Source: Brevundimonas vitisensis (GTDB lineage: Bacteria > Pseudomonadota > Alphaproteobacteria > Caulobacterales > Caulobacteraceae). Taken from it: a stretch of 64,000 nt of DNA. Both the position numbers and the translations under genes were made by a program. Below, in pieces: positions 1 to 64,000 of this stretch. The notes beneath the pieces are model-generated. The model was not told where the DNA came from. It saw only the letters and a list, made by a program, of their open reading frames with translations, and did not search any database. How positions within the stretch are numbered: the first letter of the stretch is position 1; each line of letters begins with the position of its first letter. The stretch spans positions 2,833,501 to 2,897,500 of the forward strand of contig NZ_CP067977.1 in assembly GCF_016656965.1 (NCBI RefSeq). Direction: 5' to 3'.

Positions 1-446
1 AGGTCGACATCCAGGGCCCGACCATTGGTAAGGGCTTTGCTGGTGCCATGAAGCGCTGGAACTTCGGCGGTCTGCGGGCCACCCACGGTGTTTCGGTCTC
101 GCACCGTTCGCACGGCTCCACGGGTAACCGTCAGGATCCGGGCCGCACCTTCCCCGGCAAGAAGATGGCCGGTCACCTGGGTCAGGAAACTGTCACCACC
201 CAGAACCTGACCGTTTTCCGCGTCGACGCTGAGCGTGGCCTGATCCTGATCAAGGGTTCGGTCCCCGGCCACGACGGCACCTGGGTTAAGGTCCGTGACG
301 CCATCAAGAAGGCGCGTCCGGAAGAGGCTCCGTTCCCTGGCGGCCTGAAGTCGGCCAAGGCGACGACCGAAGACACGGCTCCGGCGGCGGAAACGCCTGC
401 CGAGGAGACCGCGGCGGTCGAAACCACCGAAGGCGGTGAAGCGTAA
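1..446 (+). CDS. rplC: 50S ribosomal protein L3, 3' part
   Basis: This is the C-terminal part of large-subunit protein L3, which binds 23S rRNA close to the peptidyl transferase centre and starts 50S assembly. The frame is open from base 3, so the first ATG at 48 is internal and the true start lies left of the window. The blocks [30 protein letters not shown] and GKKMAGHLG are typical of L3. After the normal end of the fold there is a tail of roughly 30 residues rich in Ala, Glu and Thr that E. coli L3 lacks. The stop codon shares one base with the rplD start (TAATG), which implies translational coupling. Confidence 0.97.
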
Positions 447-1114
447 TGAAACTCTCGGTCATCAATCTCGACGGCAAGGCCGCCGGTGACGTCGAGCTGT
501 CGGATGTCGTTTTCGGCATCACCGACATCCGCGGCGACATCCTGGCCCGTTACGTCAACTGGCAGCTGGCCAAGCGCCGTGCCGGCACTCACAAGGTTCA
601 GACCCGGAACGAGAACTCTCGCACCGGCAAGAAGATGTACAAGCAGAAGGGCACCGGCGGCGCTCGTCACGGCTCGCGTCGTGCGCCCCAGTTCGTCGGT
701 GGCTCGCGTGCCTTTGGCCCCGTCGTTCGCGACCACGGCTTCTCGCTGCCCAAGAAGGTCCGCGCCCTGGCCCTGCGCCACGCGCTGTCCTCCAAGGCCA
801 AGTCAGGCGACCTGGTTGTCGTCGACAGCCTGACCCTGAAGGACGCCAAGACCGCCGGTCTGCGCGAAACCTTCGGCAAGCTGGGCTGGACGAAGACGCT
901 GATCATCGCCGGACCGGAAGTCGACACGAACTTCGGTCTCGCCGCCCGCAACATCCCGCTGGTGGACGTGCTGCCGAACGCCGGCCTGAACGTCTATGAC
1001 ATCCTGCGCGCGCAGAAGCTGGTGCTGACCAAGGCCGCCGTGGACGCCATCGAGGCGAACTACGCGGACCACAAGCCCTCGCGTCGCGAGCAAGCTGCGA
1101 AGGAGGCCGCATAA
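446..1114 (+). CDS. rplD: 50S ribosomal protein L4
   Basis: L4 is a primary 23S rRNA binder whose long loop lines the peptide exit tunnel. The 222-residue product carries the conserved basic loop around residues 50-85 ([18 protein letters not shown], then [10 protein letters not shown]) and the usual alpha/beta C-terminal domain ending in a basic helix. Length is slightly above E. coli L4 (201). The ATG overlaps the rplC stop by one base and its own stop overlaps the rplW start by one base, so it is embedded in the S10 operon. In E. coli L4 is the operon's autoregulator; nothing in this window shows whether that applies here. Confidence 0.98.
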
Positions 1115-1431
1115 TGGCCGGCGCAACCAAGACGGTGGCGGCTTCGATCCGTCACTACGACACCATCCTGGCTCCGGTGATCACCGAAAAGGCCACGATC
1201 CTGTCGGAGCAGAACAAGGTCGTCTTCCGCGTTGCGGACAAGGCCACCAAGGATGAGATCGCTGCGGCGGTCGAGGCCCTGTTCAAAGTCAACGTCCTGA
1301 AGGTCAACACCCTGGTTCAAAAGGGCAAGACCAAGCGGTTCCGTGGCATCATGGGACGCCGGGTCGACATCAAAAAAGCGATCGTGACGCTGGCCGACGG
1401 CCAGTCGATCGACGTCACCACGGGGCTCTGA
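1114..1431 (+). CDS. rplW: 50S ribosomal protein L23
   Basis: L23 (105 residues) sits at the exit of the nascent-chain tunnel, where trigger factor and the signal recognition particle dock. The N-terminal [15 protein letters not shown] motif, the central [10 protein letters not shown] strand and the basic loop [13 protein letters not shown] are those of the bacterial family, and length is normal. It starts at the ATG that overlaps the rplD stop (TAATG) and is followed four bases later by rplB. Confidence 0.98.
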
Positions 1432-1435
1432 TCAG

Positions 1436-2272
1436 ATGGCTCTGAAGACATTCAATCCGACGTCGCCCGGCCGCCGCGCCCTGGTGCTGGTCGACCGTTC
1501 CGAGCTCCACAAGGGCCGCCCGGAGAAGTCGCTGGTCGAGGGCCTGACCAAGTCCGGCGGACGTGGCCAGGGTGGCCGTATTGCCGTCCGTTTCCGCGGC
1601 GGTGGTGCCAAGCGCCTGTATCGCAAGATCGACTTCAAGCGTCGCAAGTTCGACGTGGTCGGCACGGTCGAGCGTCTGGAATACGATCCCAACCGCACGG
1701 CCTTCATCGCCCTGGTCAACTATGCCGACGGCGAGAAGACCTACATCATCGCGCCGCAGCGTCTTAAGGCTGGCGACACGATCATCGCGGGCGAAAAGGT
1801 CGACGTGAAGCCGGGCAACTGCATGCCCCTGCGTTCGATCCCGGTCGGCACCATCATCCACAATGTGGAGATGAAGCCTGGCAAGGGTGCTCAGCTGGCC
1901 CGCTCGGCCGGTGCCTATGCCCAGCTGGTCGGTCGCGATCAGGGCTATGCCCAGATCCGCCTCGGCTCTGGTGAGCTGCGCATGGTTCTGGACGCGTGCC
2001 TGGCCACGGTCGGTGCGGTCTCGAACCAGGACCACATGAACCAGAACCTGGGCAAGGCCGGCCGCAAGCGTCACATGGGCTTCCGTCCGCACGTGCGCGG
2101 TGTCGCCATGAACCCGATCGACCACCCGCACGGTGGTGGTGAAGGCCGGACCTCGGGTGGTCGTACCCCGGTCACGCCGTGGGGCAAGGACACCAAGGGT
2201 ACTCGCACCCGCAAGAACAAGGCGACGGACAAGTTCATCATCCGTACTCGCCACGTTAAGAAGGCTCGCTAA
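1436..2272 (+). CDS. rplB: 50S ribosomal protein L2
   Basis: L2 (278 residues) is needed for subunit association and peptidyl transferase activity and is among the most conserved ribosomal proteins. The N-terminal [14 protein letters not shown], the OB-fold and SH3-like core and the C-terminal [17 protein letters not shown] loop, which carries the conserved functional histidine, are all present. Length matches the family (about 273-280). It lies four bases after rplW and three before rpsS in the S10 operon. Confidence 0.98.
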
Positions 2273-2275
2273 GAC

Positions 2276-2554
2276 ATGGCTCGCTCCTCCTGGAAAGGCC
2301 CGTTTGTCGACGGGTATCTGCTCAAGAAGGCCGACGCCGTTCAGTCGTCGGGCCGCAAGGACGTGATCAAGACCTGGTCGCGCCGCTCAACCATCCTGCC
2401 GCAGTTCGTCGGTCTGACGTTCGGTGTGCACAACGGCCTGAAGCACGTGCCGGTCTCCGTCTCGGAAGAGATGGTCGGCATGAAGTTTGGCGAGTTCGCG
2501 CCGACCCGGAACTTCCCGGGTCACGCCGCGGACAAGAAGGCCAAAAGGAAGTAA
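2276..2554 (+). CDS. rpsS: 30S ribosomal protein S19
   Basis: S19 (92 residues) forms a complex with S13 in the head of the small subunit and contacts the A-site tRNA region. The N-terminus [16 protein letters not shown], the central [14 protein letters not shown] and the C-terminal [17 protein letters not shown] are textbook S19 motifs. It has normal length and lies three bases downstream of rplB and three upstream of rplV. Confidence 0.98.
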
Positions 2555-2557
2555 CCG

Positions 2558-2938
2558 ATGGCCCAGACAAAAAACCCGCGTCGGGTCGCCCCGACCGAAG
2601 CCCGCGCCAAGCTGGTCAACGTCCGCATCAGCCCTCAGAAGCTGAATCTGGTCGCCCAGTCGATCCGCGGCCTGCCGGTGCAGAAGGCGCTGAACGAGCT
2701 GGAATTCAGCCGTAAGCGCATCGCCACCGACGTTCGCAAGGTCCTGTATTCGGCTGTCTCCAATGCCGAGAACAACCACAACTTCGACATCGACAATCTG
2801 GTCGTTGCCGAAGCCTTCGTGGGCAAGAACCTGGTGATGAAGCGTTTCGCGAGCCGTGCTCGTGGCCGTTCGTCGCGCATCCTGAAACCTTTCGCTGAGA
2901 TCACCATCGTGGTCCGTGAAGCCGGCGAGGCCGCCTGA
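2558..2938 (+). CDS. rplV: 50S ribosomal protein L22
   Basis: L22 (126 residues) has a globular rRNA-binding part and a beta-hairpin that reaches into the exit tunnel; changes in that hairpin give macrolide resistance in other bacteria. [20 protein letters not shown] and the hairpin region [15 protein letters not shown] are recognisable. Its TGA stop overlaps the ATG of rpsC (TGATG). Confidence 0.98.
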
Positions 2939-3693
2939 TGGGTCAGAAAGTCAATCCGATCGGTCTGCGCCTCGGCGTCAACCGCACCTGGGACAGCCGC
3001 TGGTTCGCCGGTGGGGCCGATTACGCCCGCCTGCTGCACCAGGACCTGAAGCTGCGCGAGTATCTGCGTGAGCGCCTGTCGGGTGCTGGCGTGTCGCGCA
3101 TCATCATCGAGCGTCCGCACAAGAAGTGCCGCGTGACGATCTATGCCGCCCGTCCGGGCGTCGTGATCGGCAAGAAGGGCGCGGACATCGACAAGCTGCG
3201 CAAGGACATCTCGGCCATGACCGAAGGCGAGGTTCACCTGAACCTGGTCGAGGTCCGCAAGCCCGAGACCGACGCTCAGCTGATCGCCGAGAACATTGCC
3301 CAGCAGCTGGAGCGCCGTGTGGCCTTCCGCCGGGCGATGAAGCGCTCGATGCAGTCGGCCATGCGTCTGGGTGCCAAGGGTGTCCGGATCAATGTGTCGG
3401 GTCGTTTGGGCGGTGCCGAAATCGCGCGCATGGAGTGGTATCGCGAAGGTCGCGTGCCGCTGCACACCCTGCGCGCCGACATCGACTATGGCTTCTATGA
3501 AGCCAAGACGACCTACGGAATCATCGGCGTGAAGGTCTGGGTCTTCAAGGGTGAAGTGCTGGAGCACGACCCGATGGCCCAGGACAAGCGTTGGGCCCAG
3601 GAAGCGTCCGGTCCTTCGTCGAGCGAAGGCCGCGAGCGTGGTGGCCCCCGCGGCGACCGCGGTCCGCGTCGTGATCGGGGACGTGAGAGCTAA
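2938..3693 (+). CDS. rpsC: 30S ribosomal protein S3
   Basis: S3 (251 residues) lies at the mRNA entry channel. The start [13 protein letters not shown], a type II KH domain with [14 protein letters not shown] at about residues 75-90, and the C-terminal domain ([15 protein letters not shown]) are all present. The last 30 residues form an Arg/Gly/Glu-rich low-complexity tail, longer than in E. coli S3 (233). The start overlaps the rplV stop by one base; rplP follows after two bases. Confidence 0.98.
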
Positions 3694-3695
3694 TC

Positions 3696-4136
3696 ATGCT
3701 GCAGCCGAAGAAAACCAAGTACCGGAAGGCCTTCAAGGGCCGTATCCACGGTGCCGCCAAGGGTGGCTTCTCGCTTAACTTCGGGTCCTATGGCCTGAAG
3801 ACGCTGGAGCCGGAACGCATCACCGCGCGTCAGATCGAGGCGGCCCGCCGCGCGATCACCCGCCAGATGAAGCGTCAGGGCCGCGTCTGGATCCGCGTCT
3901 TCCCGGACGTGCCCGTCTCGGGCAAGCCTGCCGAAGTCCGTATGGGTAAGGGCAAGGGCGCGGTGGATCACTGGGCGGCGCGCTGCCACCCGGGCCGTAT
4001 CCTGTTCGAAATCGACGGCGTCGCCGATGACATCGCCCGCGAGGCGCTGCGTCTGGGGGCCGCCAAGCTGCCGGTCCGCACCAAGGTGGTCACTCGCCTG
4101 GACGCCGGTATCGCTCACGTGGAGCAAGCTGCCTGA
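3696..4136 (+). CDS. rplP: 50S ribosomal protein L16
   Basis: L16 (146 residues) organises the A-site tRNA elbow region of the large subunit and is required late in 50S assembly. [19 protein letters not shown] at the N-terminus and the central [20 protein letters not shown] region are diagnostic. It lies in the S10 operon, two bases after rpsC, and its stop overlaps the rpmC ATG by one base (TGATG). Confidence 0.98.
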
Positions 4137-4333
4137 TGACCAAGATCGCCGATCTTCGCTCGCAGACGCCGGACCAGCTGGGTGAACAGCTGCTCTCGCT
4201 GAAGAAAGAGCAATTCAACCTGCGCTTCCAGGCCGCCACCGGCCAGATGGAAAAGACCCACCGGGTCTCGGAAGTGCGCAAGGACATCGCCCGCATCTCC
4301 ACGCTGCTGCGTGAGAAGCGCAGCGCCGGTTAA
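4136..4333 (+). CDS. rpmC: 50S ribosomal protein L29
   Basis: L29 (65 residues) is a small two-helix protein near the exit tunnel that helps form the SRP and trigger-factor binding site with L23. The pattern [26 protein letters not shown] and [14 protein letters not shown] matches the family. Its start overlaps the rplP stop and rpsQ follows after ten bases. Confidence 0.97.
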
Positions 4334-4343
4334 GGGAACGAAG

Positions 4344-4595
4344 ATGCCGAAACGAATTCTCGAAGGCGTGGTCGTCTCCGACAAGGGCGACAAGACGGTC
4401 GTGGTCAAGGTCGAGCGGACCCTGCTGCACCCGGTCCTGAAGAAGACCTTCCGCCTGTCCAAGAAGTACCACGCTCACGATGAGGCCAATGCCTTCAAGG
4501 TGGGCGACGTCGCCCGCATCGTGGAATGTGCCCCGAAGTCCAAGCTGAAGACCTGGGAGGTCCTGTCCAAGGACGTCCCGGCCTCGGCCTCGTAA
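4344..4595 (+). CDS. rpsQ: 30S ribosomal protein S17
   Basis: S17 (83 residues) is an OB-fold primary 16S rRNA binder. I start it at the ATG at 4344 ([18 protein letters not shown]) because this is the canonical S17 N-terminus and AGGGAACG precedes it; an upstream in-frame ATG at 4311 lies inside rpmC and would add 11 unrelated residues. [18 protein letters not shown] and the KKYHAHDE motif are conserved. Confidence 0.97.
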
Positions 4596-4614
4596 TCAAG
4601 AAGGATCGGATCCC

Positions 4615-4983
4615 ATGATCCAGATGCAAACTAACCTGGAGGTGGCCGACAATTCGGGCGCTCGCCGGGTCATGTGCATCAAGGTGTTGGGCGGCTCTAA
4701 GCGCCGCTACGCCTCGGTGGGCGACACGATCGTCGCGTCGGTTAAAGAAGCCATCCCGCGTGGTCGCGTGAAGAAGGGCGATGTCGTTCGCGCCATCGTC
4801 GTGCGTACCGCGAAGGACATCCAGCGCAGGGACGGGTCGGTGATCCGTTTCGACAAGTCGGCTGCGGTGATCGTCAACAAGCAGAACGAGCCGGTCGGCA
4901 CGCGGATTTTTGGCCCGGTTCCTCGCGAACTGCGCGCCAAGAACCACATGAAGATCATCTCTCTGGCTCCGGAGGTCCTGTAA
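4615..4983 (+). CDS. rplN: 50S ribosomal protein L14
   Basis: L14 (122 residues) is a five-stranded barrel at the subunit interface, partner of L19 and binding site of the silencing factor Rsf[21 protein letters not shown] at the N-terminus and the C-terminal [23 protein letters not shown] are textbook. In E. coli this gene begins the spc operon; here it follows rpsQ by only 19 bases, with AAGAAGGATCGGA as ribosome binding region and no visible promoter or terminator, so S10 and spc genes are probably co-transcribed. Confidence 0.98.
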
Positions 4984-4985
4984 TC

Positions 4986-5294
4986 ATGGCCGCCAAGATC
5001 AAAACCGGCGACAACGTCGTGGTCCTGACCGGCAAGGACAAGGGCCGCACCGGCAAGGTGACCAAGGTCCTGCCGGCGACCAATCGCGTCATGGTGGAGG
5101 GCATCAATATGGTTCAGCGCCATACCCGCCCCACCCAGGCCGACCCTCAGGGCGGTATCAAGAACAAGGAAGCGTCGCTTCACCTGTCGAACGTCGCCAT
5201 CGCCGACGCCAACGGCAAGCCGGCCCGTGTCGGCTTCCGTGAGGAAGACGGCAAGAAGGTGCGCTTCGCCAAGACGACGGGAGACGTCATCTGA
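4986..5294 (+). CDS. rplX: 50S ribosomal protein L24
   Basis: L24 (102 residues) is an assembly initiator for the large subunit. The N-terminal KOW motif ([20 protein letters not shown]) and the [16 protein letters not shown] segment identify it. The stop overlaps the rplE start by one base (TGATG), as in many spc operons. Confidence 0.98.
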
Positions 5295-5854
5295 TGGCTG
5301 ACACCAAATACACTCCGCGTCTGAAGGACGAGTATCAGGCCCGCATCCGCGCCGTTCTGATCGAGAAGTTCGGCTATACCAACCCGATGCAAGTGCCCAA
5401 GCTGGACAAGATCGTCCTGAACATGGGCATCGGCGAAGCGGTGGCCGACTCCAAGAAGGCCAATGCGGCTCTCAAGGACCTGACGGCGATTGCCGGCCAG
5501 AAGGCCGTGCCGACCCGGGCCCGTAACTCGATCGCCGGCTTCAAGCTGCGTGAAGGCATGATCATCGGCGGCAAGGTTACGCTGCGGGGCGATCGGATGT
5601 ACGAGTTCCTGGACCGTTTCATCACCATCGCCCTTCCGCGGGTGAAGGACTTCCGGGGCCTGAAAGGCACCTCGTTCGATGGTCGCGGCAACTATGCGAC
5701 GGGTCTGAAGGAGCACATCGTGTTCCCGGAGATCAACTACGACGAGATCGATCAGATGTGGGGCATGGACATCATCGTCTGCACCACGGCCAAGACCGAT
5801 GACGAGGCGCGCGCGCTTCTCACCGAGTTCAAATTCCCGTTCGTGAAGAACTGA
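5294..5854 (+). CDS. rplE: 50S ribosomal protein L5
   Basis: L5 (186 residues) binds 5S rRNA in the central protuberance with L18 and contacts P-site tRNA. The motif [16 protein letters not shown] near residue 38, [16 protein letters not shown] and the C-terminal [20 protein letters not shown] are those of bacterial L5. Length is normal for alphaproteobacteria. Confidence 0.98.
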
Positions 5855-5873
5855 GCGGGAAGGGAAAAGCAAA

Positions 5874-6179
5874 ATGGCTAAGAAAAGCGCCGTAAACCGC
5901 AATGAGAAGGTGAAAGCCCTCGTCGCGAAGTACGCCGACAAGCGGGCCGCCCTGAAGGCGATCGCCACCAATGAGGCCCTGCCGCTGGAGGAGCGCTTCG
6001 AAGCGCGCCTGAAGCTGGCTGAGCTGCCGCGCAACTCGGCTGCGGTCCGTATCCGCAACCGTTGCGAGGTGACGGGTCGTCCGCGCGGTTATTATCGCAA
6101 GCTCAAGATGAGCCGGATCGCGCTGCGCGAGCTGGGCAACCTGGGGCAGATCCCCGGCCTGACGAAGTCGAGCTGGTAA
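5874..6179 (+). CDS. rpsN: 30S ribosomal protein S14, zinc-free type
   Basis: S14 (101 residues) is a late-assembling protein of the small-subunit head next to S3 and S10. It is the long, zinc-independent form: the segment [17 protein letters not shown] has lost the CxxC pairs of the short zinc form. It follows rplE by 19 bases with GGGAAGGGAAAAG as ribosome binding region. Confidence 0.98.
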
Positions 6180-6194
6180 GGGGAGCATAAAGTC

Positions 6195-6593
6195 ATGATG
6201 ATCAACGACCCCCTGAGCGACATGATCGCTCGCATCAAGAACGCGGCGACCCGCAAGCGTTCCAAGGTGCTGACCCCGGCCTCGCGTCTGCGCCAGCGCG
6301 TCCTCGACGTGCTGCAGGACGAAGGCTACATCCGCGGCTATTCGCTGGTTCAGAGCCCCGGCGAGTTTCCGCAGTTCGAGATCGAGCTGAAGTACTTCGA
6401 CGGTCAGCCGGTCATTGCCGAGATCGCTCGCGTGTCCAAGCCGGGCCGCCGCGTCTATTCGGCCATCACCGACCTGAAGCCGATCAAGAACGGCCTGGGC
6501 ATCTCGATCCTCTCGACGTCCAAGGGCGTGATGTCCGACGCCGCCGCCCGTGACGCCAATGTTGGCGGCGAAGTCCTCTGCAGGGTCTATTAA
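6195..6593 (+). CDS. rpsH: 30S ribosomal protein S8
   Basis: S8 (132 residues) binds the central domain of 16S rRNA; in E. coli it represses the spc operon. N-terminal [13 protein letters not shown] and C-terminal [34 protein letters not shown] are family hallmarks. Two adjacent ATG codons (6195 and 6198) are possible starts. The preceding AAGGGGAGCATAAA supplies the ribosome binding site. Confidence 0.97.
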
Positions 6594-6594
6594 G

Positions 6595-7128
6595 ATGTCC
6601 CGTATCGGAAAACGCACCATCACCGTGCCGAAGGGCGTGACCATCGCGCTCGACGGTCAGACGGTGACCGTGAAGGGTCCCAAGGGCGAGCTGTCCTGGA
6701 CCGTCGCGGAAGAAATCGCCCTGAGCCAGGACGGCAACGACCTGACTCTGAGCCCCGTGAACGACACCCAGCGCGCTCGTGCGATGTGGGGCCTGTCGCG
6801 CACCCTGGTCGACAACATGATCACCGGTGTCTCGACGGGTTTCGAGAAGTCGCTCGACCTGGTCGGCGTCGGTTATCGCGCCGCTTTGAAGGGCCCGAAC
6901 CTGTCGCTGCAGCTGGGCTTCTCGCACGAGGTGGATATCGTTCCGCCGGCTGGCGTGACCTTCGTCGTGCCCAAGCAGACCGAAATCAAGATCCAGGGCG
7001 CTGACAAGCAGGCCGTGGGTCAGATCGCCGCCGTCATCCGCAAGCTGCGTCCGCCGGAACCCTATAAGGGCAAGGGCGTGCGCTACACGGGCGAAAAGGT
7101 CCGGCGCAAGGAAGGCAAGAAGAAGTAA
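6595..7128 (+). CDS. rplF: 50S ribosomal protein L6
   Basis: L6 (177 residues) consists of two similar RNA-binding domains and sits near the sarcin-ricin loop and factor-binding site. The start at 6595 ([15 protein letters not shown]) is chosen because it is the universal L6 N-terminus; a longer in-frame start at 6550 would lie within rps[24 protein letters not shown] and the C-terminal [17 protein letters not shown] motif are clear. One base separates it from the rpsH stop. Confidence 0.98.
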
Positions 7129-7131
7129 GTC

Positions 7132-7494
7132 ATGGCCATTTCCCTCAAACAGGCGGCCAAGCGCCGCTCGGAGCGTACCCGCCGCCGCCTGAAGGCTGTG
7201 GCCAACGGACGCCTGCGCCTGTCGGTCTATCGCTCGGACAAGAACATCTCGGCTCAGATCATCGACGACGAAAAGGGCATTACCGTTGCCTCGGCCTCGT
7301 CGCTGGAAGGCGCCAAGGGCTCCAAGTCCAAGGGTTCCGACACCGAAGCGGCCACTCGCATCGGCAAGCTGATCGCCGAACGCGCGCTGGATAAGGGCGT
7401 CAAGGACGTCGTCTTCGATCGCGGCGGCTACATCTATCATGGCCGCGTCAAGGCGCTGGCGGAGGCCGCGCGTGAAGCCGGCCTGAACTTCTAA
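7132..7494 (+). CDS. rplR: 50S ribosomal protein L18
   Basis: L18 (120 residues) binds 5S rRNA with L5 in the central protuberance. [20 protein letters not shown] and the C-terminal [24 protein letters not shown] are diagnostic. It begins three bases after rplF and is followed by rpsE after a short spacer carrying AAGGGACGAGAAG. Confidence 0.98.
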
Positions 7495-7506
7495 GGGACG
7501 AGAAGC

Positions 7507-8115
7507 ATGGCTCGTGAACCCCAACGTAGCGGCGGCGGCAACGACCGTAACCGGCGCGACAACCGCAACGGCCCGGCCGTCGACGGCCCGGAATCGGACA
7601 TCGTCGAAAAGCTGGTGCACATCAACCGCGTCGCCGCCACTGTGAAGGGCGGCCGTCGTTTCTCGTTCGCTGCCCTGATGGTCGTCGGTGACGGCAAGGG
7701 TCGTGTCGGCTTCGGTCACGGCAAGGCCCGTGAAGTCCCGGAAGCCATCCGCAAGGCGACCGAAGAAGCCAAGAAGACCATGATCCGCGTTCCGCTGCGC
7801 GAGAACCGCACCCTGCACCACGACGGCAACGGCCGTTGGGGCGCCGGCAAGATCATGATGCGCGCTGCCCCTCCCGGGACCGGCGTCATCGCGGGCGGCC
7901 CGATGCGTGCCGTTCTGGAAACCTTGGGTGTCCACGACGTGGTGGCCAAGTCCACCGGTTCGTCCAACCCGTACAACATGATCCGCGCCACCTTCGAAGC
8001 GCTGAAGGTTCAGTCCTCGCCGCGTCAGGTCGCGTCCAAGCGCGGCAAGAAGGTCTCGGATCTGATGGGTCGTCGCAACGACGGCGCATCGTCACCCGAA
8101 GCCATGGAGGGCTGA
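7507..8115 (+). CDS. rpsE: 30S ribosomal protein S5
   Basis: S5 (202 residues) lines the mRNA entry tunnel and influences decoding fidelity. A variable basic N-terminus of about 30 residues precedes the dsRNA-binding-like domain ([19 protein letters not shown], then [19 protein letters not shown]) and the C-terminal domain with [20 protein letters not shown]. Residues after about 175 form a short extension ([13 protein letters not shown]). It is in the spc operon, four bases before rpmD. Confidence 0.98.
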
Positions 8116-8118
8116 TAG

Positions 8119-8316
8119 ATGGCCAATACCGAATCCAAGGCCACCATCACGGTTCGTCAGACCGGTAGCCCGATCCGCCGCAAGTCGGACCAGCGCGCCA
8201 CCCTGTCGGGCCTGGGTCTGAACCGGATGGGCCGTGAGTCCACCCTGGAAGACACGCCGTCGGTTCGCGGGATGATCGCCAAGGTCGCCCACCTGACCGA
8301 AATCGTCGAAAAGTAA
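8119..8316 (+). CDS. rpmD: 50S ribosomal protein L30
   Basis: L30 (65 residues) is a small peripheral large-subunit protein. [20 protein letters not shown] and the [21 protein letters not shown] segment match the bacterial family, and length is normal. It is the last gene before an unusually long gap of 140 bases that contains two hairpins. Confidence 0.97.
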
Positions 8317-8322
8317 GCGTTT

Positions 8323-8349
8323 CGCCCTCTCCCAGCCTGGGGGAGGGCG
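8323..8349 (+). terminator. Hairpin downstream of rpmD (first of two)
   Basis: CGCCCTCTCCC (8323-8333) can pair with GGGGGAGGGCG (8339-8349) around a five-base loop, with one G:U pair. The 3' side continues TCTTGCATCTTG rather than a clean T-run, so it may be a weak terminator, an attenuator or an RNA-processing site inside the spc operon. Confidence 0.45.
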
Positions 8350-8370
8350 TCTTGCATCTTGCGATACTGA

Positions 8371-8404
8371 AGGGGGCCGCCTAGAAGCGGCCCCTCCTTA
8401 TTTC
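8371..8404 (+). terminator. Second hairpin between rpmD and rplO, terminator-like
   Basis: GGGGCCGC (8373-8380) and GCGGCCCC (8387-8394) form a perfect eight-pair stem with a six-base loop, followed by TCCTTATTT. This is the better terminator candidate of the two hairpins in the gap. If it works, expression of rplO-secY-adk would be lowered relative to the upstream genes or would need its own promoter; no convincing promoter is visible between 8405 and 8456. Confidence 0.5.
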
Positions 8405-8456
8405 AAAGCCGAGTCCGTCTTCATGGCGGGCGCGAGAACCCGAAAGGATCAGGCAC

Positions 8457-9047
8457 ATGAAACTGAATGAAATCCGCGACAACGAAGGCGCGCACAAGAA
8501 GCGCATGCGGGTCGGCCGCGGCCCGGGCTCGGGCAAGGGCAAGACCGCCGGTCGCGGCGTCAAGGGCCAGAAGTCCCGTTCGGGCGTCGCCATCGGCGGG
8601 TTCGAGGGCGGCCAGATGCCGCTGTACATGCGTATGCCCAAGCGCGGCTTCAACAATCCGAACGCGCTGAAGCTGGCCGAAGTCAACCTGTGGCGCCTGC
8701 AAGACGCCATCGATGCCGGCAAGATCGACATCAAGTCCGAGATCAAGGGCGATGCCCTGGTCGCCGCCGGCGTGATCCGCCGCGTCAAGGACGGCGTGCG
8801 TCTGCTGGGCACCGGCGAAATCAGCGCCAAGCTGAACCTGGTCGTCTGGTCCGCGACCGCAGGTGCGATCAAGGCGATCGAGGCTGCGGGCGGCACGGTC
8901 GTGCAGGAGCGGATCGCGGCCGAGGCCAAGGCCGCTGAACGCGTCGAAAAGCGCAATGCGGCCAAGGGCAAGGCTCCGGCTCCCAAGGCTCCGCGCGGCG
9001 ACGCGAACAAGATCTCGGCCCGCGCCGCGCGTACGGCCGCCAAATAA
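8457..9047 (+). CDS. rplO: 50S ribosomal protein L15 with long C-terminal tail
   Basis: L15 (196 residues) is an assembly protein of the 50S subunit. The N-terminal [20 protein letters not shown], the Gly-rich [12 protein letters not shown] and [18 protein letters not shown] are unmistakable. The fold ends near residue 150; about 45 further residues form an Ala/Lys/Arg-rich tail ([20 protein letters not shown]), so the product is longer than the 144-residue E. coli protein. AGGATCAGGCAC precedes the ATG. Confidence 0.97.
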
Positions 9048-9054
9048 GCTGTGG

Positions 9055-9079
9055 GGTCGGTCTCGCTATGAGGCCGACC
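9055..9079 (+). terminator. Hairpin between rplO and secY
   Basis: GGTCGGTCTC (9055-9064) pairs with GAGGCCGACC (9070-9079) around a five-base loop, with one G:U pair. Only TT follows, so simple intrinsic termination is doubtful; an attenuator or mRNA-end-stabilising structure is equally possible. It fills much of the 104-base rplO-secY gap. Confidence 0.4.
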
Positions 9080-9151
9080 TTCGCCTATCTGGACGTTGGC
9101 CCCGGATTCACGTTCGATGCGCCGCGTTCTGACCAGTCGGGGTAACGACAC

Positions 9152-10558
9152 ATGGCTTCGGCCGCCGAACAACTTGCCGCCAATATGAACATGGGCTCGT
9201 TCGCCAAGGCGACCGAGCTGCACAAACGCCTGCTGTTCACCCTGGGTGCGCTGCTGGTCTATCGCATCGGCACCTATGTGCCGATCCCGGGGATTAATTC
9301 GGAGGCCTTCCTGGCCTTCTTCCAGAACCCGGACGGCCAGCGCGGCGTGCTGGACATGTTCAACATGTTCTCCGGAGGCGCCGTCGAGCGGATGGCCGTC
9401 TTCGCCCTGAACGTGATGCCTTACATCTCGGCGTCGATCATCGTGCAGCTGATGGCTGCGGTGTATCCGCCGTGGGAAAAGCTGCGCAAGGAAGGCGGCG
9501 AGAGCGGCCGCAAGCAGCTGAACCAGTACACCCGCTATCTGACGGTGTTCCTGGCCCTGATGCAGTCCTTCGGCATCGCGGTCGGCCTGAACGCTCAGCA
9601 GGGCCTGGTCGATGCGCCCGGACTGTTCTTCATCATCTCGACCGTCACCACCCTGACGGGCGGCACCATGTTCCTGATGTGGCTGGGTGAGCAGGTGACG
9701 GCGCGCGGCGTCGGCAACGGCATCTCGCTCATCATCTTCGCCGGTATTGTTGCGGTGCTGCCGGGCACGATCGCGCGTCTGTTCGGCCTGGCTCAGCAGG
9801 GTCAGATGTCGGCCTTCGTCCTGCTGTTCATTGCGGCCCTGGCCGTCGCCACCGTCGTCTTCATCGTCTTCATGGAGCGGGCCCAGCGCCGTCTTCTGAT
9901 CCAGTATCCGAAGCGCCAGGAAGGCAATCGGATGGCTGGCGGCGAGCGCAGCTTCCTGCCGCTGAAGGTGAACACCGCCGGGGTCATCCCGCCTATCTTC
10001 GCCTCCAGCCTGCTGCTGCTGCCTTCGACGGTGGCTCAGATGACGGCCAATGCGAACCTGCCGGCCTGGCTGGCCTGGCTGCCGTCGGCAGCGGGTCAGT
10101 TGCAGCACGGGCAGCCGGTGTTCACCGTGCTGTATGCGGTGCTGATCATCTTCTTCTGCTTCTTCTACACCTCGATCACCTTCAATCCCGAGGACACGGC
10201 CGAGAACCTGCGCAAATACGGCGGCTTCCTGCCGGGTATCCGTCCGGGCAAGCGTACGGCGGAGTATCTGGACTATGTCCTGACCCGCCTGACCGTGATC
10301 GGGGCCGCCTACATCACCGCCGTCTGTCTGTTGCCAGAGATCCTGGTCGCCCAGATGGGTAACAGCGTCTATTTCGGCGGTACCTCGATCCTGATCGTGG
10401 TGTCGGTGACGATGGATACGGTGGCGCAGATCCAGTCGCACCTGCTGGCGCACCAGTATGAGGGCCTGATCAAGAAGGCCAAGCTGCGGGGCAAGGGCGG
10501 TCGCACGCCCGGCACCAAGGCACCGGCCGGACGCTCGGCCGCTCCGGTCCGGCGCTAG
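9152..10558 (+). CDS. secY: Protein translocase channel subunit SecY
   Basis: SecY (468 residues) is the pore-forming inner-membrane subunit of the SecYEG translocon, which exports unfolded proteins with SecA and inserts membrane proteins with SRP. Ten hydrophobic segments can be traced. The first follows HKRLLFTLGALLVYRIGTYV and the plug-region motif IPGIN is present, as are NVMPYISASIIVQL and the C5-loop region around PGIRPGKRTAEYLD. Length is slightly above E. coli SecY (443), from a basic Gly/Ala/Pro C-terminus. In the spc operon after rplO, as usual; adk follows 26 bases later. Confidence 0.98.
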   Translation: MASAAEQLAANMNMGSFAKATELHKRLLFTLGALLVYRIGTYVPIPGINSEAFLAFFQNPDGQRGVLDMFNMFSGGAVERMAVFALNVMPYISASIIVQLMAAVYPPWEKLRKEGGESGRKQLNQYTRYLTVFLALMQSFGIAVGLNAQQGLVDAPGLFFIISTVTTLTGGTMFLMWLGEQVTARGVGNGISLIIFAGIVAVLPGTIARLFGLAQQGQMSAFVLLFIAALAVATVVFIVFMERAQRRLLIQYPKRQEGNRMAGGERSFLPLKVNTAGVIPPIFASSLLLLPSTVAQMTANANLPAWLAWLPSAAGQLQHGQPVFTVLYAVLIIFFCFFYTSITFNPEDTAENLRKYGGFLPGIRPGKRTAEYLDYVLTRLTVIGAAYITAVCLLPEILVAQMGNSVYFGGTSILIVVSVTMDTVAQIQSHLLAHQYEGLIKKAKLRGKGGRTPGTKAPAGRSAAPVRR

Positions 10559-10584
10559 GTCGGGCCTTTGGGGGAGGGCGGACG

Positions 10585-11154
10585 ATGAATCTGATCCTGT
10601 TTGGACCGCCTGCGGCGGGCAAGGGTACTCAGGCCAAGCGTCTGGTCGAGCAGCGCGGCATGGTCCAGCTGTCGACCGGCGACATGCTGCGCGAGGCCAT
10701 CGCGTCGGGCTCTGAACTGGGCCAGCAGTGCCAAGCCATCATGTCCGGTGGCGGCCTGATTGCCGACGACATCGTCATCGCCCTGATCGAGGCGCGACTG
10801 AAGGAGGCGGAGGACGCCGGAGGGGCCATCTTCGACGGTTTCCCGCGCACCCTGGGCCAGGCCGAGGCTCTGGACGCCATGTTGGCCAAGCTGGGCAAGA
10901 AGATCGACCATGTCGTTCGTCTGAAGGTGGATGACGGCCAGCTGCTTGAACGCATCGCCCGCCGCTACGCTGACCAGGGGCGGCCTGACGACAATCCGGA
11001 CAGCTTCAAGGTTCGGCTGGAAGCCTATAACCGCAACACCGCGCCGCTTCTGCCGTACTATGACGAGAAGGGCCTGTTGACCGAGGTTGACGGCATGGGT
11101 TCGGTCGACGCCGTTGCAGCCGCCATCGATACGGCCCTCGACACGCGAGTCTGA
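10585..11154 (+). CDS. adk: Adenylate kinase, short form
   Basis: Adenylate kinase interconverts ATP + AMP and 2 ADP in the cytosol. The 189-residue protein has the P-loop GPPAAGKGTQ at 7-16, the AMP-binding region TGDMLREAIASGSELG and FDGFPRTLGQAEAL. The LID is short (RRYADQGRPDDNPDSF), without the zinc-type cysteines or the long insertion of E. coli Adk (214 residues); this short form is common in alphaproteobacteria. It follows secY in the conserved secY-adk order, with GGGGGAGGGCGG as ribosome binding site. Confidence 0.97.
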   Translation: MNLILFGPPAAGKGTQAKRLVEQRGMVQLSTGDMLREAIASGSELGQQCQAIMSGGGLIADDIVIALIEARLKEAEDAGGAIFDGFPRTLGQAEALDAMLAKLGKKIDHVVRLKVDDGQLLERIARRYADQGRPDDNPDSFKVRLEAYNRNTAPLLPYYDEKGLLTEVDGMGSVDAVAAAIDTALDTRV

Positions 11155-11211
11155 TCGACCTCTGCCGCTCGCGCGTTACAGTTTCCGACTGACGCGTCCG
11201 AGAGGCTGTAT

Positions 11212-11952
11212 ATGACCATCGCAGGGACCGCACGACCGAAGGTGCCGCAACGGCGCCGGTTCGGCCTTGGTTTGCTGGTGCTGTTGGTCCACCTGTCCTT
11301 CCTGCCCTTCCTGGCGCGGGTTTCTGCGCCAGAGCCGGCAGCTGATATCCCGCCGCCGGTCGAAGTGGTGCTGGTTTCGCCGCCGCCGCCCCCGCCGCCG
11401 CCGCCGCCCTTGCAGCCTGCCGTCGTGGCCGGTGGCGGATCGCCCGCTGCGCCCTCACGGGTAAACATCCTGCCCGATCCGCCGCCTGTGCCGCCCGAGA
11501 TCGTTGCCCCGCCGGTCCAGGCCCCCGAGCCGTCGATCGTGGTCGGTACTGCGCCCTATGCCGATGCCGTGCCGGGGCCGGGCCTCGGCGGTCAGGGAAC
11601 GGGCTCTGGCGGCGGTACAGGGGCGGGCAGGGGGCCTGGACGCGGTGGTCGCCCGCTGCTGCTCTCGGGGCCGTCGGTCGATCAGATCCGCAGGGTCTAT
11701 CCGCGTGCAGCCCTGAATGCGGGCGTGTCGGGCAGAGGCCTGATCACTTGCCGCATTCGGCTGGACACGCGACTGGAAGACTGCCGTCTGGTGGAAGAAA
11801 GTCCGCCGGGGCGGGGCTTTGGGGCTGCCGCCCTCGCCACGGCTGCCAACTTCCGCTTTCGACCGCCCACCATTGATGGAGAGCCCTTGGCGGGCGCTGA
11901 GATCACCTTTGGCGTCGATTTCGATGCCGGACAGGTGCGCGGGCGTCGATAG
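11212..11952 (+). CDS. TonB-like energy transducer protein
   Basis: TonB proteins pass inner-membrane proton-motive energy to outer-membrane receptors. This 246-residue protein has a basic N-terminus, one membrane anchor at about 17-37 (FGLGLLVLLVHLSFLPFLA), a run of ten prolines at 57-66, a Gly-rich linker at about 125-150 and a C-terminal TonB-like domain of about 85 residues starting at YPRAALNAGVSGRGLITCRI. It lies between adk and rpsM, a place where most relatives carry no extra gene. No exbB or exbD is nearby. A TonB-dependent receptor lies at 29843-32239, but no functional link is shown. Two Cys in the C-terminal domain (ITCRIRLDTRLEDC) could form a disulfide. Confidence 0.8.
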   Translation: MTIAGTARPKVPQRRRFGLGLLVLLVHLSFLPFLARVSAPEPAADIPPPVEVVLVSPPPPPPPPPPLQPAVVAGGGSPAAPSRVNILPDPPPVPPEIVAPPVQAPEPSIVVGTAPYADAVPGPGLGGQGTGSGGGTGAGRGPGRGGRPLLLSGPSVDQIRRVYPRAALNAGVSGRGLITCRIRLDTRLEDCRLVEESPPGRGFGAAALATAANFRFRPPTIDGEPLAGAEITFGVDFDAGQVRGRR

Positions 11953-11966
11953 GTGCCCGCAACCCA

Positions 11967-11994
11967 TTGACGCAATCTGAATCGCCGCTATAAC
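11967..11994 (+). promoter_or_regulatory. Sigma70-type promoter in front of rpsM
   Basis: TTGACG at 11967-11972 and TATAAC at 11989-11994 are separated by 16 bases, a good match to the housekeeping consensus. The start point would be near 12001, giving an about 80-base leader for rpsM-rpsK-rpoA-rplQ. It lies just after the tonB-like gene, so the alpha operon can be transcribed independently of spc. Confidence 0.6.
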
Positions 11995-12018
11995 GGCGCG
12001 CTTCCGCGAAGGGCGCAG

Positions 12019-12048
12019 AACGCTCCTGGTCTGTTGACCGGAGCGTTT
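12019..12048 (+). other. Leader hairpin upstream of rpsM
   Basis: AACGCTCC (12019-12026) pairs with GGAGCGTT (12040-12047), and inside it GGTC pairs with GACC around TGTT, giving a strong compound stem followed by TGTTGCG. It could terminate transcription from upstream genes or act as an attenuator or protein-binding leader for the alpha operon. Confidence 0.5.
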
Positions 12049-12081
12049 GTTGCGTCCGACAACGCGTATTTGGAGAGCTTC

Positions 12082-12450
12082 GTGGCCCGTATCGCTGGCG
12101 TCAACATTCCGACCAACAAGCGCGTCGTGATCGCGCTTCAATATATCCATGGCATCGGCCCGAAGTCCGCGCAGGACATCGTCGAGAAAGTTGGTATCGA
12201 GGCCGAGCGCCGCGTCAACCAGCTGACCGATGCTGAGGTCCTGCAGATCCGCGAGACCATCGACCGCGACCTGACGGTCGAGGGCGACCTGCGTCGCGAG
12301 ACCTCGATGAACATCAAGCGTCTGATGGATCTGGCCTGCTACCGCGGCCTGCGTCACCGCAAGGGCCTGCCGGTCCGCGGTCAGCGCACCCACACCAACG
12401 CCCGCACCCGCAAGGGTCCCGCCAAGCCGATCGCCGGCAAGAAGAAGTAA
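12082..12450 (+). CDS. rpsM: 30S ribosomal protein S13
   Basis: S13 (122 residues) lies in the 30S head, bridges to L5 and contacts P-site tRNA through its basic tail. I start it at the GTG at 12082 because the universal N-terminus (M/V)[14 protein letters not shown] begins there and GGAGAG precedes it at good distance; an in-frame ATG at 12034 would overlap the leader hairpin and add 16 unrelated residues. [20 protein letters not shown] and the basic C-terminus are typical. It is the first gene of the alpha operon. Confidence 0.96.
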
Positions 12451-12460
12451 GTAGAAAACG

Positions 12461-12850
12461 ATGGCCAAGGAACCGGGTCGCGTAAAGAAGCGCGAACGCA
12501 AGAACATCACGTCGGGCGTTGCTCATGTGAATTCGTCGTTCAACAACACGATGATCACGATCACCGACGCCCAAGGCAATGCGATCTCGTGGTCGTCTGC
12601 CGGTCACATGGGTTTCAAGGGCTCGCGTAAGTCGACTCCTTATGCCGCCCAGATGGCCGCTGAGGACGCCGGCAAGAAGGCGCAGGAACACGGCGTGAAG
12701 ACGCTGGAAGTCAACGTTTCGGGTCCGGGTTCTGGCCGTGAATCGGCGCTGCGTGCCCTGCAGTCGGTGGGCCTGACCATCACCACCATCCGCGACGTCA
12801 CGCCGATGCCGCACAACGGCTGCCGTCCGCCCAAGCGCCGCCGCGTCTAA
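12461..12850 (+). CDS. rpsK: 30S ribosomal protein S11
   Basis: S11 (129 residues) forms part of the mRNA exit channel on the 30S platform. [40 protein letters not shown] and the C-terminal [18 protein letters not shown] are invariant family features. It follows rpsM by ten bases; rpoA is 88 bases downstream. Confidence 0.98.
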
Positions 12851-12876
12851 GCGACTTCGCCGCCGACCCTATTCAA

Positions 12877-12916
12877 CGCCGGTCCCGCCTCCCTGACGAG
12901 GTGAGAGGGACCGGCG
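12877..12916 (+). repeat. Long stem-loop between rpsK and rpoA
   Basis: CGCCGGTCCC (12877-12886) pairs exactly with GGGACCGGCG (12907-12916); inside, CCTC and GAGG extend the structure. There is no T-run after it, so it looks more like a processing or stability element than an intrinsic terminator. The rpoA ATG follows 22 bases later. Confidence 0.5.
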
Positions 12917-12938
12917 AAACCCGCTCCGAGGGACACCT

Positions 12939-13958
12939 ATGATCGAACGTAACTGGCAAGAGCTGATCCGTCCCGAGAAGCCGCAGATCGAGCTCGGCTC
13001 GGACTCCCAGCGCAAGGCGCGCCTGGTGGCCGAACCCCTCGAGCGCGGTTTCGGCGTGACGCTCGGCAATGCCCTGCGCCGCGTGCTCCTGTCCTCGCTG
13101 CAAGGCGCGGCGGTCACCGCCATCCAGATCGACGGCGTGGTCCACGAATTCTCCTCGCTGGAAGGCGTGCGCGAGGACGTGGTCGACATCGTGCTGAACA
13201 TCAAGCAGCTGGCTCTGCGCATGCATGCCGAGGGCCCCAAGCGCATGACCCTGCGTGCCACCGGCCCCGGGCCCGTGACCGCCGGCCAGATCGACGTCCC
13301 CGCGGACATCGACGTGCTGAACCCGGACCACGTCATCTGCACCCTGGATGACGGCGCCTCGATCCGCATGGAACTGACCGTCCAGAACGGCAAGGGCTAT
13401 GTCGCCTCCGAGCTGAACCGTCCGGAAGACGCCCCGATCGGCCTGATCGCGGTCGACGCCCTGTATTCGCCGGTCAAGCGCGTCGCCTATCGCGTCGAGC
13501 CGACCCGCCAGGGCCAGTCGCTGGACTATGACAAGCTGGTGCTGGAAGTCGAAACCAACGGTGCCGTCTCGCCGGTCGACGCGGTGGCCTATGCCGCCCG
13601 TATCCTGCAAGACCAGCTGCAGATCTTCATCACCTTCGACGAGCCCAAGAAGGCGGTCGAGGCCACGGACGGCAAGCCCGAACTGCCGTTCAACCCGGCC
13701 CTGCTGAAGAAGGTCGACGAGCTGGAACTGTCGGTCCGTTCGGCTAACTGCCTGAAGAACGACAACATCGTCTACATCGGCGACCTGATCCAAAAGACCG
13801 AGGGCGAGATGCTTCGCACCCCGAACTTCGGCCGCAAGTCGCTGAACGAAATCAAGGAGGTCCTGACCTCCATGGGTCTGTCGCTCGGCATGGATGTGCC
13901 GAACTGGCCGCCCGAAAACATCGAAGACCTGGCCAAGAAGTTCGACGACCAGATCTAG
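12939..13958 (+). CDS. rpoA: DNA-directed RNA polymerase subunit alpha
   Basis: The alpha subunit (339 residues) dimerises to start RNA polymerase assembly and binds UP elements and activators. The N-terminal domain shows [22 protein letters not shown] at about residues 42-63, and after a linker near 235-250 the C-terminal domain shows [16 protein letters not shown] and [17 protein letters not shown]. Length is normal for alphaproteobacteria. Position between rpsK and rplQ is canonical. Confidence 0.99.
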
Positions 13959-14078
13959 TTTCAACCCTCCGCCCGATCCTCTCGATGAGGGGTGCCGGAG
14001 CGGTTAGAATGAGGACAGCCCCAGGTCCCGAGCCCCTAGCGGCGAACGGATACCAGGACTGGAGTAGGAGAGACCCCG

Positions 14079-14498
14079 ATGCGCCACGGCGCCGCCTATC
14101 GCAAGCTTGGTCGCACGACCAGCCACCGGACCGCCATGTTCGCCAACATGGCTGCGTCGTTGATCAAGCATGAGCAGATCACGACCACCCTGCCCAAGGC
14201 CAAGGAACTGCGTCCCTTCGTCGAAAAGCTGGTCACCCTGGCCAAGAAGGGCGACCTGCACGCCCGTCGCCAGGCCATCAGCCAGGTTCGCGACGTGCCG
14301 CAAGTTGGCAAGCTGTTTGAAACGATCGGCCCCCGCTATGCCGAACGTAACGGCGGCTATATCCGCATCATGAAGGCTGGCTTCCGCCACGGCGACAACG
14401 CCGCCATGGCCGTGATCGAGTTCGTCGATCGCGATGTGGACGCCAAGGGTCAGGACTCCGGTCCGGTCTATGAGGTCGAGGGCGACGACGAAGCCTGA
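14079..14498 (+). CDS. rplQ: 50S ribosomal protein L17
   Basis: L17 (139 residues) borders the peptide exit site. [20 protein letters not shown] and [20 protein letters not shown] are diagnostic. The C-terminal 20 residues are acidic ([20 protein letters not shown]). It is separated from rpoA by 120 bases, has GGAGTAGGAGAG as ribosome binding region and is the last gene before a strong terminator, so it ends the ribosomal cluster. Confidence 0.98.
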
Positions 14499-14524
14499 TT
14501 TCGGCCCGTCAACGCTGACATTCG

Positions 14525-14560
14525 AAAGGGCGGCCCGAGCGATCGGGTCGCCCTTTTGCT
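14525..14560 (+). terminator. Intrinsic terminator after rplQ
   Basis: AAAGGGCGGCCCGA (14525-14538) and TCGGGTCGCCCTTT (14543-14556) form a 14-pair stem (one G:U) with a GCGA loop; the stem ends in the T-run and is followed by TGCT. It closes the S10-spc-alpha cluster. The next 170 bases up to 14727 show nothing recognisable. Confidence 0.85.
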
Positions 14561-14727
14561 TGGGCGCTAACGCTCACCGCTTGAGCGCGGGTTCTGCGGC
14601 CTTCCGTCCGTCGTTCTCGGGCGGCGTCAAATGTCTTGCGTGTGCAGATCGCCTCCGGCTCCGCCGATACCTTGGGCTGGGCTGGGCTCTGCGGCGCTTG
14701 CGGATGCGTGGGGACCTTATTCGACGC

Positions 14728-15192
14728 CTATTCCGTCGGTCCGCGGCTCCTTCGAGCGAGCGAGACGATCCCGTCGCGTGTCATCGCCGTTCCCTTCAGC
14801 TCTTTGCCACGGCATCGCACTTCTGCTGCCAGCCCGATGGACGACCCGGCGGTAATGGCGCGCGCCGGCTGGACGGTTCGATCCGCTTCCAGAGGGGCTC
14901 CGTCCAGACCAAAGAATTCGACGGACGACACGCTCATCGTCCACGCGGTGCAATCGAGCGAACCTGAAACCACGTAATAGGCGACCTCCCGACCGCCTGA
15001 CGTTCGCCCGGGAGCGGGGAGGGTGGCAACGGCCAGTCGCTGCGGCCCCGACCGGACTTGGGAGCCTCCCTGAACGAGGTAGAAGTTGCCGTCGCCGAAG
15101 AAGTACGGCGTCCACTCGGCATTCTGGGCATCCTGGGCGGCTGCGGGGGCGGCGATCGATAGAGCCGCGAGCACGGCGGGAGTGAGGCGCAT
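14728..15192 (-). CDS. Hypothetical secreted protein
   Basis: I do not recognise this family. The start at 15192 gives a clean signal peptide (MRLTPAVLAALSIAAPAAAQ, cleavage after AAAQ or at APAAA) preceded by AGGAGA; the frame is open upstream but that part is Arg-rich and unlike protein. The mature part of about 134 residues is a small, mostly beta-type sequence with three Cys (SLDCTAWTM and AEVRCRGKEL among them) and no membrane helix, so a periplasmic location is likely. It is transcribed toward rplQ and shares the divergent region 15193-15374 with the next gene. Confidence 0.65.
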   Translation of the reverse strand: MRLTPAVLAALSIAAPAAAQDAQNAEWTPYFFGDGNFYLVQGGSQVRSGPQRLAVATLPAPGRTSGGREVAYYVVSGSLDCTAWTMSVSSVEFFGLDGAPLEADRTVQPARAITAGSSIGLAAEVRCRGKELKGTAMTRDGIVSLARRSRGPTE

Positions 15193-15374
15193 CGATGTCT
15201 CCTGGGTCGCTGGCATTGTGCCTCCGACAGAGGTGTCCACAGCTGACGAAACGTGACGACGTATTCGTCTGCAGCAAACAGCCGCGCGGCTGATCAGGGG
15301 GCGAGGGCGATGCCGCCATATTGTGGAAAGTCGTGAATCACTGCGATGTCGGGGGGCCTGAAGGGGGAGCCTCC

Positions 15375-15569
15375 ATGTCCAAGACACCGTCGCCATCCCA
15401 ACTGCGTTTTCTGGTCGGCATCATGCTGGGCGCCTCGCTGGCGCTGATCGGGCTGGCGGTCTGGATGATCGCCAGGGACGAGGGGTCGCCCGTGCTGGTG
15501 GCCGTGGCGGGGTCGATGCTGGCCGCCTTTGCCGCCATCATCGCCGCCCAGGGCAAGAAGAAGAGCTGA
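15375..15569 (+). CDS. Small membrane protein, two helices
   Basis: The family is unknown. The 64-residue product begins at the ATG at 15375 after GGGGGAG; upstream in-frame codons from 15321 overlap the divergent promoter region. Two hydrophobic helices (about residues 11-31 and 37-56) are joined by a short charged loop ARDEGSP, and the protein ends GKKKS. It is a hairpin inner-membrane protein of the type often seen beside envelope genes. Confidence 0.6.
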   Translation: MSKTPSPSQLRFLVGIMLGASLALIGLAVWMIARDEGSPVLVAVAGSMLAAFAAIIAAQGKKKS

Positions 15570-15581
15570 TGCAGGCCATGA

Positions 15582-16178
15582 GTGACGAACCGTCAGGGGG
15601 CAGGAAATGAGAGTGCTGCTTCTGTCCGTGACGGTTGGGGCTCTGGTGTTCGCTGGACTGGTTCCGGTGGCGAAGCGCAGGATGGCTTTGACGAAACAGA
15701 GCGCGCCAGTCGCGAACTGGCGTTCGAGCAGCGTCAGCCCTTCGGTGGCCTGACGCAGTTTGCCTATCTCAGCCGCAGTTGGTCGGTGAATACCTTCTAC
15801 ACGGTGTTCCGCGGTCGACCGCCGGAGCAGACCAAGTTCTGGATCGTCCGGCGGGTGACGGGCGGAGCGGGGCAGGCGAACACGATCGTGGGGGCCGACT
15901 CGCGTACCTGCGAGGGGGTCGAAAAAGCCTTTATCGCGATGGAACAGTTGCCGGTTGTCAGGCCCGATGCGCCGCAGCTTGGCCAGGAAACCGAGACGAT
16001 GGGGCTGGTCCTGGACGGCACCCAGCACATCTTCTGGAACCGGTGGGCGCGGTCTGGTCCAGACGATGCCACGGTGGGGCTGGAGATCTCCGGGAATGTG
16101 AATTCGCCGGTGGCGGAATGGTGGGCCGAGGCGGCAGGGTCACTGTCGCAATGCTGGCGCGCGACCCCGCCGGAGTGA
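15582..16178 (+). CDS. Hypothetical secreted protein, probably frameshifted
   Basis: The family is unknown. The long frame opens at a GTG at 15582 and gives 198 residues, but its first 35 residues look non-coding. A different frame starts at the ATG at 15607, preceded by GGGGGCAGGAA, and encodes a good signal peptide (MRVLLLSVTVGALVFAGLVP) that runs out of frame before a TGA near 15750. Joining the two near 15665-15675 by restoring one missing base would give signal peptide, then AQDGFDETERASREL. I read this as one secreted protein with a one-base deletion, real or a sequence error. The mature part contains two Cys (SRTCEGVEKAF and LSQCWRATPPE). Confidence 0.5.
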   Translation: MTNRQGAGNESAASVRDGWGSGVRWTGSGGEAQDGFDETERASRELAFEQRQPFGGLTQFAYLSRSWSVNTFYTVFRGRPPEQTKFWIVRRVTGGAGQANTIVGADSRTCEGVEKAFIAMEQLPVVRPDAPQLGQETETMGLVLDGTQHIFWNRWARSGPDDATVGLEISGNVNSPVAEWWAEAAGSLSQCWRATPPE

Positions 16179-16201
16179 CCGGCCGCGCGCCGCTCTGACC
16201 G

Positions 16202-17077
16202 CTATTCCTTCGACAGGTCCTGGCGGTTGAACCAGACGATGGCGCCGGCGGCGGGGAGCAGGGTCCACAGGGCGAAGCTGAGCCAGGCCTTGAGCACCAT
16301 GCCGTCGGCGACAGCGGCGGCGTCGGGTCCGCCGCGGACCAGGGTCTTGAGCGTGTCCAGCCCGCCGCCCGGATTGACCAGGACCGACAGCCAGCTGTCA
16401 GGCAGGAAGCCCATGGGCGGCAGGACCTGCATCGGCAGGAAGAACTGGGCGATGCCCAGGACCAGGGGCACGAACAGGGCGACCAGCAGGGACCGGGTCA
16501 TGACGGCGGCCAAGAGGCCGATCATGGTGAACTGGATGATCCGCAGCAGGCACAGTCCGGCCAGCAGCAGGATCTGCCCCACATCGCCCAGGCTGAGGGT
16601 AAAGGCCAGGTCGCGCTCGAACACCATGGCCTGGATCAGGTCGCTGATGGTGCCCGAGACCAGCATGGCCAGCATGGCGATCAGGGCCAGGCCGACCACG
16701 ACGGCCAGCTTGCCCAGCAGCAGGTTGGGCCGCGTGTTGCGCGCACTGACCAGACGCCAGGTCTCCCACCGATAGTCGCCAGCATAGACGGTCGCCGCCC
16801 CAATCAGGATGAACAGCAGGACCAGCGCATTGGACAGGCCCGCCGCATTGGCGATCATGGCCTGGCCCAGGTCCAGCGGCTGGGTCGACAGCATCTGGGT
16901 CAGTTCGGGCGGCGCCTCGGGGTCGGCGGCCATCTTGGTGGCATTGGCGTCGATGACGACGCTGCTGATCGCCCCACCGACGAGCAGCAGGATGGGGGCG
17001 AAGAACACGCTCCAGAACCAAGTGGTGCGGCTCTTGGACAGGCGGAAGGCCTCCGCGCGAATGGCGTCAGCCCACAT
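16202..17077 (-). CDS. ABC-2 type transporter permease
   Basis: This is an inner-membrane permease of an exporter. The roughly 290-residue protein has about six hydrophobic segments: FWSVFFAPILLLVGGAISSV, ALVLLFILIGAATVYAGDY, LAVVVGLALIAMLAMLVSG, ILLLAGLCLLRIIQFTMIGL, SLLVALFVPLVLGIAQFFL and SFALWTLLPAAGAIVWF. I start at the ATG at 17077, which has GGAG seven bases upstream; an ATG six bases earlier (17083) is too close to it. The gene overlaps the end of the ATPase gene upstream, so the two are one operon. The substrate cannot be read from sequence. Confidence 0.85.
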   Translation of the reverse strand: MWADAIRAEAFRLSKSRTTWFWSVFFAPILLLVGGAISSVVIDANATKMAADPEAPPELTQMLSTQPLDLGQAMIANAAGLSNALVLLFILIGAATVYAGDYRWETWRLVSARNTRPNLLLGKLAVVVGLALIAMLAMLVSGTISDLIQAMVFERDLAFTLSLGDVGQILLLAGLCLLRIIQFTMIGLLAAVMTRSLLVALFVPLVLGIAQFFLPMQVLPPMGFLPDSWLSVLVNPGGGLDTLKTLVRGGPDAAAVADGMVLKAWLSFALWTLLPAAGAIVWFNRQDLSKE

Positions 17078-17993
17078 GGTCATGCTCCGGTGTCTGGACG
17101 GCACCCGTCTCGGTGAAGAAGACGCTTTCCAGGTCGGTGCCGACCCAGCGCGCCTCGTCGATGTCTATGCCCTGTTCGACCAGGGCGCGGATCAGGGCCG
17201 GGCCCTCTGCTCGCGGCACATGGGCCAGGATGGCCGTGCCGTCGGTGCTGGCGCGGTCGCCCAGAATGGCGGCGGCGCGTTGCGGGGCACTGTCGACCGG
17301 CGTCAGGGACAGGCGCAGACGCTCGCCCGTGGTGGTCAGGTCGGCGACCGTGCCCTCGCGCACCAGCTTACCGCGGTTCATGATGGCAACGCGGTCGCAG
17401 ACGCGCTGGACCTCCAGCAGCTGGTGGCTGGCCAGGATGACGGTCAGGCCGTCGTCATGGGCCAGACTGCGGATAAGGGCGCGCATCTCCTGGATGCCGG
17501 GGGGATCCATGCCGCTGGTCGGTTCATCCAGGATGATCAGTTCCGGCTCGGTGATCAGGGCGGCCGCCACGCCCAGGCGTTGCAGCATGCCGACCGAGAA
17601 GCCGCGCACGCGCCGGTCCGCCGCCTCGGTCAGGCCGACCCGCTCCAGCCAGCGATCGGTGCGGGTGGTGTCGGCCTTCAGCCCATGGGCCAGCGACAGC
17701 CAGGTCAGGACTTGGCGCGCGGACATATAGGGGGGATAGCGGGGCGTCTCGATCATCGAGCCCATACGGCGCATGGAGGCCGGATCGCCGATCGCGCCCC
17801 CCATCACCGTGGCCGAGCCCTCGGTGGGGCGGATCAGACCCAGCAGGATGCGGAACAGGGTCGACTTGCCGGCACCGTTGGGACCCAGCACGCCATAGAC
17901 GCCGCCCTTTGGAATGCTCAGGCTCAGGCCGTTCAGGGCCCGCACCGTGCCATAGGTCTTGGTCAGACCGGTCGTTTCGATGACTGCGCTCAT
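17067..17993 (-). CDS. ABC transporter ATP-binding protein
   Basis: This ATPase (308 residues) powers the ABC-2 permease encoded next to it. It has Walker A GPNGAGKST at about residues 39-47, a signature region GFSVGMLQRLGVAAAL, and Walker B LIILDEPTSGMDP. About 80 residues after the ATPase domain form a C-terminal domain as in NatA/CcmA-type exporters. The start at 17993 (MSAVIETTGLTKTYG) is the first plausible one; the frame runs open far upstream but without ABC sequence. Lipid, peptide or drug export are all possible. Confidence 0.9.
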   Translation of the reverse strand: MSAVIETTGLTKTYGTVRALNGLSLSIPKGGVYGVLGPNGAGKSTLFRILLGLIRPTEGSATVMGGAIGDPASMRRMGSMIETPRYPPYMSARQVLTWLSLAHGLKADTTRTDRWLERVGLTEAADRRVRGFSVGMLQRLGVAAALITEPELIILDEPTSGMDPPGIQEMRALIRSLAHDDGLTVILASHQLLEVQRVCDRVAIMNRGKLVREGTVADLTTTGERLRLSLTPVDSAPQRAAAILGDRASTDGTAILAHVPRAEGPALIRALVEQGIDIDEARWVGTDLESVFFTETGAVQTPEHDHVG

Positions 17994-18078
17994 GGGCCGA
18001 CCTTGGCGAGAAGCCCGGCGCGCCACAAGCCGGATCGTGATTAAACTTAGGCAATGTCGTGGCGGGCATGTGGCGCGC

Positions 18079-18103
18079 GGAACGATCGGAAAGCGCGGCG
18101 GTT
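18079..18103 (+). promoter_or_regulatory. Possible EcfG (general stress) promoter of the htrA-like gene
   Basis: GGAAC at 18079-18083 is followed after 16 bases by GGTT at 18100-18103, close to the alphaproteobacterial EcfG/sigmaT pattern GGAAC-N16/17-CGTT. The downstream gene is an HtrA-type protease, a common stress-regulon member. The match is short and unproven. Confidence 0.3.
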
Positions 18104-18182
18104 TGACGGCCTGATCCGCCATCAAGCCGACGAAATGCCGGGGCGAAATGGCGCTGTTACCTGGCTCGGAGAGACCCGCCCG

Positions 18183-19556
18183 ATGAAGACCCACGCGTTG
18201 ATCGCCATCGCTGCCTTGACCATGTCGGCCTGCGGAGCGCCCGCCGACACCCAGGCTCAGGAAGGCGTCTTTGCAGAGACGAACCGCGTCACGCCGGGCG
18301 ATGCCGGTTCGATGAAGGCCAGTTTCGCGCCCGTGGTGCGCACCGCCGCCCCGGCCGTGGTCAATATCTCGGCGCGCGGGGTGCAGACTGTTCGCGATCC
18401 CTTCTGGGGCCAGTTCAGCCAGCCGACCGGCTCGGTCGGATCGGGCGTGATCGTGCGGCCCGAGGGCGTGGTGGTCACCAATGCCCACGTCATCGCCGGG
18501 ATGAGCGAGATCAAGGTGGTACTGAACGACCGGCGGGAGTTCTCGGCCCGCGTCATCCTGGCGGACGAACGCAGCGACATCGCCGTGCTTCAGCTGGAAG
18601 GGGTGGAGGAGCGCCTGCCGACCCTGAGCATCGACGACCGCGAGGAACAGCAGATCGGCGATCTGGTCCTGGCGATCGGCAATCCGTTCGGGGTGGGGCA
18701 GACGGTGACCAACGGCATCATCTCGGCCCTGAACCGGACGGAGACGGGCATTTCGGACTCCGGCTCCTTCATCCAGACGGATGCGGCGATCAATCCGGGG
18801 AATTCGGGCGGGGCGCTGGTCGACATGGACGGCGAGCTGATCGGGATCAATACGGCCATCTTCTCGCGCTCGGGCTCCTCGTCCGGGGTCGGGTTCGCGG
18901 TGCCGGCCTCAATGGTGCGCCAGGTGGTGGACAGTGCCGTCGGCGGGGCCCGGGCCGTGGTCCGGCCATGGCTGGGCATCAAGGGCGAGAGCGTCACCGC
19001 CGAGCGTGCGCGCGAGCTAGGGCTGGAGCGGCCGCGCGGTCTGGTCGTGACGGGCGTCTATGCGGGCGGGCCGGGCGCGCGGGCGGGCCTGCGTGAAGGT
19101 GACGTCATCACCGCCGTGGACGGGGCCGAGGTCAACGACCAGGGCGGGCTGAACTTCCGCGTCGGGACGCGCGCGCCGGATACGGCGGTGCAGGTCGAGA
19201 TCCTGCGGGGTGGGCGGACCCAGACCCTGTCGGCGCGGGTCCAGCCCCTGCCGGGCGATGCCGACGTGGCGCGGGCCGTGACGATCCAGCAGGGGGCCCT
19301 GGCCGGGGCCCAGGTCCTGACCCTGAACCCCGCCCTGGCCGATGCCCTGGGTGGCGATCCATTCGCCAGCGGCGTGATCATCGGCCGGGTCGCGCGCGGC
19401 AGCTATGCCAACCGCATCGGCTTCCAGCGGGGCGACATCGTCGTGGCCGTCGACGGCCGCCCGGTGACCTCGACACAGGCCCTGGCCAATCTGGGCCGCG
19501 GGGCCGAGGTCACGATCCAGCGTGGCGGCCAGCGGGTGACGGGGGTGATGCGGTAG
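18183..19556 (+). CDS. HtrA/DegP-type serine protease, putative lipoprotein
   Basis: This is a periplasmic quality-control protease of the HtrA family (457 residues). The start at 18183 gives a lipoprotein-like signal sequence with Cys17 after LTMSA; in-frame codons upstream from 18054 are unlike protein. The catalytic triad is His102 (TNAHVI), Asp132 (SDIAVL) and Ser208 (NPGNSGGAL). Two PDZ domains follow, at about 265-350 (LGIKGESVTAERARELG) and 365-457. Lipid anchoring differs from classical soluble DegP and would tether the protease to a membrane. It is divergent from the ABC exporter genes. Confidence 0.9.
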   Translation: MKTHALIAIAALTMSACGAPADTQAQEGVFAETNRVTPGDAGSMKASFAPVVRTAAPAVVNISARGVQTVRDPFWGQFSQPTGSVGSGVIVRPEGVVVTNAHVIAGMSEIKVVLNDRREFSARVILADERSDIAVLQLEGVEERLPTLSIDDREEQQIGDLVLAIGNPFGVGQTVTNGIISALNRTETGISDSGSFIQTDAAINPGNSGGALVDMDGELIGINTAIFSRSGSSSGVGFAVPASMVRQVVDSAVGGARAVVRPWLGIKGESVTAERARELGLERPRGLVVTGVYAGGPGARAGLREGDVITAVDGAEVNDQGGLNFRVGTRAPDTAVQVEILRGGRTQTLSARVQPLPGDADVARAVTIQQGALAGAQVLTLNPALADALGGDPFASGVIIGRVARGSYANRIGFQRGDIVVAVDGRPVTSTQALANLGRGAEVTIQRGGQRVTGVMR

Positions 19557-19662
19557 GGGGCAGGTCGAATTTGTTCGATCGTCTTTGACGGTGCTGGTCG
19601 TAGAGCCTACCCCATAGGAACGATGTCTCTGCTCAATGCAGGGGCTCGAAGGACTATAGCCG

Positions 19663-19818
19663 ATGACTATCGTGACCCATACCGACCTGACGACTACACC
19701 TGATGCGCTGCTTGACGATCGCGCCGTGTGGACCGCGCCGACCCTGCAGCATTTCGACACGGTGTCGGCGGGAAACAGTGGTGGCTACGGTGCCGACGGT
19801 GGCTACGGTGGCTCGTGA
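19663..19818 (+). CDS. Short peptide 1, putative RiPP-like precursor
   Basis: This 51-residue peptide is preceded by GAAGGA nine bases before the ATG. It has a polar N-terminal half ending in the block RAVWTAPTLQHFD and a Gly-rich C-terminus in which GYG and GGYGGS surround one Asp. Aligned without gaps, it shares 19 of 51 residues with the second peptide at 19992, including DLTT at 8-11, D18, RA at 20-21, W23, AP at 25-26, L28, D32, SA at 35-36 and the final Ser. Same length, conserved first half and variable tail are what leader/core precursor peptides look like. The neighbouring hydroxylase and sulfotransferase are candidate tailoring enzymes. No family is recognised and the function is inferred. 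Confidence 0.55.
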   Translation: MTIVTHTDLTTTPDALLDDRAVWTAPTLQHFDTVSAGNSGGYGADGGYGGS

Positions 19819-19874
19819 CGCAAAGTCCGTACCCGCAGCTGGAGCCGTTGTTCGATGGAGCGGCTGTCCCATAA
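19815..19874 (+). pseudogene. Fragment resembling the start of the beta-hydroxylase gene
   Basis: A GTG overlapping the stop of peptide 1 (GTGA) opens a 19-codon frame whose product contains PQLEPLFDGAAV. The hydroxylase at 20200 begins MHRPLPLEPLFDWPVG, so LEPLFD and the preceding Pro match, with similar DNA over about 25 bases. The frame then stops at TAA and no further similarity is visible. I interpret it as the remnant of a duplicated peptide-plus-hydroxylase unit; a chance match of seven residues cannot be excluded. Confidence 0.4.
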
Positions 19875-19991
19875 CCAACCTGCCACCAGCCTAATTTCTC
19901 GCACCGTGCAAACGGCATTGACCGTGCCAACCGCGTGATCTAACAGCGCAATTTCAAGATCCGCGCTGTGCGGATAAAATGCGTGAGAGCG

Positions 19992-20147
19992 ATGACTGTC
20001 GACAAAAATAGCGATTTGACCACCGTTGCAAACGTGGCTGTCGACAACCGTGCCGAGTGGATCGCGCCTGTTCTGGAATGTCTGGACGTCGAGTCCGCAG
20101 AGGCCGAAGGCCCCAGGCGGGATGTTTACGGCGCGCCTCTGAGCTGA
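19992..20147 (+). CDS. Short peptide 2, putative RiPP-like precursor
   Basis: This is the second 51-residue peptide, a homologue of the one at 19663. The conserved half reads DLTT, then RAEWIAPVLECLD; the tail differs and ends GPRRDVYGAPLS. Both tails contain an Asp followed two or three residues later by a Tyr, which fits the idea that the adjacent Asp/Asn hydroxylase and sulfotransferase act on them, but this is inference. An ATG at 19979 is in another frame and stops quickly. The ribosome binding region (GTGAGAG) is weak. The DNA is less GC-rich than its surroundings. The hydroxylase gene starts 52 bases after the stop. Confidence 0.5.
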   Translation: MTVDKNSDLTTVANVAVDNRAEWIAPVLECLDVESAEAEGPRRDVYGAPLS

Positions 20148-20199
20148 GATTGCGACCAGCGGCGGGAGCGATCAGTGGGTTGGGTGAATAAGGCGCACG

Positions 20200-20790
20200 A
20201 TGCATAGACCCCTGCCGCTGGAGCCTTTGTTTGACTGGCCAGTGGGCGATATTCTAGCCGCCTTGCCGTCGAATGATGACGCGGTCTGGGGCGTGTTCAA
20301 CACGCGCCAGGCCAAGTTTGAAGTCCACAATGCGACCCGGTCGATCGTATTCCGCTGGCTGGAAGAGCTGATGATCGCGGACCCGCAGCCGGTCGCGCGC
20401 CTGACCTATCCGGCACCGGCATTGTCCGATGCCGTGAACCGGGCGGTGGATGCGATTGAGGGCCATTATGGCGGCACCGCCGTGCGGGCCCTGCTGGTCG
20501 AACTGGCCCCCGGCCACACCATTCCCACGCATCGGGACCATGGCCTGCTGCTGCGTGACACCCATCGCTGTCACCTGCCGATCCTGACCCATGAGGGGGT
20601 GCGGTTCCCGATCGACGGCATCGACCATCATCTGGCGGCGGGCACCGTCTATGAGGTGGACAATATGCGACGGCATTCGGTGGCCAATGCGGGGCCGGGG
20701 CGCCGGGTGCACCTGATCGTCAACGTCCTGCCGTCCGGATGGACCCCGCCGTCAAAGACGAGCGTAGCCGAAGGCCTCGAAGTCGTCTGA
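20200..20790 (+). CDS. Aspartyl/asparaginyl beta-hydroxylase family protein
   Basis: This is an Fe(II)/2-oxoglutarate dioxygenase of the aspartyl/asparaginyl beta-hydroxylase (AspH) family, 196 residues. The core motif is at 107-129: HRDHG gives the metal ligand His111, and RCHLPI supplies Arg123 and His125. GTVYEVDNMRRHSVANAG carries the second metal His159, and RRVHLIVNV contains Arg169 for 2-oxoglutarate. The small cytosolic form lacks any membrane anchor. It lies directly behind two homologous 51-residue peptides in the same direction, suggesting they are its substrates. Its last 39 bases overlap the 3' end of the convergent sulfotransferase gene. Confidence 0.85.
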   Translation: MHRPLPLEPLFDWPVGDILAALPSNDDAVWGVFNTRQAKFEVHNATRSIVFRWLEELMIADPQPVARLTYPAPALSDAVNRAVDAIEGHYGGTAVRALLVELAPGHTIPTHRDHGLLLRDTHRCHLPILTHEGVRFPIDGIDHHLAAGTVYEVDNMRRHSVANAGPGRRVHLIVNVLPSGWTPPSKTSVAEGLEVV

Positions 20791-21498
20791 GAACATGGCG
20801 TTGATGGTGGCGATCTGATCGGGGCGCAGGACGTCGCGCGGGTCGAACCGATTGGACATCATCCCCTCCTTGGCATGGGGCAGGACGATGCGGTCGGGCA
20901 CGCCCAGCCGCGCGAGGAAGGCGTCGAACTCGTCCTGAAGCTGTTCGTAGTGGATGACGAAGCGGTCCATCCGCCCGCTCGGATCGCCATAGACGTCGGG
21001 CGAGAACATCTTCTTCAGCCAGCCAGATTCGAGTTCCTTATCAAACGCCTGGGCCCAGGTCTTAGGATCGGTCCGCATGTCTGCGCCGCGGGTATAGTCC
21101 GTGTAGTTGTCGCGCATGTTCAGGGCCGACAGCACCCGCGCATAGGGGGAGCGGGCCAGGCAGACGGCCGTGAACCCATCCAGCGAACCGGGATAGTGTT
21201 CGATCACCTCTGACAGCTTGGTGTGGGCGGTAAATCGGCTGGACGGCTGGGGCACGCGGTGCAGGTTCTCGTCCGGCGTTTCGCGCACCAGGGTGTCATA
21301 GGCGGCTTCCAGCAGGGGAGAGGCCCCATAGTTGCGGCTGCGCACGCCCAGGGCCTGTCGGCGGCGTTCCTCCAGGGCCACCATGGGGGGTAGGATGTCG
21401 TCGGGCCCGCAGATGGCGGATAGGCCGATCTCGACACTGGTGCCGCCCACCTTCACGGCGCGGACGAAGACGAATTTGTGGGCGATGGACAGCAGCAA
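20752..21498 (-). CDS. Sulfotransferase family protein
   Basis: This is a probable PAPS-dependent sulfotransferase. The 5'-phosphosulfate loop is VRAVKVGGTSVE near the N-terminus (Lys16 and Thr20 in my numbering) and the 3'-phosphate motif is LARSPYARVLSAL (Arg116, Ser124). No ATG suits the start: the first in-frame ATG (21687) lies inside the divergent rarA gene, so I use the TTG at 21498 that gives MLLSIAHKFVFVRAVKVGG and 248 residues; this remains uncertain. The gene is convergent with the hydroxylase and overlaps it by 39 bases. It could sulfate a tyrosine or a hydroxylated residue of the nearby peptides, or have an unrelated carbohydrate substrate. Confidence 0.7.
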   Translation of the reverse strand: MLLSIAHKFVFVRAVKVGGTSVEIGLSAICGPDDILPPMVALEERRRQALGVRSRNYGASPLLEAAYDTLVRETPDENLHRVPQPSSRFTAHTKLSEVIEHYPGSLDGFTAVCLARSPYARVLSALNMRDNYTDYTRGADMRTDPKTWAQAFDKELESGWLKKMFSPDVYGDPSGRMDRFVIHYEQLQDEFDAFLARLGVPDRIVLPHAKEGMMSNRFDPRDVLRPDQIATINAMFSDDFEAFGYARL

Positions 21499-21614
21499 GG
21501 CGGAGACTCTCTTTCGAAGTTCCCCATAGCGGCATCGTGAGGAAAGCGCAGTGACAATGCGCGGGGGGTAGAGGGCGGCGAGACACCTGTGCAACAGCCT
21601 GATAGGTCTGACCC

Positions 21615-22931
21615 ATGTCAGACTTGTTTGAAGCCTCCGGTATCCATCCGCCCGGTGCCCCCCTGGCCGACCGGCTGCGGCCCGCAACCCTGGACGAGGT
21701 GGTGGGGCAGGATCACCTGCTGGGGCCGGGCGGGCCGATCCGGCGGATGATCGAAGCGGGGCGGCTGGGGTCCATGATCCTGTGGGGGCCGCCGGGCACG
21801 GGAAAGACCACCATCGCCCGTCTGCTGGCCCAGGCGGCGGGGTATCAGTTCCAGCAGATCAGCGCCGTCTTCTCGGGCGTGGCGGACCTGAAGAAGGCGT
21901 TCGAGGCGGCGCGGATGCGGCGCGCGGCCGGCCAGTCCACCCTGTTGTTCGTCGACGAAATCCACCGCTTCAACCGCGCGCAACAGGACGGCTTTCTGCC
22001 GTTCGTGGAAGAGGGGGTGGTGACCCTGGTCGGGGCCACGACCGAGAACCCATCGTTCGAGCTGAACGGGGCCTTGCTGTCGCGCAGCCAGGTGTTCGTT
22101 CTGAAGCGGCTGGACGATGCGGCACTGAATCAACTGTTGATCCGGGCGGAGGCGCACGAGGATCGGACCCTGCCCCTGACGGCGGAAGCGCGTCATGCCC
22201 TGCTGGCCCTGGCCGATGGGGACGGGCGTTATCTGCTGACCATGAGCGAGGTGCTGTTCGACCTGCCGGCCGATGTGACGCTGGATGTGCAGGGGCTGGC
22301 CGGAACGCTGCAGAAGCGCGCGCCAGCTTACGACAAGAGCAGAGAAGAACACTATAACCTGATATCTGCACTGCATAAATCGGTTCGTGGGTCGGACCCG
22401 GACGCGGCTCTTTACTGGCTGGCGCGGATGCTGAACGGGGGCGAGGATCCGCTGTATCTGGCGCGGCGGATCGTGCGGATGGCGGTGGAGGACATCGGTC
22501 AGGCGGACCCGCTGTCGCTGCTGGTCGCCAATGCGGCCAAGGATACCTATGACTTCCTGGGATCGCCGGAGGGGGAGCTGGCTTTGGCTCAGGCGGTGGT
22601 GCACCTGGCCACCGCGCCCAAGTCGGTCGGCGTCTATGAAGCCTATAAGGCGGCGTCCAAGGCGGCGCGCGAGACCGGTTCGCTGATGCCGCCCGCCCAC
22701 ATCCGCAACGCTCCGACCAAGCTGATGAAGTCGCTGGGCTACGGCAAGGGCTACCAATACGACCCCGATACGCCGGAAGGGTTTTCGGGTGCCAACTTCT
22801 TCCCCGACGGGATGGACCGGCGCACCTTCTATGCGCCAAAAGGCGAGGGGCACGAGGCCAAGGTCAAGGAACGGCTGGAACGCTGGGCCGCGATGCGGGC
22901 GGAGGCCATGGCCAAGGGAGACGACGCATGA
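21615..22931 (+). CDS. rarA: Replication-associated recombination protein A
   Basis: RarA/MgsA (438 residues) is a clamp-loader-like AAA+ ATPase that acts at stalled replication forks. It has Walker A GPPGTGKTT at 58-66, Walker B LLFVDEIHRF near 110-119, sensor 1 GATTENPSFE and the family C-terminal region with RKYGY-like APTKLMKSLGYGKGYQYDPD and FFPDGMDRRTFY. Length and motifs are normal. The stop overlaps the ATG of the next lipoprotein gene (ATGA). Confidence 0.95.
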   Translation: MSDLFEASGIHPPGAPLADRLRPATLDEVVGQDHLLGPGGPIRRMIEAGRLGSMILWGPPGTGKTTIARLLAQAAGYQFQQISAVFSGVADLKKAFEAARMRRAAGQSTLLFVDEIHRFNRAQQDGFLPFVEEGVVTLVGATTENPSFELNGALLSRSQVFVLKRLDDAALNQLLIRAEAHEDRTLPLTAEARHALLALADGDGRYLLTMSEVLFDLPADVTLDVQGLAGTLQKRAPAYDKSREEHYNLISALHKSVRGSDPDAALYWLARMLNGGEDPLYLARRIVRMAVEDIGQADPLSLLVANAAKDTYDFLGSPEGELALAQAVVHLATAPKSVGVYEAYKAASKAARETGSLMPPAHIRNAPTKLMKSLGYGKGYQYDPDTPEGFSGANFFPDGMDRRTFYAPKGEGHEAKVKERLERWAAMRAEAMAKGDDA

Positions 22932-23188
22932 AGACGATGATGATCCTGGCGACCGTGGGGGTGGCGGTCGGGCTATCGGCCTGCACCGACAGTTCGCGCG
23001 CCCGTCGTGAGGCGACCTTCAGCGATCGCCCGGCGGACATCACCTGCTGGAGCTATGGCACCCAGACCTTCCAGGGCCGCTCGACCGGCAAGATCAGCGA
23101 CCGCGAGGGCAGTATCTCGTTCGTCGACGCGTCCAACGGGCGCTACACCGTGATCGATGGCGAATGCCGCCTGGTCTACGACAAGTAG
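22928..23188 (+). CDS. Small putative lipoprotein
   Basis: The family is unknown. The 86-residue product has a lipoprotein signal with Cys19 after VGLSA. The mature part carries two Cys (ITCWSYGTQTF and DGECRLVYDK) and looks like a compact beta fold. The ATG overlaps the rarA stop by four bases, so it is translated from the rarA mRNA although a functional link is unlikely. Confidence 0.65.
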   Translation: MKTMMILATVGVAVGLSACTDSSRARREATFSDRPADITCWSYGTQTFQGRSTGKISDREGSISFVDASNGRYTVIDGECRLVYDK

Positions 23189-23269
23189 GTCCGTCTGACT
23201 GAACGGCGTTCATTGTCGCGGAGCGCGGTTCGGGCATAGGTTGCGGTCATAGACCTTGGGAGGGGTTTG

Positions 23270-23713
23270 ATGACTTCGATGACCGTCAAGACGCCGTGGC
23301 ACCTGTGGGTGGTCGGCGGGATTTCGCTGCTTTGGAACGGGTTCGGCGCGTTCGACTTCGTGATGACGACGACGCAGGGGGAAGCCTATCTGCGGGCGTC
23401 CGGCTTCGATCAGCCGATGATCGACTATTTCACCGCCATGCCGAACTGGATGTATGTGCCCTGGGTGCTGGGCGTGTGGGGCGGGCTGCTGGCCGCGGTC
23501 CTGCTGCTGATCCGAAACAGGCTGGCCGCGCCGGTGTTCGCCCTGTCGCTGCTGGGGGCGGTGGGCAGTCTGGTGTTCGGCCTGATCAACCCGATGCCGG
23601 AACTGCCGGAAGCCATGGCGATGATGAAGTTCATGCCCTGGGTCATCGTGGCGCTGGCGGCGTTCCAGGCGTGGTATGCCTGGACCATGTCGAAGGCGGG
23701 CGTGCTGCGCTAA
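23270..23713 (+). CDS. Hypothetical membrane protein, four helices
   Basis: This 147-residue protein has four hydrophobic segments at about residues 11-32, 58-80, 86-107 and 118-138. The first loop is long (TTTQGEAYLRASGFDQP). I use the ATG at 23270 after GGGAGGGG; a TTG one codon earlier is in frame but less likely. It resembles uncharacterised inner-membrane proteins of Caulobacterales in general build; no catalytic motif is seen. Confidence 0.65.
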   Translation: MTSMTVKTPWHLWVVGGISLLWNGFGAFDFVMTTTQGEAYLRASGFDQPMIDYFTAMPNWMYVPWVLGVWGGLLAAVLLLIRNRLAAPVFALSLLGAVGSLVFGLINPMPELPEAMAMMKFMPWVIVALAAFQAWYAWTMSKAGVLR

Positions 23714-23752
23714 ACGGCTGACGCGGCCCTTCTCATCGCCTATGCAGGCGCG

Positions 23753-24472
23753 GTGAGAGAGCCCCCTGTCCTGACCGAGCAAGAGATCGCCGACGTTCGC
23801 GCCTGGGTGATCCACGAGGACGAACACGTCCTGGCCTTCAACAAGCCGGCGGGCCTGTCCAGCCAGGGAGGGCGCATCCAGGCCCATACGCTGGACGATC
23901 TGCTGTGGGCCTTTGCCCGGTCGAATGGCAAGCGCCCGGACCTGGTGCACCGGCTGGACCGCGATACCTCGGGCGTCATCCTGGCGGCTCGGACAAAGCC
24001 TGCGGCCGGGTTCCTGGGCAAGGCGATCGAGGCGCGCAGGTTTCAGAAGACCTATGTGGCCCTGGTCTCTGCCGCCCCCGACCCGGCGTCGGGCGTGATC
24101 GAGGCCCCCCTGCTGCGCCAGGAGATCGGCCGCGAAAGCTATATGCGGGTGGCCCCGCCCGGCACGCCCGGCTCACAGACGGCGCAGAGCCGCTATCGCA
24201 CCCTGGCGCACAGCGTGGATGGGGCGCTGGTGGAACTGTCGCCGGTGACCGGCCGGATGCATCAGCTGCGCGTACACATGGCCCATATCGGCCGACCGCT
24301 GGCGGGGGACGTCCGCTATGGCGGGGCGCTGACGTTTGCCGGAATGGCGGCACCGCGCCTGATGCTGCACGCGGCCCGGCTGAAGTTTCCGCATCCTTCG
24401 GGCGGTTATCTGACGCTTGAGGCCCCGCCGCCGGAGGATTTCGGACTGCTGGCGCGCGCGGCAGTGCTCTGA
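23753..24472 (+). CDS. RluA-family pseudouridine synthase, single domain
   Basis: This enzyme isomerises uridine to pseudouridine in rRNA or tRNA. The 239-residue protein has the catalytic motif HRLDRDTSG at 66-74 (Asp69), the KPAGLSSQGG loop at 31-40 and the C-terminal GRMHQLRVHMAHIG region. It has no N-terminal S4 domain, unlike the second family member at 26769, and so resembles RluA/TruC-type enzymes. It starts at a GTG (23753); no ATG in frame precedes the conserved part. The target base cannot be told. Confidence 0.85.
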   Translation: MREPPVLTEQEIADVRAWVIHEDEHVLAFNKPAGLSSQGGRIQAHTLDDLLWAFARSNGKRPDLVHRLDRDTSGVILAARTKPAAGFLGKAIEARRFQKTYVALVSAAPDPASGVIEAPLLRQEIGRESYMRVAPPGTPGSQTAQSRYRTLAHSVDGALVELSPVTGRMHQLRVHMAHIGRPLAGDVRYGGALTFAGMAAPRLMLHAARLKFPHPSGGYLTLEAPPPEDFGLLARAAVL

Positions 24473-24534
24473 CTTGGCTGAGGAACCTGTGGCAGGTGCC
24501 GAGCGCTAAAGGAACAGAACCGGGAGATCTCGCC

Positions 24535-25020
24535 ATGATCCGCCAAGCCGCCGTTGCCATCACCGCCGCCCTGTCCCTGTCCGCCTGTGCCAGCCTGGCT
24601 CCCTACGGGCCGCAGGGGTCGCCGAATGGGCAGGGCTTTGCCGAGCAGCGGATCGAATCCAACCGATATCGCGTGACCTATCGAGGCGTTGGGGCACCCG
24701 GGCCCGTGGCCGATCGGGCGCTGCTGCGCGCCGCCGAGCTGACGCTGGAACAGGGCTATGACTGGTTCGAGGTCACGCAGCGCTGGACCGATGGCCGGCC
24801 GGACAGTGCCGGCGGCATCCGACCGAATGTCTCGATCGGCGCAGGCAGCAGCCGGTACGGCGGGTTTTCCGCTTCGGGTGTCGGTGTGGGCGTGGGCCTG
24901 AACCTCAGCGGGCCGTCGCCGACGTCCACAGTGTTGGAAGTCGTTCTGGGGCGAGGCGCCAGGCCGGATCGTCCCAATGCCTATGACGCACGCGGCGTGC
25001 GCGACGCCATCCGGCCCTGA
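24535..25020 (+). CDS. CC0125/CC1285-type lipoprotein
   Basis: This 161-residue putative lipoprotein has Cys17 after LSLSA, then the pattern NRYRVTYRGVG, ADRALLRAAELTLEQGYDWF known from a Caulobacterales/Sphingomonadales lipoprotein family named after Caulobacter genes CC0125 and CC1285 (recognition from memory). A Gly/Ser-rich stretch at about 100-125 precedes a conserved VLEVVLGRG near the end. The start at 24535 follows GGGAG; in-frame codons from 24496 lie before the signal. Function unknown. Confidence 0.7.
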   Translation: MIRQAAVAITAALSLSACASLAPYGPQGSPNGQGFAEQRIESNRYRVTYRGVGAPGPVADRALLRAAELTLEQGYDWFEVTQRWTDGRPDSAGGIRPNVSIGAGSSRYGGFSASGVGVGVGLNLSGPSPTSTVLEVVLGRGARPDRPNAYDARGVRDAIRP

Positions 25021-25032
25021 TAGAGCGCGGGT

Positions 25033-26187
25033 TCAGCGTCCGCGCGTCAGGGCCCGGTATTCGACCAGCCGTTCCTTGTCGCGGCGCACCTGATCGCCGA
25101 CGGCGTTATCGACATCCAGCGAAGCGTATCTGACCCAGTTATCGGCCCCCAGCTTGTCCTGGATGGCCGCGACGGGTGTCTGCCATCGGACATAGGATAT
25201 CCAGCTGACGAAGACGCCCAGGATGACGGCCAGGGCTTGCAGGGCGCGGAAGGCCCCGGCCTCGGCAGGGGCGGGCTCCAGCGCGAACAGCACCAGCCAG
25301 ACAACCAGGATCAGGGGCGTGACAATGCGGGCCACCCAGCGCATCCAGTAACGCTCGCGCCGGACACGCCACAGCTCCAGCTGGATGTATTTCTCGAGGT
25401 ACTCCATCCGCGCCCCGATCCACATGGTCAGGCGGGTCAGATAGAGGGCGCGCTGGCCCCAGGCCTTGCCGTCCATCTGATACTGGGTTTCGGCCTGGTC
25501 GGCCATGGCGCGGGCCGAGGTGAATAGGTTCTGCAACTCACGCGTCCGCTGCACGATCTCGCGCGAGATTTCGTAGGAATCGTTCTCCAGCCGGAAGCGG
25601 TACTGAACGAACAGAATGGCCAGCACGCCCCAGAACACGCCCACGGTGGCGAACATGGCCACGACGGCCAGGCCCAGTCCCATCGGCTGTGACCCCGTCC
25701 AGGTCGAGAACCAGGTCGGGCCCAGCGTCGCGAGGAGGGTGAAGGCTACCAGGGCCAGGGCCTGGGCCAGCCGCTTGGACCCGATGTGGACCAGCAGAGC
25801 CCCGAAGACGCCCCGTCCATAGTCGTGGATATGGCTGCGGATATCCAGGTCGGCGGGGAAGCGCTCGTTGATCTGACGGGTGTACAGGACGTGGAAACGA
25901 TCCGGCTTTCCGTCCGACTCCCAGAACGGAAAGATGTCCAGCGCCTGGTTGAAATATTCGTCGATGTGGGCCGACACCCCGGCGATTTCTTCGGGGTCGT
26001 ATGAGAAATAATGGCTTTCGCCGATCGGCTTCAGAATTCCGTCGGCCGAGCGCAGCCGCTGGGCCGCAGGCGGGGTCGGGGCCGGGGCCTCGCGGTCGGG
26101 ATGGTTTTCGGCCCCCGAGGGCGGCGGGCTGGCGGCCGGCGGCAGATGAGCCCCAGAAAAAGGCGTGTCTGGCGTTTCGTTCGACAT
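25033..26187 (-). CDS. Hypothetical membrane protein
   Basis: I do not recognise this 384-residue protein. A Pro-rich N-terminus (residues 1-45) is followed by a soluble region with SYDPEEIAGVSAHIDEYF, two hydrophobic segments at about 141-163 and 170-195, an amphipathic middle part (NLFTSARAMADQAETQYQM), and two more segments at about 300-345. Both ends probably face the cytosol. It is convergent with the lipoprotein gene, 12 bases away. The first in-frame ATG at 26187 is used. Confidence 0.65.
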   Translation of the reverse strand: MSNETPDTPFSGAHLPPAASPPPSGAENHPDREAPAPTPPAAQRLRSADGILKPIGESHYFSYDPEEIAGVSAHIDEYFNQALDIFPFWESDGKPDRFHVLYTRQINERFPADLDIRSHIHDYGRGVFGALLVHIGSKRLAQALALVAFTLLATLGPTWFSTWTGSQPMGLGLAVVAMFATVGVFWGVLAILFVQYRFRLENDSYEISREIVQRTRELQNLFTSARAMADQAETQYQMDGKAWGQRALYLTRLTMWIGARMEYLEKYIQLELWRVRRERYWMRWVARIVTPLILVVWLVLFALEPAPAEAGAFRALQALAVILGVFVSWISYVRWQTPVAAIQDKLGADNWVRYASLDVDNAVGDQVRRDKERLVEYRALTRGR

Positions 26188-26385
26188 AGCCGCTGACTCG
26201 ATCCCACAAGGTGACCGGTGATTATGTCAGAACGCGCGGCCCGGCCACCGGCGTTCTCCCAGAGCGCGAAGGGGCGCAGTCCAGCTATCGCCGTTAACCC
26301 TGTCCGGCTGCAAGTGAAGATTACGTCAGGCAGGGGCCTGCGGACTGCTTCGCAAATCCCCGCGACGGCGTATAAGCGCGCCGAC

Positions 26386-26772
26386 ATGACACGTTTCCTG
26401 CTCGTCGCCCTGGGAGGGGCCCTCGGCTCCATGGCCCGATATGCGGTCGGTCAGGCCGCTGTGAAAATGGCCCCTGGCGTCGCCTGGCCCTGGGGTACGC
26501 TGGCGGTCAATGTCGTGGGCGGGCTTCTGATGGGACTGCTGACGGGCTGGCTGGCGCTGCGGGGCGGAGCGGGCCAGGAGACGGTCCGCGTCTTTGCCGC
26601 CGTCGGGGTGCTGGGTGGGTTCACCACCTTTTCCGCCTTCTCGCTGGAGGCGGCGCTGATGATCGAGCGGGGGCGGCTGGGAACGGCGGCGGCTTATGTC
26701 GGGGTATCTGTGGCGGCGTCGATCGCGGCCCTGTTCCTGGGCCTGATGCTGGCCCGGCGGGTGCTGGCATGA
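26386..26772 (+). CDS. crcB: Fluoride exporter CrcB/Fluc
   Basis: This is a four-helix inner-membrane fluoride channel that acts as a dual-topology dimer, 128 residues. GGALGSMARYAVG near residue 9, NVVGGLLMGLLTG with the conserved Asn, and GGFTTFSAFSLEA with the phenylalanine track are the family hallmarks. I start at 26386 (MTRFLLVALGG); the frame is open back to 26218 but that part is not CrcB. I looked for a fluoride riboswitch in the 198-base gap upstream and saw no convincing one. The stop overlaps the next ATG (ATGA). Confidence 0.93.
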   Translation: MTRFLLVALGGALGSMARYAVGQAAVKMAPGVAWPWGTLAVNVVGGLLMGLLTGWLALRGGAGQETVRVFAAVGVLGGFTTFSAFSLEAALMIERGRLGTAAAYVGVSVAASIAALFLGLMLARRVLA

Positions 26773-27764
26773 GCCGTGAAGTCCAGACCCTGATCGTCGA
26801 CGCCGCCGAAGACGGCATCCGCCTCGACCGCTGGTTCAAGCGGCGCTGGCCCCATGTCTCGCACATTCAGGTCCAGAAACTGGCCCGCAGCGGCCAGATC
26901 CGCGTCGACGGGGCCCGTATCAAGCCGGAGGGACGTCTGACCGCCGGGGCCGTGGTGCGCGTACCGCCGCTGCCAGAGGATGCGCCGCGTCAGCCGGGCG
27001 ATCCGCATCAGCTGTCCGAGCGGGACATCGCCTTTGCCAAGTCCCTGGTCCTTTACGAGGACGACCTGGTGATCGCGCTGAACAAGCCGCACGGCCTGGC
27101 GGTGCAGGGCGGGACCAAGACGACCAAACACGTCGATCGGCTGCTGTCGGCCTGGGGCGAGGGGTTGGACCGGCCGCGGCTGGTGCACCGGCTGGACCGC
27201 GACACGTCCGGCGTGCTGCTGCTGGGGAAGGGGCCCGAGGCCGCCAAGCGTCTGGCGGGAGCCTTTGCACGGCGTCAGGCCAAAAAGACCTACTGGGCCA
27301 TCGTCATGGGCCTGCCCAAGCCGGGCAGCGGCCAGATCGACGTGCCGCTGAAGAAGTCCGGCATCAACGACTATGAGATCATGCGGCCGGCCGACCGCAA
27401 GGAGGCGGGGGCCGAACCGGCAGAGACCGCCTTTACCGTCATCAGCCATGCGGGCCAGCGCGCGTCGTGGATGGCGCTGCGCCCCTTCACCGGCCGGACG
27501 CATCAGCTGCGCGCCCATATGAAGGCGATCGGCCATCCGATCCTGGGCGATCCCAAATACGGCGACGAGGCCTCGGCCCAGCTCAGCGGCCTGCTGAAGC
27601 TGCAGTTGCATGCGCGGCGGATCGAGCTGGACCACCCGTCCGGCGGCACCTTGACGGTGGAGGCTCCGCTGAGCCCCGAGATGAAGGCCGGTTTTGCCCA
27701 TTTCGGCTTCGAGCCGTCCGAGGGCCGCGACGACCCGTTCGTCGGGGTGCGGCGTCAGCGATGA
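26769..27764 (+). CDS. Pseudouridine synthase, RluC/RluD-like with S4 domain
   Basis: This is a 23S rRNA-type pseudouridine synthase of 331 residues. An S4 RNA-binding domain (IRLDRWFKRRWPHVSHIQVQ, SGQIRVDGARI) at about 15-65 precedes the catalytic domain with NKPHGLAVQGG and HRLDRDTSG (Asp143), and GRTHQLRAHMKAIGHPI. The S4 domain and length fit RluC more than RluD. It is coupled to crcB (ATGA) and to the following TPR/oxygenase gene (ATGA). Confidence 0.9.
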   Translation: MSREVQTLIVDAAEDGIRLDRWFKRRWPHVSHIQVQKLARSGQIRVDGARIKPEGRLTAGAVVRVPPLPEDAPRQPGDPHQLSERDIAFAKSLVLYEDDLVIALNKPHGLAVQGGTKTTKHVDRLLSAWGEGLDRPRLVHRLDRDTSGVLLLGKGPEAAKRLAGAFARRQAKKTYWAIVMGLPKPGSGQIDVPLKKSGINDYEIMRPADRKEAGAEPAETAFTVISHAGQRASWMALRPFTGRTHQLRAHMKAIGHPILGDPKYGDEASAQLSGLLKLQLHARRIELDHPSGGTLTVEAPLSPEMKAGFAHFGFEPSEGRDDPFVGVRRQR

Positions 27765-29173
27765 CGGCGGCCGATCCGGTGCAGCAGGCCCGGTCCCTGG
27801 CCGCAGCCGGCCGGATGCCCGAGGCCGTCGGCCTGCTGAAAAAGGTCGGTCGTCTGGATATCGCGCTGGACCTGCGTCGCGGCGAGGTGAAACAGCGCCC
27901 GGCCAGCGCCGTTGCCGAGCACAATCTGGCGTCCATCCTGGGTGACATGGGCCGGGCCCCCGAGGCCGAGGCCGCCGCGCGCAGGGCCCTGGCCAAGGGG
28001 GGCGAGGCTCCGGAGACCTGGCTGGTCCTGGCCCGCGCCCTGCTGGCCCAGGATCGCTTTGACGATGCAGAGAAGGCTTATGAACAGGCCTTGTCCCGGC
28101 GCCCCGCCTATGCCGAGGCCGTGCGGGATCTGGCCCAGCTGATCTGGATGCGTACCGGCGATGCGGAGGCGGCACTGCGGCCGTTCCAGCCCGCGCTGGA
28201 CGCCGCGCCGGGGGCAGCCGATCTGCGGATCGCACGGGCCACTGTCATGGAATATGGCGGCGCAGCACCGGACGCCGTCTGGTCTGCGCTGCAGGCCGAT
28301 GGCACCGATGCGGGGATCGAACTGGCGGCGACACAGGCGGCGCTCGGCTTCGATCCGGCGCGCGCCCTGGACCATGCCCGGGCGGCCTATGCCCTTCGTC
28401 CCGATATGCGCACGGCCCTGAAGCTGGCCGAGGTCTATCTCGTCGTCCGACAGGCGCAGGCGGCCCTGCCGCTGATCGAGGCGGTTCATGTTGCCCAACC
28501 CGCTGATCAGAGCGCGCTCGGTCTTCTGGCCGTGGCCTGGCGGCAGATGGACGATCCGCGCGCGGCGGCCCTTTATGACTATGGGGCCATGGTTCGGGGC
28601 TGGACCATCGACACGCCCGCGCCGTGGAAGACCCTGCCGGACTATCTGCGCGACCTGGCCAGGTCGCTGAGGAAGCTGCATCGGCTGACGACCCATCCGT
28701 TGGGGCAGAGCCTGCGTCACGGCACCCAGACGACCGCCAGCCTGCTGGCCAGCCGCGACCCGGCCATCCGGGCCTTTTTTCGTGCCATCGACCGGCCGAT
28801 CCGGGCCCATATCGCCGGACTTGGATCGGGGGACGATCCGTTGCGCCGCCGGATTACAGGTGATTACCGACTGTCGGGCGCGTGGTCGGTACGGCTCGGT
28901 GCGGGAGGCTATCACGCGGCCCATGTCCATCCGGAGGGCTGGCTGTCGTCGGCCTGCTATATCGATCTGCCGGATGCCGTGGATGGAGCCGACCGGCAGG
29001 GCTGGATCGGCTTTGGCGGCCCTCCGTTCGCGTCCGACCTGCCGCACCAGCATTTCGAGAAGCCCGAGCCGGGCAAGCTAGTGCTCTTTCCGTCCTATAT
29101 GTGGCACGGCACGATCCCGTTTCAGGGGGATCAGACCCGGCTCACCATTGCCTTTGACGTGGTGCCTGCATGA
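27761..29173 (+). CDS. TPR protein with C-terminal 2OG-Fe(II) oxygenase domain
   Basis: This 470-residue fusion has tetratricopeptide-like repeats over about residues 5-290 (for example AEHNLASILGDMGRAPEAEA and APETWLVLARALLAQDRF) and a C-terminal 2-oxoglutarate/Fe(II) oxygenase domain of the type found in putative 2OG-FeII_Oxy_5 proteins. In the latter, GGYHAAHVHPEGWLSS offers two candidate metal His, LFPSYMWHGTIPF the distal His and RLTIAFDV the 2OG Arg. Such proteins are expected to hydroxylate a protein or peptide; the TPR part would hold the substrate. The start at 27761 overlaps the rluC-like stop; the longer open frame from 27467 is rejected. The stop overlaps the HAD gene start. Confidence 0.85.
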   Translation: MTAADPVQQARSLAAAGRMPEAVGLLKKVGRLDIALDLRRGEVKQRPASAVAEHNLASILGDMGRAPEAEAAARRALAKGGEAPETWLVLARALLAQDRFDDAEKAYEQALSRRPAYAEAVRDLAQLIWMRTGDAEAALRPFQPALDAAPGAADLRIARATVMEYGGAAPDAVWSALQADGTDAGIELAATQAALGFDPARALDHARAAYALRPDMRTALKLAEVYLVVRQAQAALPLIEAVHVAQPADQSALGLLAVAWRQMDDPRAAALYDYGAMVRGWTIDTPAPWKTLPDYLRDLARSLRKLHRLTTHPLGQSLRHGTQTTASLLASRDPAIRAFFRAIDRPIRAHIAGLGSGDDPLRRRITGDYRLSGAWSVRLGAGGYHAAHVHPEGWLSSACYIDLPDAVDGADRQGWIGFGGPPFASDLPHQHFEKPEPGKLVLFPSYMWHGTIPFQGDQTRLTIAFDVVPA

Positions 29174-29838
29174 CCAACCCCCTGGCCGTCTTCGACATCG
29201 ACGGCACCCTGGTCGACAGCCGGGCGTCCATCTTTCGCGCCGCGACGGAGGCGGCCCGTGACCTGGGCCTGCCTGAGCCGGAGTATGACCGGGTGCGCCG
29301 GATCGTCGGCCTGTCGCTACATCACGCCCTGCATACGCTGGAGCCCACGCTGACGGATGCCGAACTGGCGGACTTCGTCGCCGCCTTCCAGGCCAGTTTC
29401 CGCCGGATGCATGAAGAGGCGTTTCAGGAGCCCCTTTATCCCGGGGTGATGGACACTCTGCGCCGCCTGCACCGCGACGGATGGCGGCTGGCCCTGGCCA
29501 CGGGGCAGAACCGGCGCGGCGTGGCCCGCAATCTGGCGCGCGAGGGCTGGGCCGAGCTGTTCGTCTCGTCCCACTGTGCCGAGGACGGGCCGGGCAAGCC
29601 CGACCCCGCCATGCTGAGAGCCGCCATGACGGCCTGCGGGGCGACGCCAGCCGGTACCGTCATGATTGGCGATACCAGCCACGACATCCTGATGGCCCTG
29701 AACGCCGGAGCCCATCCGCTGGGTGTCGCCTGGGGCTTTCACACCATTGAGGAACAACAGGCCGCCGGGGCCCGCCATGTCGCCTTGGACACCCCCGACC
29801 TGGAGGCCGCGCTGGATCGTTTCGCCAGCGCGGCCTGA
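29170..29838 (+). CDS. HAD-superfamily phosphatase, Gph/PGP-like
   Basis: This 222-residue hydrolase has the HAD nucleophile motif FDIDGTLVDS (Asp9 and Asp11), an alpha-helical cap at about 15-85, motif II LALATGQNRRG, motif III Lys in GPGKPDPAM and motif IV MIGDTSHDILMALNAG. This fits phosphoglycolate phosphatase-like enzymes (subfamily IA); the substrate is not determined. It is the last gene of the crcB operon and ends four bases from the convergent TonB-dependent receptor gene. Confidence 0.88.
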   Translation: MTNPLAVFDIDGTLVDSRASIFRAATEAARDLGLPEPEYDRVRRIVGLSLHHALHTLEPTLTDAELADFVAAFQASFRRMHEEAFQEPLYPGVMDTLRRLHRDGWRLALATGQNRRGVARNLAREGWAELFVSSHCAEDGPGKPDPAMLRAAMTACGATPAGTVMIGDTSHDILMALNAGAHPLGVAWGFHTIEEQQAAGARHVALDTPDLEAALDRFASAA

Positions 29839-29842
29839 GCGG

Positions 29843-32239
29843 TCAGTAGCGCGCCCTGATCGTGACCCCGATCGTGCGCGGATCGCCGGGGTTGCCGATC
29901 ACCAGGCCGGAGTTGCCAGTCTGGACGCTGACGAACTGCAGATAATCCTCGCCGAAGGCATTCTTGACGAAGACATAGGCTTCCCAGTTGTCGTCCGAGC
30001 GGAAGCCGGCCCGCAGATTGACCAGGGCATAGCCCTTGATCTCGGTATAGTCCGACACCGTGGCGTCCGAGTTGTAGGTCGAGCGATAGCTGGCGTCGGC
30101 CCCCAGATAGAGTTCGCCGAACTGACCCAGGCCGTCGAAGGGCAGGCGGTATTCTCCACCCGTGGACACGGCCCAGGGGGACACGCCGGGGAACTGTTCA
30201 CCGCTGAGATCGCAGGCTGCGGTCGATGTGCCGACGCGCTCCAGCGGGCAGGGGCCATTGGTGAAGGACGCATATTTGCCGTCGGTATAGGCAATGTTGG
30301 CATAGGCGCTGAAGGCATCGATCGGCTGGAAGGCCAGGTCCAGTTCGGCGCCCTGGATCTCGACCTTTTCGACACTGGCCAGATAGCCGCGCAGGGCCCC
30401 CGGTCCGGCGTCCACGACATTGGCCTGGAAGTCCTCGATCTCGGTCCGATAGAGCGCCAGGTTGGCGGTCAGGCGCCGGTCGAAGGCCTGGGTCTTCAAG
30501 CCTACCTCATAGGTAGTGACATCCTCGGGTCGGACTACGGCGCTGTTCAGGGCCGGGCTGCCATCGGGCAGGGTCGGGATGCCCGCCATATTGATGCCAC
30601 CCGACTTGTTGCCTCGCGCATAGCTGACATAGGCCAGCACATCCTCGGTCACGTCATAGGACACGGCCACCTGGCCCGACAGGCTGTCGTCGGAGGTTTC
30701 CGCCTCATAGAACTGCGGCCGGGCGATGCCCAGGCGGCGGGTCTGCTGGGCCGGTGTCGGATTGGCCAGGCCGCCCTCGACCGTGGCCAGATAGCTGCCC
30801 GACTTGTCCTCGACCGTATAGCGCAGGCCTGGCGTGATCCGCAGGCGGTCGGTGACCTCCCAGGTCAACTGGCCGAAGACGGCATAGCTGTCGGTCGTGA
30901 TGCTGGAGGTGTTGAAGACCTTGTAGCCGTCCAGCAGGGCATCGGGCAGGCCGCCGCCCAGCAGCCAGTAGGTCGCGTCCGAGCCGTACTCGGTGACCCC
31001 GGTCGTGGCCACGGTCTGGTTGAAGTAATACAGGCCCCCGACCCAGCTGACGGCGCTGTCGCCGTTGGAGGCCAGGCGGAACTCCTGGCTGAATTGGTCC
31101 TGTTCCGACGGGTTGGCCGACTGACGAACGATGTCCAGAGCAACGTAGTCACGGTCGTTGGCCGGGTCCCATTCCCACTCGCGATAGGCGGTGATCGAGG
31201 TCAGGGTGACCGGCCCGAAATCGTAGTCCGTGATGGCCGAGAAACCGAGGTGGGTCTGATCGGCCTGGATGTCGGCATCGACATCGGCCAGGCGGTCATA
31301 GGGGTTGAGGCTGGGCGGGGCATAGCCGCGACCGGCCGCCAGGCTTGGATACTGCTGGGCGGCAGGCCTAAGAGTCGGCGCGACCCGGACATAGACCTGG
31401 GTGCAGCACTCGGTCTCCTGGCGGCTGTAGTCCGCATAGAGTCGCATCGTCAGAGCGGGTGTGGGCTCGATCAGCAACTGGCCCCGCAGGCTGATGCTCT
31501 TGGCGTCGTTCTGGAGCTGGCCGGTGGTCGTGTTTCTGATGAAGCCGTCCCGATCGGTCGAGACGACCGACAGCCGCCCGGCCACAAGATCGCCGATCAG
31601 CGGGCCGGATACGCTCAGCTTGAACTGGTCCAGGCCATAGTCGCCGACCGTGCCCTCGATCGTCGCCTCGGGCGTGAAGGAGGCGCTGCGGGTGGTGATG
31701 TTCAGCGCCCCGGCGGTGGTGTTCTTGCCGAACAGGGTACCTTGCGGGCCGCGCAGAATTTCGATCCGGTCCAGGTCGACGAAGTCCAGCGTCGCCGTCG
31801 CCGGGCGGGCGTTATAGACTTGGTCGACATAGACACCGACGCCCTGTTCCAGCCCATCGTTCGCGAGGCCGTAGCTGGCCCCCAGGCCCCGGATGGTGAT
31901 GGCCGTATTGCGCGGATTGGAGGAGAGAAGCTGCACGCTGGGGGCAAGCTGGGTCAGCTGGCCGACGTTGTTGGTATTGGTCCGTTCCAGCGCCTCGCCA
32001 TTGACCACGGTCAGGCTGATCGGCACGTCCTGAACGTTCTCGGCACGGCGGCGCGCGGTGACGATGATCTCGGGTGCGTCATAGACCAGACGCGAGCGGG
32101 GATCCTGAGCATCGGAGTCGGTGCCGTCCTGGGCTTGAGCCGTGGGGGCGAGTAGGGCGCAGACGATCATCGCCGTCGAGGTCGCCAGCGCTGCGCGACC
32201 GATGGGTTTTCGTCCCGAGGATTTCTGTCTGAGTGTCAT
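29843..32239 (-). CDS. TonB-dependent receptor
   Basis: This is an outer-membrane active-transport receptor of 798 residues. A signal peptide ends at TAQAQ (about residue 37); the TonB box region is EIIVTARRRAENVQDVPISL. A plug domain at about 60-170 contains IRGLGASYGLANDG and RIEILRGPQGTLFGKNTTAG, and a 22-strand barrel follows, ending in TIGVTIRARY with a terminal aromatic residue as expected. The general class resembles receptors of Caulobacterales and Sphingomonadales for plant or xenobiotic compounds; the ligand is unknown. The ribosome binding site GGAGGG lies directly behind a hairpin (see the separate entry). Confidence 0.93.
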   Translation of the reverse strand: MTLRQKSSGRKPIGRAALATSTAMIVCALLAPTAQAQDGTDSDAQDPRSRLVYDAPEIIVTARRRAENVQDVPISLTVVNGEALERTNTNNVGQLTQLAPSVQLLSSNPRNTAITIRGLGASYGLANDGLEQGVGVYVDQVYNARPATATLDFVDLDRIEILRGPQGTLFGKNTTAGALNITTRSASFTPEATIEGTVGDYGLDQFKLSVSGPLIGDLVAGRLSVVSTDRDGFIRNTTTGQLQNDAKSISLRGQLLIEPTPALTMRLYADYSRQETECCTQVYVRVAPTLRPAAQQYPSLAAGRGYAPPSLNPYDRLADVDADIQADQTHLGFSAITDYDFGPVTLTSITAYREWEWDPANDRDYVALDIVRQSANPSEQDQFSQEFRLASNGDSAVSWVGGLYYFNQTVATTGVTEYGSDATYWLLGGGLPDALLDGYKVFNTSSITTDSYAVFGQLTWEVTDRLRITPGLRYTVEDKSGSYLATVEGGLANPTPAQQTRRLGIARPQFYEAETSDDSLSGQVAVSYDVTEDVLAYVSYARGNKSGGINMAGIPTLPDGSPALNSAVVRPEDVTTYEVGLKTQAFDRRLTANLALYRTEIEDFQANVVDAGPGALRGYLASVEKVEIQGAELDLAFQPIDAFSAYANIAYTDGKYASFTNGPCPLERVGTSTAACDLSGEQFPGVSPWAVSTGGEYRLPFDGLGQFGELYLGADASYRSTYNSDATVSDYTEIKGYALVNLRAGFRSDDNWEAYVFVKNAFGEDYLQFVSVQTGNSGLVIGNPGDPRTIGVTIRARY

Positions 32240-32246
32240 GGGTCAG

Positions 32247-32273
32247 CCCTCCCGGCACCAGGGAGTGGTGCCG
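32247..32273 (-). promoter_or_regulatory. Hairpin abutting the TonB-dependent receptor ribosome binding site
   Basis: On the minus strand CGGCACCA (32273-32266) pairs perfectly with TGGTGCCG (32260-32253); the five-base loop CTCCC is complementary to GGGAG of the Shine-Dalgarno GGGAGGG (32253-32247). Loop and ribosome binding site could therefore pair, so this may control translation. Confidence 0.4.
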
Positions 32274-32357
32274 CAGAGGTTAGCCTATGGCCTGAACAGC
32301 CTCGCCACGAACCGATATGATTTGTAGCGAGTCGATAGTTTTTCTAATAGATCGTGG

Positions 32358-33545
32358 TCAGGCCAGCTCGACTGCCATGGCCACGGCTTCGCCACCGCCG
32401 ATGCACAGAGAGGCGACGCCCTTTTGGCCGCCGCGCGCCTGAAGGGCCGCCAGAAGGGTGGCCAGGACGCGGGCGCCCGAGGCCCCGATCGGGTGACCCA
32501 GGGCCGTGGCTCCGCCATTCACATTCAGCCGCGCATGGTCGATGCCCAGTTCCTGCATGGCAATCATCGGCACCACGGCAAAGGCCTCGTTCACCTCCCA
32601 CAGATCGACGTCGTCGACCGACCAGCCGGCCTTGTCCAAAGCCTTGCGCATCGCCGGGACCGGAGCGGTGGTGAACAGGCCGGGCTCATGGGCATGGGAG
32701 GCCTGGCTGACGATACGGGCCACGACCGGCAGACCCAGGGCCGCAGCCACGCTCTGGCGCGTCAGGACCAATGCGGCCGCACCGTCCGAGATCGAGGCCG
32801 ATGAGGCCGCCGTGATGGTGCCGTCCTTGGCGAAGGCGGGCTTAAGGCCGGGGATCTTTTCCGGCATGGCCTTGCCGGGCTGTTCGTCCTCGCTGATCGT
32901 TTCGGTGCCCTTGCGCGTGGTGACCTCGACCGGGGTGATCTCGGCCTTGAAGGCGCCCGAGGCGATGGCCGCGCGGGCCCGGGTCAGGCTTTCGACCGCA
33001 TAGGCGTCCTGCGCCTCACGCGTGAACTGATAGGTGCGGGCGGTGTCCTCGGCAAAGGAGCCCATCGGCTTGCCGGGGGTATAGGCGTCTTCCAGTCCGT
33101 CCATCATCATGCTGTCGACGATGGTGTCGTGGCCGATCCGGGCCCCGCCGCGGTGCTTGGTCATCAGATAGGGGGCGCCGGTCATCGACTCCATGCCGCC
33201 GGCGACGATCACGTCTGCCGATCCGGCGGCCAGAGTGTCGGACGCCATCATCACGGCCTGCAGCCCCGATCCGCACATCTTGTTCACGGTCGTCGCCTCG
33301 ACGTGCAGGCCCAGACCCGCGCCGAGTGCGGCCTGGCGTGCAGGGGCCTGGCCCAGGCCCGCCGGCAGGACGCAGCCCATGTAGATCTGCTCGATCTTGT
33401 CTGCAGAGATGCCCGCCCGCTCCACAGCCGCCTTGACCGCCGCCGCGCCCAGGTCCGTCGCCCTGGCACCGGACAGGGCCCCCTGGAACCCACCCATGGG
33501 CGTGCGGGCGAACGAGACGATGACGACGGGATCGGCGGAGGACAT
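32358..33545 (-). CDS. Acetyl-CoA C-acetyltransferase (thiolase)
   Basis: This thiolase II-type enzyme (395 residues) condenses or cleaves acetoacetyl-CoA. The acyl-bound Cys is Cys91 in VNKMCGSGLQ; the catalytic His is in GGATALGHPIGASG; the second Cys is in SLCIGGGEA. Length is typical of PhaA/AtoB. An acyl-CoA thioesterase-like gene lies upstream in the same direction, so a role in acyl-CoA turnover or hydroxybutyrate metabolism is plausible. No phaB or phaC is present in the window. Confidence 0.93.
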   Translation of the reverse strand: MSSADPVVIVSFARTPMGGFQGALSGARATDLGAAAVKAAVERAGISADKIEQIYMGCVLPAGLGQAPARQAALGAGLGLHVEATTVNKMCGSGLQAVMMASDTLAAGSADVIVAGGMESMTGAPYLMTKHRGGARIGHDTIVDSMMMDGLEDAYTPGKPMGSFAEDTARTYQFTREAQDAYAVESLTRARAAIASGAFKAEITPVEVTTRKGTETISEDEQPGKAMPEKIPGLKPAFAKDGTITAASSASISDGAAALVLTRQSVAAALGLPVVARIVSQASHAHEPGLFTTAPVPAMRKALDKAGWSVDDVDLWEVNEAFAVVPMIAMQELGIDHARLNVNGGATALGHPIGASGARVLATLLAALQARGGQKGVASLCIGGGEAVAMAVELA

Positions 33546-33607
33546 GATCGAAATCCTTGGAGAAACTGTGGGGCCTAGATCGGCGCATCAATGCGTGAGC
33601 GCAAGCG

Positions 33608-34462
33608 TCACCCTTCGGCGGGTGATCTTTGCGGGGCCAGCTTTCGCCGTTGGCGCGCTATAGCCAGCGGGGTGCCGTCCACGCCCCAGGCGGTGGCCTC
33701 ATCCACCGTCCAGCCCAGGCCGAAGTCCAGCATGCGGAACTCGAAGAAGGCCCAGCCGTCAGGGGCCGTCTCGGGCGATGCATCGGTCAGAAAGTCATAG
33801 CGCAGGTCCACCGTCGACATGGCGACCGGGCGCGTCAGGGCCGTCCAGACCGGCGGATAAAGTGCGTCCAGCAAATAGCAGAGCGCGATCTCGTCCAGGG
33901 CACGACCATCGCCGATCCGCATCCAGACCCGCTCGATGGCAGAAGCACCGTCACGACCGCTGAGGATGTGCGGCCCGCCGTCGAAGCGGTATTCGACGTG
34001 CTGGGCAAACCGGGGCATCATCGGGCCGCCGAGCTGGGCCTTGGGATCGAGCCCGGCCAAAGGCGGAGGCGGCAGGGTCAGCGGCGTCAGGGCGGGGCCC
34101 GGCACGTCTGCACCATAGGTGGCCGTGGCGTGATTGGTCAGGCGACCGCCCTGGCTGGCCTCGACCTGGGCAAAGGCGGCGCTGCGGCCGCCACGCAGCA
34201 GGCGAGGGGCGAAGTCCAGACGCTCGCCATAGCGCGCCGCCGCCAGGTACTGGACCGACAAGGTCCGCAGCGGTCCGCGGACATCCAGGCCCGTTCGCAT
34301 GGCCGAGGCGCTGAGCGCCGCCAGCAGCCCCCCGAACGGAAACCCGGCCTCGGGCGGCTGGCTGACCGGTCCGTTTGAAAAGTCGCCGTGCAGATCGGCG
34401 CTCAACACGCCCTCTGCGACGGGGGTCAGGATCAGGGCCTGCTCAAGGGTCTGCTGGATCAT
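33608..34462 (-). CDS. Thioesterase family protein (TesB-like, double hotdog)
   Basis: This 284-residue protein looks like an acyl-CoA thioesterase with tandem hotdog folds. The first half contains GGLLAALSASAM, RTLSVQYLAAARYGERLDF and AFAQVEASQGGRLTNHATATY; the second contains VDLRYDFLTDASPE and FFEFRMLDFGLGWTVDEATAW. The start at 34462 (MIQQTLEQALILTPVAEG) is the first plausible ATG; upstream in-frame sequence to 34696 is in the shared promoter region. It is followed by the thiolase gene. Confidence 0.8.
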   Translation of the reverse strand: MIQQTLEQALILTPVAEGVLSADLHGDFSNGPVSQPPEAGFPFGGLLAALSASAMRTGLDVRGPLRTLSVQYLAAARYGERLDFAPRLLRGGRSAAFAQVEASQGGRLTNHATATYGADVPGPALTPLTLPPPPLAGLDPKAQLGGPMMPRFAQHVEYRFDGGPHILSGRDGASAIERVWMRIGDGRALDEIALCYLLDALYPPVWTALTRPVAMSTVDLRYDFLTDASPETAPDGWAFFEFRMLDFGLGWTVDEATAWGVDGTPLAIARQRRKLAPQRSPAEG

Positions 34463-34635
34463 GGTCGTGCGATAGCGTGGCAAGGAGACGGGCGAAAGAC
34501 GACGCTTTCGCCCGTGTTCAGGTGAGGAATGCAGGAAGCGCGGGCGACTGCCCGCATGTCCGTTGCCAAACAAGACTGACATGGGTCGTGGTGCAATGCA
34601 ACGTGCGTCCCGATTGACAACCCACTTGCATATTG

Positions 34636-34712
34636 GGTGACGCGGCGTCACCTTCGCAGTTTGGCGAAGCGTAATCTGATCGGAAAACCGCTTCACACTT
34701 TTCCGGATTACG
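34636..34712. promoter_or_regulatory. Inverted repeats upstream of the HxlR-type regulator (putative operators)
   Basis: Two palindromic elements lie in the divergent region: GGTGACG-cgg-CGTCACC at 34636-34652, and a nested one at 34670-34712 in which CGTAATC and CGGAAAA on the left are matched by TTTTCCG and GATTACG on the right. The second ends four bases before the regulator's ATG, so it may serve autoregulation. Confidence 0.5.
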
Positions 34713-34716
34713 CTGA

Positions 34717-35211
34717 ATGGGCCGTACCGCAGACTATTCCCGACAGAGCTGTTCCATCGCCGCGACGCTGGAGGTCATTGGCGACCCCTGGACGCTGCTG
34801 GTGATCCGCGATGCCTTCAACGGCGTCAGCCGGTTCGAGCAGTGGCAGGAGCGACTGGGCCTGGCGCGCAACGTCCTGGCCGCGCGTCTGAAATCTCTGG
34901 TGCAGCATGGGGTGCTGGAGCCGAGGCTCTATTCCGAGCGCCCGCCCCGGAACGAATATGTCCTGACGCCCAAGGGCAAGGATCTGTACGCCGTTCTGGT
35001 GACCCTGCACGGCTGGGGTGCCAAGCATGTCTATGGCGACAGCGACGCCGGCATCGACATGATCCACAAGACCTGCGGCCACTCCCTGGACCCGCGGATC
35101 GCCTGCCGTCACTGCGAAGAAATCGTCAAACCCCGCGACATCTTCCTGACCCGTGTCGACAACTGCCCCACGGTTGGTGACGTCATGCCCAAGGCGGACG
35201 AGGCGGCGTAA
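34717..35211 (+). CDS. HxlR-family transcriptional regulator
   Basis: This is a winged-helix regulator of 164 residues. The conserved start CSIAATLEVIGDPWTLLVIRD, with the family Cys at 12, and RFEQWQERLGLARNVLAARL, followed by the wing region YSERPPRNEYVLTPKGKDL, identify HxlR. A C-terminal extension of about 60 residues contains KTCGHSLDPRIACRHCEE, a possible metal-binding knuckle with three Cys and two His. There is no Shine-Dalgarno sequence; inverted repeats reach up to the ATG. It is divergent from the thioesterase-thiolase genes, its likely targets. Confidence 0.88.
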   Translation: MGRTADYSRQSCSIAATLEVIGDPWTLLVIRDAFNGVSRFEQWQERLGLARNVLAARLKSLVQHGVLEPRLYSERPPRNEYVLTPKGKDLYAVLVTLHGWGAKHVYGDSDAGIDMIHKTCGHSLDPRIACRHCEEIVKPRDIFLTRVDNCPTVGDVMPKADEAA

Positions 35212-35227
35212 TTCCCTGAACGACGAA

Positions 35228-35255
35228 AGCCGGCTCCACAGGCGTGGAACCGGCT
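35228..35255. terminator. Shared hairpin between hxlR-type gene and rtcB
   Basis: AGCCGGCTCCA (35228-35238) and TGGAACCGGCT (35245-35255) pair at ten of eleven positions around a six-base loop, in the 48-base gap between two convergent genes. It probably ends transcription from one or both sides, although T-runs are poor. Confidence 0.55.
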
Positions 35256-35259
35256 CCCG

Positions 35260-36480
35260 TCATCCCTTGACGCACACCACCTGACGCAGGGTGTGCACGA
35301 CCTCGATCAGGTCGGTCTGAGCCGCGATGACCGCGTCGATGTCCTTGTAGGCCATCGGCGTTTCGTCGATCACCTCGGCGTCCTTGCGGCATTCGACGCC
35401 CTCGGTGGCGCGGACGTGGTCCTCCACCGTGAAGCGCCGCTTGGCCTCGGCCCGGCTCATGGCCCGGCCAGCCCCGTGCGAGCAGGTGCAGAACGAGTCC
35501 GCATTGCCCTTGCCGCGCACGATGAAGGACTTTGCCCCCATCGAGCCGGGGATGATTCCCAGCTCATCCAGCTTGGCCGATACTGCGCCCTTGCGGGTCA
35601 GGAACACGTCCTTGCCGAAGTGGCGCTCTTTCGAGACGTAGTTATGGTGGCAGTTCACCGCCTCCTGCGTCGTCTCCAGATCCGGCCAGAAGGCCTTCAG
35701 CACACCGAGCACGCTGTCCATCATCACCTCGCGGTTGGCGCGCGCGTATTTCTGCGCCCACGACACCGCCTGGACATAGTGGACGAAGCCGTCCGTCCCT
35801 TCCGGGAAATAGGCCAGGTCCTGATCAGGCAAGTTGATGTGCCACCGGCGCATCTCATGCTTGGCCCGCTCGATGAAGTAGGTCCCGAACCGGTTGCCCA
35901 CACCGCGAGAGCCGGAGTGGAGCATTACCCACACGTCCCCCGCCTCATCGAGGCACAGCTCGATGAAATGGTTTCCCGTGCCCAGCGTGCCCAGGTGGCC
36001 GAAACCACGGGGGTGTGCCGCCTTGGGATGAGCCTCGACCACGGCGTCATACCCGGCCTTCAGTTCGGCCCAGCGCGTGACCGCCGAAGCGGGCGGCTCA
36101 TCGGCCCAGGCACCCTTGTCATTGCGCCCGCCATTGTCGGTCCGGCCGTGCGGAACGGCCGCCTCGATAGCGGAACGGATAGCTGACAGGTCGTCAGGCA
36201 GATGTTCGGCACGGACCGAGGTCCTGACAGCCATCATGCCGCAGCCGATGTCCACGCCCACGGCGGCCGGGATGATGGCTCCCACGGTCGGGATCACCGA
36301 TCCCACCGTCGCCCCCATGCCCCAATGCACGTCGGGCATGACCGCGAGGTGAGAGTGGATGAACGGCAGCGAGGCCACGTTCTTCAGTTGTTTGAGCGCC
36401 ACATCCTCGATGGGCACGCCCCGGGTCCAGGCCTTGATGGGCGCATGGTCCAGGTTGTCGATTACGTCATAGCCACGCAT
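35260..36480 (-). CDS. rtcB: RNA-splicing ligase RtcB
   Basis: RtcB (406 residues) joins RNA 2',3'-cyclic phosphate or 3'-phosphate to 5'-OH ends using GTP and Mn2+, in RNA repair. The metal site is formed by MPDVHWGMGATVGSVI, GVDIGCGMMAVRT with the conserved Cys, FGHLGTGNHFIELCL and the HSGSRGVGN region; the guanylated His is in CSHGAGRAMSRAEAKR. Length fits the bacterial subfamily. No archease or prfH lies beside it. Confidence 0.94.
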   Translation of the reverse strand: MRGYDVIDNLDHAPIKAWTRGVPIEDVALKQLKNVASLPFIHSHLAVMPDVHWGMGATVGSVIPTVGAIIPAAVGVDIGCGMMAVRTSVRAEHLPDDLSAIRSAIEAAVPHGRTDNGGRNDKGAWADEPPASAVTRWAELKAGYDAVVEAHPKAAHPRGFGHLGTLGTGNHFIELCLDEAGDVWVMLHSGSRGVGNRFGTYFIERAKHEMRRWHINLPDQDLAYFPEGTDGFVHYVQAVSWAQKYARANREVMMDSVLGVLKAFWPDLETTQEAVNCHHNYVSKERHFGKDVFLTRKGAVSAKLDELGIIPGSMGAKSFIVRGKGNADSFCTCSHGAGRAMSRAEAKRRFTVEDHVRATEGVECRKDAEVIDETPMAYKDIDAVIAAQTDLIEVVHTLRQVVCVKG

Positions 36481-36550
36481 GGCCGACGTCTCCTTTTCTG
36501 TCGATGATCCTCACGGACCGGCAGGAGAGATGTCGCTTGCGGATACAAGA

Positions 36551-36579
36551 AACCCCTCCGGCCGGTAGCGGGAGGGGTT
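36551..36579 (-). terminator. Hairpin upstream of rtcB
   Basis: On the minus strand AACCCCTCC (36579-36571) pairs with GGAGGGGTT (36559-36551) around an eleven-base GC-rich loop and is followed by TCTTGT. It lies 70 bases before rtcB and may terminate a short upstream transcript or attenuate rtcB. Confidence 0.5.
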
Positions 36580-36612
36580 GCTGGAAAACCAAAGTCGTTC
36601 GACCGTCTGTTC

Positions 36613-36771
36613 CTACATCGCCTCCACGCACGCGCCACCACCCTCGACCATTTGGCGGTCGCGGGGCATCGGCAGATACGCAGGTGCGAGGTTGGAAAAC
36701 ATGGGTCGCTCGTCTTTGGAGGCGCGGGCATACACCCCGTGTGATGTCTTGACCAGCCTTAGGGCGTGCAT
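36613..36771 (-). CDS. Possible 52-residue peptide upstream of rtcB
   Basis: An open frame of 52 codons runs from the ATG at 36771 to TAG at 36613, with a second in-frame ATG at 36702 that would give 29 residues. The N-terminal part is basic (HALRLVKTSHGVYARASKDE) and the rest contains FSNLAPAYLPMPRDRQ. Third positions are GC-rich as in real genes here. A hairpin terminator follows 34 bases later and no strong ribosome binding site is visible. It may be a small gene, a leader peptide or chance. The remainder of the 390-base gap (36772-36870) shows nothing; in particular I see no tRNA. Confidence 0.3.
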   Translation of the reverse strand: MHALRLVKTSHGVYARASKDERPMFSNLAPAYLPMPRDRQMVEGGGACVEAM

Positions 36772-36870
36772 CGGCACCCAAAGCGCGTGCCCGCTAACGA
36801 TCGGGCATCCGGCAAGGAACGCGTATCATGCCCCTGACGCCGCCTGGCTCGCGCTTGATGAACGCCGCCC

Positions 36871-37452
36871 TCAGCCGTGGGGATCGCCGCGCAGGGCCAT
36901 CAGGGGGATGACGATCTCTTCCTCGTCGTCCAGATGCCGGGCGAGGGGGGCAGCGGCCTGGTCCAGCACTTCGGCCAGACGGGCGGCGGCGTCGGTCGTG
37001 CCGGTGGCACCAGCCGCCATCGCCTGATGAAAGGCCAGGCCGTTGCGATAAAGCGCTTCCAGATGGGCATGGATCGCGTCGTGGTCTTTATCCAGTAGGG
37101 CCAGCCCGGCTTCGATGCGCGGCTCCATTCGGCTGAAGGCCGGAAAATACTGGCCGCTTTCGATCCGGTGGTGCCCGTCCAGATGGCCCAAGAAGTTCTG
37201 AAGCAGGGGCAGCAAGCCGCCGTGAAGCTGGCGCAGGTCGATCCGTCCCGATCGCCACTGGTCGGTGACGGCCTGCATCCGCACCTGCTGGGCGCGGAAC
37301 CCGGCATGCATCTGCAGCCAGAAGGCCGCCGTGCCGGCCATCCCGGCCGTTGGCCAGCGCTCGCGCGGGAAGGCGTCCAGCAGGTATCGCATCTCGACCG
37401 GCAGGCCGGTCCGCACCGCCAGCGAAAGCGGATCGTCCGCCGGATCAGACAA
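36871..37452 (-). CDS. Hemerythrin HHE domain protein
   Basis: This 193-residue helical protein has a hemerythrin-like pattern of iron ligands: [17 protein letters not shown], then [15 protein letters not shown] and [12 protein letters not shown]. Such proteins bind a non-haem di-iron centre and may sense or carry oxygen or handle reactive species. The first codon in my reading is a TTG at 37452 ([13 protein letters not shown]) overlapping the mnmA end by eight bases, which implies coupling; a GTG start further in is the alternative. Confidence 0.8.
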
Positions 37453-38647
37453 CGGCGGTGGTCGTCTGGATGAAGCCGCCGCCCAGCAGCCGGTCCGGAT
37501 CGGTCGGATCGTAAAGGGCGCAGGCCTGGCCGGGGGCGACGCCCTCCTCGCCGGTCTGGAAGGCGATGCCGACGATGCCGTCGTTCAGCGTCAGACGCGC
37601 GGGCGAGGGGGGGCGGGTCGAGCGGACGCGAGCCAGCACCGGCTTTTCAGCCTCGGCCGCCGCCTCGATCAAGGCTTCGTCGCCCAGCCAGTTGGTCTCG
37701 TCCAGCGTCAGGGAGGCCGTCAGCAGGGCCTCGCGCGGGCCGACGATGACCCGGCGCTGGTCGGGGTCCAGTTTCGTGACGAACAGCGGCTCGCCCACGG
37801 CGACGTTCAGGCCCCGGCGCTGGCCGATCGTATAGTCGGTGATCCCGGCATGAGTGCCCAGGACGCGGCCGTCCATGTGCACAATCTGGCCGGCCTCGCG
37901 CCCCTGCGGCCGCAAGCGGTCGATCAGGGTGCGATAGTCGCCGCTGGGCACGAAACAGATGTCCTGGCTATCCGGCTTGGCCGCGATCTTCAGACCCAGT
38001 TCGGCCGCCACGCCCCGCACCTGGGGCTTTTCCAGATCGGCCAGGGGAAAGCGCAGGTAGTCGAGCTGCTCGCGCGTGGTGGCGAACAGGAAATAGGACT
38101 GGTCCCGCGAATGGTCGACTGCCTTGCGCATCTGGGCGCGGCCGTCCGGGCTGACCGAGCGGCGGACATAGTGGCCCGTGGCCATGGCGGCGGCCCCCAG
38201 GTCGCGGGCGACGTCCAGCAGGTCGCGGAACTTCACGGTCTGATTGCACCGGATGCACGGCACCGGCGTCTGGCCCCGCAGATAGGAGTCGGCGAACTGG
38301 TCGATCACCGCATCGCGGAACCGGCTTTCGTAATCCAGCACATAGTGGGGAATGCCCAGGGTCTCGGCCGCCAGCCGGGCGTCGTGGATGTCCTGACCCG
38401 CGCAGCAGGCCCCCTTCTTCTTCAGGGCCGCGCCGTGGTCATAAAGCTGCAGAGTGACGCCGACGACTTCATAGCCCGCCTTGTGCAGCAGGCCCGCCAC
38501 GACGGTGGAATCCACACCGCCCGACATCGCGGCGACCACACGCGAGCCGACCGGCAGGCCAACCGCCAGCCGCGCTGCCTCAATCGCCCCGTCCATGTCG
38601 GGTCGGGCGATGTCGGGAATGGGACAGGAGGGCTCCAGCAGCGTCAT
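37445..38647 (-). CDS. mnmA: tRNA-specific 2-thiouridylase MnmA
   Basis: MnmA (400 residues) adds sulfur to U34 of tRNA Lys, Glu and Gln, using ATP and a sulfur relay. The PP-loop [16 protein letters not shown] is at about 39-54; the catalytic cysteines are in [14 protein letters not shown] and [27 protein letters not shown] is also conserved. The start at 38647 (MTLLEP) is chosen; an ATG three codons upstream is also possible. It is preceded by sciP's terminator hairpin. Confidence 0.94.
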
Positions 38648-38700
38648 CGGCGGCATATAGCGCGCGCAGGCGGCGATTTCGAGGTGGGGCGGGCAAGACA

Positions 38701-38730
38701 ACGGCCGCACCCGTCGCCGGATGCGGCCGT
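38701..38730 (-). terminator. Terminator hairpin after sciP
   Basis: ACGGCCGCA (38701-38709) and TGCGGCCGT (38722-38730) pair perfectly; on the minus strand the stem is followed by TGTCTTGCC. It separates the sciP transcript from mnmA. Confidence 0.55.
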
Positions 38731-38751
38731 CGTGGTCTCAAAGGCGGAAGA

Positions 38752-39036
38752 TCAGCCCCGGTAGTGCTGAATCCGCGTCGTGCGCAGGCCCTGCATGCCC
38801 CATTTGTCGATGGCCTTCTGCCAGGCCAGGAACTCCTCGGCGGTTAGACCATATTTATCCAGCGCGTCCTCGACCGACAGCAGGCCACCGCGGACGGCGG
38901 CGACAACCTCGGCCTTGCGGCGGATCACCCAGCGGTCCGTATTGCTGGGCGGCAGGTCGCGCAGCGTCAGCGGTGTGCCCGTGGGGCCGACCACATACTG
39001 CTCGCCCTGGCCGTTCATTCGCCGATCTTGAAGCAT
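38752..39036 (-). CDS. sciP: CtrA inhibitor SciP (DUF1153)
   Basis: SciP is a small helix-turn-helix protein that in Caulobacter crescentus binds the cell-cycle regulator CtrA and blocks activation of its target promoters. The 94-residue product carries the DUF1153 core: PTGTPLTLRDLPPSNTDRW, IRRKAEVVAAVRGGLLSVED, YGLTAEEFLAWQKAIDKWG and the terminal LRTTRIQHYR. The gene lies behind flgE, also its place in Caulobacter as far as I recall. A CtrA-type box lies about 55-70 bases upstream of the start. An internal ATG at 39018 is a possible alternative start. Confidence 0.9.
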   Translation of the reverse strand: MLQDRRMNGQGEQYVVGPTGTPLTLRDLPPSNTDRWVIRRKAEVVAAVRGGLLSVEDALDKYGLTAEEFLAWQKAIDKWGMQGLRTTRIQHYRG

Positions 39037-39091
39037 GGTCTCGAGCCTTGTTCACCACCACAATCACTGACGCGAAGGTAGCGCGGTGCCG

Positions 39092-39106
39092 CTAAGGGCC
39101 GTTTAA
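39092..39106. promoter_or_regulatory. CtrA-type box upstream of sciP
   Basis: On the minus strand the sequence is TTAA-ACGGCCC-TTAG, seven of eight consensus positions of TTAA-N7-TTAA. It lies 56-70 bases upstream of the sciP ATG. In Caulobacter sciP transcription depends on CtrA, so the position makes sense. Confidence 0.5.
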
Positions 39107-39209
39107 GCGGCGTGGTGAAGGAAAAGATAAAATTCGATCCGTCCACAGGGCATCCTGTCTCAGTATTCGCGAAAGGATTCATTCATCCTAACGATACGTT
39201 ACTCACCGA

Positions 39210-40664
39210 TCATCGTTTGATGCTGATGAGTTCCGCCAGCATTTCGTCGGCGGTGGTGATGATCTTGGACGATGCCGAATAGGCGCGCTGGGTGGTGATC
39301 AGGCCGGTGAACTCGGCCGACAGATCGACCGTCGAGGCCTCCAGCTGAGAGGCACCGATGGTGCCCGCTCCGCCGGTTCCCGCCGCTTTCAGGTTATAGG
39401 TGCCTGACCCCTGGGTGACCCGGTAGGCATTGCCCGAGCTCTCCGACAGGCTGTCGGGGCTGGGGAAGGTGGCCAGGGCGATCTGGGCGATCTTGCGCGT
39501 CACGCCATTGTCGAAAATGGCGGTGACGAAGCCGCTTTCGTCGATCTTGACCTCTGACAGATTGCCGAACGCCGTGCCGTTCGTCAGCACCGCCTGGACC
39601 ACCGAGCCGCTGTCGTACTGCGTCAGACCGCCGGTCGCCGCCGTCAGGTCGAACGACAGGTCCTGCTCGTCGATACCCAGGCCGTCGGCCCACTTCACCT
39701 CGCCCGCGCCAGGCGCGCCCGAGCTGGAGGAGGCGAAGCTGAGCGAGGCATTGTTCACGTCCTGGAACAGGGCTGCGGCACCCAGGGCTTCCATGGCGGC
39801 GGCGTCCAGGCGACCGTCCTGGGTAAAGGCGACCATACCGGTCCTGATCTGGCCGGAGGACAGACCTGCCCCAGCAACAACGTCGCTGGCCGGCACGGCA
39901 CGGATTTCGGCGAACCACTGGTTCGGGGTGGTGCTCTTCAGGAAGGAGATGGCGATGGTCCGCTGGCCGCCCTTGGAATCGGACACCGGGATCGTCAGTT
40001 CGAAATCAGGTTTCACACCCGCGCCGGTCTCGGCGTTCCACTGGGCCATGGAGTTGGTCGCAGCATTATAGGCGTTGGCCCCCACCGGAACGGCGGCGGC
40101 ATCCAGAGCCTCGGCAGAGACCGTCTGGCTGGATTTCAGGTTGGCATTCAGCTGAACCCGAGTCGTGGCCTCGGCCGTGCCGCCGACCGAGCCGACGTTG
40201 ATGGTACGCAGCCGGTTCAGGTCCGACGGGTCGGTGGCGATATTGCCCTCGGCATCCACGGGCCAGCCCTGGAGATAAAGGCCGGCGGTGTTCTTCAGAT
40301 AGCCCAGGTTGTCGACGCTGAAGGCCCCGGCGCGGGTGAACAGGCGGCTGTCGGTGACCTGCAGGTTCTCAGGCTTCTCCGTCACGACGAAGAAACCCTG
40401 GCCCGCGATGCCCAGGTCGGTCGACGACTGGGTGCGTTGCAGCTGGCCGTTCTGGCTGACGTAGTGGCGGGCCGAGGCCAGGACGCCACCAGCCGAATAG
40501 CCCGCACCGCTGGCCTGGCTGTTGATGACGGTCTGGAACTCGGCCGACGAGCGCTTGTAGCCGATGGTGTTCACGTTCGCGATGTTCTGCGAAATGGCGG
40601 CCAGGGCGGCCGAGTTGGCGGTCAGTCCGGACACGCCGGCCAGAAGGGCGCTGTTGATGCTCAT
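39210..40664 (-). CDS. flgE: Flagellar hook protein FlgE
   Basis: FlgE (484 residues) polymerises into the curved hook outside the cell. The rod/hook N-terminal motif MSINSALLAGVSGLTANSAA and ISQNIANVNTIGYKRSSAEF are present. The C-terminal coiled-coil ends in LEASTVDLSAEFTGLI and a final ELISIKR. The middle domains are Ala/Thr-rich. The gene follows flgD by 12 bases in the fliK-flgD-flgE operon, with GGAGCC just before the ATG. Confidence 0.95.
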   Translation of the reverse strand: MSINSALLAGVSGLTANSAALAAISQNIANVNTIGYKRSSAEFQTVINSQASGAGYSAGGVLASARHYVSQNGQLQRTQSSTDLGIAGQGFFVVTEKPENLQVTDSRLFTRAGAFSVDNLGYLKNTAGLYLQGWPVDAEGNIATDPSDLNRLRTINVGSVGGTAEATTRVQLNANLKSSQTVSAEALDAAAVPVGANAYNAATNSMAQWNAETGAGVKPDFELTIPVSDSKGGQRTIAISFLKSTTPNQWFAEIRAVPASDVVAGAGLSSGQIRTGMVAFTQDGRLDAAAMEALGAAALFQDVNNASLSFASSSSGAPGAGEVKWADGLGIDEQDLSFDLTAATGGLTQYDSGSVVQAVLTNGTAFGNLSEVKIDESGFVTAIFDNGVTRKIAQIALATFPSPDSLSESSGNAYRVTQGSGTYNLKAAGTGGAGTIGASQLEASTVDLSAEFTGLITTQRAYSASSKIITTADEMLAELISIKR

Positions 40665-40676
40665 GGCGTGGGCTCC

Positions 40677-41414
40677 TTACGAGAACAGTTTGAGAGGGTT
40701 CAGGGAGGACAGCAGGCTGGCGTCCTCCTCCGTGTCAGGCGTGGTCGCTGCGGCTGCGCGTTCTTCCAGCGCGATCACGCTGGACAGGGGCAGGATGGAG
40801 TTGCCGACCGTCAGATACGGCTGGCCATCGTACATCTCGACGCCGGTGACGCGGCCGCGCATCAGGACCTGGCTGTCGATCGTCGCGCCGTTGCCGTCCT
40901 TGGCAGTGACCTTCAGCGTATAGACGCCGCCGTCTTCCAGCTGGCCGCCGCCAGTGGTGGTGCCGTCCCAGGTGAAGTCGTGCACGCCGGTGCTGCGATC
41001 CGGCGCATCGCCCGACCAGACCACCTTGCCGGAGGCATCCAGAACCTGGACCGTGGCGGAGGTGGCGTCCTTGGCCAGTTCATAGCTCCAGGTCGCCTTT
41101 CCATCCGCCAGCTCGGTCGCAGACCAGACGGCGGTCGCCTCCTTGCCGATGTAGTTGGAAGCCCCGGCCAGACCGCCGCCCTGCTGGGCCGCCAGCAGGC
41201 TGGTCAGAAGGTCGTTGGTCAGCAGCTGCTGCTCGACCCCTGCCATTTGGGTCAGCTGGGCCGTGAACTGGTTGGAATCGACTGGCGACAGCGGGTCCTG
41301 GTTCTTCAGCTGGGCGGTCAGCAGGCTCAGAAAGGTCTCGAAATTCGAGAACAGAGTGCTCGAACCGGCGCTGATCCGGTTCGCCGCTGTGCTGGTGGTG
41401 ACGGCATCGACCAT
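40677..41414 (-). CDS. flgD: Flagellar hook capping protein FlgD
   Basis: FlgD (245 residues) forms the scaffold cap on which hook subunits assemble. The conserved N-terminal segment FLSLLTAQLKNQDPLSPVDS and FTAQLTQMAGVEQQL is clear; the C-terminal part has the FlgD Ig/tudor-like fold (DFTWDGTTTGGGQLEDGVY-like region DFTWDGTTTGGGQLEDGG). It lies three bases after fliK and twelve before flgE. Confidence 0.95.
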   Translation of the reverse strand: MVDAVTTSTAANRISAGSSTLFSNFETFLSLLTAQLKNQDPLSPVDSNQFTAQLTQMAGVEQQLLTNDLLTSLLAAQQGGGLAGASNYIGKEATAVWSATELADGKATWSYELAKDATSATVQVLDASGKVVWSGDAPDRSTGVHDFTWDGTTTGGGQLEDGGVYTLKVTAKDGNGATIDSQVLMRGRVTGVEMYDGQPYLTVGNSILPLSSVIALEERAAAATTPDTEEDASLLSSLNPLKLFS

Positions 41415-41417
41415 GGG

Positions 41418-42695
41418 TCAGACCTTCATGTCGACGCGGTCAGGCGTCAGGGAAAGGGACAGCCAGCGCCCGGCGGGCGGCACGGCAGTATCGGCATCCA
41501 GGTTCAGGCGGTCGGCACGGGCGAAGGCCCGTTCGCGGCGACCATCGAAGCCGCCCTGGCCGGAGGAGGGGTCACGCTGGGCGAACTCCAGCCCGTCCTG
41601 GGCGATCTGGAAACCCGAGGCCTCCAGCTGACGGCGCAGTTCGTCAGCGCGGCCGCGCAGATCCACGGCGGCGGCGGGGTTGTCGAAGGCCAGACGCGCG
41701 GCCAGCTGACCATCGGACCCGATCTCCAGGCTGACGTCGACACGCCCCAGGCCCTCGGGCGTCAGGGCCATTTCGAAGCGGGTGGAGCGTCCCTCAAGCC
41801 GTTTGGTGATCTGGGCGGCGATCTGGGCGGTGGTCTCGATCGTGGCGCGCGACAGGGACGACAAGCTGGTCTCGCGCACCTGAACGGCGCTGTCATTGGC
41901 GCGGGCCGATGCGGTCTCGCTGCCCTGAAGCGGATCCGGCACGGCCTCGGCGGTCACGTCCGTGACGGCAGCCGCGGCGGGCTCAGCCGCCGGGCCGGTC
42001 GGAGAGGGGCCGGCGGGGTGTGGCGCAGGGGAACCCGACCGGTTCGCCTCGGCCAGACTGGTCGTCGGAGGGCCGGGGTTGATCTGCGGCTGTTCACTGT
42101 CCGTCGATGGCTTGGTGCCGGGCCCCTTGGCGTCCTTCGGCGGAGCTTCCGAGCCGGGACGCGGAGAGGTTCCGGGCGGGACGGGAGGCAGGACCAGCGG
42201 GCCCGCCGTCTTGGTGTCCACCGTATTGGCATCGGTCGGCGGAGCGGGCGGCAGGACCGGGGGTGATTGGCTGTCGTCCACGACGGGCTTGCCGTTGGCG
42301 TCGACGGCCGGGCCGCCGGGCGGCGTGGGCGGCAGGACCCAGGGGCCGTTCGGCTGGGCCCCGGTCTTGGTCGAACCCTTGTCGTCGGCCGGAATCTTGG
42401 GCTCGGGCAACAGCGGCGAGGTCGACAGGGGCAGGATCACGCCCTGGGTGCCATCGACGGCAGGGGTCTCAGTGTCTTCGGCGGCAGTCCCCTCGACGGG
42501 CGCTTCGGCGTTTCGGCCCGCGCGCGTTTCGATGCGCACACCGGTGGCGACGCCTCCGGTCGCAGCCGTGACCGCTGCGTTCAACAGGGCCTGGAAGGCG
42601 GCCGCCACATCGCCACCGCCGTCTGAAGGCGCGGTCGCCCCTGCGGCGGGTGCCACCGGAGGGGACAGGACGGACAGGATGTCGGCAGCGGACAT
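41418..42695 (-). CDS. fliK: Flagellar hook-length control protein FliK
   Basis: FliK (425 residues) measures hook length and switches export from hook to filament subunits. Only the C-terminal domain is conserved: FEMALTPEGLGRVDVSLEIG, QLAARLAFDNPAAAVDLRGR and LRRQLEASGFQI at about 300-370. The N-terminal 270 residues are Pro/Thr/Gly-rich and unordered, as usual. The start at 42695 (MSAADILSVLSPPVAPAAG) is taken because the longer frame from 42794 is Arg-rich and overlaps the promoter. It is the first gene of the fliK-flgD-flgE operon. Confidence 0.9.
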   Translation of the reverse strand: MSAADILSVLSPPVAPAAGATAPSDGGGDVAAAFQALLNAAVTAATGGVATGVRIETRAGRNAEAPVEGTAAEDTETPAVDGTQGVILPLSTSPLLPEPKIPADDKGSTKTGAQPNGPWVLPPTPPGGPAVDANGKPVVDDSQSPPVLPPAPPTDANTVDTKTAGPLVLPPVPPGTSPRPGSEAPPKDAKGPGTKPSTDSEQPQINPGPPTTSLAEANRSGSPAPHPAGPSPTGPAAEPAAAAVTDVTAEAVPDPLQGSETASARANDSAVQVRETSLSSLSRATIETTAQIAAQITKRLEGRSTRFEMALTPEGLGRVDVSLEIGSDGQLAARLAFDNPAAAVDLRGRADELRRQLEASGFQIAQDGLEFAQRDPSSGQGGFDGRRERAFARADRLNLDADTAVPPAGRWLSLSLTPDRVDMKV

Positions 42696-42769
42696 GGGAC
42701 GCCAGACGCAGAGACAAGGGGACGGGACGGATCGGCGCCTGCTGCGCCCATGGCTTCGCCGTCCTCGTC

Positions 42770-42784
42770 GCAAGTCGTGGGCCA
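42770..42784 (-). promoter_or_regulatory. Sigma54 promoter for fliK-flgD-flgE
   Basis: Read on the minus strand, TGGCCC-N5-TTGC has the exact spacing of the -24/-12 consensus (TGGCAC-N5-TTGC). The start point would lie near 42758, about 60 bases before the fliK ATG. Sigma54 control of hook genes is established for Caulobacter. Confidence 0.7.
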
Positions 42785-42888
42785 ACTGTGCCAATGCGGC
42801 TTTCGTCCAGTCACAGCGGGCATTTTTCGCGTCGGCGAGCCAAGGGCCGAAGAGAGGCCGGGGTCGAATCTTGCCGCGCCGCGGTCGG

Positions 42889-43027
42889 TTTTTGCCCGGC
42901 AGTTGCTGCGGGCCTGCATCTGGCCCGGCCTTTGCGCCCCTTGCCGGTCATGACCAGGGTCCGATTGTCAAATCCGTTGAAATTCAAGGGGCTGCGCGAG
43001 CGGCCTGACGGCACTGCCGGGCAAAAA
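42889..43027. repeat. 14-bp inverted repeat in the flagellar control region
   Basis: CTGCCGGGCAAAAA occurs on the plus strand at 43014-43027 and on the minus strand at 42902-42889, an exact 14-base match in opposite orientation flanking the flgK promoter. Position and palindromic arrangement suggest binding sites for the enhancer-binding regulator FlbD, whose sites accompany sigma54 flagellar promoters in Caulobacter; identity is inferred. Confidence 0.5.
42921..42935 (+). promoter_or_regulatory. Sigma54 promoter for flgK-flgL
   Basis: TGGCCC-GGCCT-TTGC has the exact -24/-12 spacing. The predicted start near 42947 leaves a leader of about 125 bases before flgK. Together with the opposite promoter at 42770-42784 this makes a divergent sigma54 control region. 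Confidence 0.6.
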
Positions 43028-43071
43028 GCGCGCGTGTACGGGCAGGCCTTGCCGGGCGAGGGGGGTATGGC

Positions 43072-45192
43072 ATGTCGCTGAACGCCATTTTCAACACTGC
43101 CACCTCGGGGCTGACGGCGGCCCAGACGCAGTTGCGCGTGGTCTCGGACAACGTCTCCAACGTCAATACCCCCGGCTATGTCCGCAAGATCGCCGAGCAG
43201 CAGACCCTGGTCAGCCAGGGCGTCGGCTCAGGCGTCGAAGTCAGCCGCATCCGTCTGGCCACCGATCGCTTTCTGCAGGCGGCCAGCCTGAACGCCGGGG
43301 CCGAGGCCTCGCGCCAGACCGTGCGCTATGAGCTGTATGACCGCATCCAGTCGCTGTTTGGCGATCCCGGCGGCAACAGCGGCTTTTTTGCCCAGGTCGA
43401 CCAGGTCTTCTCGTCCTTCGCCGCCGCGGCCGAGGACCCGACGTCGTCGCCGCGTCGTCAGGAAGCTCTGTTCCGCGTCCAGGCGCTGTTCGATGAATCC
43501 TCGCGCGTCTCGACCCAGATCCAGGCCGTACGCGAGGACGCCGATGGCCGGCTCCAGAGCGCGGTCGAGCGGGCCAATGTCCTGTTGCAGCAGATCGAGG
43601 GCCTGAACGCCGAAATCGCTCGCTCCACCGTGGCCGGAGGCGATGCCTCGGGGGCGGAGACGGCGCAGGCGGCCCTGGTCGGTCAGCTGTCGGAACTGAT
43701 GGACGTCAAGGTCTCGGTCCGGCCCGTTGGCGGGGTCTCGATCCGGACGGGGGCGGGTGTCCTGCTGGCCGGGCAGGGGCATGCCACGCTGGAATACAAC
43801 CGCGCCGGCACGGTCACCAGCGAGACGGCCTTCAACGAGATCTGGGTGACCGAGCCCGGCGGCCAGAAACGGGCCCTGCTGGAAAGCATCACCTCGGGTG
43901 AGATCAAGGGCCTGATCGAACTGCGCGACAAGGAGGCCCCGGCGACGGCCGAGCGTCTGGCCGAACTGATGACGCGCGTCGCGGACGAACTGAACCGCGC
44001 GCACAACGCCAATGCCGCCTCTCCCGCGCCCGCCACCCTGACCGGTCGTAACACGGGCCAGACATTTGAGAGTGCGATCGCCGGCTTCAACGGCCGCACC
44101 ACCATCGCCGTGGCCAATGCGGCGGGCGTGGTTCAAGCGCGGGCCGTGATCGACTTTGCGGGCGGGGCAATGACGATCAACAATGCGGTGCCCGCCGCCG
44201 ACGCCACCACCTTCTTGGCCCAGCTGAATGCCCAGTTGGGCGGCACGGCGACTGCCAGCTTCAGCAATGGCGTGCTGACGCTGTCAGGCGCGGCTGGAAA
44301 CGGCGTGGCCATTGCCGATGACGCCAACTCGCCCAGCAACAAGTCCGGGCGCGGTTTCTCGCACTATTTCGGCCTGAACGATCTGGTCTCGACCGACCGT
44401 GTTGCCCTGTACGACACGGGGCTGAAGTTGGAGTCCCCGCACGGGTTCACGGCGGGCCAGACCCTGACCTTCCGGTTCAGCGGCGAGACGGGTGCGCGCC
44501 TGCGCGACCTAACGGTGGCGGTGCCGGCCGGGTCCAGGGTCGAGGACCTGCTGATTGCCCTGAACGATCCGGCGACGGGGATTGGTCGCTTTGGTCGGTT
44601 CGATCTGGACGGGTCCGGCAATCTGGCGTTCACCGGCTATGGCAACCCGGCCCCGGCCCTGTCGGTGCTGGAAGATCGCACCACCCAGGTGCCGTCCGGC
44701 GTCTCGGTGACCGAGCTGTTCGGCATCGGATCGGGCGTGCGGGCCTCGCGCGCCGATGGGTTCTCGCTTCGCACCGACATCCGTCAGAATCCGTCCAAAC
44801 TGGCCCTGGGACAGTTGAACGCCGCCGCCCTGGTCGGGGCTTCGGCCCTGTCGGCCGGGGATGGTCGCGGGGCTCTCAGGCTGGCTGATGCCGGTCAGGC
44901 CTCGGCCGCCTTCCAGGCGGCGGGCGACTTGGTCGGTGGATCGATCTCGGTCTCGCGCTATGCGTCCGAACTGGCCGGCGACATCGGCGGCAAGGCCTCT
45001 TTGGCTGAGAACCGCCAGTCCAGCGCCCAGGCTCTGTTTACAGAGGCAACCGCTCGGCAGAAGGCCCAGGAGGGCGTGAACCTGGACGAGGAACTGGTGC
45101 TGATGACCACCTATCAGCAGGCCTTCAATGCCTCGGCCCGTCTGATCCAGGCGGCCAAGGATATGTATGACACGCTTCTTGGGATGATGTGA
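43072..45192 (+). CDS. flgK: Flagellar hook-associated protein FlgK (HAP1)
   Basis: FlgK (706 residues) joins hook and filament. The N-terminus SLNAIFNTATSGLTAAQTQL, SDNVSNVNTPGYVRK and the C-terminal NLDEELVLMTTYQQAFNASA are conserved HAP1/axial-protein features. The middle is a long variable domain, typical of alphaproteobacterial FlgK. It is transcribed away from fliK and its TGA overlaps the flgL ATG. Confidence 0.95.
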   Translation: MSLNAIFNTATSGLTAAQTQLRVVSDNVSNVNTPGYVRKIAEQQTLVSQGVGSGVEVSRIRLATDRFLQAASLNAGAEASRQTVRYELYDRIQSLFGDPGGNSGFFAQVDQVFSSFAAAAEDPTSSPRRQEALFRVQALFDESSRVSTQIQAVREDADGRLQSAVERANVLLQQIEGLNAEIARSTVAGGDASGAETAQAALVGQLSELMDVKVSVRPVGGVSIRTGAGVLLAGQGHATLEYNRAGTVTSETAFNEIWVTEPGGQKRALLESITSGEIKGLIELRDKEAPATAERLAELMTRVADELNRAHNANAASPAPATLTGRNTGQTFESAIAGFNGRTTIAVANAAGVVQARAVIDFAGGAMTINNAVPAADATTFLAQLNAQLGGTATASFSNGVLTLSGAAGNGVAIADDANSPSNKSGRGFSHYFGLNDLVSTDRVALYDTGLKLESPHGFTAGQTLTFRFSGETGARLRDLTVAVPAGSRVEDLLIALNDPATGIGRFGRFDLDGSGNLAFTGYGNPAPALSVLEDRTTQVPSGVSVTELFGIGSGVRASRADGFSLRTDIRQNPSKLALGQLNAAALVGASALSAGDGRGALRLADAGQASAAFQAAGDLVGGSISVSRYASELAGDIGGKASLAENRQSSAQALFTEATARQKAQEGVNLDEELVLMTTYQQAFNASARLIQAAKDMYDTLLGMM

Positions 45193-46109
45193 TGACCCGC
45201 GTCTCGACCGCCGCCAACTATCAGTCTGCCCTGCTTGACCTGATGAGCGCCCAGACGCGCGCCCAAGAGGCCCAGGAGCGGGTTTCGACTCAGAAGGTTG
45301 CGACCGACCTGACCGGTTTCGGCCGCAGTTCCGAGGCCCTGACCGCGCTGAAATCGGCCCAGAGCCGCATTCAGGGTTTCATGGACACCGGGGATGCCGT
45401 CGCCGCCCGCCTGTCCGCCCAGGATCTGGCCTTCGAGCGCGTAGCCCAAGGTGCCGACCGCGCGCGCCAGGCGATCGCCGATGCCCTGGCGTCCGGCCGG
45501 GTCGACGGCCTGATGCTGGAACTTCAAGGTCATTTCCAGATCGCCAAAGAAGGCCTGAATACCAAGCATCAGGGTCAGTATCTGTTCGGCGGAGGCAATG
45601 TCGGTGATGCTCCGGTCCAGGTGGGAACTCTGGCCGAGTTGTCGCTGACGGCTGGGGCCGACGTCTTTGCCAACGGCACGCTGAAACAGGTTTCGCGCCT
45701 GGACGAGGGCACGACGGTCGAGACCGGCTTCCTGGCCGACGAGGTGGGTGAAGCCCTATTCGAGGTCTTCCGCCAGATCCAGAACTTTCACGCCGTCACG
45801 CCTGTAACGGGCCAGCCGGATCAGGCGATGAAGGATTTTCTGACGGAACGGCTCAAGGAATTCGATGAGCAGTATCAAGCCATCACCAACCAGGCGGCCC
45901 TGAACGGATCGCTTCAGAACCGCGTCGAGTCGGTCCTCAAGTCCCAGGAGGCGCAGAAGACCTCGCTGGACGAGCTGGTGGCGGGGCGCACCGACGCCGA
46001 TCTGGCCCAGGCCCTGACGGATCTGGAGTTGTCACAGGTGGCGATCCAGGCGTCGGCCCAAGTGATCAACCAGCTGCGCCAGGTGTCCCTGCTCAACTTT
46101 CTGAACTGA
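45192..46109 (+). CDS. flgL: Flagellar hook-associated protein FlgL (HAP3)
   Basis: FlgL (305 residues) is the second junction protein, homologous to flagellin. The N-terminal helix (RVSTAANYQSALLDLMSAQT, QERVSTQKVATDL) and the C-terminal helix (LAQALTDLELSQVAIQASAQ) are flagellin-like, with GQYLFGGGNVGDAPV between. I use the ATG at 45192 overlapping the flgK stop (TGATG); a GTG directly before it is in frame but inside flgK. Confidence 0.9.
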   Translation: MTRVSTAANYQSALLDLMSAQTRAQEAQERVSTQKVATDLTGFGRSSEALTALKSAQSRIQGFMDTGDAVAARLSAQDLAFERVAQGADRARQAIADALASGRVDGLMLELQGHFQIAKEGLNTKHQGQYLFGGGNVGDAPVQVGTLAELSLTAGADVFANGTLKQVSRLDEGTTVETGFLADEVGEALFEVFRQIQNFHAVTPVTGQPDQAMKDFLTERLKEFDEQYQAITNQAALNGSLQNRVESVLKSQEAQKTSLDELVAGRTDADLAQALTDLELSQVAIQASAQVINQLRQVSLLNFLN

Positions 46110-46171
46110 TTGATCGTGCGTGACAAAATGCCCATGGACCCGGTCCGGCCATTGGAACATAATGGCAACAT

Positions 46172-47413
46172 ATGGCGCAGCTCGATCTCAGGCGAAAACT
46201 TTCCATTCTGGCGGACGCGGCCAAATACGACGCATCGTGCGCGTCGTCCGGGACGTCGAAACGCAACTCCGTCGGGGGCAAGGGGATCGGTTCGACCGAG
46301 GGCATGGGCATCTGCCATGCCTATACGCCGGACGGGCGCTGCGTTTCCCTGCTCAAGATTCTGCTGACGAACTTCTGCATCTACGACTGCGCCTATTGCA
46401 TCAATCGGGTGTCGTCGAATGTGCCGCGCGCCCGCTTCAGCGTGGATGAGGTCGTCGAGCTGACGCTGAACTTCTACAAGCGCAACTATATCGAGGGTCT
46501 GTTCCTCTCGTCGGGTATCATCCGCTCAGGCGACTACACGATGGAGCAATTGGTCGAGGTGGCGCGCCGTCTGCGGGTCGATCATAACTTCCGCGGTTAC
46601 ATCCATCTGAAGCTGATCCCGGAAGCGGATCCGCTGTTGGTCGAGCAGGCGGGCCTGTATGCTGATCGCCTGTCCGCCAACATCGAACTTCCGCGCGACG
46701 AGGCCCTGCACCGGCTGGCGCCGCAGAAGGACGCCGCTGTCATCAAGAAGGCCATGGCCGATGTGCGGCTGAAGGTCGAGGCGGCCAAGCCGCAGAAGAA
46801 AGACCGTGCCCGCCCGCCCAAGTTCGCGCCGGCTGGCCAAAGCACCCAGTTGATCGTGGGGGCGGACGGTGCGCCCGACGCTGAAATCCTGGCCCGCAGT
46901 TCGTCCCTCTATGGCGGCTATGGCCTGCGCCGGGTCTATTATTCCGCCTTCAGCCCCATCCCGGATGCCAGTGCGACGCTGCCGCTGTCAAAGCCGCCGC
47001 TGATGCGCGAGCACCGGCTGTATCAGGCCGACTGGCTGATGCGGTTCTATGGGTTCAGTGCGCCAGAGATCGGGGCGGCCACCGTGGGCGGTATGCTGGA
47101 CCTGGCCATCGATCCGAAGCTGGCCTGGGCCCTCGGCCGACGCGAGCAGTTTCCCGTCGACGTGAACACGGGCCCGCGCGAAATGCTTCTGCGTGTGCCG
47201 GGGCTGGGCGTGAAAAGCGTCAACCGGATCCTGCAGGTTCGGCGATGGAAGATGTTGCGGCTGGAGGATGTCGCGCGCCTGTGCCGAGGCATAGACAAGG
47301 TGCGTCCCTTCATCGTTGCTCTGGACTGGACGCCCGGCGGGCTGACCGATGCCATTGACCTGCGCACCCGCCTGGCTCCGGCCGCTGCGCCGGAGCAACT
47401 GAGCCTGTTCTGA
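46172..47413 (+). CDS. Radical SAM protein linked to UdgX
   Basis: This 413-residue radical SAM enzyme belongs to the putative DNA modification/repair family that occurs next to UDG-like proteins (TIGR03916-type, from memory). The cluster is Cys69-x3-Cys73-x2-Cys76 in TNFCIYDCAYCINR. GIGSTEGMGICHAYTPDGRC precedes it, and a helix-hairpin-helix segment (LLRVPGLGVKSVNRILQVRR) near residue 345 suggests DNA binding. The reaction is unknown. Its TGA overlaps the ATG of the udgX-like gene. Confidence 0.85.
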   Translation: MAQLDLRRKLSILADAAKYDASCASSGTSKRNSVGGKGIGSTEGMGICHAYTPDGRCVSLLKILLTNFCIYDCAYCINRVSSNVPRARFSVDEVVELTLNFYKRNYIEGLFLSSGIIRSGDYTMEQLVEVARRLRVDHNFRGYIHLKLIPEADPLLVEQAGLYADRLSANIELPRDEALHRLAPQKDAAVIKKAMADVRLKVEAAKPQKKDRARPPKFAPAGQSTQLIVGADGAPDAEILARSSSLYGGYGLRRVYYSAFSPIPDASATLPLSKPPLMREHRLYQADWLMRFYGFSAPEIGAATVGGMLDLAIDPKLAWALGRREQFPVDVNTGPREMLLRVPGLGVKSVNRILQVRRWKMLRLEDVARLCRGIDKVRPFIVALDWTPGGLTDAIDLRTRLAPAAAPEQLSLF

Positions 47414-48879
47414 TGCGGGTGGCCGAACTGGATCATCCGACCGACTTCGACGGCTGGCGACGCGGGGCCCGGGCCCTGCGTGCGGCGGGGGTGTCGCCAA
47501 GCCAGGCTGTTTTCCGCGTGGCCGGGGAGGGGGCGCAGGGCGGCCTGTTCGACACGGCACCCTCTGCCGATTTCGCGAGCGTCACCGCAGCCTCAGAAGC
47601 CGGGGAGGGGAGCCCGTTCACCGTCCCCAAGGCCTTCGTTGATCTGGCCCAGGACGTCATCTTGCACCGTTCGGTCGACCGGTTCGATCTGATGTATCGG
47701 CTTCTGTGGCGGCTTCAGGATGCGCCCAATCTGATGCGGATCGTGTCAGACCCCGACGTTGCCGATGCCCTGGACCGGGCTAAGAATGTCTCGCGCGCCA
47801 GTCACAAGATGAAGGCTTTCGTGCGTTTTCGGCAGGTGCACGACGATCGCGGAGAGGCCTGGGTGGCCTGGTTCGAGCCGGCGCACCGGGTGCTGGAACG
47901 CACGGCTCCCTTCTTTCAGCGGCGGTTTACGGCCATGCGCTGGTCGATCCTGACGCCGGACGGCAGCGCCTTTTGGGATACCGAGACCCTGCGGTTCGGC
48001 CCGCCCGCCACGCGCGACATGGCGCCCGCCGAAGACGAGATCGAGGAGTTCTGGAAGACCTACTACGCCTCGACCTTCAATCCTGCGCGGCTGAAGACCA
48101 GGACCATGCAGGGCGAGATGCCGCGCCGATACTGGAAGAACCTGCCCGAGGCGTCCCTGATCCCGCAGCTGATCGCACAGTCGTCGCAGCGCACCGCCGA
48201 GATGGTCGCCGCGCCCGCCGCCGTGCCCAACCCGCGTTTTGCCCATGCCGTCGCGCCCGATGTCGCCCCGGCGGGCCAGGCAGACGATGCGGTCCCTGAC
48301 ACCTTGGCCGAGGCGGCGTCGGTCATCCAGGGCTGCCGCCGCTGTCCCCTGTGGCGCGACGCAACACAGGCCGTGGCGGGGCAGGGGCCGCCCGAGGCCC
48401 GCCTGATGATTGTCGGCGAACAGCCCGGCGACCAGGAGGATTTGGCCGGGCGGCCCTTTGTCGGACCCGCAGGGAATGTCTTGGATCAGGCACTGGCGCA
48501 GGCCGGAATTGATCGCGCGAGTGTCTTCCTGACCAACGCCGTCAAACATTTCAAACACGAACCGCAGGGCAAGCGCCGCTTGCACAAGACCCCGAACGCC
48601 GGCGAAGTCACCGCCTGCCGCTGGTGGCTGGATCACGAACGCCGATTGGTCCGTCCGCGGGTCGTGCTGGCCTTGGGGGCCACGGCGGGTTCCGCCGTCC
48701 TGGGACGCAAGGTGACCGTGACGGCCGAGCGAGGCCAGCCGATCCCCTTGGCCGATGGATCGATCGCGGTCTTGACCGTCCATCCCGCCTATCTGCTGCG
48801 TCTGCCGGACGAGGCGGCGCGTATAGCGGAACAGGCACGTTTCATTGAGGATTTGCGGCGCGTCGCGGCCATGATTTGA
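47413..48879 (+). CDS. UdgX-type uracil-DNA glycosylase with N-terminal DUF4130-like domain
   Basis: This is a 488-residue two-domain protein. Residues 1-250 match the partner domain usually linked to the radical SAM protein (FVDLAQDVILHRSVDRFDLM, VRFRQVHDDRGEAWVAWFEP). Residues of about 285-488 form a family 4-like uracil-DNA glycosylase with four Cys for an iron-sulfur cluster (QGCRRCPLW and others), GEQPGDQEDLAGRPFVGPAG and HPAYLLR. The R-loop KRRLHKTPNAGEV is the UdgX signature whose His forms a covalent bond to uracil-DNA. The gene is coupled to the radical SAM gene. Confidence 0.88.
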   Translation: MRVAELDHPTDFDGWRRGARALRAAGVSPSQAVFRVAGEGAQGGLFDTAPSADFASVTAASEAGEGSPFTVPKAFVDLAQDVILHRSVDRFDLMYRLLWRLQDAPNLMRIVSDPDVADALDRAKNVSRASHKMKAFVRFRQVHDDRGEAWVAWFEPAHRVLERTAPFFQRRFTAMRWSILTPDGSAFWDTETLRFGPPATRDMAPAEDEIEEFWKTYYASTFNPARLKTRTMQGEMPRRYWKNLPEASLIPQLIAQSSQRTAEMVAAPAAVPNPRFAHAVAPDVAPAGQADDAVPDTLAEAASVIQGCRRCPLWRDATQAVAGQGPPEARLMIVGEQPGDQEDLAGRPFVGPAGNVLDQALAQAGIDRASVFLTNAVKHFKHEPQGKRRLHKTPNAGEVTACRWWLDHERRLVRPRVVLALGATAGSAVLGRKVTVTAERGQPIPLADGSIAVLTVHPAYLLRLPDEAARIAEQARFIEDLRRVAAMI

Positions 48880-48975
48880 TATCGACCGTGTCCGAACCAA
48901 TACGCTTGGGCGGCGTTATTGCCCCGCTTCGGCCTTGCCCATGGGCAAAATGCGCGGCGCAATTTAGGTAAGGGC

Positions 48976-50094
48976 ATGGCCGCAGCAGACTTTCAGATCG
49001 AGGAGGCCGAGGGCAGTAACCTGACCCTTCGCCTGACCGGCGACTGGACCACAACGGGTCTGGGCAGGATCTCTCACCGTCTTGACCGGGCGGTCGAGGG
49101 GCGCTGCATCACAGCCGTCGATCTGAGTGAACTCGGGCGGTTCGACACGGCAGGGGCGCTGTCCATCGTTCAGGCTTCCAATTGCCAACTGCCGGCCGAT
49201 GCCTGGGCCGCGCGGCCGGAGGCTGGTCGCATCTATGCCATGGTCGACAAGCTGGAGCGCGAGTCGGCCCCGCCGCCGCGCCGTGCCGATGCCTTCACCC
49301 GCACCTTCGCCAAGATCGGACGGGGCGTTTACGATATCGGAGCTGAGGCGACCCTGTCGCTGGCCTTCCTGGGCCGTCTGGTGGTCGCTGTGGGCGTGGC
49401 CCTGCGCCATCCCGGCCGCATCCGTTGGGCGGCCTGGTTCAGCCAGACCGAACGCGCCGGTCTGGATGCCATTCCGATCGTGGCCACCACCAACTTCTTC
49501 ATCGGGGCCGTCATCGCCTTTCTGGGGGCCAATCTGCTGACGCAGTTCGGGGCGGGGGTTTTCACCGTCCAGCTGGTGGCCGTTGCCGTTTTGCGCGAAC
49601 TGGCTGTGCTGCTGACCGCCATCCTTCTGGCGGGTCGATCCTCTTCCTCCTTCGCGGCCGAGATCGGCTCGATGCGCATGAACCAGGAGGTCGATGCCAT
49701 GCAGGTGATGGGCGTCAATCCGTTCCAGGCCCTGGTCATCCCCCGTCTGGCCTCCATGGTCGTGATGACGCCACTGCTGACCTTCATCGGCATCATCGCC
49801 GGCCTGTTTGGCGGTCTGCTGGTGACCTGGAGCCTGCTCGGCTACGGGCCAGCCTTCTTCGTGCAGCGCATCAGCGAGGATCCGTTGATGGGCAATCACC
49901 TGATGGTCGGCATGATCAAGGCACCCGTCTTTGCTGTGGTCGTGGCTGCGATCGGCTGTCGTCAGGGCATGGCCGTGGCCGGCGACGTCGAAAGCCTGGG
50001 CCGACGCGTGACGGCCGCCGTCGTCCAGGCGATCTTTGCCATCATCCTGCTGGATGCGGTCTTCGCCATGCTGTTCCTGGAGTTGGACATATGA
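48976..50094 (+). CDS. mlaE: MlaE-type lipid transport permease with N-terminal STAS-like domain
   Basis: MlaE is the inner-membrane permease of the Mla/MCE phospholipid transport system that maintains outer-membrane asymmetry. Residues 1-90 resemble a STAS domain (LTGDWTTTGLGRISHRLDRA, VDLSELGRFDTAGAL), fused here to the permease domain with five hydrophobic helices. The permease includes NFFIGAVIAFLGANLLTQFG, ELAVLLTAILLAGRSSSSFA and IGSMRMNQEVDAMQVMGVNP. The start at 48976 follows AAGGG; in-frame codons from 48919 are not conserved. The stop overlaps the mlaF start. Confidence 0.9.
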   Translation: MAAADFQIEEAEGSNLTLRLTGDWTTTGLGRISHRLDRAVEGRCITAVDLSELGRFDTAGALSIVQASNCQLPADAWAARPEAGRIYAMVDKLERESAPPPRRADAFTRTFAKIGRGVYDIGAEATLSLAFLGRLVVAVGVALRHPGRIRWAAWFSQTERAGLDAIPIVATTNFFIGAVIAFLGANLLTQFGAGVFTVQLVAVAVLRELAVLLTAILLAGRSSSSFAAEIGSMRMNQEVDAMQVMGVNPFQALVIPRLASMVVMTPLLTFIGIIAGLFGGLLVTWSLLGYGPAFFVQRISEDPLMGNHLMVGMIKAPVFAVVVAAIGCRQGMAVAGDVESLGRRVTAAVVQAIFAIILLDAVFAMLFLELDI

Positions 50095-50888
50095 CCGACC
50101 CGGTGACCTCCCCGACGACCGACGATCGCGAGGTGCTGATCCAGGTGCGCGGACTGCTCAGTCAGTTCGGCGAGCGCACTATCCACGAGAACCTGGACCT
50201 GGATGTTCGGCGCGGCGAGGTGCTGGGCGTCGTCGGCGGATCCGGCACGGGCAAGACCGTGCTGCTGAACTCCATCATCGGCCTGAAGGAGCCGGAGGGC
50301 GGATCTATCCGCATCTTCGACCACGACATTTCCGACATGACCAAGGAGCAGGCCGCCGACATCGAGCGCCGAACCGGCGTGCTGTTCCAGCAGGGGGCTC
50401 TCTATTCCTCGCTCAGCGTGCTGGACAATGTGGCCTCGCCCCTGGTCGAGCATACCAAGATGCCCCGCGACATGATCCGCGAACTGGCAGAGATGAAGAT
50501 CGCCATGGTGGGCCTGAAGCCGGAAAGCCATCATCTGAAACCGGCCGAGCTGTCCGGCGGCATGAAGAAGCGGGTCGGCCTGGCCCGTGCCCTGGCGCTG
50601 GATCCCGAACTGCTGTTTCTGGATGAGCCGACGGCGGGGCTGGACCCCATCGGTGCGGCGGCGTTCGACGACCTGATCCGCACCCTGTCCGACGACCTGG
50701 GTCTGACCGTCTTCATGATCACCCACGATCTGGACAGCCTTTACGCCATTTGTGACCAGGTCGCCGTCCTGGCCGACAAGCATGTGGTGGAAAAGGCGAC
50801 GGTTCAGGAACTTGAGCGTTCCGACCATCCGTGGATCAAAGAATACTTCCTTGGACCGCGCGGCCGTGCCGCCAACAAGGCCGCCTGA
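50091..50888 (+). CDS. mlaF: MlaF-type ATP-binding protein
   Basis: This 265-residue ABC ATPase powers the Mla transporter. It has Walker A GGSGTGKTVLLN near residue 45, the Q-loop region RTGVLFQQGALYSSL, signature LSGGMKKRVGLARALAL, and Walker B ELLFLDEPTAGLDPIG. I start at the ATG at 50091 that overlaps the MlaE stop (ATGA). A much longer open frame runs upstream from 49425 but is antisense-like translation of the permease gene. Confidence 0.93.
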   Translation: MTDPVTSPTTDDREVLIQVRGLLSQFGERTIHENLDLDVRRGEVLGVVGGSGTGKTVLLNSIIGLKEPEGGSIRIFDHDISDMTKEQAADIERRTGVLFQQGALYSSLSVLDNVASPLVEHTKMPRDMIRELAEMKIAMVGLKPESHHLKPAELSGGMKKRVGLARALALDPELLFLDEPTAGLDPIGAAAFDDLIRTLSDDLGLTVFMITHDLDSLYAICDQVAVLADKHVVEKATVQELERSDHPWIKEYFLGPRGRAANKAA

Positions 50889-50901
50889 GGAGAGCGGAGC
50901 A

Positions 50902-51840
50902 ATGGAAAGAGACGCCCACTACGCCGCCGTCGGCATCGCCACCGTCGCCCTGATGGTGGCCCTTGCCGTCTTCTCGCTATGGCTGGCGCGCCTGTCCTTC
51001 AACGAGGAGTACGACGTCTATGACATCGTCTTCTATGGCCCCGTGCGTGGCCTGTCGGAGGGGGGCGAGGTCCATTTCAATGGCATTCGCGTAGGCGAGG
51101 TCACGGACCTGAAGCTGGACCCCAACAAGGGCGATCAGGTCATCGCCCGGATTCGTGTCGATGCAACCACGCCCGTGCGCGTGACGTCCCGCGCCCAGCT
51201 GGAGCCGCAGGGGATCACGGGCCTGAACTATATTCAGATCACCGCCGGCAATCCTCAGAGCGCCCTGCTGAAGGCCCAGTATGCCGACGGCATCACGCCG
51301 GTTATCCAGAGCCAGCCCTCGCCGATCGCCGAACTGCTCAGCGGCTCGGGCACGGTGCTGGCCCAGACGGTGGATGCGCTGAACCGGATCAACCGCGTCC
51401 TGTCGGACGACAACATCCGCTCCTTCTCGACCAGCCTGACCAACTTTGAATCGTTCAGCACCGAGCTGGAGGCCCGCAAGGGGATGCTGGCCGAGCTGGA
51501 GCAGGCCTTGATCAAAGCCAATGCCGCCATCGCCGAGTTCGAAGGCCTGGGGGCCAGCGCGCGCCAGCTGGTCGAGACGGACGGACGTCAGGCCATCGCC
51601 AACATCAACGCCGCCACGGCCGAGGCCCGCACCGCCGTCGCCTCGATCAATCGCACGGTCGGCAATCTGGAGCAGCCGCTGGGCGAGTTTGCCACCACGG
51701 GCCTGCCGCAGCTGGAACAGGCTATTCAGGGCCTGGAAGACGCAACACGGTCGCTGGAGACCCTGGTCGACGAAGTGCGCTCCAGCCCGCGTGACTTCAT
51801 CGGACGCCCGGCGTCCCGGGAACTGGAGGTTCAGCCGTGA
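50902..51840 (+). CDS. mlaD: MlaD-type MCE-domain protein
   Basis: This 312-residue periplasmic lipid-binding subunit has one N-terminal membrane anchor at about 7-29 (YAAVGIATVALMVALAVFSL), an MCE domain at about 38-115 (YDIVFYGPVRGLSEGGEVHF, GLNYIQITAG) and a long helical C-terminal part (DALNRINRVLSDDNIRSF onward) that may form the tunnel-like bundle of longer MCE proteins. The start after GGAGAGCGGAGCA is clear. It is the third gene of the operon. Confidence 0.92.
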   Translation: MERDAHYAAVGIATVALMVALAVFSLWLARLSFNEEYDVYDIVFYGPVRGLSEGGEVHFNGIRVGEVTDLKLDPNKGDQVIARIRVDATTPVRVTSRAQLEPQGITGLNYIQITAGNPQSALLKAQYADGITPVIQSQPSPIAELLSGSGTVLAQTVDALNRINRVLSDDNIRSFSTSLTNFESFSTELEARKGMLAELEQALIKANAAIAEFEGLGASARQLVETDGRQAIANINAATAEARTAVASINRTVGNLEQPLGEFATTGLPQLEQAIQGLEDATRSLETLVDEVRSSPRDFIGRPASRELEVQP

Positions 51841-52454
51841 GAAAGACAACCCTGATCCGTTCGGCCGCCGTCCTGGCCGCTGCCGGTCTGATGTCGGCCT
51901 GTGCCCTGCTGTCCAGCCCTGATCCGATCCAGATGTATCGTTTTGGCGTGGCGGCTCAGGCCCTGCCCGCCGATCCGATCGCCAGCCCCGTCCAGGTCAC
52001 TCTGCGCCGTGTCGAGTTCCCCGAAAGCGCGCGGGGCGACCGTCTTCTGGGCATTACCGGCACCGAAGCCGCCTACATCGGCGGCGCGCGCTGGGTTTCG
52101 CCAGCAGCCGATCTCTATAGCGAGAGCCTGGAGGTCGCGTTTGCGGGGCAGGCCCGCCGGGTTCGCCTGATCGGCCCGCGGGAGCTGACGCGAGGGGACT
52201 CGTCCCTCGATATCGACGTGCGGACGTTCGAGACCCGCTATGACTCACCGGGCGGCGTGCCCTCGGTGGTGATCGCGGCCCGGACCCGGCTGATGGCCCT
52301 TCCGGAACGCACGGTCGAGGCGGAACGCACCTTCACCGTCGTGCAGCCCGCTCGTGCCAACACCATCAGCGCCATCGTCGAAGCCTATGACCTGGCCAGC
52401 CGCGACCTGAATGGCCAGATTGTCGCCTGGACCGACCAGGCCGCCGGCAACTAG
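51837..52454 (+). CDS. ABC-type transport auxiliary lipoprotein (PqiC-like)
   Basis: This 205-residue lipoprotein has Cys22 after GLMSA and a domain like that of PqiC/DUF330-type auxiliary lipoproteins (MYRFG at 33-37, RVEFPESARGDRLLGITGTE, ARWVSPAADLYSESLEVAF). It starts at a GTG overlapping the mlaD stop (GTGA), so it is the last gene of the four-gene Mla-like operon and probably the outer-membrane partner. The gene ends three bases before the next convergent gene. Confidence 0.85.
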   Translation: MRKTTLIRSAAVLAAAGLMSACALLSSPDPIQMYRFGVAAQALPADPIASPVQVTLRRVEFPESARGDRLLGITGTEAAYIGGARWVSPAADLYSESLEVAFAGQARRVRLIGPRELTRGDSSLDIDVRTFETRYDSPGGVPSVVIAARTRLMALPERTVEAERTFTVVQPARANTISAIVEAYDLASRDLNGQIVAWTDQAAGN

Positions 52455-52457
52455 GCG

Positions 52458-53318
52458 TCAGACCGCCTTGCGCACCGCATCCATCCGGGCCTCGATCTCG
52501 GCGCGGCGGGTGCGGGCGGCAGCGATGGCGGCGTCGGCCTGATCCAGGGCGGCCAGCAGGGCGTCGCGGGTACGGGCCAGGCGAACGGGGTCGGGGCGCA
52601 CCTTGCGCGGCCGCTTGCCCATCAGGCCCAGGGCATCCTTCCAGTCGTCCCGCCAGTCGCCAATAGCTTGGGGCAGGCGTTGCAGGCAGGCGAGGGCGCT
52701 GACCTCCGCATTCTGGGCCATGCGGATCAGGGGCAGGGTGCGAATGCCCGCTTGCCGCGCCGACGACAGTTGCGACAGGCGCTGGCGCAGCGGAGCGGCT
52801 GAATCAGGTATGGCCTCCCCCTCATCCGCTGCGGGCACTGGCGGGCACCGATCGGCCCCGGCGACGACATGGGCATCAAGGTCGGTGACGACGTTGCGGA
52901 TGTCGGCCCAGACATCTTCCAGCACCCGGCTGCGGCGCTCGACCCTGTCGGCCCGGTCTGTCAGTTCGATGCCGGTTTCGTTCAAGGTCCGCGAGGCCGC
53001 CAGATATCGGGCGCGCAGGGCCTTCAATCGGCGCTTACGGCTGTCGAACAGGCCGGCCAGCCCCCGGCGTGGTTCCAGCGAGGCCGGGGCCAGCCCATCC
53101 AGTGCATTGCGCAGATGCGCGATCAGGGCAGACGCCTCGGTCAGGTCGCCGTTGCGGGTTTCCGACAGGGTCCGGTCCAGGGTCGAGGACAGGGCCCCGT
53201 GCGGTGCTGCGCCGAACGCGCCGTCGTCCTGATCACCCCAGGTCGCCGCGATCGCCTCAATCCGTGCCCGATCCGGCTCCGGCGCTCCGCCGCCCAGCCG
53301 ATATCCCCCGTCCGCCAT
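52458..53318 (-). CDS. Coiled-coil protein of unknown function
   Basis: This 286-residue soluble, helix-rich protein contains Arg/Ala/Leu heptads, e.g. SRKRRLKALRARYLAASRTL and the C-terminal ALLAALDQADAAIAAARTRR. It has two linkers, the second around residues 168-180. The middle part loosely recalls TelA/KlaA toxic-anion-resistance proteins, but I cannot assign it. A perfect CtrA-type box lies 25-39 bases upstream of the start, so it is a candidate cell-cycle-controlled gene. Confidence 0.7.
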   Translation of the reverse strand: MADGGYRLGGGAPEPDRARIEAIAATWGDQDDGAFGAAPHGALSSTLDRTLSETRNGDLTEASALIAHLRNALDGLAPASLEPRRGLAGLFDSRKRRLKALRARYLAASRTLNETGIELTDRADRVERRSRVLEDVWADIRNVVTDLDAHVVAGADRCPPVPAADEGEAIPDSAAPLRQRLSQLSSARQAGIRTLPLIRMAQNAEVSALACLQRLPQAIGDWRDDWKDALGLMGKRPRKVRPDPVRLARTRDALLAALDQADAAIAAARTRRAEIEARMDAVRKAV

Positions 53319-53342
53319 CTCACGCCCTCCACCCCGCCCGTC

Positions 53343-53357
53343 TTAACGACAGGTTAA
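53343..53357. promoter_or_regulatory. Perfect CtrA-type box
   Basis: TTAA-CGACAGG-TTAA matches the CtrA consensus TTAA-N7-TTAA at all eight positions. It sits between the scoB stop (53365) and the start of the coiled-coil gene (53318), 25-39 bases upstream of the latter, where CtrA could activate or repress it. Confidence 0.6.
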
Positions 53358-53364
53358 GTGAGCA

Positions 53365-54024
53365 CTATGCCAGCGTCTTCAGATTTTCGGAAACGGTGTA
53401 GGTCGCTTCGGTCTTCGCGGCCACTTCGTCCAGGGTCACGCCCTCGGCCAGTTCGATCAGCTCCAGGCCCGATCCATCCGGCTTGACGTCGAACACAGCC
53501 AGGTCGGTGATGATCCGGCTGACCACGCCCGTGCCCGTCAGCGGCAGGGTACAGGCCTTCAGAACCTTCGACTGGCCATGCTTGTTGGCGTGATCCATGA
53601 CCACCACCACGCGCTTGACGCCGGCCACCAGATCCATGGCCCCGCCCATGCCCTTCACCAGCTTGCCGGGGATCATCCAGTTGGCGATGTCGCCGTTCTC
53701 GGCCACTTCCATGGCCCCCAGGATCGACAGATTGATGTGTCCGCCGCGGATCATGGCGAAGCTGTCGGAAGAGCTGAAATAGCTGCTTTCCGGGATCTGG
53801 GTGATCGTCTGCTTGCCGGCATTGATCAGGTCGGCATCCACCTCGTCCTCATAGGGGAAGGGGCCCATGCCCAGCATGCCGTTTTCAGACTGCAGGGTCA
53901 CCTCGATCCCCACCGGGATATGGTTGGCCACCAGGGTCGGAATCCCGATGCCCAGGTTGACGTAGAAGCCGTCTTCCAGTTCGCGGGCGGCGCGGGCGGC
54001 CAGTTGATCGCGTGTGCGGGGCAT
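53365..54024 (-). CDS. scoB: 3-oxoacid CoA-transferase subunit B
   Basis: This is the beta subunit (219 residues) of succinyl-CoA:3-ketoacid CoA-transferase, which moves CoA between succinyl-CoA and acetoacetate-like acids. [20 protein letters not shown] and the active-site Glu in [14 protein letters not shown] are conserved, as is [18 protein letters not shown]. The start at 54024 follows the microprotein gene by five bases; a longer open frame from 54273 crosses it. Confidence 0.93.
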
Positions 54025-54029
54025 GGGTC

Positions 54030-54197
54030 TCAGCCTTTCTCGGCAGGGGCGGCTGCGCGTCGAATGTCGCGTGCGGCATCGGACAGGTCGTCGCCGAGCG
54101 AGCAGGTGTTGAACATGATGAGCACCAGCAGGATGACCACCCAGGTCAGCTTGTCGTTGATCGCTTTCAACAGGTCGGGTTTGGGCGTCTCGGTCAT
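54030..54197 (-). CDS. 55-residue membrane microprotein between scoA and scoB
   Basis: This open frame of 55 codons starts at the ATG overlapping the scoA stop (TGATG) and ends five bases before the scoB ATG. It encodes a polar N-terminus ([17 protein letters not shown]), one membrane helix at about 18-31 ([14 protein letters not shown]) and a soluble charged tail ([19 protein letters not shown]). Tight coupling to both neighbours, GC-rich third positions and a convincing helix argue for a real gene. Function unknown; it might tether or stabilise the CoA-transferase, which is speculation. Confidence 0.65.
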
Positions 54198-54901
54198 CAG
54201 GCGGTCTCCCTCTGCCTAACCGTCCGCTGTTCGATCCGCTTTTCGAACGTCCCGACGAACAGGCGGTCGACATAGATGCCGGGTGTGTGGATGTGGTCCG
54301 GGTCGATCGTCCCGGTGGGTACGATGTGCTCCACCTCGACGACCGTCATCTTGCCAGCGGTGGCCATCATTGGGTTGAAGTTGCGGGCGGTCTTGCGGAA
54401 CACCAGATTGCCCGCAGCGTCGGCCTTCCATGCCTTGACGATCGATAGGTCGGCGACCAGGCCGGTCTCCATCACATATTTGCGGCCGTCGAACTCACGC
54501 ACCTCCTTGCCCTCGGCGACCAGGGTGCCGACGCCGGTGGCGGTGAAGAAGGCGGGGATGCCCGCGCCGCCTGCGCGGATGCGCTCGGCCAGGGTGCCCT
54601 GCGGATTGAATTCCAGCTGCAGCTCACCGGCCAGATACTGGCGCTCGAACTCCTTGTTCTCGCCAACATAGGACGAGATCATCTTGGCGATCTGGCGCGT
54701 TTCCAAGAGCTGGCCCAGGCCGAACCCGTCCACACCCGCATTGTTGGAGATGACGGTCAGCCCCTTCACGCCGCTGTCGCGCAGCGCCGCGATCAGGTTC
54801 TCGGGAATGCCGCACAGGCCGAACCCGCCTGACATCACCGTCATGCCGTCGAACGTCAGACCCTCCAGCGCCGTCTTGGCGTCGGGAAAGATTTTCCGCA
54901 T
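54197..54901 (-). CDS. scoA: 3-oxoacid CoA-transferase subunit A
   Basis: This is the alpha subunit (234 residues) of the CoA-transferase. [30 protein letters not shown] and [19 protein letters not shown] are family hallmarks, and the C-terminal [20 protein letters not shown] is conserved. It starts the operon scoA-microprotein-scoB. Together the two subunits allow ketone-body or short-chain acid use. Confidence 0.93.
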
Positions 54902-55031
54902 GGGCCGGGCTCCCTCATTATTTTCACCGTCTGATGAAATTCGACGGCCTCACCCGCTCATACGGCCATGCGCCGGATGGGGCAAGACGGCAGGTGGCGG
55001 AAGGGGGATCGCCCGGGTAGCCGAGGGGCGC

Positions 55032-55352
55032 TCACAAATGCCGCCGCACCCTCTGTTCCAGCAGGGTGACCAGCTCGGGCTGCATGAAATCGTAGTCGTC
55101 GGGGATGTCCAGGCATATGACGCGGGCCCGCTTCAGCTGGGCCTTGAACCGGCGCTGGAGTTTGGCGCGGTGGGCGCGCTCCATGACGAAGATGATGTCG
55201 GCCCATTCCAGATGGTCCGCCGTCACCAACTCCTCCGCATCCGGTGCCAGACCAGCCGAGGCGGTCTCCACGCCCGGCCAAGACCCGAACACCTGCTCGG
55301 CCGTGGGGGAGCGCAGGCGGTTGCGGGAGCAGAGGAAGAGGAGGTTGGTCAG
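55032..55352 (-). CDS. Low-molecular-weight protein tyrosine phosphatase-like protein
   Basis: The P-loop LCSRNRLRSPT (Cys-x5-Arg-Ser) is the signature of this family, and the product (106 residues) further shows LEWADIIFVMERAHRAKLQR and the general-acid region LDIPDDYDFM. No ATG lies before the P-loop; I start it at the CTG at 55352 (MTNLLFLCSRN), preceded by AAGAGGGA at good distance. The first ATG at 55292 would remove the catalytic loop. It may be a phosphatase or a CheY/ArsC-like relative of it. Confidence 0.75.
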   Translation of the reverse strand: MTNLLFLCSRNRLRSPTAEQVFGSWPGVETASAGLAPDAEELVTADHLEWADIIFVMERAHRAKLQRRFKAQLKRARVICLDIPDDYDFMQPELVTLLEQRVRRHL

Positions 55353-55376
55353 AAACGTCCCTCTTAACTGCCGACG

Positions 55377-56156
55377 TCAGCCGTTCTCAGCATAGTATCG
55401 CTGCACAACCGCGGGATCAGCATTGAGGCGTTCGATCATACCTTCGATCGGAACAAAGTCCGATGGTTGGACCATCAGCACGATCGCGTCGCCCTGTGCA
55501 TCTGCGAGTACGCCCTCGTTGCGCAGTTCTTCCAGCGCACTCACGAACGCCTCAAAAGCTCCGTTGGCAAACTCGTCGTCCGCGATGGTCTGCTCGAACG
55601 GGATGTCTCCACGGCTCTGACGAAGAAGAAGTCGGTAGGGAATGTCGAAAAATCCATCACCCTCTTCGATAGGCCAAGCCTGAAGATTCCACTCCGCTTC
55701 AGATCGCAGGGCTTCGTCGGTCTCGGCCGCTATCGCTTTGACGGTTTGTGCCATCGCGCCGAGAGTCATCGGCACTTCATCCGTGGTGATGCCAAAGCCG
55801 TAGAGCTTGTGGTCAGCATGCTTGGCACGGATAAGGTCGAATGAAGCGCGCGAAGCTGATTTTACCGCACCTTTGAGTTCGCCGAAGTCGAAAGACCCGC
55901 GGCGATAGCAACCTTCGGCTGACTTAACAAAACCCGCGCCGCCCTTCTTAGCGAGTAACCGGTCGATCTCTTGCCGAGCGGCTTTAGATGATGACGCATT
56001 GATCGTATGAGACATGCCAAAGGTTTTGACCGCCCCTTCCGCAACCCAAATCTGGCTACGGAACTGGCGGACCTCATAAAATTCGGATGGCGTATCGTCG
56101 TCCATCTTATGCATGAGCCACCAGAAGACTTGAGGCTTGCTGAATAGATTCCACAT
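55377..56156 (-). CDS. WGR-like plus DUF4303-like protein
   Basis: This 259-residue protein of uncertain function starts at 56156 (MWNLFSKPQVFWW) after GGGGA. The N-terminal 80 residues resemble a WGR domain (SEFYEVRQFRSQIWVAEGAV, then AARQEIDRLLAKKGGAGFVK). The rest (ASFDLIRAKHADHKLYGFGI, WNLQAWPIEEGDGFFDIPY) resembles DUF4303, a domain discussed as an immunity protein. The DNA is visibly less GC-rich than the neighbours, suggesting horizontal acquisition. Confidence 0.6.
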   Translation of the reverse strand: MWNLFSKPQVFWWLMHKMDDDTPSEFYEVRQFRSQIWVAEGAVKTFGMSHTINASSSKAARQEIDRLLAKKGGAGFVKSAEGCYRRGSFDFGELKGAVKSASRASFDLIRAKHADHKLYGFGITTDEVPMTLGAMAQTVKAIAAETDEALRSEAEWNLQAWPIEEGDGFFDIPYRLLLRQSRGDIPFEQTIADDEFANGAFEAFVSALEELRNEGVLADAQGDAIVLMVQPSDFVPIEGMIERLNADPAVVQRYYAENG

Positions 56157-56189
56157 ATCGTTCCCCAACGTCCCTCGGGCGCGCAAGCC

Positions 56190-57722
56190 CTACAGCGGAA
56201 TATTATCGTGCTTCTTCCACGGGTTTTCCTGCTGCTTGTTCTTCAGCGTCCGTAGCGCCTTGATCAGCCGGCGCCGGGTGCCGTGGGGCATGATGACGTC
56301 GTCGATGTAGCCCAGGCCTGCGGCCACGAAGGGGTTGGCGAAGCGTTCCTTGTATTCGGCCTCGCGGGCGGCCAGGGCCTCGGGGTCGCCGGCTTCCTTG
56401 CGGAAGATGATCTCGACCGCGCCCTTGGCCCCCATGACGGCGATCTCGGCGCTGGGCCAGGCATAGTTGACGTCGCCGCGCAGGTGTTTGGAGCTCATCA
56501 CGTCATAGGCACCGCCATAGGCCTTGCGCGTGATGACGGTCAGCTTGGGCACGGTGGCCTCGGCATAGGCGAACAGCAGTTTGGCCCCGTGCTTGATCAG
56601 GCCGCCGTATTCCTGGCGCGTGCCGGGCATGAAGCCGGGCACATCGACAAAGGTCACCAGGGGGATGTCGAAGGCGTCGCAGAAGCGCACGAACCGCGCG
56701 GCCTTGCGGCTGGAATCGATGTCCAGCACGCCGGCCAGGACCTGGGGCTGGTTGGCGACGATGCCGACGCTCTGGCCGTCCAGGCGGCCGAAGCCGGTGA
56801 CGATATTCTTGGCGAAATCGGCACCGATCTCAAAGAATTCGGCCTCGTCCACCGTCTTCAGGATCAGCTCCTTGATGTCATAGGGCTGGTTCGGATTGGC
56901 CGGCACCAGGGTGTCCAGCGACGCCTCGTCCCGGTCCGGGTCGTCATAGCTGTCGCGCACCGGCGGCTTTTCGCGGTTCGACAGGGGCAAAAAGCCGATC
57001 AGGCGGCGGACCTCGGACAGGGCCTCCAGATCGTTCTCGAACGCGCCATCGGCGACACCGGACTTGCCCGCATGGACGCGGGCGCCGCCCAGATCCTCGT
57101 GGCTGACGACTTCATTGGTGACCGTCTTCACGACGTCGGGGCCGGTGACGTACATGTAGGAGGTGTCCTTCACCATGAAGATGAAGTCGGTGATGGCGGG
57201 CGAATAGACGTCGCCCCCCGCGCAGGGGCCCATGATCACGCTGATCTGGGGTATGACGCCGCTGGCAAGCGTGTTCTGCAGGAAGATGTCGGCGTATCCG
57301 GCCAGCGATTCCACGCCCTCCTGAATGCGCGCACCGCCTGCGTCGAACAGGCCGATGATCGGCGCGCCATTGGTCAGGGCCGCCTTCTGCAGCTTGACGA
57401 TCTTGGACGCATGCGCCCCCGACAGGGAGCCGCCGAAGACGGTGAAATCCTTGGAGAAGACATAGACCAGGCGCCCGCCGATGGTGCCGTGGCCGGTCAC
57501 GACGCCGTCGCCGGGGATGCGCTGCTTCTCCATGCCGAACTCGTGGCTGCGATGCTCCACGAACATGTCGGTCTCTTCGAAACTGCCTTCATCCAGCAGG
57601 ACCTCGATGCGTTCGCGCGCGGTCAGCTTGCCCTTGGCGTGCTGGCTGGCGATGCGGGCCTCGCCGCCGCCCAGGCGGGCATGGGCGCGGCGCTTGTCCA
57701 GTTCGTCGAGGATGGTCTTCAT
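56190..57722 (-). CDS. pccB: Propionyl-CoA carboxylase beta subunit
   Basis: PccB is the carboxyltransferase subunit (510 residues) that moves CO2 from biotin to propionyl-Co[21 protein letters not shown], the acyl-CoA site [20 protein letters not shown], and [16 protein letters not shown] with [20 protein letters not shown] at the N-terminus are typical. [17 protein letters not shown] is the usual C-terminus. The start at 57722 is used; an ATG three codons earlier is possible. No accA-like biotin carboxylase (pccA) lies next to it in this window. Confidence 0.94.
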
Positions 57723-57835
57723 GGCGGGCATCCGGGATAGAGAGCGACAGGGCAGGGGTCTGTCACCCGGCTTACGGCGGGGCGGCGATGCAGGCAAGCG
57801 AGCGCCCGGTCATGCCGCACAGGCGATGGAGGGGG

Positions 57836-59908
<2,073 letters not shown>

Positions 59909-60024
59909 ATCGGCCGGCCCACGACCAGCGAAACAGCTTGAGCCGTCGCGCATGACCTGCATTCTTCTGCGGCGGAGTGCGAGCCGGTTCAAGGCAGGTT
60001 TGGCCATCGGCAGATTGCGGGGTC

Positions 60025-60891
60025 ATGACGATGTCGACTGTGGATTCGGATCGAAAACCCAGGCCCCGCACCTTGCGGTTTCTCTTGGCTGCCTGCCTGA
60101 TTGCTCTCGGCGTGGCCTTGCTTGGATCGTTGTGGACAGTGCACGCCCCATCACCCGCCCAGGGTGAGGCAGCGTTTGAAAAAGTATTCGTGCTGGTTTC
60201 CCTTGGGCTTTCGATCTTCGCCCTGACGTCACTGGTCCAGTTCTTTGTCCTGTCGAGCAGGGGTGCCCAGAGCACGCTGGATTTTCACGCCTTTTTTATC
60301 GCCATGGCTTCGTTCCTCGGGGTCGTGCCAGCGCTGATTGTTGTCATATCCGCCAGCGGCATCATGGACGCGGCGAAAGCCGCCCAGCTTGCTGCGCCGT
60401 TCGAGGCCCGCGTCAGGGAACGGCAGATCGATTTTGCCAATAACGACGAGCTTGTTCTGGGAAGCGAACTGCTCGCTCCAGCGGCGCTGGGGCAGTCAAA
60501 CGGGATCGACAAGGCCTACGCCGCGATCGAGCAGGCTCGTGCGAGGCAACGTGCCATGGATCGGTATCTGGCCGACGAGAAGGCGAAGTTCAGCGAAAGT
60601 CTCGCGCAGGCGGATATCGATCCCGCCGTGAAAGAGCAGGCGGCGCTGTCGTTCGGGTCGTTCGTTTCGGGCGTCGCAGCGATCGACTATGAAATCATGG
60701 GTCTGAGGGAAGTCATCCTGAACGAGACGAGCATAGCGCTCGGGATCCTGAGCAGAAGCCGCTCCTGGACCGTCGAGAATGGCACTATCAAACTGTCTGA
60801 CCCCGCCAGCCAGCGGGCCTTCGACCGAAGCGTTGCCACCGTGGCAGACCTCGAACGCGAACTCATGGTCCTGCTGCAGGGGCCGGACTGA
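60025..60891 (+). CDS. Hypothetical membrane protein
   Basis: I do not recognise this 288-residue protein. Three hydrophobic segments lie at about 16-34 (LRFLLAACLIALGVALLGS), 56-75 (VFVLVSLGLSIFALTSLVQF) and 90-112 (FFIAMASFLGVVPALIVVIS); the C-terminal 170 residues are helical and Ala-rich (AYAAIEQARARQRAMDRYLA). The start at 60025 (MTMSTVDSDRKPRPRTLR) is used, or the ATG at 60031. Base composition is lower in GC than most neighbours. It is convergent with the next gene. Confidence 0.6.
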   Translation: MTMSTVDSDRKPRPRTLRFLLAACLIALGVALLGSLWTVHAPSPAQGEAAFEKVFVLVSLGLSIFALTSLVQFFVLSSRGAQSTLDFHAFFIAMASFLGVVPALIVVISASGIMDAAKAAQLAAPFEARVRERQIDFANNDELVLGSELLAPAALGQSNGIDKAYAAIEQARARQRAMDRYLADEKAKFSESLAQADIDPAVKEQAALSFGSFVSGVAAIDYEIMGLREVILNETSIALGILSRSRSWTVENGTIKLSDPASQRAFDRSVATVADLERELMVLLQGPD

Positions 60892-60915
60892 ACCAGTCTC
60901 GGTCTTGACGGTTGC

Positions 60916-61932
60916 CTAGGCCGCGCGGCTGACGGCGAAGTCGGCCAGGCTTTCCAGGGCGTCGCGCCAGTCGCTGGGGGGCAGGACCGACAGAGCCGCC
61001 TTGGCCAGGTCGGCGAATTCCCCGGCGGTGTCCAGGGTGGCCCCCAGGGCACCGGTACCGATGACCAGTTCACGGGCGCGGCGGAAGTCGTCGGGGGTGC
61101 GTTGGCCCTTGCTGATGGTGCGGTCCCAGAAGGCGTCCTCGCGGCCCCGGGTGCGGGCGACGGCCAGCAGCAGGGGCAGGGTGGCCTTGCCTTCGTTGAA
61201 GTCGTCACCAGCGTTCTTGCCCAGGGTCTCGGACGCGCCGCCATAATCAAGCGCATCGTCGGCCAGTTGGAACGCCAGGCCCAGGTTCAGGCCATAGGCC
61301 CGCAGAGCCGTCACCGCCGCCTCGTCCGCGCCCACGCCCACGGCCCCGGCCTCGGCGGCCGCCGCGAACAGTTCGGCGGTCTTGGCCGAGATAATCTGTA
61401 GATAGGTATCGCGATCCAGGTTCAGGTCATGGGCGCGCGTCAGCTGCAGCACCTCGCCCTCGGAAATCACGCCCGACGCCTTGGCCAGGATGCCCAGGGC
61501 CCGCATCTGGTCGGTTTCGACCATTAACTCGAACGCCCTCGCGAACAGGAAATCGCCGACGAGGACGCTGGACGGGGCCCCCCAGATCAAATGCGCCGCT
61601 ACCTTGCCCCGACGCAGGTCCGAGGTATCGACGACGTCGTCATGCAGCAGGGTTGCCGTGTGGATGAACTCGACCGCCGCTGCCAGCTTCAGCGGGGCGT
61701 CGATCGCGCCGGTCGCCCCACACGCCCGTGCCGCCGCTACGGTCAGCATGGGCCGCAACCGCTTGCCGCCGGCCGCGATCAGATGTTCGGCCAGCATGGG
61801 AATGACCGGTACGTCGGACTGCATCCGCGCCAGGATCAGGGCATCGACCGCGCGCATGTCGGGGCCCGCGAGGCGAACCAGGGCCTCGACGTCACCCTTG
61901 GGACGGGGAGCGGCGACGGTGACAGCGTCCAA
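60916..61932 (-). CDS. Polyprenyl diphosphate synthase
   Basis: This trans-prenyltransferase (338 residues with a TTG start at 61932) builds the isoprenoid side chain of ubiquinone. Two Asp-rich motifs are present: HDDVVDTSD and LADDALDYGG. AAGGKRLRPMLTVAAARACG and TGALGATLDTAG are also typical, and the length fits octaprenyl diphosphate synthase (IspB-like). No ATG is in a sensible place: upstream in-frame sequence to 62136 overlaps the divergent methyltransferase gene. Confidence 0.85.
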   Translation of the reverse strand: MDAVTVAAPRPKGDVEALVRLAGPDMRAVDALILARMQSDVPVIPMLAEHLIAAGGKRLRPMLTVAAARACGATGAIDAPLKLAAAVEFIHTATLLHDDVVDTSDLRRGKVAAHLIWGAPSSVLVGDFLFARAFELMVETDQMRALGILAKASGVISEGEVLQLTRAHDLNLDRDTYLQIISAKTAELFAAAAEAGAVGVGADEAAVTALRAYGLNLGLAFQLADDALDYGGASETLGKNAGDDFNEGKATLPLLLAVARTRGREDAFWDRTISKGQRTPDDFRRARELVIGTGALGATLDTAGEFADLAKAALSVLPPSDWRDALESLADFAVSRAA

Positions 61933-62050
61933 CGGAGAAACTCGTGTGCAGGCGTATAGGGAGAGGCGAAACGCAGAATCGCGCAATCGGTGTCTTGCCC
62001 GGCGGCAACGCACTGCACAATGGTGAGCCGGACATGCAGGGTCAAGGCGC

Positions 62051-62815
62051 GTGACCGTCGCAGCCGACGGCAACGGACAGCAGGGCATCGCCGAGAACAC
62101 GGTTCTGGGCGGACGCATCCGGCTGCGCCAAGCCATCGGGGGCTATCGGGCTGGCATGGATGCGGCCCTGCTGGCGGCTGCAGTGGAGGCCAAACCTGGG
62201 ACTCGGGTGATCGAGGCGGGCTGCGGCGTCGGTGGGGTGCTGACCCAGGTCGCAGCCCGATGTCCGGCGGTGCACCTGATGGGAGTTGAGCGCGATCCCG
62301 CCGCGGCCGATCTGGCGCGCCAGAACCTCGACATCAACGGGTTCGGGGACCGGGCCAGTATCGTGAGGGGGGACGTCGCGGCGGGTTTCCGAGCCCTGGA
62401 GCGTCCAGCTTTCGATTGGGCCATCGCCAACCCGCCCTATTTCGACGACCCGGGGGCCTTGCGCGCACCGGCACTGGCCAAGCGCGGGGCCTGGATAGCG
62501 GACGACGGTCTGGCGGCCTGGACCGATTTCCTGACGGCGGCCGTTCGCGACGGCGGGCGGATCGTCGTGATCCACCGTGCCGACCGGCTGGCGGACATTC
62601 TGACGCTTCTGGGCGCCCGGTGCGGGTCGTTCGCCATCCGGCCCGTTCAGTCTTTTGCCGACGAACCGGCCAAGCGGGTGCTGGTCCAGGCGGTGCGTTC
62701 CGGCCGGGCCCCCTTGCGCCTGTTGCCCGCCCTGGTCCTGCACGACCGCAGCGGGGCCAAGCATACGCTGCAGGCCGAGGCCATCCTGCGCGGCGAGGCG
62801 GCTTTGGGCTGGTAA
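62051..62815 (+). CDS. TrmN6-like methyltransferase
   Basis: This 254-residue SAM-dependent methyltransferase resembles tRNA1(Val) A37-N6 methyltransferase TrmN6/YfiC. The SAM loop VIEAGCGVGGVLTQVA is at about 53-68; DWAIANPPYF at 122-131 carries the NPPY catalytic motif of N6-adenine enzymes. It starts at a GTG at 62051 with AAGG upstream. It is divergent from the polyprenyl synthase gene, whose start region it nearly touches. Confidence 0.8.
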   Translation: MTVAADGNGQQGIAENTVLGGRIRLRQAIGGYRAGMDAALLAAAVEAKPGTRVIEAGCGVGGVLTQVAARCPAVHLMGVERDPAAADLARQNLDINGFGDRASIVRGDVAAGFRALERPAFDWAIANPPYFDDPGALRAPALAKRGAWIADDGLAAWTDFLTAAVRDGGRIVVIHRADRLADILTLLGARCGSFAIRPVQSFADEPAKRVLVQAVRSGRAPLRLLPALVLHDRSGAKHTLQAEAILRGEAALGW

Positions 62816-62854
62816 CGACTGTTACGGCGAGGGGCAGCGCGATATAGGTCCGCC

Positions 62855-63724
62855 ATGACCCTACCTCAGCCTCTGCCCCGCCTGTCGGCCGTCGCCGCCG
62901 ACTATGACATCCTGCTGTGCGATGTCTGGGGGGTGATCCACAACGGACGCGAAAGCTGGCCGGGCCCCTGCGACGCCCTCAGCCGGTTCAACCGCCAGGG
63001 CGGCCACGTCGTGCTGATCTCCAACTCGCCCCGTCCTGCCGATGGCGTGATCGGCCAGATGGACGGCCTGGGCGTCCCCCGAGATGCCTGGCGCACCATC
63101 GTCACCTCGGGCGATGCGACGCGGATGGAGCTGGCCAAGCGCGCACCCGGACCGGCTTGGCTGATCGGTCCCGATCGCGACCAGCCGCTCTATGAGGGCC
63201 TCGGCCTGGAAATCGCCACCGGCCCCGAGGACGCCGCCTTCATCAGTGTGACCGGCCCTGACGACGATGAGGTGGAGACGCCCGAAGATTATCGCGAACG
63301 CTTCCGGCCGGCGGTCGAGCGAAACCTGGAGATGATCTGCGCCAACCCCGACCGGGTGGTCCAGCGCGGCGATCGCCTGATCTATTGCGCCGGCTCGCTA
63401 GCAGACCTGTACGAATCCATGGGCGGGCGGGTGACGATGGCGGGCAAGCCGTTCGCCCCGATCTATGACCTGGCCCTGGCCGAGGCCGAGCGCCTGCTGG
63501 GCCGCGGCGTGGATCGCTCTCGCGTCCTGTGCATCGGCGACGGCGTGGTGACTGACGTTCTGGGGGCAGAGGCGCAGGGGCTGGACTGCCTGTTCATCGC
63601 TCAGGGCATTCATGGCGATGCCGCGCGCGCGTCCAATGGAGGTCTGGATCCTGTGCGCGCTGCGGGCCTGTTGGCGGCAGAAACGACACGCGCCCGATAC
63701 GCCGCGCTGGACCTGGGTTGGTAA
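62855..63724 (+). CDS. HAD-IIA family hydrolase
   Basis: This 289-residue hydrolase of the TIGR01459-type HAD-IIA group shows CDVWGVIHNGRESWPG with the nucleophile Asp, motif II VLISNSPRPADGVIG, the Lys in MAGKPFAPIYDLA, and IGDGVVTDVLGAEAQGLD. The C2 cap lies between about residues 90 and 190. Substrate unknown, sugar phosphates being usual for the group. Confidence 0.85.
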   Translation: MTLPQPLPRLSAVAADYDILLCDVWGVIHNGRESWPGPCDALSRFNRQGGHVVLISNSPRPADGVIGQMDGLGVPRDAWRTIVTSGDATRMELAKRAPGPAWLIGPDRDQPLYEGLGLEIATGPEDAAFISVTGPDDDEVETPEDYRERFRPAVERNLEMICANPDRVVQRGDRLIYCAGSLADLYESMGGRVTMAGKPFAPIYDLALAEAERLLGRGVDRSRVLCIGDGVVTDVLGAEAQGLDCLFIAQGIHGDAARASNGGLDPVRAAGLLAAETTRARYAALDLGW

Positions 63725-63762
63725 GGCTCGCCAATTCATTCGACAGGGGCTAACACCGGCCC

Positions 63763-64000
63763 ATGGTCGAACTGGTCACCGCTCATCCGTCCGGCGGATA
63801 TATTCTGGACGAACTCCGTGTGGGCATGGCGGCGGACAAGACCGTCCATGTCACCGAAGAACGCATCCGGCTGTTCGCCGAGGCTTCCGACGATTTCAAT
63901 CCCGTGCATCTGGACGAGGCCTTCGCATCAAAGACGGCCTATCGCGGCCGGATCGCGCATGGCTTGCTGTCGGCCTCCTTTGGCTCGGCCGTGGTTGGCA
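63763..64000 (+). CDS. MaoC-like dehydratase, 5' part
   Basis: The first 79 codons belong to a hotdog-fold enoyl-CoA hydratase/MaoC family protein. The (R)-hydratase motif SDDFNPVHLDEAF with the catalytic Asp and His, followed by GRIAHGLLSAS, is diagnostic. The gene runs off the right end of the window. The start follows a 38-base gap after the HAD gene. Confidence 0.85.
   Translation, partial: MVELVTAHPSGGYILDELRVGMAADKTVHVTEERIRLFAEASDDFNPVHLDEAFASKTAYRGRIAHGLLSASFGSAVVG

Follow-up and report, generated by a model that had tools for sequence, protein, structure and literature searches.

Two small genes for related peptides lie beside genes for a putative hydroxylase and a putative sulfotransferase in a 64,000-nucleotide stretch of the chromosome of Brevundimonas vitisensis (hereafter the window). 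The question that this locus raises is whether the four genes form a RiPP-like system of their own, in line with the candidate system of the original prediction, or whether the peptides belong to a pathway that is encoded elsewhere in the genome. Our best reading, to which we assign a probability of about 0.55, is that the locus is a satellite cassette comprising two lasso-type precursors that depend on a PqqD-type RRE and two tailoring enzymes, and that this cassette is served in trans.

Peptide genes and adjoining enzymes

The four genes occupy an island between htrA and rarA. The features, in window coordinates and with their strand, are the following:

19557..21614, no strand assigned: island between htrA (ends at 19556) and rarA (starts at 21615)
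19663..19818, plus: 51-aa precursor peptide A, in which a lasso-type leader precedes a variable core
19729..19746, plus: W23-TA-P26-T-L28 in the leader of peptide A, where the RRE (PqqD-type recognition protein) is predicted to bind, from the alignment and PMC13381572
19774..19815, plus: predicted core of A, residues 38-51, NSGGYGADGGYGGS, from the W+15 rule with a presumed cleavage site
19992..20147, plus: 51-aa precursor peptide B, a paralogue of peptide A
20058..20075, plus: W23-IA-P26-V-L28 in the leader of peptide B, likewise a predicted site of RRE binding, from the same alignment and source (PMC13381572)
20103..20144, plus: predicted core of B, residues 38-51, AEGPRRDVYGAPLS, from the W+15 rule with a presumed cleavage site
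20200..20790, plus: AspH-family (PF05118) hydroxylase, 196 aa, from a Pfam domain match
20752..21498, minus: Sulfotransfer_2-type protein, 248 aa, with a PF03567 score just over the cut-off

The gene for peptide B was taken to start with the ATG at 19992, which yields 51 residues; the mechanical ORF opens at a GTG eight codons upstream. An ungapped comparison of A and B gave 19 identities over 51 positions, a value that none of 100,000 shuffles of B reached (maximum 12; the shuffles ignore common descent). The two 51-residue ORFs with 19 shared positions that had been predicted are indeed present. Among the 188 window ORFs of 40-65 aa, A included, B resembles A most closely, and the next one has only 12 identities. 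Moreover, different codons are used at ten of the 19 identical residues. The G+C contents of the peptide genes are 0.59 and 0.63, those of htrA and rarA 0.705 and 0.665. In 29 relatives, neither an AspH nor a sulfotransferase gene was found in the stretch examined around rarA, and we regard acquisition of the cassette as the best reading of its origin. Phage origin was rejected, as a viral-contig scan with peptide alignment confirmed none of 67 pattern stretches. Plasmid carriage was also rejected, with distant matches only (four records at 27-31% for the sulfotransferase and three for AspH, none over more than 80% of the query).

The predicted AspH-family gene adjoins the peptide genes, beginning 52 bases downstream of peptide B. 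Its product matches PF05118 with 44.2 bits (E 2.3e-11), above the cut-off of 22.6, and is the sole match to this family in the genome. The residues H111, D113, H159 and R169, which we take to be the metal and 2-oxoglutarate ligands, are invariant in all eight aligned sequences. By profile, the nearest solved relative is the L-proline cis-4-hydroxylase 4p7w (E 3.5e-7, 33 bits), which resembles the enzyme over the catalytic part; Asp is therefore not assured as the substrate. None of the seven AspH relatives is named Brevundimonas and the peptide relative P0011 is, so that peptide and enzyme may not always co-occur.

The convergent gene was likewise found where it had been predicted, its 3' end overlapping that of the hydroxylase gene by 39 bases. 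We set its start at the TTG at 21498 because a Sphingomonas relative begins there; the mechanical ORF extends to 21687. The match to PF03567 is weak, barely exceeding the cut-off of 22 (23.4 bits for the 248-aa form and 22.3 bits for the long form), and at E 0.1 the relative from Sphingomonas sp. Root720 matches no Pfam family. The motifs KVGGTS at residue 16 and RSPYARVLS at residue 116 presumably resemble PAPS-binding loops. The protein is very rare, and its assignment as a putative sulfotransferase, made from its sequence, is weak.

Lasso-type character of the precursors

A profile was built from six precursors that all lie within lasso-type clusters, four of them from this genome. Among 524 small window ORFs, this profile ranked B first (E 8.9e-6) and A second (E 2e-5), and the next ORF had an E value of 1.1. 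Since the leaders of A and B score together with the lasso-cluster precursors, a new free-standing RiPP class was rejected. The locus is not read as a free-standing RiPP type: the leaders are of the lasso type, and lasso-type enzymes are encoded elsewhere in the same genome. According to PMC13381572, the RRE-binding leader motif is [Y/W]xxPx[L/V/I/A/F/Y]; it is present as WTAPTL in A and as WIAPVL in B. In both peptides, 15 residues lead from the leader Trp to the predicted core, which equals the W-15 spacing given for the paeninodin-like PbaA (same source). A count of the WxxP codon pattern in DNA was uninformative (397 and 418 in the genome versus 422 and 425 in the control).

The relatives P0009-P0011 of peptide A keep the leader and vary the core while retaining an Asp, a Tyr further along and Ser as the last residue, which agrees with the leader/core behaviour that had been predicted. 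Core positions were counted by a fixed W+15 rule and depend on the presumed cleavage site. With this rule, the core of A begins with Asn and has an Asp at position 8, one Tyr on each side of it and Ser as the last residue. The core of B begins with Ala and has Asp at 7, Tyr at 9 and Ser at the end; the Asp is at 8, 9 and 9 in P0009, P0010 and P0011, respectively. Ring closure in lasso precursors uses an Asp or Glu at core position 7-9, and the Asp residues of A and B fall into this range. In the other precursors counted, Asp is at position 8 in 12 of 12; the rule was chosen after viewing the table from a first rule (first A[EG] or TA in reach), which had put the Asp at position 8 in 8 of the 11 other precursors, and one further precursor was added. 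The count omits L075:8891 (a leader with no matching core), L078 (a near-duplicate of L077), P0008 (a near-copy of A) and the Root720 peptide, in which Asp lies by eye at 6 and 7 under W+15. The terminal Ser is common to all 17 precursors (the A/B family plus the 12 others), whereas Tyr occurs in the core of five of five A/B-family members and of only one of the 12 others. This Ser is the residue that is phosphorylated in lasso clusters with a kinase (PMC9266682). Furthermore, precursors of this kind were found in four of seven regions from other genomes (L076, L077, L078 and L080; none in L079, L081 and L082).

Paeninodin-type systems (PadeA/PadeK) have the WxxP leader and the C-terminal Ser in common with A and B, and the lasso loci of this genome resemble them in having discrete PqqD proteins and kinase-like genes, with an NTP_transf_5 gene at 1.01 Mb. 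However, A and B sit away from B1, B2 and C, and at leader position -2 both have Ala instead of Thr; Ile/Val(-2) exceptions occur in phosphorylated lassos (PMC10368454). Moreover, the only curated match of B, to the paeninodin lasso family NF033524, scores just 15.8 bits (cut-off 27) and A has no match; the lasso-cluster precursor L077 likewise reaches only 13.1 bits. Paeninodins are described as restricted to Bacillota in PMC13381572.

Candidate maturation genes elsewhere in the genome and in Sphingomonas

A full lasso-type gene set is located at 1.01 Mb of the same chromosome, and lasso-type core enzymes are encoded at 2.95 Mb, about 97-107 kb from peptides A and B. Both loci contain genes for Asn-synthase-type cyclases, kinase-like proteins and Sulfotransfer_1 proteins, with the cyclase and kinase assignments scoring under the curated cut-offs. 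The locus at 1.01 Mb also has nucleotidyltransferase (NTP_transf_5) and ABC exporter genes. Altogether, the genome has three PF13471 genes, three PqqD genes and 12 lasso-type precursors, of which seven lie outside the two lasso loci and away from any maturation gene found. One peptide in an array at 1.134 Mb appears damaged.

No B1 (PqqD), B2 (PF13471) or C (Asn synthase) gene adjoining A and B was found in the window, and searches there with the B1, B2, C, kinase, nucleotidyltransferase and Sulfotransfer_1 sequences of this genome's lasso loci gave nothing. The exporter query gave two partial matches with 27-31% identity, an ABC ATPase gene at 17067-18488 and another match at 50193-50786. The earlier statement that no transporter, protease or lasso cyclase lies beside the peptides thus holds locally but not for the genome as a whole, in which lasso loci are present.

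The same convergent gene pair is present in Sphingomonas sp. Root720 (52-53% for AspH and 54% for the sulfotransferase), a recurrence that supports a link between this hydroxylase and this sulfotransferase. The cluster that holds the pair there also encodes a PqqD-type RRE, an ABC exporter, two kinase-like proteins and a WxxP peptide. Neither a B2 nor a cyclase match was found in this cluster, and its peptide did not score against the lasso-precursor profile (E 1.2). The expectation that homologous peptides accompany AspH genes elsewhere was only partly borne out: among four AspH loci from a genome scan, Root720 has the WxxP peptide and the sulfotransferase, while neither was found at the other three, one of which (L035) ends 13 bases past the match.

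Proposed maturation, alternatives and implications

The peptide family would be defined by a WxxPxL leader, a core that starts 15 residues past the Trp and has an Asp at position 7-9, and a C-terminal Ser. The peptides would rely in trans on the two lasso loci (about 1.01 and 2.95 Mb) for leader recognition, phosphorylation of the C-terminal Ser, leader cleavage, ring closure and export, and the product would be threaded. By analogy with CanE, the proposed substrate of the hydroxylase is the linear precursor, with the conserved Asp as the most likely site, and the sulfotransferase may act on the Tyr after this Asp or on the new hydroxyl group. Aided by B1, CanE introduces a beta-hydroxyl group into an Asp of a lasso precursor that is still linear (PMC9266682), and for lasso clusters of Firmicutes the presence of a sulfotransferase gene has been reported (PMC8498205). 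As a 2-oxoglutarate enzyme, CanE of Canucin A is a precedent for the proposed step; compared by description, however, it targets the C-terminal Asp, whereas here the Asp lies within the core and the enzyme belongs to PF05118. To our knowledge, RaxX has no lasso-type leader. The sulfatyrotide system RaxX/RaxST nevertheless serves, by description, as a precedent, being a bacterial system in which a ribosomal peptide is sulfated on Tyr (PMC9484694).

It is also possible, if unlikely, that A and B become linear peptides bearing phosphate, hydroxyl or sulfate groups in the manner of the Linear Polyphosphorylated Peptides (LPPs) of Bacillota, with an RRE, a kinase and an exporter and without a cyclase. 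The Root720 cluster, which combines the same enzyme pair with this gene content and a lasso-like leader, speaks for a linear product, as do the RRE motif that the LPPs have in common with lasso precursors (PMC13381572) and the spread of the Asp over positions 7-9 in the A/B family as opposed to the constant position 8 in the others. However, the ring-forming Asp distance is kept in all five A/B-family cores, reading the window ORFs by eye revealed no gene for a signal peptidase, and the LPPs, which are restricted to Bacillota, have YxxP leaders and an SpI-type leader peptidase according to PMC13381572, whereas the leaders of A and B are WxxP. We consider it rather improbable that the peptides are of the lasso type while AspH and the sulfotransferase act elsewhere and became neighbours through joint acquisition of the island. 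P0011 may be without AspH, the two enzyme genes are convergent and do not form a single operon, and no such neighbours were found at three of the four AspH loci, one of which (L035) is cut by its contig end; yet in Root720, which belongs to a distant genus, both enzymes are again encoded next to an RRE and a WxxP peptide, the core Tyr distinguishes the A/B family from the other precursors, and AspH opens only 52 bases past peptide B.

The two remaining explanations concern the integrity of the locus. A decaying remnant of a lasso cluster stripped of its core genes would agree with the absence of these genes from local searches and with the damaged look of the array peptide at 1.134 Mb, but it is very improbable, given that the ORFs of A and B are intact, that the relatives of A retain the leader, Asp, Tyr and Ser, and that both enzymes retain their motifs. 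That the short ORFs are untranslated is hardly credible: their third-position G+C of 0.65-0.69 is below that of the neighbouring genes (0.78-0.88), but protein-level homologues of A, the profile match and the codon differences between A and B argue against it.

The satellite cassette served in trans may be part of a larger arrangement, which we put forward tentatively and consider doubtful as a whole. It would be a distributed lasso factory, in which two core assembly lines serve 12 precursors, seven of them remote and without maturation enzymes, and to which the window adds a mobile cassette of two precursors and two enzymes, a hydroxylase of the AspH family and a protein of the Sulfotransfer_2 type, giving a hydroxylated, sulfated and possibly phosphorylated lasso-type peptide. 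This combination was not recognised in the literature searched. If this is true, the lasso-type pathways of these alphaproteobacteria act in trans, and therefore precursor searches confined to core clusters would miss many substrates (seven of 12 here). Moreover, AspH and the sulfotransferase would together make up a new tailoring module, and the genome would offer a natural case of recognition proteins that choose among many WxxP precursors per cell, which is close to a question raised in PMC13381572.

The htrA-rarA island and its peptides

The source genome of the window consists of one contig of 2.98 Mb. The interval between htrA and rarA contains two 51-codon open reading frames (ORFs), a PF05118 hydroxylase gene and a convergent gene with a weak Sulfotransfer_2 match:

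19556, end of htrA
19663..19818 (+), precursor peptide A, with a WxxPxL leader
19992..20147 (+), its paralogue B
20200..20790 (+), the hydroxylase, AspH
20752..21498 (-), the sulfotransferase
21615, start of rarA

As originally noted, the two 51-residue peptides are homologous, with 19/51 residues identical (0/100,000 shuffles as high), and they are devoid of neighbouring maturation genes, the lasso-locus queries giving just two partial ABC matches in the window. Upstream of htrA, genes for an ABC-2-like permease and an ATPase are located at 16202-18488 (-); the ATPase scored 187.5 bits with a lantibiotic-protection model, which is below the cut-off of 309.75.

A protein search with A returned four entries, of which P0008 is a near-copy of A. 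The other three (P0009, P0010 and P0011, the last of them named Brevundimonas sp.) retain the leader of A and differ in the core, which bears out the proposed leader/core behaviour. The search with B returned one entry, apparently the protein of the same genome. A profile of the A/B family (A, B, P0009, P0010 and P0011) was run on 131 genus genomes. In other genomes of the genus it matched one lone peptide (E 8.1e-4) and, with E-values of 1.1e-4 and 1.2e-4, peptides that belong to lasso-type clusters. Some match at E <= 0.5 was obtained in 37/131 genomes. The weak matches are largely noise because only four of seven other-genome regions that were followed up contained such a peptide, while it was absent from three.

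The reverse profile is the stricter test. It was built from six precursors of clusters with lasso-type enzymes (three from L043 and the others from L042, L077 and L080), the neighbours of which were checked; L043 and L042 are the lasso loci of the B. vitisensis genome at ~1.01 and ~2.95 Mb. Among 524 window ORFs of 25-130 aa, it found B (E 8.9e-6) and A (E 2e-5), the next match having an E-value of 1.1. When the test was widened to 2602 ORFs of 25-130 aa from the window and the loci of >10 kb, leaving out L032, the cluster of Sphingomonas sp. Root720, 13 entries were better than 0.02, and every one is a lasso-type precursor-like peptide: the six precursors of the training set, L078, three of the L075 array at 1.134 Mb, L076, A and B. 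The Root720 peptide, which was run later, gave an E-value of 1.2. The L076 peptide (L076:9843-9989) is a lone lasso-type precursor of another genus genome, and a stretch of 20 kb around it gave no lasso-locus gene.

Lasso-type machinery elsewhere in the genome

Putative genes for leader recognition and removal lie at distant sites of the B. vitisensis genome:

1019522, 2950037 and 2957742, PF13471 genes (leader peptidase type)
1008019, 2954175 and 2960063, PqqD genes

Both the 1.01 and the 2.95 Mb loci encode an Asn-synthase-type protein, which among NCBIfam models scores best with that of the lasso cyclase (213 and 156 bits, below the cut-off of 525), kinase-like proteins with weak HPr-kinase scores and one Sulfotransfer_1 protein. 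Of the two loci, only that at 1.01 Mb yielded an NTP_transf_5 gene and an ABC exporter; the 2.95 Mb locus has core enzymes and not the full lasso-type set. At the latter locus (L042:9974-18189, 2.954-2.962 Mb), a TPR plus 2OG-Fe(II) oxygenase (PF13759) is encoded near the precursor. The locus also contains two or more kinase-like genes and the Sulfotransfer_1 gene, and the oxygenase-sulfotransferase pairing is seen here once more. Inside the other locus, two genes resemble phage tail-collar proteins by eye (L043:10754-11866), and an additional precursor lies on the opposite strand (L043:11964-12101).

A wider profile identified 12 precursor-like places in this genome (weakest E 5.1e-8), ten being rows of the profile and two being new: two in the window, five at 1.134-1.136 Mb, four at 1.014-1.021 Mb and one at 2.954 Mb. 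The seven precursors of the window and of 1.134-1.136 Mb are located away from maturation genes, as the lasso-locus queries gave no match in L075 and only the two partial ABC matches in the window. The five-precursor array (L075:8891-10789, 1133.9-1135.8 kb), whose 20-kb surroundings gave no lasso-locus gene, adjoins a gene that by eye resembles a TonB-dependent receptor. Its first peptide has the leader, lacks a matching core and may be damaged.

Rarity of the cassette and the Root720 cluster

A rarA search matched 55 of 61 genus genomes, and 30 loci were taken, the window among them. Neither AspH nor the sulfotransferase was found near rarA in the 29 other loci (tblastn E 1e-5; <=1.5 kb on each side). 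The htrA end is visible in 25 of these 29, and in 22 of the 25 the gap contains an opposite-strand ORF of 137-169 codons with a conserved start, which, judged by eye, we take to be a VOC/glyoxalase protein. A second ORF of 193 codons was also listed in one gap (L102), the gap is merely 58 or 83 bases in two relatives, and in one (L096) nothing but the antisense of an ORF of this kind passed the ORF filter. At E <= 1e-20, AspH occurs in 1/131 genus genomes, the window's own. In the wider family, 79/199 genomes match at E <= 1e-3, the best match outside the own genome being 4e-18 at 30% identity. The sulfotransferase occurs in 2/385 class genomes at E <= 1e-15, the own genome and one at 30% identity. 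Thus, the cassette is rare, and it looks acquired. Several family genomes have paired AspH-like matches ~2.5 kb apart (e.g. G114:C2:99056-102043), which are distant from the window's AspH (about 29-40% identity).

The genome collection returned four loci for AspH, and the sulfotransferase is present in one of them, that of Root720. There it is convergent at the AspH 3' end and matches the window's sulfotransferase with 54% over 248/248 residues; at E <= 1e-20 this relative was found in 1/397 genomes of the Root720 family, Root720 itself. The cluster comprises:

L032:696-9290, PqqD protein, two kinase-like genes, JmjC_2 protein, AspH, ABC exporter

It also has a Sulfotransfer_1 gene, a Sulfotransfer_3 match that is weak and under the cut-off, and a 45-aa peptide with a WETPRV motif and a terminal Ser. 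Neither L032 nor L119, a locus that extends 18.5 kb further upstream, gave a match to the PF13471-type leader peptidase (B2) or the cyclase; the three PF13471 genes of the genome are all on other contigs than the cluster. The Root720 cluster is a candidate for a separate linear RiPP type. The expectation that WxxP peptides accompany AspH in other genomes thus held for Root720 and failed at the three other loci, where neither the sulfotransferase nor such peptides were found (L035 ends 13 bases past the match). The same was true for 29 distant family AspH loci, viewed as short stretches.

Precursor anatomy and a proposed maturation route

According to excerpts of PMC13381572, most discrete lasso recognition proteins recognise the motif [Y/W]xxPx[L/V/I/A/F/Y], and the paeninodin-like PbaA has W-15. 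The predicted core start was placed 15 residues on from the WxxP Trp, a rule that was fixed after a first pass in which Asp at position 8 was seen in 8/11. Counted in this way, 12/12 precursors outside the A/B family have the core Asp at position 8 (shuffle mean 1.09; 12 reached in 0/20,000), and 5/5 A/B-family members have it at 7-9 (shuffle mean 1.24; 12/20,000 as high), the shuffle figures overstating independence because the rows are related. Exceptions with Ile/Val(-2) are described in part of PMC10368454, as is a Gly1-Asp8 ring. The terminal residue is Ser in 17/17 precursors; in paeninodin, the C-terminal Ser is phosphorylated and conserved across precursors of kinase-bearing clusters (PMC9266682, in part). 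The order of Asp then Tyr noted in the tails extends to all five A/B-family cores, and a core Tyr is present in 5/5 of this family versus 1/12 other precursors.

We propose that A and B are recognition-protein-dependent precursors that would be matured in trans. A distant PqqD protein would bind the leader, the linear precursor would be hydroxylated and possibly phosphorylated, the leader would be removed, the ring would be closed and the product exported. The canucin system offers a precedent for the hydroxylation: CanE, aided by the recognition protein B1, beta-hydroxylates Asp while the lasso precursor is still linear (PMC9266682, in part). The product may be threaded or linear: cyclase-type genes are present in the own genome, and none was found in the sole other home located for the enzyme pair, Root720. 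Among the matches listed for open-licence PMC literature, a PF05118 or Sulfotransfer_2 enzyme of a lasso-type pathway was not recognised in titles and abstract openings. According to excerpts, a sulfotransferase gene begins some Firmicutes lasso clusters (PMC8498205), and sulfatyrotides are named in PMC9484694. The Tyr kept in the A/B family is the best candidate for the target of the sulfotransferase.
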